A stretch of 20,173 nucleotides of DNA. Origin: a virus. The stretch spans positions 1-20,173 of the IMG/VR virus record IMGVR_UViG_3300023179_000627; one strand, written 5' to 3'. The position numbers and the translations under genes were made by a program. A model generated the notes under the pieces. It ran no database searches. It had not been told where the DNA came from and saw nothing but the letters and a program-made list of their open reading frames with translations. Shown here piece after piece: positions 1-20,173 of this stretch. Positions within the stretch are counted from its first letter, which is position 1, and each line of letters begins with the position of its first letter.

Positions 1-332
1 TCATTATTTAACATATATCCAATCTGAGAAGCTCCTGTTTTAGAGTTTACAAGAAAGAATATGTGTTTGTTTTTTTCAGCAATGAAGTGATTGCCAATTA
101 TAGAATAGTCTTGAGGAATTCCTGTTTCAGTATTTCCTAAACATAGTTCATTACCCTGTTCATTTTGATAATTAACAGAGTTTGCATCAAAGTTTTCTAA
201 TGCAGCATTTAGGGCATAAGTTAATGTACCTTTCTTAACTTGAGCTATGACATTATCCATATTCAAGCCAAGTTGTGCAGCATTAAATTGTGGTTTAACG
301 TTACCTTCCTGACTAGTTGTTTCTTCTACCAT
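1..332 (-). CDS. Muzzle-type tail protein (crAss-like), 5' part only
   Basis: This is the N-terminal part of a tail structural protein; the reading frame is open to base 1, so the C-terminal part lies outside the window. It begins MVEETTSQEGNVKPQFNAAQ and continues through an ALNAALENFDANSVNYQNEQ-like stretch. I recognise this opening as that of the large protein crAss-like phages encode after their ring/collar genes, called stabilisation protein in older annotations and muzzle protein in the virion structure. It would close the distal end of the short tail. The ATG at 330-332 overlaps the TAA of the endonuclease gene upstream by one base (TAATG), so the two are probably translationally coupled. 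The family call is from memory of relatives and from position after the ring proteins; length and C-terminal domains cannot be judged. Confidence 0.8.
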   Translation of the reverse strand, partial: MVEETTSQEGNVKPQFNAAQLGLNMDNVIAQVKKGTLTYALNAALENFDANSVNYQNEQGNELCLGNTETGIPQDYSIIGNHFIAEKNKHIFFLVNSKTGASQIGYMLNN

Positions 333-949
333 TATACTAAAAGTTTACCTGCGTAAGTTTTTCTTTTTATTCTATTAGAGTACTCGCCTGTTTTCCATTT
401 TTCTTTTATTTTTTCAGATATTTTTTTCTTAGTCTCTTCTGAAGTAATAACGCCAGTAGCAGCTTTTCTTCTTCTTTCTCTTGCAATATCAGATTTATTT
501 GCAGCGACTACATTATCGTAATGTTTTTTAGAAAGTTTTTTACCTATTTTAGCTTCAGAAAACCTTTTTAAAGTTTCTTCTGTAAAGGGTTTTCTTTTTA
601 CACCAAGTTTAGCAATACTTAATCTTTGTCGCAATTCATACGATGGATTGTTTAAACCTTCCCCAGTTTCATCAATTAAATTTAACCATGCATCACTTTC
701 AACAATATTAAGCAATTTTGAATAACATAGACCGACAATTTTTAAATCTTCAAAATTATCAGTTTCATATAATACCCAAGTTTCAATATCTTTTAATTTA
801 TAATTATATTTTTTAATAGTTCTTTTCCAAATAGTTCCAGAACCCATATATTTATATGGATCTTTTTCAGTTCTTCCTAAATATAAATTTCCATTAGGAA
901 GTCTTTTAACATATATCTTATATATTTTTTTAGTTTCTTCTGCGGCCAT
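332..949 (-). CDS. Free-standing homing endonuclease, GIY-YIG-like with NUMOD3 repeats
   Basis: Predicted DNA endonuclease of a family common in phages. Residues 9-38 form the nuclease start: an IYKIYVK strand, then YLGRT and DPYKYMGSG, followed by WKRTIKK, which matches the family pattern YxGKTxxDPxKYxGSG. NIVESDAW (81-88) would supply the catalytic glutamate, E84. Residues about 105-180 hold lysine-rich repeats such as RLSIAKLGVKR, RFSEAKIGKK and KKKISEK, typical of NUMOD3 DNA-binding modules. Such enzymes spread by cutting alleles that lack the gene. It sits between the ring-type gene (20-base overlap at its start) and the muzzle gene (1-base overlap at its end), and looks more AT-rich than its neighbours, as expected of an invader. 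The GIY-YIG motif is divergent, so nuclease class is less certain than the homing endonuclease call. Confidence 0.82.
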   Translation of the reverse strand: MAAEETKKIYKIYVKRLPNGNLYLGRTEKDPYKYMGSGTIWKRTIKKYNYKLKDIETWVLYETDNFEDLKIVGLCYSKLLNIVESDAWLNLIDETGEGLNNPSYELRQRLSIAKLGVKRKPFTEETLKRFSEAKIGKKLSKKHYDNVVAANKSDIARERRRKAATGVITSEETKKKISEKIKEKWKTGEYSNRIKRKTYAGKLLV

Positions 950-1901
950 ATCGGTTTGTTCTGTTTGGCAATTCGTACATATTGAACCTGTTCAGGTCAT
1001 TCTTAATTCTGCGTTGTTTATCCCAAGCAGTTTGTTTCTTTATTTCAATATCGGCCATAATGAATGCCTCTTCAGAAAGTTGCTTATAATAAGCAAGCTT
1101 TTGTTGTATTTGTTGGAACGTTTCATCTGTTAATTGGTTAGAAAGCATTTCAAACACTTTGAACTTAATAAAAGCTTCTACATACTCACGAATACGATAA
1201 TTATCAGGAATCATTTGATTACCAATCTCATCGTATTCTGTAGCATAGAATACTAAGTGTACAATGCCATTTCTAAAGTTAGTTACAAATTTATTATCTC
1301 TAATATCAAATGATCCATATGATGAAGATCCTGGAGTAAATTGTTGTCTATAAGCTGAAGCAGTGCCATTATCCCACGCAGTGGTATAACTAACATCACA
1401 ATTAGATCTTGCAGAAATATTACCTGGTTGAAGTAAATATTCTTTAGTGTATAAGTTTACAGCACTATTATTTGTCTTATAAACAGTTTGCATCAATTCA
1501 GGCATACACTCACCATCACACCCTACGTTAGCACAGTCAGGATTTGTACAGGAGCCATCATTTGTAGTGATTGGACTAACTTGTATAGTTGTAGAAGTAA
1601 ATGCCTGAGAATAGAAAGAACTGGCCTCCTGATAAGTGTTACCATAAACTGATGTACACATCCAAGCTTCTCTCACTGCGTAAAAATTATCTGGAAGACG
1701 AGCTTCAAAATCATATATATCAAGAGGTTGTTCAGCAATAACATACGTTGCTCTTCCTAACTTCTTTAAACATTTGTCTAAATAAGTGGGGAATAACAAA
1801 TCATCCACTGCTGCTGTATCGAAGTAGCTTTTAAGTTCTTCTTTTACTGTAGCATATACAGGTTCTGGAGAAACGAAATCATATTGATAGTAGTATGACA
1901 T
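930..1901 (-). CDS. Ring/collar-type tail structural protein (crAss-like)
   Basis: A 323-residue structural protein of the kind crAss-like phages encode just before the muzzle gene, where ring proteins form the tail barrel. It opens with MSYYYQYDFVSPEPVYATVK and is followed by a predicted helical segment (DDLLFPTYLDKCLKKLGR) and the conserved-looking LPDNFYAVREAWMC. The C-terminal third is helical and charged (about 235-300), ending NRYGRRRN. A cysteine cluster at residues 118, 123, 128 and 132 (spacing C-x4-C-x4-C-x3-C) sits in a Ser/Thr-rich insertion, possibly metal-binding or exposed to solvent. It lies 6 bases after the HU/IHF-like gene, and its end overlaps the endonuclease gene. The ring role is inferred from family memory and gene order; I cannot tell which ring. 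Confidence 0.72.
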   Translation of the reverse strand: MSYYYQYDFVSPEPVYATVKEELKSYFDTAAVDDLLFPTYLDKCLKKLGRATYVIAEQPLDIYDFEARLPDNFYAVREAWMCTSVYGNTYQEASSFYSQAFTSTTIQVSPITTNDGSCTNPDCANVGCDGECMPELMQTVYKTNNSAVNLYTKEYLLQPGNISARSNCDVSYTTAWDNGTASAYRQQFTPGSSSYGSFDIRDNKFVTNFRNGIVHLVFYATEYDEIGNQMIPDNYRIREYVEAFIKFKVFEMLSNQLTDETFQQIQQKLAYYKQLSEEAFIMADIEIKKQTAWDKQRRIKNDLNRFNMYELPNRTNRYGRRRN

Positions 1902-1907
1902 AGTAAT

Positions 1908-2387
1908 TTATTTTTTCCAACTTTGATAAATATGTTGATATTTATTATCTGTCTTTATATAATGTGACAATAGTCTTGATGTTGTTCTTGTAGGTTTGAA
2001 ATACCAAAGATCTACAAGTCTTATTCGTGTAGTTTCTTTAAACCAAATCCACCCAAAGAAATAACCTTCTGTATGATAATTGAAGTTGTAAATTCTTTTA
2101 CCCTTCTCTTTACTTTTTTGCCAATCTACAGGAAGATTGACCATCTCTACACCATTGATTGTTTTAATCTTTTTACGCTTTTTCTTGTTAATAGAAAATT
2201 CACCAAAACCCAAAGGTAATCGTGCTTTATCTCCAGTTTCAAGAATGTAGTTTTTAAAATGCTCATTGTAGGAATAAATGATATTCCTCCAATCATCAAA
2301 TGATATTTGAATAGATGGGTTCTTCTTGCAGAAGTTTTTGTAGTTATCTTTACTGGAACTTCTCCAGTCAACTTTTACTCTAGGCAT
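1908..2387 (-). CDS. HU/IHF-like DNA-binding protein in the tail cluster
   Basis: A 159-residue basic protein conserved among crAss-like phages next to tail genes. Residues 57-73 read LPLGFGEFSINKKKRKK, which resembles the HU/IHF core (GFGxF followed by basic residues at the base of the DNA-embracing arm). The preceding helices (26-50, SFDDWRNIIYSYNEHFKNYI) fit the helical half of that fold. After it comes a longer aromatic and basic part (100-159: YNFNYHTEGYFFGWIWF, LWYFKPTR) that ordinary HU does not have. Integration-host-factor-like subunits have been described in crAss-like phages, and this is a good candidate. It could package or bend DNA at the portal/tail, or have become a structural protein that keeps the fold. 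It lies 3 bases after the preceding ring-type gene and 6 before the next. Confidence 0.6.
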   Translation of the reverse strand: MPRVKVDWRSSSKDNYKNFCKKNPSIQISFDDWRNIIYSYNEHFKNYILETGDKARLPLGFGEFSINKKKRKKIKTINGVEMVNLPVDWQKSKEKGKRIYNFNYHTEGYFFGWIWFKETTRIRLVDLWYFKPTRTTSRLLSHYIKTDNKYQHIYQSWKK

Positions 2388-2390
2388 AGG

Positions 2391-3110
2391 TTAACTTCCT
2401 GGTAATGTGTTAGGAGATTGCCCATCTAAATCATCTGATGTAATATCCTGTTTCAATTTGAAGTAGGTTTGTAATAATTTCTGTGATGTAAGTTCTAACA
2501 CTTGTTTTTCTAAATATCCTGGAAGACCATATTCTTTATCTAAAGGATTCATGCAATATGCATTAATGTCAAGTGTTTGAGAAGAACATCCAAATGTAAT
2601 TGTGTTAGGAACATCTTCTTCAAAGAATGCAGAAATTCTAGCAGTTTTTAACATAGGATTAGTAATGTATAAATAATCATTAATAATCCAGAAATATGAT
2701 TCATTTTTAATAAAAGGAAGTTTTAATAGATTAATATATCTATTGATACTAATTTCTTTAAATTTCTTAGCAACACCTCCCATAGCATTAATGGAATAGA
2801 CACCTTGAATGAGGTATTGATAATTACCTTCAGATATACGAGGAAGTTTATATTTACTTCTAGAGATTGTACAAGGATCTGTATAATCACAACATTCAGA
2901 AATAGGTACTTGCAACATTTCTAAACATGGGATGGTTGTAAATAAAGTACTTGTAGCCCATAATTTACGAAGATTGGTTTCACGTTTTACTAACATGACA
3001 GTATTATTCTTAATCTCAGATGCAATTGCCCTATCCGTAATAAGGTTATCTGTAGAGATTAATTTGTGCATTGATCGCACATCTGAAACTAATTTTCTTA
3101 ATGTTGCCAT
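2391..3110 (-). CDS. Tail ring/connector structural protein (crAss-like)
   Basis: A 239-residue protein of a type I recognise from crAss-like genomes in this position, between the head genes and the muzzle. Visible marks are an N-terminal helix (MATLRKLVSDVRSMHKLIST), the segment LVKRETNLRKLWATSTLFTTIPCLEM, a CC pair at 73-74, and a YFWIINDYLYITNP beta-rich centre. No enzymatic motif is seen. It probably forms one of the tail rings below the portal. It starts 1 base after the stop of the metallophosphoesterase gene and ends 3 bases before the HU/IHF-like gene, so these are one translational block. The structural role is inferred from family memory and context, not from a catalytic or binding motif. 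Confidence 0.7.
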   Translation of the reverse strand: MATLRKLVSDVRSMHKLISTDNLITDRAIASEIKNNTVMLVKRETNLRKLWATSTLFTTIPCLEMLQVPISECCDYTDPCTISRSKYKLPRISEGNYQYLIQGVYSINAMGGVAKKFKEISINRYINLLKLPFIKNESYFWIINDYLYITNPMLKTARISAFFEEDVPNTITFGCSSQTLDINAYCMNPLDKEYGLPGYLEKQVLELTSQKLLQTYFKLKQDITSDDLDGQSPNTLPGS

Positions 3111-3111
3111 T

Positions 3112-4335
3112 TTATATTCTTGATTCGAATTCTGCTATTTTACCATGTAAAGGATGATACACTAATGCTAAGCCAGCTCTAATACTATGTACAAAGTTGT
3201 TATCTGCATGCCATCTATCTATACCAGACAAGCTAGGCATTTGTTGGATTCTAACACCTTTTACTTCCTTAGCCATGTAATGGTGTTTATCTCCTGTATG
3301 AACTTCACGATATACAGCATTACCAAATTCTTGACTGTAATCTTTGTGAGTTGCAAACAATAAAGGAAGATCTTCAATCTTGCAGTTACCATGATGATAA
3401 CCAATGAATGTTGTTCCTAGTGAAATTCCTTTTACTGATGATGTTGATCTATCAAAATATACATCAGTTTGTGATTTATAATAAACTTCTAATGCATGTG
3501 CTAAGTAGTATGACTTAGTCTTATCATGATTTCCTTGTACTAATATAACTTGAACTTCTTCTGAATTTGCTTTTAAGAAATCAATTGCTTGCACTAATAA
3601 ATCAAATCCATGCTCATACTCTTGTGCATAATCAACAATTGTATCTTGTGGAGTGCCTGCTGTTGTTTGATTCTGATAATTATCTGTATGAAAAAAGTCA
3701 TTTGAGATAGGTAATACAACTGTACCGATATTATAAACAGCTTTTACATTATGTACTAATTCTTGTACTACGTGCATGTATGCAGCTTTTCTTACTTCAA
3801 TATCATTGTTACCATCAATCACTTTCTTTGCTAAATGAAAATCAGATAGAGAGATTTCTACATCTACTGTTTTCTTATCTGAATGAATCTCTACAAACTT
3901 TACAGCACTATGTTGTGGTTTATAATTTTGTAAAAATTTAGCAAAATCTTCTGGAGTGTAATCCTGTGGTTTCTTTAGTTTAGAGAATACAGAAGATGTA
4001 AACTTACCACTTGGTAAAACCTTTGACCAGTAATTAGTAATTACATATTTGTCAAGATTAATCTTGTGTAATCTTGCTAATTCAATATCGTCTTTAGGTT
4101 CATAGTCTAATACTAGTGTACTTTCTAATGTTCCTTTTTCATTATTTACTTTACGTGCAGCAGAGATGTATTCTACAATCTCCTCCTCAATACTAGAATC
4201 TTTTCCCCTCAACTCTTTTAATAATTCCTCAACTTCACCTTCCGTAATTTGTAGCTTCTCAGCCATAAATTTTTTACTTTTTTTCCAACTTAAAAGCTTT
4301 TCAAGCTGAAACAACAGGTTTTGGTCTTGAGCCAT
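3112..4335 (-). CDS. Calcineurin-like metallophosphoesterase with N-terminal helix-turn-helix
   Basis: Predicted metal-dependent phosphoesterase. The metal-binding motifs appear in order: SDFH (164-167, D165 and H167), NDFFH (212-216), GNHD (268-271), HHG (314-316) and TGDKHH (347-352), the last replacing the usual GHxH. The GNHD motif is diagnostic. Members include DNA nucleases of the SbcD/Mre11 type and phosphatases; the substrate cannot be told. Residues 18-44 (KKSKKFMAEKLQITEGEVEELLKELRG) look like a helix-turn-helix, suggesting DNA binding, and about 110 residues of unrecognised sequence lie between it and the catalytic domain. It is embedded in the tail operon, starts after a 178-base gap with a terminator, and is followed after 1 base by a tail gene. 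It may be carried in the virion or may process DNA ends late in infection. Confidence 0.85.
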   Translation of the reverse strand: MAQDQNLLFQLEKLLSWKKSKKFMAEKLQITEGEVEELLKELRGKDSSIEEEIVEYISAARKVNNEKGTLESTLVLDYEPKDDIELARLHKINLDKYVITNYWSKVLPSGKFTSSVFSKLKKPQDYTPEDFAKFLQNYKPQHSAVKFVEIHSDKKTVDVEISLSDFHLAKKVIDGNNDIEVRKAAYMHVVQELVHNVKAVYNIGTVVLPISNDFFHTDNYQNQTTAGTPQDTIVDYAQEYEHGFDLLVQAIDFLKANSEEVQVILVQGNHDKTKSYYLAHALEVYYKSQTDVYFDRSTSSVKGISLGTTFIGYHHGNCKIEDLPLLFATHKDYSQEFGNAVYREVHTGDKHHYMAKEVKGVRIQQMPSLSGIDRWHADNNFVHSIRAGLALVYHPLHGKIAEFESRI

Positions 4336-4433
4336 GTATCTTTATTTGGTTAAATTGTCATAAATATATAAATTATTTTTTGAAATAACCAAACAATAGT
4401 AACTAAATTAATTATATAGGTTAATCAAATTGG

Positions 4434-4473
4434 TTATAAAAATGAAAACCCCAGACACAAAAAGCATCTGGGG
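4434..4473 (-). terminator. Intrinsic terminator after the Thr-rich protein gene
   Basis: On the minus strand the stem CCCCAGA (4473-4467) pairs perfectly with TCTGGGG (4455-4449) across an 11-base loop and is followed by TTTTCATTTTT. This is a good rho-independent terminator for the gene ending at 4514. A weaker stem, AAACTC/GAGTTT (4474-4479 with 4496-4501), lies just before it. The rest of the 4336-4513 gap holds AT-rich sequence leading to the metallophosphoesterase start; a TAttgTTTG-like box near 4400 could be a promoter but has an off-consensus spacer. Confidence 0.75.
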
Positions 4474-4513
4474 AAACTCCGTAAACCAACAACCAGAGTT
4501 TTTTGTATCTTAA

Positions 4514-5272
4514 TTATACAACAGTTCCGCAAATTCCAAGAACGCTATATGTATTCCCTGCACCAATTGTTCTAGGAGTAGATGATACAGTTTGAGGTAA
4601 TGTTCCTGAACCTGTTTGATAGTTAGTAGGAACTCCATTCAATGAATCTTGAATCTGACCTCTTTGTCCGCTGCTTGCTCTAGTAGTTTGTATAACAGTT
4701 ACATAATATGCATCGCCTGTAAATAATCCAACTGAAGCAGTTGCACCATTTGTACTTAATGTTGTAGATAAAACATATCCAGAACCAGCTGGAGAAGCAA
4801 CATAAAGCGACATAGATCCTGTATTACCCGCATCTAATTGGAATGTCATACCAACATTAACATTCAAACGTGTAGTTGTAGTTGTAGTAGTGCTAGGAGC
4901 TACAGTTGTGGTTGTAGTAGTTGTTCCTGAAATAGTAGTAGATGTAGTGGTAGTTGTTAATCTAGTAGTAGATGTTGTAGTAGTAGTTGGACCTGATGAA
5001 GTAGTTGTGGTGGTTGTTGTTGGACCTACTAAAGTAGTTGTAGTAGTTGTAGTAGGAGTTATAATATTTAAATTTATAGAATTTGTACAAGTCCCTGTAG
5101 AAGCAACTTTAATATAAGTTGCAGCATCTGGTACACTACTTAATGTATACCCTGAAACTAATGCAGATTTAGCAACACCACTTACTAATGGGGTAACTAA
5201 ATCTACACTTGAAAATAAATTAAATGGACCAGTATCTGCTCCAGGAGATGTTAGTGTTACTAAAACAACCAT
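4514..5272 (-). CDS. Two-domain structural protein with threonine-rich linker
   Basis: A 252-residue protein with three parts. Residues 1-70 are a small beta-rich domain starting MVVLVTLTSPGADTGPFNLF and ending in STGTCTNSINLNI. Residues 72-134 are almost all threonine, in blocks of 5-7 Thr broken by GP, SSGP, RL, ISG and VAPS. Residues 136-252 form a Gly/Ser/Thr-rich beta-type domain. I recall proteins with the same N-terminal module and poly-Thr linkers from Bacteroidota phages, probably virion surface components. The linker may be extended or O-glycosylated. It has no signal peptide. It ends just before a terminator and begins 25 bases after a small unknown gene. Attachment to head or tail and any receptor role are inference; no function is assigned with confidence. 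Confidence 0.7.
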   Translation of the reverse strand: MVVLVTLTSPGADTGPFNLFSSVDLVTPLVSGVAKSALVSGYTLSSVPDAATYIKVASTGTCTNSINLNIITPTTTTTTTLVGPTTTTTTTSSGPTTTTTSTTRLTTTTTSTTISGTTTTTTTVAPSTTTTTTTRLNVNVGMTFQLDAGNTGSMSLYVASPAGSGYVLSTTLSTNGATASVGLFTGDAYYVTVIQTTRASSGQRGQIQDSLNGVPTNYQTGSGTLPQTVSSTPRTIGAGNTYSVLGICGTVV

Positions 5273-5297
5273 CGAATTTTATAGTTAAAGTGTTAAT

Positions 5298-5567
5298 TTA
5301 TTTATTAATTAAAATTTGAACTTTACTAGCAATCATAGGAACTGTATATGCTTTACAATAGTCAGCATTACAAAATTTCCATTGTAAGATTTGTTTGTAT
5401 TCTAGTAAATCAAATATTACTTGACCATCAATATAATAGTTCAAGTCATATACAATGTTATTATATTCATCATTTGCAAGTGATGCAATCTTTGCGTTAA
5501 TGTTGTCAATCAATATAGGGATAGTGGCACAATCAATACATTGATTAAGCCTAGGTAATAACATCAT
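5298..5567 (-). CDS. Small conserved phage protein, function unknown
   Basis: An 89-residue protein I do not know a function for, although similar small proteins occur in crAss-like phages beside structural genes. It has a CIDC motif (C10, C13), a mostly helical middle (LIDNINAKIASLANDEYNNIVYDL), two further cysteines in FCNADYCKAY (near 66-71) and a basic end. Two adjacent ATG codons (5565-5567 and 5562-5564) are possible starts; the first is used here. It starts 1 base after the stop of the cysteine-rich mini-protein gene and probably shares its transcript. It may be a small virion or assembly protein, but only its genomic context supports that. Confidence 0.7.
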   Translation of the reverse strand: MMLLPRLNQCIDCATIPILIDNINAKIASLANDEYNNIVYDLNYYIDGQVIFDLLEYKQILQWKFCNADYCKAYTVPMIASKVQILINK

Positions 5568-5568
5568 A

Positions 5569-5724
5569 TTATTGAGGATTTAATCGTTTAGCTTCTTCTT
5601 CTATTGCTTGTTGTAATGCCATAGCTTCTTGTTGAGCTACAACACTAACACAAGAGTTACACATCCCATTGGTAAGTTGACATCCACAGCCAACTGAAGT
5701 ACCACATCTTGTACAATTAGCCAT
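5569..5724 (-). CDS. 51-residue cysteine-rich mini-protein, probable zinc-binding
   Basis: A short gene easily missed by length cut-offs. The ATG at 5722-5724 overlaps the TAA of the upstream structural gene by one base (TAATG), and the TAA is at 5569-5571, just before the next gene. The product begins MANCTRCGTSVGCGCQ and has cysteines at 4, 7, 13, 15, 22 and 25: a CxxC pair, a CGC and a second CxxC, which looks like a tiny zinc ribbon or knuckle. Residues 30-48 form a Gln/Glu/Ala-rich helix, and the protein ends NPQ. Tight packing on both sides and an ordered cysteine pattern argue for a real gene. I recall similar CGCQL-containing mini-proteins in Bacteroidota phages. Function unknown; it might stabilise or nucleate a neighbouring virion protein. 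Confidence 0.75.
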   Translation of the reverse strand: MANCTRCGTSVGCGCQLTNGMCNSCVSVVAQQEAMALQQAIEEEAKRLNPQ

Positions 5725-6302
5725 TATTGAAAATTAATTATATAATTATTACCTGAACAACCACAGTTATTTTTAAGAAAATTATCTAACATCATATCAG
5801 CTTGTTGGTATAATTTAGCAGCTTGTGTAGAAGCTAAATTGTTAGCAGCAGCAATAGATCCTTGGATTAAATAATAAACGCTATTTAATGTAACTTTTTG
5901 TTGTGTTTTAATAGCCATATCACATTCCATCATGTCAAGTTTCATAAATGCATTATCAAACTTCTCTTGAATTTTATCTGTACGCATAATACTTTTACTT
6001 GCAGGAGCAGTACCAGAAGGAGTGGTAATAGAATAAGTTAATCCGTATATACCATCAGGTAATGAAATTAAATTAGCACCTACAGAAGATAAGTTCAATG
6101 TAGCAGAATTGAATACATTATAATTATTTGGATTAAACGGAATGGATACAGTTGTTCCTCCAGAAAGAGTTGTAGTTCCTGTTGGTAATGCCACTAACAT
6201 TGCCGCACCTGTAGGAGAAGTGGTGTACGTAGAAGTATCAGCAACACCTAATGTTAAAGTGCTGTAGGTATTAACTACTAGAAAATTTAAAGTTGTTGCC
6301 AT
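5724..6302 (-). CDS. Phage structural protein, beta N-half and helical C-half
   Basis: A 192-residue protein of a type found among crAss-like structural genes. The first ~105 residues are Thr/Ser/Gly-rich and beta-like (MATTLNFLVVNTYSTLTLGV to GIYGLTYSI), resembling an immunoglobulin-like or jelly-roll decoration domain. Residues 108-192 are helical (IQEKFDNAFMKLDMMECDMA, then SVYYLIQGSIAAANNLAS) and end with a CGCSGNNYIINFQ tail. The conserved-looking helical part probably anchors it to the virion. It starts just after a terminator hairpin and overlaps the cysteine-rich mini-protein gene by one base, so both may be made together. No enzymatic motif is present; the exact place in the virion is unknown. 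Confidence 0.72.
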   Translation of the reverse strand: MATTLNFLVVNTYSTLTLGVADTSTYTTSPTGAAMLVALPTGTTTLSGGTTVSIPFNPNNYNVFNSATLNLSSVGANLISLPDGIYGLTYSITTPSGTAPASKSIMRTDKIQEKFDNAFMKLDMMECDMAIKTQQKVTLNSVYYLIQGSIAAANNLASTQAAKLYQQADMMLDNFLKNNCGCSGNNYIINFQ

Positions 6303-6303
6303 G

Positions 6304-6354
6304 TTATAAAAAATAATGCCAGAGGATAGAGATTATCCTCTTACCCTCTGGCAT
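6304..6354 (-). terminator. Intrinsic terminator with alternative hairpin
   Basis: On the minus strand ATGCCAGAGG (6354-6345) pairs perfectly with CCTCTGGCAT (6325-6316), followed by TATTTTTTATAA, a strong terminator after the gene ending at 6376. Inside it GAGGATA (6340-6334) can instead pair with TATCCTC (6328-6322) over a 5-base loop. The two stems compete for the same CCTC, an arrangement like an attenuator. The next gene starts at 6302, immediately after the U-rich tail. Confidence 0.75.
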
Positions 6355-6375
6355 AGGTTAAACTATTTGTTCTTA

Positions 6376-7485
6376 TTAAGGAACGTTTGGATCTGGAGTT
6401 GGAGTACCTGCAGTTGCAACTGTAGCAGCACCTAAAGCACCAACTAATACAGTTTCAATAGCTGTAGCAACACTACCTGTTGGAGCAGCAATGATAACCA
6501 TTGAATCTAAAGTGATATAATCGCCCCACTGATAAGTAGAAGTATCTAACGTGTTAAACTTGATATAATATGTATCGTAAGTTGTACCTGAAGATACCCA
6601 AGACTCAAAGTTCTCATTGTATCCAGCCATACGATATAAATGCTTCAAGTAACCAGCTTGGTAGCTATAGTAGTTCTTCTCTAATTGAGCAATCTCAGTA
6701 GAACCTCCAGTTGGATAACTAGCGTTTCTAGTAATAGCAGTAGTAGCAACAGTGTTACAAGAATCTGCAACAATGAAGTCAGCAGTAGTAGCTGGACCAG
6801 CATAAACAAATGTACGGAAGTACATACGATCATACTCGTAAGGGAACGCAGCAACATCACATGGTTGTCCATAAACTGTCAATGCTTTACCAGTGATAAC
6901 TAATTTAGAAGTTTGACCAGATCCAGAACGAGTGAATGTGAAGAAATCAGATAATGTAATATTATCAGGATTAGTACCTCCAGCCTCTTGTTGGAATTTA
7001 GTAATAAATGCATCAACTAAAGTTTGGTAGTTAACAGCACCACAAGGATCTCCACCACAAGCTAAACAAGTACCTTTAACAGTCACTGAACGAGTAAAAC
7101 CGTTGAAGTACAATGTGTCAAGATAAGAAGAGTGAGCACGTAATGTAATAGTTACATCAGTTTCAGGAGTAACGTTCCATGAAGAAACTTCAGTAATCTG
7201 AGTTGTAGCAGTTGAAGCACCAACAATTTTGTACCATTCTGTTACGTTAGCTCCTGTAGAAGAAATCTTGTCAGAACGCTTAGAGCCTTGTAAGTACGTA
7301 TTAGTACGTCCTTGAGCAATATAAAAATATTTATTGCTTGTTTGGATGTTACCAGCAGTAGCTACTGTGTAATCAGCCTTAAAAATACCAACTTGACCCG
7401 CAGTCAAGTTTTGCGTAGAACCAGTGCTAGGTAATGCGTTACCTACTGGAACTACAAACAGGGTGGTTAATGAAAAATCAGCCAT
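6376..7485 (-). CDS. Abundant-type structural protein, candidate auxiliary capsid protein
   Basis: A 369-residue protein with the look of an abundant virion component: Thr/Ser/Ala/Gly-rich, beta-dominated, with codon use that appears richer in G+C than that of the small genes nearby, as in the capsid gene. It begins MADFSLTTLFVVPVGNALPS. A cysteine-containing turn (CLACGGDPCG, near 139-148) is followed by a helix (YQTLVDAFITKFQQEAGG), and the tail is flexible (GTPTPDPNVP). Its own terminator lies directly downstream, also typical of highly expressed genes. In crAss-like phages an auxiliary capsid protein is encoded a few genes after the capsid gene, and this is the best candidate by size and place. 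A tail-tube-like or head-fibre role is not excluded. Confidence 0.7.
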   Translation of the reverse strand: MADFSLTTLFVVPVGNALPSTGSTQNLTAGQVGIFKADYTVATAGNIQTSNKYFYIAQGRTNTYLQGSKRSDKISSTGANVTEWYKIVGASTATTQITEVSSWNVTPETDVTITLRAHSSYLDTLYFNGFTRSVTVKGTCLACGGDPCGAVNYQTLVDAFITKFQQEAGGTNPDNITLSDFFTFTRSGSGQTSKLVITGKALTVYGQPCDVAAFPYEYDRMYFRTFVYAGPATTADFIVADSCNTVATTAITRNASYPTGGSTEIAQLEKNYYSYQAGYLKHLYRMAGYNENFESWVSSGTTYDTYYIKFNTLDTSTYQWGDYITLDSMVIIAAPTGSVATAIETVLVGALGAATVATAGTPTPDPNVP

Positions 7486-7513
7486 TTGTATTTATTGTTT
7501 ATTGTTAAAAAAT

Positions 7514-8245
7514 TTACTCATTTGTTTTAATTCTGTATGCAGCATTTTGAACAGCGGACTGATTCTCGATGTACATAGCTAAGTTTTCTACGGTTAAATC
7601 TAAAAGCTCATCTTCAAGATAAGTTTCTAATTCACAATCTACATTTGTAGAAGCAGTACCGTCAAACTTAATATAACCAACTTTATCTATATAAACTGGG
7701 TATCTCATATAAGAGATGTAGATTTTAGTTGGGGTAAAAGTTCCATCTGTAAAAATGGAGATTTCATCAGATGATAAGAAATTAAATGTTTCTTGATATT
7801 CAAATGATGGTTTGTAGTGATCGTTGTTTAACAATAAAGACAAATCTCCATGCTTGGCAAGATCTTTGTTAATCCAAATTTTTCTATTTGTACAAGGTAG
7901 TTTATCTGCAATCACATAACTATCTACATAGAACATGTACTTAGGTGATAATGCATAAATATTAGCTTTCCATTGATTAAGTTGTGCATTCTTCAAAGTT
8001 AATGGTAACATACCATCATTGTATGCTACCACCAAACTTTGTAAATCTTCATATCTTTTTTTGAAAGCATCTAATCCTAATCCTGAAGTAGTGCTTTGTC
8101 CATCAACCTTTTGTTTTATTAATTTGATCTGAGCCTCATTAAGAGCTAAGATCTTATCTTCTAATGGTATTTGTTGGTGGGCATTAGTAGATAGCTTATT
8201 TAGTCTCTGATCAATCTTATACAATAAACTATCTACTGATATCAT
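7514..8245 (-). CDS. Head-tail connector/adaptor-type structural protein (crAss-like)
   Basis: A 243-residue protein that starts MISVDSLLYKIDQRLNKLST, with an N-terminal helical part (to about 75) containing LEDKILALNEAQIKLIKQK, a beta-rich centre (YMFYVDSYVIAD, KIWINKD, KIYISYMRYPVYIDKVGYI) and a helical end (ELETYLEDELLDLTVENLAMYI). This helical-beta-helical pattern, together with the place two genes after the capsid gene, resembles connector or adaptor proteins that join portal and tail. I recognise the N-terminus as common in crAss-like phages. It overlaps the upstream gene by four bases (ATGA), the classical coupling arrangement. Function is inferred from position and pattern; no metal or nucleotide site is visible. 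Confidence 0.7.
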   Translation of the reverse strand: MISVDSLLYKIDQRLNKLSTNAHQQIPLEDKILALNEAQIKLIKQKVDGQSTTSGLGLDAFKKRYEDLQSLVVAYNDGMLPLTLKNAQLNQWKANIYALSPKYMFYVDSYVIADKLPCTNRKIWINKDLAKHGDLSLLLNNDHYKPSFEYQETFNFLSSDEISIFTDGTFTPTKIYISYMRYPVYIDKVGYIKFDGTASTNVDCELETYLEDELLDLTVENLAMYIENQSAVQNAAYRIKTNE

Positions 8246-9210
8246 ATTGAAGCTAGTTTTTTACCTTTTAATTTCTGTTCTAATGTAATAAGCTCATCTT
8301 GATTATCATCATTAGCTAAAAATTTAACTAATTCATCCTCATCAATTGCAACTTCTAGTTCACCCATGTAAATCTTACCGTTTCCTTTCATACGATAGAT
8401 GGAGTGTCCTAATGCTTGTTTTACTAAATCTTTAATATGAAGTAAACTTTCCTTCATGTCAGCAAAACGATTAAACACCTCAACTGGATTCAATCCTTGG
8501 TATTTACCATCTTTAAGTTCAGTTTGTTTCAACATGTTATCAACAAGGTTGTAAACAACTTCTTCTTTAGTATCATCAACTACAGGTAAGCCTAATAAAC
8601 GAGCAACTTTCTTCTTCTTATCAGGAGTCATTGCATCAAACTTAATGATTGCTTTGTTGATTAATTGTTTTTTCTTATAAACAACAGCATTTTCAATTTC
8701 ATCATCTACAACATAAAACTGTGTATCTGCAGCAAATTCACCACGTTCCCAAGCTTGATATGAACTAGCAATAGTTGGATGAACTCTCAACCATGAAAAA
8801 GCTAATTCTTGTAAAGTGTTATTGAAATCAAAATAATTATCACCATCTAATAACTTAACTGGTTGTACATGCATTTCATCATTTGTAGAACTTGACAAAC
8901 CATAGTTCCAAAACTTAGAACGAGGACCTAAATCTACGTCTCCTAATTGAGCTTCTAATCGTGCCTTCAAATTTGTAACACGTTCAATTTCCATTTCACG
9001 TTCTGTAGGATCTTGAATTCTACGAATGTAAGCAGCATTAGGATCTAATCCTGTGCGATACTGTCCATCCATTTCTTTGTAAGGATACTTAAACACTCCT
9101 GTTCCAGGAATACGTGTTAAACCTCTTTGTGCAAGACCACCTTGCATTGTTTGTACTTGCGAGTTATTGTAATCTTTCTTAATAGTAGATATTTTTCCGA
9201 GCTTACCCAT
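8242..9210 (-). CDS. Conserved crAss-like structural protein, function unknown
   Basis: A 322-residue protein encoded next after the capsid and HNH genes, of a kind I recall from crAss-like genomes in the same place. The N-terminus (MGKLGKISTIKKDYNNSQVQ) is basic and flexible, followed by GLAQRGLTRIPGTGVFKYPY and the charged helix EREMEIERVTNLKARLEAQL (about 72-91). The C-terminal half is strongly helical and lysine/acid-rich (INKAIIKFDAMTPDKKKKVARLLGLP; EDELVKFLANDDNQDEL). No known catalytic motif is seen. The start follows the leader AACTACATC, identical to that of the gene starting at 18054. It may be a capsid-interior, cargo or connector protein. The gene is probably real and late-expressed; its role is open. 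Confidence 0.7.
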   Translation of the reverse strand: MGKLGKISTIKKDYNNSQVQTMQGGLAQRGLTRIPGTGVFKYPYKEMDGQYRTGLDPNAAYIRRIQDPTEREMEIERVTNLKARLEAQLGDVDLGPRSKFWNYGLSSSTNDEMHVQPVKLLDGDNYFDFNNTLQELAFSWLRVHPTIASSYQAWERGEFAADTQFYVVDDEIENAVVYKKKQLINKAIIKFDAMTPDKKKKVARLLGLPVVDDTKEEVVYNLVDNMLKQTELKDGKYQGLNPVEVFNRFADMKESLLHIKDLVKQALGHSIYRMKGNGKIYMGELEVAIDEDELVKFLANDDNQDELITLEQKLKGKKLASI

Positions 9211-9395
9211 GATGTAGTTTGTTTTAATTATTTGGTTTTAGCAGAGTGCTATCCATCGAAGGAATAGCGACCAGGGACACCCCAATCCAAGCACTCTGTA
9301 TTCAAGAAGAAAGCCCCTTTTAGGAGGGAGAGAGTAGAGGGGCTCTTCTTGCGCTTTCGATTGAAAGCAAAGGACTGTTGTCCTATGTATTAGAA
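9211..9395 (-). other. Highly structured intergenic RNA after capsid/HNH genes
   Basis: No gene is seen here. On the minus strand five helices follow one another. AGGAC/GTCCT (9384-9371) has a 4-base loop. GCTTTC/GAAAGC (9368-9353) has a 4-base loop. A 13-bp stem (9350-9345 plus 9344-9338 with 9318-9312 plus 9309-9304) carries a 2-base bulge. A 9-bp stem CAGAGTGCT/AGCACTCTG (9298-9290 with 9250-9242) encloses about 39 bases that can form two smaller hairpins, giving a three-way junction. No long U-tract follows any stem, so a simple terminator does not explain it. A processing, stability or attenuation element for capsid mRNA is possible. Confidence 0.6.
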
Positions 9396-9848
9396 TTATG
9401 AATTATATTTAATAACTTCTTTCACATATTCTATTCCCATGTAGGGATTATGTTCTTCTCTGTGACAATTTGAACATAGTAACATGCATTTATTTACTTC
9501 TTTTAATATTTCTTCAGGTGACTTATATTTTAAATATTGAATCTTTATTTCAAAATTTTTTTCATATCCATCTTTATGATGAAAGTCAAATGCTGAAAGA
9601 TTTTTATCATACCCACATTTTTGACATTTTCCTCCAAATAATTCTATTAATTCTAGTTTTCTTTGAATGCCTTTTAAAGTATACTTGTTTAATCCAAACT
9701 TATCTTTAAATTCTTTATGGGGTATAGAAGCTTTTTTATACTTGTGTTTATCATGGCACTTTTGATTGCAGAACTTTTTATCTTTTCTGAATCTTCTTTC
9801 TCCTTCGACATCTACCAAAGGTGTGCCACAATATAAACACTCTTTCAC
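9396..9848 (-). CDS. HNH homing endonuclease with zinc fingers
   Basis: A 150-residue HNH nuclease, probably a free-standing homing enzyme. The N-terminal zinc finger has C4, C7, C27 and C31 (CLYC, then FCNQKC). The HNH core starts at CQKCGY (C75, C78), followed by FDFHHKD (H90, H91) and NKCMLLCSNCHREEH (119-133), with the second cysteine pair at 125 and 128 and conserved N127, H129 and H133. Residues 53-70 (LNKYTLKGIQRKLELIEL) may form a DNA-binding helix pair. It starts with GTG within the capsid gene's TAG stop (TAGTG, one-base overlap), so translation is probably coupled to the capsid gene, and its own stop is TAA. It separates the capsid gene from the structured region that may originally have followed it. 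It looks AT-richer than the capsid gene, consistent with insertion. Confidence 0.88.
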   Translation of the reverse strand: MKECLYCGTPLVDVEGERRFRKDKKFCNQKCHDKHKYKKASIPHKEFKDKFGLNKYTLKGIQRKLELIELFGGKCQKCGYDKNLSAFDFHHKDGYEKNFEIKIQYLKYKSPEEILKEVNKCMLLCSNCHREEHNPYMGIEYVKEVIKYNS

Positions 9849-11401
9849 TAAAATTGTGGGATTTCTTCAATCAAGACTGTACGAGACAAATCTTCAATAA
9901 ACACATCGCAACGATCCTTCATCCAGATTTCGTATCCTGGGAATTTGTTAGCACTTGACATACCTTGAGATTTTGCAAATCCTAAGTGATGACGAGTACC
10001 ATCGATATAACCCCAAGTCATAGAAGGAGCACCCTTCATACGTACCTCACGGATGTTATTTACCATAGATCCATCAGACATTGGAGAAACGTCAAACACC
10101 ATAAATACTGGAGTTGATTTCTTGTTTTGTCCAAATTCTAAGTTAGATTGTGGTAAATCTAATTCTTTTAAGTGGATAAGTTCAACACGACCTGTCTCAC
10201 GAGTTACCATTGCATCGAATGCAAAGTTGTAAGTGATGTGTTGTCCTTCTCCTTGCATGTAACGATTACCTGAATCAGCCATGAAAGTAAGACCAGAATT
10301 CAAAGCATCGTTTTTCAAAGCTTGTTGGAACACGTCAAAACCAGCTTCGTTAGTGTACATTTTAACACGACGATCCTTAACATCCACACGACGATAGAAC
10401 AAATCACCAAATACTGAACGAATCAAGTTAGCAGTGAATTCTCCACGGTTGTATTGAACTAAGTTACCATTGTTACGCATACGGTGATAAACACCAGCAG
10501 AAGTACGCTTTAAGTTTTGCTGAGAACCATTAGTCTTAACAGTGCCTGGCTTAGACCAGATCATACGTTTAACTTTTAATTCTAACATAGACTTACGCAT
10601 CCAGAACTCAATAAACGGTTCCCACTTAACATCATTACGAGTTAATGGTAATTGGTTACGACGTTGTGGAGCATATACTAAGATGTCTAATGGCTTACCA
10701 CCAGCATCAACCATCATCTTATCATCAGCCCATTCAGTGATCTTGTGCTCATAACCATATGCAGAACCTAATGATTCAAACATAGTGATTTGCTCACCTA
10801 AACGTGGCAATCCTAATAAGTCTTGATCAAATTCACCAATAACTGCATCGATCAATTCTAATTCAATACCATTTTGTAAGAATGTACTAGAAACGAAATC
10901 TACAGTTGGATTGTCAGTTACTAAAGTGAAAGTGTACAAATAACCTGCGTTGTAAGGAACTGGATCTTTGATAACGAAGAAGCGAGGACCATACTGACGA
11001 GTACCTACTGATACTACAGAATTTTTAGAAAACTCATTAGTATCAATTACTAATTGAAATTCTTGACCATCGATACCTGGCTTTGTTAAAGATAACGTAG
11101 TAGCAGGGATTTCGATAGTTTTAGGGAACTTGTAAGGAACTGCGATTTGCCACTTCCAAGCATCACTGTTATTGTCAATATAGTAAGGTGTTGACTTGTT
11201 GATCATGTCCAAAAAGTCATTACTATACAATGAGCTTTGTGTATACAGAGAGATAATTTTCTTATCATAATCTGCAGGCTCAGTTGAGTGGAAGCTTTCC
11301 AAGTGGTTTGAATCTGTTAACTTACCAACCGCACGTTTGTCCATAGACGCAACGCGGGCATAAGTAAAGCCAGTTAAACCTGGAATTGTTTGAATTGCCA
11401 T
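9848..11401 (-). CDS. Major capsid protein, HK97-fold crAss type
   Basis: A 517-residue main shell protein and the firmest marker of the phage group. Recognisable crAss-like capsid segments include TDSNHLESFHSTEPADYDKK, IISLYTQSSLYSN, TKPGIDGQEFQL, FDQDLLGLPRLGEQITMFES and a long C-terminal block with GEGQHITYNF, DLPQSNLEFGQNKKSTP and PSMTWGYIDGTRHHLGFAKS. The fold is HK97-like in the family; the sequence itself shows only the family signature. It follows the scaffold-like gene after 37 bases, with an A-rich leader (AAACAAAAAAACAA) before ATG, as in highly translated Bacteroidota genes. Codon use seems richer in G+C than in small neighbours. It is the only gene here ending in TAG, followed at once by an in-frame TGA. 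Confidence 0.96.
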   Translation of the reverse strand: MAIQTIPGLTGFTYARVASMDKRAVGKLTDSNHLESFHSTEPADYDKKIISLYTQSSLYSNDFLDMINKSTPYYIDNNSDAWKWQIAVPYKFPKTIEIPATTLSLTKPGIDGQEFQLVIDTNEFSKNSVVSVGTRQYGPRFFVIKDPVPYNAGYLYTFTLVTDNPTVDFVSSTFLQNGIELELIDAVIGEFDQDLLGLPRLGEQITMFESLGSAYGYEHKITEWADDKMMVDAGGKPLDILVYAPQRRNQLPLTRNDVKWEPFIEFWMRKSMLELKVKRMIWSKPGTVKTNGSQQNLKRTSAGVYHRMRNNGNLVQYNRGEFTANLIRSVFGDLFYRRVDVKDRRVKMYTNEAGFDVFQQALKNDALNSGLTFMADSGNRYMQGEGQHITYNFAFDAMVTRETGRVELIHLKELDLPQSNLEFGQNKKSTPVFMVFDVSPMSDGSMVNNIREVRMKGAPSMTWGYIDGTRHHLGFAKSQGMSSANKFPGYEIWMKDRCDVFIEDLSRTVLIEEIPQF

Positions 11402-11438
11402 TTGTTTTTTTGTTTAATTAATTAAAAAATATTACTTG

Positions 11439-12671
11439 TTATTGAAACCAAGATGTTGGAGCTGATGACTTGGATTTCACTGAGCTTTTAGATGCTTGAC
11501 GAGCAACCTCTCCAAATAGCTCATTTGACTTCTTAGAAATACCTGATTTTTGAATTGTAGATAGGGTGGGATCTTTTTCTAAAACTTTTAGTAAAAGGCC
11601 AACCTTAACTTTCTGTTCATGATTCTCAGGACGTTTAAGATCAAGAATGGCACGATCAAAGTCTGTTAATGTTTCTCCAGACGAAGTCTTCCATTTCTCA
11701 GCCAAAAGGAAATCTTGTAGTTCACTAGCTAATTTTGGGTTAAGAGGAATGCCATCAAACTCTTTAGCTTTTAGCTTCTCTTGTAGAACTGCTGTTACGT
11801 TTTGCTGATACTGTTGTTTGTATTGCGCTTGACGTTGTAACTCTACAGTTCTTTGTTGTTCTAATTGTTGTAACTTTGCAGCTTCTTTTTTAACTAGAAC
11901 TTTATGATGTTTAGCAGCAACGCTTTCTAAATCACCATAGTTTTGAAGTCTTTCAACTTCTGTTGTTATATCTTCAGGATCAAAACCTTGATCTGCTAAA
12001 GCTTGTTTAATGATTGCTATTTGATTTGATTCTTGAGATAAATCCATCTCAGAGAATGACTCAATAGCATTGTATGCGCCGAAATATTCTTTAGGATCAA
12101 CCCCTTTAACAAAGATAGCATCAAATGCTTGTTGGTAATCTTCGCCAAATTGTCCAATAAAGTTTTGTACCACTTCAATTGCACCTTTCTTTTTCTCAGC
12201 TTCAAAGCGTTCTAAGAACTCTTCTGCTGAATTAATTGGTGCTTCTTCATCTCCTTCTTCATTAGTGAATACACCAAGTTTTAAAAGATCACGAGATAAA
12301 GCAGTAAATTGATTTGTTGAATCTTCTTCTGATTCTTCTTCTGAAGCATCTTCAGCTTTAGGAGCTTTGGTTGCAGGAGGTGTTTCATCTTCATCTTCAT
12401 CATCTTCATCACCTCCTAATAGGAAGTCTTGAATTGATTTAGATGTATCTTCTTCTTCTTTCTCTTCTTTAGGAGCAGTAGAAGTTTTTGTTTTTGGAGC
12501 AGCAATAGGAGCTAGTTCTGGTTCATCGATCTTCTTGATATCATTAGGATCTGCTGAAGCAGTGTCAGGACTCATTAAGTCATTTAATAACTCTGCGTTT
12601 CCTAAGCCCATTTCCATAGTATTTTCAATACTAAAGTTCCCAAATGATGGGGTTTCTAAATTCTCAGCCAT
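11439..12671 (-). CDS. Candidate capsid scaffolding protein
   Basis: A 410-residue hydrophilic protein encoded directly before the capsid gene, the usual scaffold position. Residues 40-150 are disordered and very acidic, with a GGDEDDEDEDE run (86-96) and EEESEED (111-117), separated by Pro/Ala/Lys stretches. Residues 160-250 are helical, 251-305 form a Gln-rich coiled coil (KKEAAKLQQLEQQ, QRQAQYKQQYQQ), and the C-terminus is basic and Ser/Lys-rich (SVKSKSSAPTSWFQ), which could bind the shell. Acidic disordered start, coiled coil and basic end are typical of phage scaffolds. No protease motif is visible. The start follows AACTACGT, related to the leaders of three other genes here. A cargo or head-interior protein is the alternative. 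Confidence 0.65.
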   Translation of the reverse strand: MAENLETPSFGNFSIENTMEMGLGNAELLNDLMSPDTASADPNDIKKIDEPELAPIAAPKTKTSTAPKEEKEEEDTSKSIQDFLLGGDEDDEDEDETPPATKAPKAEDASEEESEEDSTNQFTALSRDLLKLGVFTNEEGDEEAPINSAEEFLERFEAEKKKGAIEVVQNFIGQFGEDYQQAFDAIFVKGVDPKEYFGAYNAIESFSEMDLSQESNQIAIIKQALADQGFDPEDITTEVERLQNYGDLESVAAKHHKVLVKKEAAKLQQLEQQRTVELQRQAQYKQQYQQNVTAVLQEKLKAKEFDGIPLNPKLASELQDFLLAEKWKTSSGETLTDFDRAILDLKRPENHEQKVKVGLLLKVLEKDPTLSTIQKSGISKKSNELFGEVARQASKSSVKSKSSAPTSWFQ

Positions 12672-12811
12672 ACGTAGTTTGTTTTTGAATTGGTTTTTCG
12701 TTATAAAAGTATATTATGTTAATTTAATAACAAAGAGTAAATTGCCTATAGAGTTGAATATTCTACATAATATAGCATTAATAGAAATTACTCTAATTAA
12801 AATAATTAGAA
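12672..12811 (-). promoter_or_regulatory. AT-rich gap before scaffold/capsid genes, possible promoter
   Basis: No gene is seen. A perfect 8-bp inverted repeat, TCTAATTA/TAATTAGA with a 3-base loop (12792-12799 and 12803-12810), directly follows the portal stop but has no U-tract, so termination would be weak. Further on, the minus strand reads TTACTCTTTG near 12739-12730, close to the TAnnTTTG box but with a 3-base spacer, and CTATAG lies at 12746-12751. A promoter for the scaffold-capsid genes would make sense here but is unproven. Confidence 0.3.
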
Positions 12812-15394
12812 TTACTTAGATTTTTTAGACCGTCCTTTTGCATTTTCTTTTGCAATGGCTAAATCATTAGCTTGATTTTCACGTGATACTTTTATTTTCT
12901 CACGTTCTACAGCAAGTTTTTCAGCAGCTAGTTTAGATTTTGATTGAATGTCTGCCATCTTAGCTTGATAATCAGATTGTGCTTTAGATTGCGCATGAAC
13001 TAATTTATCAATCTCTAATGCATCAGGAACACCTGATAAGTCTGCATCTAGTGGAAGAGCTTCTTTTGCTTGAGCAGCAATTGTTGCAATTTCAATTTTA
13101 TTAATTCTATCAAGCTCTTTTTGATAATCATCATGTGCAATTTGCTCTTCATGTTGTTGTTGAGCTTGTTGTAATGCTGCTTGAGCTTGTTGTTGCTGTT
13201 GATCCAACTGTTGTTGTTTTTGTTGCATTTGTTGATCTTGCAACTCATCTTGTCTATTCTTAAGTGTCTTGAACACTTTCTTCATATCACGAATAGAGTT
13301 TGTAGAATAAAGTTCAATAATGTCATGTAATGAACCACCATTCTGAAGAACAGCTTGAGACAATCCTCTAATCTCATTGAACATTTGTTTATCTTCTGGA
13401 CGATTAGTTAAGAACACTTTAAGATCACGGAACTTAAGATCTGTTCCATTCACTTGTACAAATGCTGATTCGCCATCAGATGTAATGTATGAAATAGTTG
13501 ATTGAGGCTTTTTAGATTCTACATATAACGAAGCATCAATAATAGCTTGATATAATTGACCTAGTATATATTCATGTGCTACAAACAATGGCTCTGTTTG
13601 CGAATAAGATTGTGCAATAGCAGTGTTAGTACCTGTAGCAGTTTCAGAAGCTGATATAGAACCTAAACGTTGTCTAGACATACCAATTAGTTCCCAACAC
13701 TCATTCTTTAACTGCATAGCTAAATTGTAACGAGATTGGATTTCCTGTGTACGTGTAAGGTCAATATCACGGAATTGATTAAATGAGCTTGGAGATTTTA
13801 AATTCTCTGGACTGTCATCAATAAACATCACACCTCTATTACGTGCTTCCATTTCCCAAGCATCAAGAGCATCTTGAGCATCTCCATCTTTAGGAATAGG
13901 AATATGTCTAATGGAAGTTAAATACACCTTACCCACTTCTTTCTCTAATAGTTTGTATAATTGGTTCATACAAACATTATACAGAACCTGGAATGGTTTC
14001 ATTAAGTCTACTAAGCTTTTAGCTTCTGTATTCTTAACTTCATGAACTATACCAATGATTGGACAATAGTCTAATAGTTTGTATGGTTTAATATGATAGA
14101 TGTCTGGTCCAATTTTTATACCTTGATACCATTGATTAATCCATCCCCATTCCAGTGATTGTTCTGTAGGAATAGTTCCCTTTTTATAATTTTCATCAAC
14201 TAGCATTGATTGCTCATTACCTAATTCATCTAAATAAATAAGCTTACCAATCTTCTTTTTAGAAATCCAATAACAGCGTACAACTACATATTTATATCCA
14301 AATGAAGAAACGTTATTTGTTAGTCCTAAGAAGTCTTTTAACCCATCATTATTTTCCTTCATTTCTGATTCAATAATCATACGTGTTTGTAACACAGCAG
14401 GATCATATGTATCATATTGTACAGAGTCTGTACCTGGGATTGCATCTGGGTTACCTAAATTAGACTCACGAACATTAATTAAACCGTAGTCTTGTAATGA
14501 TGATCTTAAGTGATCAATTTCTTCTTTAGTTAAGTCTGGAATAGATTCAATAATTTCAGATAGTTCCATCACCTGTACAATTCCTGCAGCATATGCTCCT
14601 TGTGCACGACCTGTTGGATCTGAAATATATTTACGATCTGGAGTGGTTAAGAACCAAGTGTTCTTAGGGTTAGCCACTTCAATATTAAATCCTAGTTTAG
14701 AGTTGTCCTCATAGATGTGATAAAACTCACGAGCAGAAATAAGCATGTCACGAAATGCATCTTCTGATTTCTCCTTAAGAACAAAGTCTGCTTTGTTAGC
14801 TGTAAGAACATGGTTAGCCCATTTCTCTGCTACAGATGTATATGAATCAAGTTCCTCTTGAACTTGTTCTATTGTCATTTGTTGTAGTTCTTCTTCTTCA
14901 ATCTCTTGTCCAGCAATTGCAGCTTTTTCCATAATCTTCTGCTTTGCTTGGTTGATAATAAACTCTTGAAGAATACCTGTCTTAAACTCTAATTCTTCTG
15001 CCTTAGAATCATCATCAAATGCCTTAACACGGAAAGCATCAGGACGCTTAGAGATCTCGCCTACAAGCTCATTTATAGGCGTTGTAATAATAGAATAATG
15101 TTTTACATATGCAGGTAAAGCTAAATCAGATGTGAGCATATCTGTAAAACTTCTCACTTCTGGTTCTTGATAGAAATCTTCTGGACGCAATATGCCTTTT
15201 ACTAGGTCATAGTTTTTAACAAACGTATCACGATTCTTAATATATTCCGAATAGGCTTTATTCGCAAAATAATCCATCGTGTTTTTAATCCAACTTTCAT
15301 CTTGCTTTTCTTTGTCAGTTTTAAACTGATCAGGGAAGATGTTTAAATAGGCATACCTAATTGTTGCATCTTTTGTATATCTAATAATTGCCAT
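12812..15394 (-). CDS. Portal protein (crAss type)
   Basis: An 860-residue portal, the dodecameric ring at the packaging vertex through which DNA enters and leaves. Evidence is its place directly after the large terminase, with a one-base TAATG overlap, its size, and segments I recognise from crAss portals: LPAYVKHYSIITTPINELVGEISKRPDAF near the start, NTWFLTTPDRKYISDPTG, VHEVKNTEAKSLVDLMKPFQ and NVCMNQLYKLLEKEVG. The last ~165 residues (694-860) form a Gln-rich helical region (about 704-745), then a charged coiled coil ending GRSKKSK. This C-terminal part is expected to extend into the head as a barrel. The Gln-rich run is low complexity and could vary between relatives. No truncation is seen. 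The gene is followed by the 140-base gap before the scaffold-like gene. Confidence 0.92.
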   Translation of the reverse strand: MAIIRYTKDATIRYAYLNIFPDQFKTDKEKQDESWIKNTMDYFANKAYSEYIKNRDTFVKNYDLVKGILRPEDFYQEPEVRSFTDMLTSDLALPAYVKHYSIITTPINELVGEISKRPDAFRVKAFDDDSKAEELEFKTGILQEFIINQAKQKIMEKAAIAGQEIEEEELQQMTIEQVQEELDSYTSVAEKWANHVLTANKADFVLKEKSEDAFRDMLISAREFYHIYEDNSKLGFNIEVANPKNTWFLTTPDRKYISDPTGRAQGAYAAGIVQVMELSEIIESIPDLTKEEIDHLRSSLQDYGLINVRESNLGNPDAIPGTDSVQYDTYDPAVLQTRMIIESEMKENNDGLKDFLGLTNNVSSFGYKYVVVRCYWISKKKIGKLIYLDELGNEQSMLVDENYKKGTIPTEQSLEWGWINQWYQGIKIGPDIYHIKPYKLLDYCPIIGIVHEVKNTEAKSLVDLMKPFQVLYNVCMNQLYKLLEKEVGKVYLTSIRHIPIPKDGDAQDALDAWEMEARNRGVMFIDDSPENLKSPSSFNQFRDIDLTRTQEIQSRYNLAMQLKNECWELIGMSRQRLGSISASETATGTNTAIAQSYSQTEPLFVAHEYILGQLYQAIIDASLYVESKKPQSTISYITSDGESAFVQVNGTDLKFRDLKVFLTNRPEDKQMFNEIRGLSQAVLQNGGSLHDIIELYSTNSIRDMKKVFKTLKNRQDELQDQQMQQKQQQLDQQQQQAQAALQQAQQQHEEQIAHDDYQKELDRINKIEIATIAAQAKEALPLDADLSGVPDALEIDKLVHAQSKAQSDYQAKMADIQSKSKLAAEKLAVEREKIKVSRENQANDLAIAKENAKGRSKKSK

Positions 15395-17418
15395 TATGTA
15401 AACAGTTTATTTTTTCTTGTTTCTGAAAATAGACCATTACTACTTCCAAATAATTTATTATTCTTTTTCTTAGAATGCATAGCTTGAACTCTTACATCTC
15501 CACCTGCACCAACTCTACCCATAATAGGATCAAGTTTCATAGCCATAGCTACTGCAAGTTCTGCTGCAATAATACGGTCAAAGTTACCTTCTTCATTATA
15601 CTGAATCATTTCTTCTAATAACACAGGATCGAAGATCTTCACCATACCTTTTGTCTCAGATATAACTTCTCCCTCTTCATTCTTATCCTTGACAATAACT
15701 TCTTCTGTATATTTCTTAAGACATCCGTGTAAGAAATCTCTAATCTTCTCAGATGATCTATGTATACCATATTCACGTCTCACTGTTGTATTAGGTACAA
15801 CTTCTTTCAACCACTCTGGCTGCTTTTCTAAATAATGAGCATCATTCTTAGAAATCATATAATCAATGAATGACATTTCATCGTTCTCAACAAGAGCTCT
15901 TGCATTGTAGTATTTAATCAATAATCTTGCTTGTTCATCCCATGTTTCTTTTTTATCTGGACGTGCACAATAAGATGCAACAAACATATCTTGGTACTTC
16001 TCATTAGTGATTGCATGCATACGTTTATATATGTATACAGATCCTAATGATGTTGAATATGCAGCTTTACCTTGACGATATGGATCGACTCCTGCTACAT
16101 ACAGTCCATAAGGTGGTGCTTCTATAGGAAATTCATATATAACTACAGGAGCATCCTTTTGATCTGAATTCTTTAGAGGGAAGTTGGAGATGGGTAGCTT
16201 GTCTGTGAATTCATGCTTAACACCTTCTCCATCATCATATAGCACAACTGGTGTACCTGTTCGCTCTTGAGATAAGAGTCTGGCCTTTTGTCGTTTTGCT
16301 CCCTCTATATCAAATATATTAGAATCTTCATTTAGAAAAATATCATCCACTTCCTGTGGATAGTACATCTTCTCTTTTAAATAAGCAATCCTATCCCCTG
16401 CTTTCTTAAGTCTTTCTAAATTTTCGTTGGTTATTTTTGTAGCTAGTTCCTCATCAGACACTAACATTTTTACATTATGTAAATCATCACCTTTAGGTAG
16501 GTCTAAATATACACCAAGTGTTGATTCATACTTGGCCTCCATTCTAAACTTGTGTGAAATAAACAATCCATGAATACGATGTTCATCTTTTGCATTATTA
16601 TATTCTAAGAAATTATAGTTGCCAACATCAAACATTAAACTTTTGGCATCCATAAATTTCTTCATATCCCCGCCTGTTCCCGTAAGAATTGGTGCACAAC
16701 CCCAGCCAAAGGGTGTTGTGAAACCTGGAACAGCAGCTTGAAAACCTCGTAGGAAACTACCTTTGCCAATCTCATCTATAATTAATCTTCTAGGCTTTGT
16801 ACCAGCAATAGCCTCTTCGTTATTACCTTCGTCAAGGTTACGTATTAATATCTGTGAAAAGGGAATACGTTGTCCTCCTCTTGTTTTTACACCTAGCGTT
16901 ACTTGATTCTTCCAATTGTCCTCTACCCTTTGCCACTGCCATGCTGCTGGAAGATGGTTAAGCCCCTTATCAATCTTATCTGTAATTAGTTTTATATCTG
17001 CTGCATTTAAGCCTGCAATAATGTTCTGTGAATTTTCATCAAATGTAGCCCCATGTGAAACATAAGAAGCTTCTAAAACAGATTTAGCAAAACGTCTGAT
17101 TCCTAGAATAACTAAACCTTTACGTTCCCTTTGAGCTCTATCAATCTCTGTTGACACCACCCACTCGTTATCTCTTAAAGAAGGATTAGAATACTTCTGT
17201 GCTATACGTCCATATTCATCTATAACATCCACCTCTGTATGCCAAGCATTAAGATGCCAATATAGGAAAGGATTAATGTATGTATCTCCCATCATTGCAC
17301 CGTTCTTACACAGCTCCTCATGGAATGCAAAGAAAGCGTCATACTCCTGAGACTCTTTGTCGGGAAGACGCTTTTGATTCATTAACCAATCCTTATAATC
17401 TATCTTAAGAAGTTCCAC
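15394..17418 (-). CDS. terL: Terminase large subunit (TerL)
   Basis: A 674-residue packaging motor with ATPase and nuclease halves. The ATPase part has NPFLYWHLN (49-57, adenine-side motif), a P-loop GIRRFAKS (106-113) in which alanine replaces the usual glycine before lysine, Walker B RLIIDEIG (211-218, D215 E216) and the coupling motif LTGTGG (245-250). The RNase-H-like nuclease has AGVDPY (442-447, D445), ALVENDE (508-514, E511) and NFDRIIAAELA (612-622, D614). Together these are decisive. It starts with GTG at 17416-17418 inside the end of the upstream gene, with AGGA seven bases before it; the next in-frame ATG is 12 codons later and would cut into the conserved start. Its stop overlaps the portal start (TAATG). 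Confidence 0.96.
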   Translation of the reverse strand: MELLKIDYKDWLMNQKRLPDKESQEYDAFFAFHEELCKNGAMMGDTYINPFLYWHLNAWHTEVDVIDEYGRIAQKYSNPSLRDNEWVVSTEIDRAQRERKGLVILGIRRFAKSVLEASYVSHGATFDENSQNIIAGLNAADIKLITDKIDKGLNHLPAAWQWQRVEDNWKNQVTLGVKTRGGQRIPFSQILIRNLDEGNNEEAIAGTKPRRLIIDEIGKGSFLRGFQAAVPGFTTPFGWGCAPILTGTGGDMKKFMDAKSLMFDVGNYNFLEYNNAKDEHRIHGLFISHKFRMEAKYESTLGVYLDLPKGDDLHNVKMLVSDEELATKITNENLERLKKAGDRIAYLKEKMYYPQEVDDIFLNEDSNIFDIEGAKRQKARLLSQERTGTPVVLYDDGEGVKHEFTDKLPISNFPLKNSDQKDAPVVIYEFPIEAPPYGLYVAGVDPYRQGKAAYSTSLGSVYIYKRMHAITNEKYQDMFVASYCARPDKKETWDEQARLLIKYYNARALVENDEMSFIDYMISKNDAHYLEKQPEWLKEVVPNTTVRREYGIHRSSEKIRDFLHGCLKKYTEEVIVKDKNEEGEVISETKGMVKIFDPVLLEEMIQYNEEGNFDRIIAAELAVAMAMKLDPIMGRVGAGGDVRVQAMHSKKKNNKLFGSSNGLFSETRKNKLFT

Positions 17419-17743
17419 TACGTTCCTTTAAAAATTTATCAGCTTTAGATCCTAAAGATGTTCCACCCCTCACTTCTACTTTAGCTTCTTCTTTCTCACG
17501 TAGTTTATCTACAACTTCTAATAAGGCTAGATAGTTTTTCATGGTTTCTTGAATGAATTTACCCTGAGCCTCGATAGAGGCAATAACCATAGGGAGCATT
17601 CCTCCTTTACCTGTAGGCTTCCATTCAATTCTATCCTTGAGCTCATGCATTGGATGAGCATCCACATATTGTCTCCAGGATTTTAATTGTTCTTCAGCCC
17701 AAATTAATTCCGTGTTAATGTATGTAGTTTTTTTTATTGCCAT
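17405..17743 (-). CDS. Candidate small terminase subunit or terminase partner
   Basis: A 112-residue mostly helical protein directly before the large terminase, the classical small-terminase place, overlapping it by 14 bases. Residues 10-35 (TELIWAEEQLKSWRQYVDAHP) and 60-90 (IEAQGKFIQETMKNYLALLEVVDKLREKEE) are predicted helices, the second a likely oligomerising coiled coil, with a Gly-rich turn between them (GKGGMLP). It has no clear helix-turn-helix, so DNA recognition cannot be shown. Its start overlaps the upstream gene by one base (TAATG). The small-terminase call is by position and general shape only; it may instead be another packaging or assembly factor. Confidence 0.5.
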   Translation of the reverse strand: MAIKKTTYINTELIWAEEQLKSWRQYVDAHPMHELKDRIEWKPTGKGGMLPMVIASIEAQGKFIQETMKNYLALLEVVDKLREKEEAKVEVRGGTSLGSKADKFLKERSGTS

Positions 17744-18054
17744 TATTTTTTATTTGTGTACAATTCAAGATGTCTTTCAGTAAAGTTAAGATGTCTTTCA
17801 GTAAGGGCATCTAAATCATTCATAGTAGTAATAAGATCTTCTTCTACTTCTTTCATATAACCATTTAAAGCATTCATACGTAATCTTAAATGTTTTAGAT
17901 TTCTTATTTGAGAATCTATTCTATTATGTATATCATAAAATTCATCACCTGGACTATCTTTATTAATGAATTCTTGTATAACCTCACAGCTATTTTTTGG
18001 ATTACAAGCTGGAATATTTTCGTAATCAGTTATAATATCTTCGTATTCGTCCAT
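17743..18054 (-). CDS. Small coiled-coil protein, function unknown
   Basis: A 103-residue protein I do not recognise. The first 40 residues are acidic (MDEYEDIITDYENIPACNPK). Residues 42-100 form one long coiled coil (HNRIDSQIRNLKHLRLRMNA, then MKEVEEDLITTMNDL), with a duplicated heptad TERHLNF-TERHLEL at the end. The start follows AACTACATC, identical to the leader of the gene starting at 9210. It is coupled to the next gene by a one-base TAATG overlap and lies two genes before the large terminase, so packaging or assembly is possible but not shown. Confidence 0.65.
   Translation of the reverse strand: MDEYEDIITDYENIPACNPKNSCEVIQEFINKDSPGDEFYDIHNRIDSQIRNLKHLRLRMNALNGYMKEVEEDLITTMNDLDALTERHLNFTERHLELYTNKK
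17767..17804 (-). repeat. In-frame 21-base tandem duplication
   Basis: AAGATGTCTTTCAGTAA (plus strand) occurs at 17767-17783 and again, identical, at 17788-17804, a period of 21 bases. In the coiled-coil gene it encodes two copies of a seven-residue unit starting TERHL. Identity at all 17 bases, including silent positions, points to recent duplication or slippage. Confidence 0.9.
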
Positions 18055-18083
18055 GATGTAGTTAGTTTAACTTGTTCGGTAAC

Positions 18084-18368
18084 TTAGTCGGTGAAATCTT
18101 GGTCATTATCTAGAATTGTATCTAGATTCATTCCATCCTTTATAATCTTATCTATTTCTGAACCATCTAAATGAGGAATGTCTTGCATTAATTCTGCTTT
18201 GTATTTTGACAAAGCATACACCATTTCTCTATCTGTCATACCCCATATGTCTTTATATTCGTATAGAGCAGTTGCTAGATGCCTTCCCATATTGTATGTG
18301 GGAAATGCTTTTTGCAAATCGTCTAAAATCTTTAAAGTTTGTTGATATGGGGTTAGAGTAGGTTTCAT
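18084..18368 (-). CDS. Small helical phage protein, function unknown
   Basis: A 94-residue protein beginning MKPTLTPYQQTLKILDDLQK. It is helical throughout, with TYNMGRHLATALYEYKDIWG and TDREMVYALSKYKAELMQDI, and has an acidic end (DNDQDFTD). No known motif is visible. It lies between two other small genes in the run leading to terminase (7 bases after the upstream stop, 29 before the next start), so it probably shares their transcript. It could be an assembly factor or a late regulatory partner. The gene call is supported by tight spacing and plausible composition; function is unknown. Confidence 0.65.
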   Translation of the reverse strand: MKPTLTPYQQTLKILDDLQKAFPTYNMGRHLATALYEYKDIWGMTDREMVYALSKYKAELMQDIPHLDGSEIDKIIKDGMNLDTILDNDQDFTD

Positions 18369-18375
18369 TGGGAAA

Positions 18376-18645
18376 TTAAATTAAATCATTGATGTCATCC
18401 TCAGAAAATGTAGAATCTTCTTCGTCAAAATCAACATCTGAAACAATACTATTATGTAAGCGTTGAAATTCATCAGAATCTTGCATCTCTTCACACATAT
18501 ATTCTTTGTTAAAAACAACAGAAAGTTTTCCTTCCTCTTCTGCATTAACAAGATCAACATAATCTACTCCTCTATTATATAGATCTACAAAAACATCTAT
18601 CATCTCATCTAGAGAAACTTTCTTAATTAATACTTTCTTAGCCAT
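18376..18645 (-). CDS. Small acidic protein, function unknown
   Basis: An 89-residue protein with a basic start (MAKKVLIKKVSLDEMIDVFV) and a very acidic second half (DSDEFQRLHNSIVSDVDFDEEDSTFSEDDINDLI is the trend; many Asp/Glu). I do not recognise it. The acidity would suit a DNA mimic or a protein-interaction partner, but nothing in the sequence proves either. It overlaps the upstream cysteine-rich gene by 8 bases and ends 7 bases before the next start, so it belongs to the same operon. Confidence 0.62.
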   Translation of the reverse strand: MAKKVLIKKVSLDEMIDVFVDLYNRGVDYVDLVNAEEEGKLSVVFNKEYMCEEMQDSDEFQRLHNSIVSDVDFDEEDSTFSEDDINDLI

Positions 18646-18937
18646 TGTATATATCTTTTTTTAATTGATCTTCTTCTTCTGGGTTTGCTATTACAGATGT
18701 CCATTTATCTTGTGGACATGAGCATGATAAACACGCTGTCTTTGCTTCTAAATTACATCCGCAATCTGTACAGTGATTGTCTAGTCTTAACGGTGTCTTA
18801 TGATTTTTAGAATGAAAGAAACAACCATTACATATAGAAAGACGTTCTTTTGACACATTCTGTATCAGCTTCTTCATCTCTTTTTTAGGAACTAACTTAT
18901 TTCGCCATCCCTCATATATTTGACTGAAATTAATCAT
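18638..18937 (-). CDS. Cysteine-rich zinc-ribbon-like phage protein
   Basis: A 99-residue protein with nine ordered metal-ligand candidates: CNGC (C36, C39), H42, CTDCGC (C56, C59, C61) and CLSCSC (C69, C72, C74). This suggests two small zinc sites. The N-terminus, MINFSQIYEGWRNKLVPKKE, and the CxxCGC-CLSCxCP pattern are familiar from small proteins of Bacteroidota phages, though I know no proven function. It overlaps the HU/IHF-like gene upstream and the acidic gene downstream by 8 bases each. Together with the adjacent winged-helix and HU/IHF-like proteins it may form a DNA-binding or late-transcription group; that is inference. Confidence 0.72.
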   Translation of the reverse strand: MINFSQIYEGWRNKLVPKKEMKKLIQNVSKERLSICNGCFFHSKNHKTPLRLDNHCTDCGCNLEAKTACLSCSCPQDKWTSVIANPEEEDQLKKDIYNG

Positions 18938-19286
18938 TATTTAGTTTTGGTTTTAATTGTTCAATCTGTTTATTTATAACACGTATAATCTCTGTAAGCT
19001 TTGCTCTTTTAATATCTGTCATATTATTATCCTGCATTTGTAATGTATATGCATCTAATTTCTTTAACAAATATACCATTTTCTTAACGGCTTTCTTATC
19101 ATTAAAAATAAACCTTCCAAATCCAGAAATCTCTAAGGACTTATTTAAATCCATAGCTTCATTTGCTGATTGAAATTGATGATTAACTATAACATCTACA
19201 ATCTTCTCTGGAACTGCAACATCTACAGACAATATCCTAACAAGATATTCCCTAACAGACATATTATTAGGCTTGTTGTATTTCAT
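18930..19286 (-). CDS. HU/IHF-like DNA-binding protein at head of virion module
   Basis: A 118-residue protein with an HU/IHF-type core: helices at 10-46 (VREYLVRILS, EKIVDVIVNHQFQSANEAM), then SLEISGFGRFIFNDKKAVKK (50-69), where GFGRF followed by basic residues matches the start of the DNA-binding arm. The rest (70-118) is helical. HU-like proteins bend or wrap DNA. I chose the ATG at 19284-19286, giving MKYNKPNNMSVREYL, a start I recall from crAss-like relatives. A longer frame back to 19364 would add a hydrophobic stretch that is only an out-of-frame reading of the upstream gene (98-base overlap). The ATG at 19262, four bases after the upstream stop, is another option. It is the second HU/IHF-like gene of the window. 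Confidence 0.68.
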   Translation of the reverse strand: MKYNKPNNMSVREYLVRILSVDVAVPEKIVDVIVNHQFQSANEAMDLNKSLEISGFGRFIFNDKKAVKKMVYLLKKLDAYTLQMQDNNMTDIKRAKLTEIIRVINKQIEQLKPKLNND

Positions 19287-19638
19287 GCTGTATGGAGATT
19301 TCCAATTTAATATCATTATTAAAATTAAGAACAATAACAGGATTAACTTTAATCTTTGTTCCATCCTTAATCAAAACTCCAATCTTCTTTAATTTAGAAA
19401 TAATGTTATTAATTGTAGGAGATGTAGAATTGTATTTCTTACAAAATTCCTCCCTAATACTAGAATAAGAAATATTCCCGTGTATAGCTGTAAATGCTAC
19501 AAGTTGTATTTCTCTTTGTGTAAGATTTAAATTGTTCACTGTAGACAATATACTATAATACTTTTCAGCCATAGCATAATTATCATCTATTGTTCTTTTT
19601 AACCTTTGTATAATGACTTTTTTCTTAATCTCTTCCAT
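19267..19638 (-). CDS. Winged helix-turn-helix protein, first gene of the module
   Basis: A 123-residue predicted DNA-binding protein and the promoter-proximal gene of the minus-strand module. Residues 38-100 fit a winged helix: NLTQREIQLVAFTAIHG (first helix), SYSSIREEFCKKYN, the recognition helix STSPTINNIISKLKKIGVLI (71-90) and a wing KDGTKIKVNP (91-100). The N-terminal 35 residues are helical and may dimerise. It could regulate the divergent promoter region just upstream, autoregulate the virion module, or act as a terminase-type DNA recogniser. It follows a leader ending AACTACAT and about 140 bases of untranslated sequence from the predicted promoter. Its end overlaps the HU/IHF-like gene by 20 bases. 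The DNA-binding fold is likely; the target is unknown. Confidence 0.72.
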   Translation of the reverse strand: MEEIKKKVIIQRLKRTIDDNYAMAEKYYSILSTVNNLNLTQREIQLVAFTAIHGNISYSSIREEFCKKYNSTSPTINNIISKLKKIGVLIKDGTKIKVNPVIVLNFNNDIKLEISIQHEIQQA

Positions 19639-19742
19639 ATGTAGTTGGCATTCTATAGAATTATAGACGCTATATTAAGAATTATATTTGGTAATTACAA
19701 ATGAAACGATAAATATTATTGTAGACTATAGACAGAATACAT

Positions 19743-19766
19743 TATAATAAAAAGAATTTTATTATA
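19743..19766. repeat. Perfect 10-bp inverted repeat in promoter leader
   Basis: TATAATAAAA (19743-19752) and TTTTATTATA (19757-19766) pair perfectly across the 4-base loop AGAA. It lies immediately downstream of the G-rich tract and predicted minus-strand transcript start, so it could be an RNA hairpin near the 5' end or an operator for a dimeric regulator such as the winged-helix protein encoded next. Confidence 0.7.
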
Positions 19767-19767
19767 G

Positions 19768-19783
19768 CCCCCCCTTCCCCCCC
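19768..19783 (-). other. G7-AA-G7 tract, potential G-quadruplex
   Basis: The minus strand reads seven G, AA, seven G, which gives four G-triplets with loops of 1, 2 and 1 bases, a compact intramolecular quadruplex motif. It starts within the TTTG of the predicted promoter box and covers the expected transcription start. A third C7 run is at 19877-19883. Such runs are striking in AT-rich DNA. Confidence 0.65.
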
Positions 19784-19813
19784 AAAGGTAAGACAGTTTT
19801 TTTATATTCCAAA
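19783..19813 (-). promoter_or_regulatory. Bacteroidota-type promoter for the virion module
   Basis: On the minus strand TTTG (19813-19810) is followed after 19 bases by TACCTTTG (19790-19783), matching the Bacteroidota consensus TTTG-N19-TAnnTTTG in both boxes and in spacing. It points into the winged-helix gene starting at 19638, leaving a leader of roughly 140 bases. It is the best promoter match I found in the window. If the phage uses its own RNA polymerase for this module the box might serve only one stage. Confidence 0.62.
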
Positions 19814-19891
19814 ATAAAATTTTTTACAACTATAGGGGATAGCCATTTAAGGTGAAAATTGGAAATTTTTTTACATCCCCCCCTAATCATC

Positions 19892-19965
19892 ATGTTCGTG
19901 AGAGAGGGGTCTACTTCCAACATAGACCCCTCCTATAAAAAAGTGTGTTGGGGTTAGTCCCCGAC
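19892..19965 (+). promoter_or_regulatory. Two GC-rich hairpins in leader of the plus-strand gene
   Basis: GAGGGGTCT (19904-19912) pairs perfectly with AGACCCCTC (19924-19932) over an 11-base loop. GTTGGGG (19947-19953) pairs with CCCCGAC (19959-19965), with one G-T wobble, over a 5-base loop. Both are upstream of the ATG at 19997 and neither has a U-tract, so they look like leader structure, not terminators. A 21-codon reading frame (ATG 19892, TAG 19955-19957) runs through both and stops in the second loop. No good plus-strand promoter is seen in 19639-19996. Confidence 0.5.
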
Positions 19966-19996
19966 CAAATCGTTTCACAATTTAAATCCAATAACA

Positions 19997-20173
19997 ATGG
20001 AACAAGTAAAAACAAAGGCAACACCTAAAGAAAAAAAGGTGGTTGTAAAAACTCCCGCATCAGCTCCAATTGCTAATGCAAGTCTTTCTTACTTTAACAT
20101 CAAAAAGTACGAATCTGTCAAGTTCACGGAGCTTGGCACTATCAAGAGCATCTTTCCAAGTGACGCGAAGATA
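19997..20173 (+). CDS. Plus-strand phage protein, N-terminal part only, unknown
   Basis: The only plus-strand gene, open from ATG 19997-19999 to the window end (59 codons). The product begins MEQVKTKATPKEKKVVVKTP, a Lys/Thr/Pro-rich flexible start, and then becomes ordered (SLSYFNIKKYESVKFTELGT). I do not recognise it. Its leader (CACAATTTAAATCCAATAACA) is A-rich like other Bacteroidota genes and follows two hairpins. The codons of the last 70 bases use more G and C than the minus-strand small genes, suggesting strong expression or a different history. Divergent orientation suggests it opens the other transcription unit of the genome. Confidence 0.7.
   Translation, partial: MEQVKTKATPKEKKVVVKTPASAPIANASLSYFNIKKYESVKFTELGTIKSIFPSDAKI

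Follow-up and report, generated by a model that had tools for sequence, protein, structure and literature searches.

A conserved structured RNA between the major capsid protein gene and gene g of crAss-like phages: a possible 3′ boundary of the capsid message

The Locus and Its Genes

The window analyzed here is a single stretch of 20,173 nt, record IMGVR_UViG_3300023179_000627 of IMG/VR, and is a fragment of a crAss-like phage genome. All of the genes considered lie on its minus strand, and the RNA that is the subject of this report therefore reads from 9395 to 9211. In transcript-sense order, the genes and the RNA are as follows.

15394-12812, minus strand: portal gene, the first in this order
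12671-11439, minus strand: p410, a 410-aa gene between the portal gene and the major capsid protein gene
9848..11401, minus strand: major capsid protein gene (MCP; PF23898 Crass_capsid, 7.7e-28; phrog_11589, major head protein), upstream of the RNA
9396..9848, minus strand: HNH endonuclease gene (phrog_2255, 3.2e-23), inserted between MCP and the RNA and outside the conserved unit
9395-9211, minus strand: RNA stretch, between the HNH gene and gene g
8242..9210, minus strand: gene g, 322 aa, function not assigned, directly downstream of the RNA and adjoining it in relatives as well

The product of gene g matched nothing in Pfam or PHROG, and its predicted structure (mean pLDDT 63.9) had no PDB match at E 0.001, the best sequence match being at E 0.08. 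A comparison of p410 with PDB sequences likewise returned 0 matches. We assume from the gene order that MCP and g are co-transcribed.

Helices of the RNA in the Window

A preliminary description of this DNA had proposed that a dense cluster of five helices, comprising two hairpins with 4-base loops, a 13-bp stem with a bulge, and a 9-bp stem around a possible three-way junction, might be a novel structured RNA. The packing of helices is well borne out by the fold energy of the minus strand (z -4.32), which none of 200 dinucleotide shuffles equaled; on the plus strand, z was -3.17 and 1 of 200 shuffles was equally good. Both small hairpins and the 9-bp stem were found as described. The bulged stem is also present, with 8 + 6 bp and a 2-nt bulge in place of the 13 bp proposed, and the helices number six and not five. 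The features of the stretch are given below.

9371..9384, minus strand: P1a, a variable upstream hairpin, AGGAC-AACA-GTCCT (fold and terminator scan)
9353..9368, minus strand: P1b, a variable upstream hairpin, GCTTTC-AATC-GAAAGC (fold)
9303..9351, minus strand: P2, a long hairpin whose purine-rich base is conserved and whose G+C-rich top varies (fold; helices 1 and 2 of alignment A2)
9241..9299, minus strand: three-way junction of P3, P3a with a bulged G, and P3b with a UUCGAU hexaloop (model R2 and covariation)
9298-9290 paired with 9250-9242, minus strand: P3, 9 bp (fold)
9287-9269, minus strand: P3a, inside P3
9263-9252, minus strand: P3b, inside P3
9211..9238, minus strand: A-rich leader of gene g, AAACCAA...ACTACATC, beyond the conserved fold (sequence)

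Occurrence of the RNA in Relatives

Searches with g and MCP yielded 160 loci in IMG/VR (the best 80 matches of each), and two further searches for relatives, with the best 80 matches of each considered, gave another 131. Both the end of MCP and the start of g are present in 272 of these 291 loci, which provide 175 distinct spacers with a median length of 184 nt. Model R2 finds the junction in 78/81, 77/80, 49/51, and 80/80 loci of four census sets, which share contigs and include training sequences, with scores of about 25 to 78 bits; the window's own junction, itself among the training sequences of R2, scores 62.2 bits (E 7.8e-13). The RNA core is thus present in nearly all relatives examined. 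The loci missed by R2 are L066, L070, and L071 in the set of 81, L410, L411, and L465 in the set of 80, and L492 and L537 in the set of 51. In L070, L411, and L537, the sequence starts at or just before gene g, and in L465 the end of an HNH gene is present with little more upstream. L071 and L492 belong to a single contig, in which a diverged junction is visible (29.7 bits with the long model, R1). L066 and L410 are also one contig, and this one lacks the junction.

The position of the RNA was equally consistent in whole phage records, in which the best R1 match fell at the spacer between MCP and g in 20 of 20. Sixteen of these matches were strong (54.6 bits or more) and four were weak (23.5-31.4 bits in G006, G007, G018, and G019), G019 being the L066 contig without a junction. 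Secondary R1 matches had E values of 0.003 or worse, several of them at the same place on the opposite strand, and no convincing second copy of the RNA was found in the 20 records. A pattern scan performed independently returned 115 viral stretches; among the 80 examined, 59 match R1 at 57.6 bits or more, and these follow MCP in 56 cases (the three exceptions are contigs that start too late) and precede g in 58 (the one exception is a contig end). The same pattern gave at least 116 matches in bacterial genomes, the best among 80 examined reaching 16.2 bits at E 0.36. The cultured relatives Lbo-JY46, Fpv3, phi14:2, and crAss001 produced only weak matches, in two of the four (E up to 5, best 0.72). 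A search of viral contigs with an exact 20-mer of P2 gave 0 matches.

Conserved Core and Covariation

The core shared by relatives consists of the P2 hairpin and the three-way junction, four helices in all, and the P1 hairpins vary in sequence and number or are missing. The junction spans about 59 nt. Its P3 helix has 7 bp or more with an almost invariant CAGA/UCUG, P3a has up to 11 bp with the bulged G, and P3b has 3-5 bp closed by a UUYRNU hexaloop, which reads UUCGAU in 29 of 51 distinct junctions. Conserved bases sit in a helix end, a bulge, and a loop, and the strands of the junction are variable.

Covariation was assessed on alignments of the spacers. The first, A1, has 58 rows, consisting of the window and 57 of 59 non-redundant spacers no longer than 225 nt (out of 113 distinct ones), with L063 and L066 omitted. 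Alignment A2 further omits the divergent L053, L055, L072, and L106 and has 54 rows. All of the omitted rows except L066 were later found by R2. In A2, 18 of 23 pairs show changes on both sides, and 94.6% of cells are paired, where shuffles reach 79.7% and slid controls 38.6-56.9%; the basal pair of P2, for example, is G-C in 37 and A-U in 12 of the 54 sequences. Alignment A4 contains the 51 distinct junctions. The preliminary description would have been refuted by stems without compensatory changes in aligned relatives; A2 and A4 instead show massive compensatory change, with both sides altered at 19 of 22 pairs in A4. Cells with both-side changes number 247 relative to 73.8 +/- 8.9 in shuffles, and the covariation score is 0.609 versus 0.200, with none of 500 shuffles as high. 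The weak pairs of A4 are the two outer pairs of lower P3a, unpaired in 16/51 and 19/51, and the outermost pair of P3b (16/51). On a tree of gene g, which is independent of the RNA, the pairs require at least 150 exchanges of Watson-Crick type, a count made without a null model.

The strand under selection can be read from the cells that are not Watson-Crick pairs. G-U cells outnumber A-C cells by 89 to 15 in A4 and by 105 to 26 in A2, and therefore selection acts on the RNA in mRNA sense. P2 and the three-way junction are kept at this single spacer by selection on RNA structure in that sense, in nearly all of the relatives examined. Three other candidates for the spacer were considered and rejected: a protein-coding spacer, as spacer lengths vary freely; a palindrome acting at the DNA level, as G-U lies far above A-C; and a ribozyme core, as the junction strands are variable.

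The HNH Endonuclease Gene

The preliminary description had also raised the possibility of a recognition element linked to the endonuclease, in which case the RNA would be a binding or homing site tied to the HNH gene. HNH genes do recur on both sides of the RNA. However, two HNH queries found matches in only 15 of the 175 distinct spacers of relatives and none in the other 160, and the RNA is in nearly all. The HNH genes are moreover of two types, inserted at the end of MCP and at the start of g and not in the RNA. We consider this proposal barely credible and have abandoned it.

The HNH protein of the window is small (150 aa) and matches phrog_2255 and other phage HNH families, with no Pfam match. 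Its gene is inserted at the last codons of MCP, and its GTG start overlaps the new MCP stop. In L003, L004, L005, and L026, which have no HNH gene here, the MCP stop runs straight into the RNA. The insertion junctions can be compared directly: L003 has CACAATTCTAAT, and the window has CACAATTTTAGTG in front of the HNH gene and ATTCTAATACATAGG behind it, where the stretch looks like the old MCP end. The HNH gene therefore most likely entered between MCP and an RNA that is older than the insertion.

Several further observations concern HNH genes at this position. An HNH gene of another subtype lies between the RNA and g in L023, L042, L075, L101, L113, L115, L124, L126, L137, and L147, each beginning within a duplicate of the sequence around the g start, CTACATATGG. 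In the spacers of L140, L045, and L067, a short piece resembling ACTACATATGG lies before g with a second AAACCAA leader after it, as if an HNH gene had been lost there and had left a scar. The cultured Flavobacterium phage Fpv3 likewise has an annotated HNH endonuclease (L174 3477-4259) after its gene for the major head protein. Positions 9447-9677 of the window, which are part of the HNH gene, share 74% DNA identity with a stretch of the uncultured 636-kb phage LR756504.

Inserted Genes and the Neighbor to Which the RNA Belongs

Inserts offer a means to ask which neighbor the RNA accompanies. Among the 175 distinct spacers, 21 hold a tRNA gene (20 Met and 1 Thr) and 15 an HNH gene, with 4 holding both. 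The order is MCP-RNA-insert in 31 of the 31 insert-bearing spacers with a junction, although these are not 31 independent events because the insertions are related by descent and target site; the 32nd, L066, has no junction. Since the inserts lie after the RNA, it is from g that the RNA becomes separated, and it remains beside MCP. The one exception seen is the window, whose HNH insert lies on the MCP side and separates MCP from the RNA.

This arrangement bears on translational control of g, by which a capsid or scaffold protein, or another ligand, would bind the junction and turn g on or off in an autogenous manner. The distance from the end of the junction to the ATG is 26-33 nt in 116 of the 137 insert-free spacers with a located end, and the invariant junction bases suggest a specific binder. 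With tRNA or HNH inserts present, however, the RNA is left distant from g in all 31 junction-bearing spacers of relatives, and the folds that were looked at, unsystematically, show no evident structure over the start codon. We regard such control as unlikely, though still deserving of serious attention.

The tRNA inserts raise a different question. Those between the RNA and g mostly nearly abut the junction (L058 1201-1275 is an example), and tRNA-Met starts 4-5 nt past the junction in 9 of 9 loci compared. In L066, a tRNA-Met at 4895-4968 stands where the junction would be, the only such case seen. One reading of these observations is tRNA mimicry. The junction would imitate the half of a tRNA formed by the acceptor stem and the T arm, and cleavage by RNase P or RNase Z would yield two products, an MCP message with P2 as its cap and a g message whose leader is clean. 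The acceptor/T stack of a tRNA is 12 bp long. P3 and P3b together come near this length, with 10-13 bp in 44 of 51 junctions (in five of the remaining 7, the loop had been wrongly anchored by the script) and 0-2 nt between the two helices in 46 of 51, and the UUCGAU loop resembles a T-loop. Hairpins composed of an acceptor stem and a T arm are known model substrates of RNase P (PMC11143913). Against the resemblance, the loop has 6 nt and not 7, and its fifth base is A in 37/51 and another base in 14/51. Neither Rfam nor ARAGORN reports a tRNA or tmRNA match at the site (ARAGORN found 0 in the window), and no RCCA was seen by eye directly after the helix. The replacement in L066 is a single contig, and the junction is kept in 20 of the 21 spacers that already hold a tRNA, which means that the tRNA and the junction are not simply redundant. 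Mimicry of this kind is rather unlikely in our estimation. A bolder version is more doubtful still. In it, a viral tRNA mimic would serve as message punctuation cut by the host's tRNA-maturation enzymes, with P2 capping the freed capsid 3′ end, as a bacterial-virus counterpart of MALAT1/mascRNA for which a real tRNA substitutes in one lineage.

Terminator, Promoter, and Leader Signals

A location between genes, the strong P2 hairpin, and three loose terminator-like matches invite a comparison with terminators. The preliminary description had stated that no U-tract follows any stem. Relatives largely agree, as T-runs (5 T in 7) come after the junction at 1 of 137 located ends and after P2 at 0 of 101 (143 insert-free distinct spacers), but a looser scan does list the three matches within the stretch at 9287-9269, 9384-9371, and 9329-9314, with broken tails such as GCTATTCCTT. 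That scan returned 11 terminator-like matches in 10.5 kb where 4.9 are expected. A G+C-rich hairpin followed directly by a T-run, as in an intrinsic terminator, is not the pattern seen here, and terminator-like hairpins with T-rich tails lie elsewhere in the window, for example at 4473-4449 and 6341-6321. As for the attenuator that the preliminary description had also suggested, no T-run was found. An unusual terminator for the phage or host RNA polymerase would have to work with T-runs this rare, and the promoter-like core of the p410 spacer, described below, is missing before g. We therefore judge a terminator highly improbable.

The leader before gene g is widespread: the motif A[AT]ACCA[AT] lies no more than 60 nt upstream of g in 165 of 175 spacers. 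The leader is of the type AAACCAA...ACTACAT, and a leader of the same type precedes p410 in 108 of 115 loci. The spacer upstream of p410 (12672-12811, minus strand) is conserved in relatives and reads TTAATGCTATATTA ... CTCTTTG ... TATACTTTTACA ... AAACCAA ... ACTACAT. Across 60 sequences, the 125 nt that precede p410 are strongly conserved without a common fold, and the conserved block looks like a promoter-like element followed by a leader. Of these 60 sequences, 55 have the promoter-like core, TTAATGCTATA, before p410; none of the 175 MCP-g spacers has it. The region has no more sigma-70-like sites than chance would give (41 found, 47 expected), and one such site, matching at 9 of 12 positions, lies at 9255-9227.

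A stable small RNA could also be cut from the MCP transcript and act in trans or in the particle. The element is compact, conserved, and without a convincing second copy, as might suit such a product. No promoter of its own was identified among the chance-level sigma-70-like sites, however, and the placed matches are all in mRNA sense beside MCP or g. We find this possibility quite improbable.

A Proposed Boundary and Decay Barrier of the Capsid Message

We tentatively favor a cis-acting RNA, possibly tRNA-like and processed by a nuclease, that forms the 3′-end boundary of the MCP message and a barrier to its decay; to this reading we give somewhat less than an even chance. Processing or a decay barrier for the capsid message had been among the roles suggested in the preliminary description, and it is the best-fitting of them, on an argument from position. 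P2 and the junction would together form a module that ends the MCP mRNA at its 3′ side. Transcription would continue from MCP into the g region, and a cut would then fall next to the junction, where the RNA is unstructured; in some phages, maturation of the adjoining tRNA would make this cut. The junction and P2 would then stall 3′-to-5′ exonucleases, such that the MCP message outlives the g message, and g would be translated from its own A-rich leader. The CAGA/UCUG helix end, the bulged G, and the UUYRNU loop are probably recognized by a protein or nuclease; several invariant junction nucleotides are not needed by a plain barrier and hint at specific recognition.

Support for the boundary reading comes from the covariation, the mRNA-sense bias, the position between MCP and g, the placement of inserts after the RNA, the near absence of T-runs, the tRNA-Met genes that start just past the junction, and the lack of the promoter-like core before g. 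Counted against it are the invariant junction nucleotides, the HNH gene that separates MCP from the RNA in the window, the relatedness of the insertions, the loose terminator-like matches, and the sigma-70-like site at 9255-9227.

The RNA matters in several respects. It is a family tied to the capsid gene in a common crAss-like group that is known here from metagenome contigs alone, and it provides a sharp genomic marker for this group. If the RNA does set how abundant or how long-lived the capsid mRNA is, it would reveal how these phages obtain more capsid than neighboring proteins from one gene block.

Comparison with Known Systems

No family of Rfam 15 matches the window at the gathering score, and scans of the site at permissive thresholds, run on the window and on L130, yielded nothing beyond chance-like, unrelated weak matches. 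Rfam searches of 12 further relatives returned no family except the separate tRNA of L107, and no ribozyme family reached the gathering score in the window or these 12. A literature search of mostly open full texts found no description of such an RNA among the titles and abstract openings listed; the main text of PMC8040213, a screen for RNAs in microbiomes, does not contain "crAss" or "capsid". By these searches the RNA is apparently a new family, so that the novel structured RNA first proposed holds up as structured, unlike a terminator, and apparently undescribed. Its way of working is likely a variant of known intercistronic RNA elements.

Four known systems invite comparison. The HEARO/omega RNAs of IscB-type HNH systems are also structured RNAs that adjoin an HNH gene. 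Here, by contrast, there is neither an Rfam match nor linkage to an IscB-like HNH/RuvC protein; the window's 150-aa HNH protein matches nothing other than phage HNH families, and in the majority of loci with the RNA the site gave no HNH match. The HDV-like theta ribozymes of gut phages (PMC10879173) resemble our RNA in being structured and, in some genomes, beside a phage tRNA. The RNA described here differs from them in having no Rfam ribozyme match and in having variable junction strands, with conserved bases in a helix end, a bulge, and a loop. MALAT1/mascRNA and RNase P substrates such as phage C4 antisense RNA share with it a possible acceptor/T-arm-like stack right after a stem that might cap a new 3′ end. 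In contrast to these modules, the phage RNA has a 6-nt loop, no CCA at the helix, and no tRNA family match, and it belongs to the mRNA of a bacterial virus, in which processing is putative. Finally, the hairpins of the puf operon (Rhodobacter type) act as decay barriers (PMC7509114) and, like the RNA described here, are structured RNA between genes that are probably co-transcribed. The puf-type hairpins set segmental mRNA stability, and the same is proposed by inference for the phage RNA. What distinguishes the phage RNA from the puf hairpins is a conserved three-way junction, with its loop and invariant bases, maintained across many phages.
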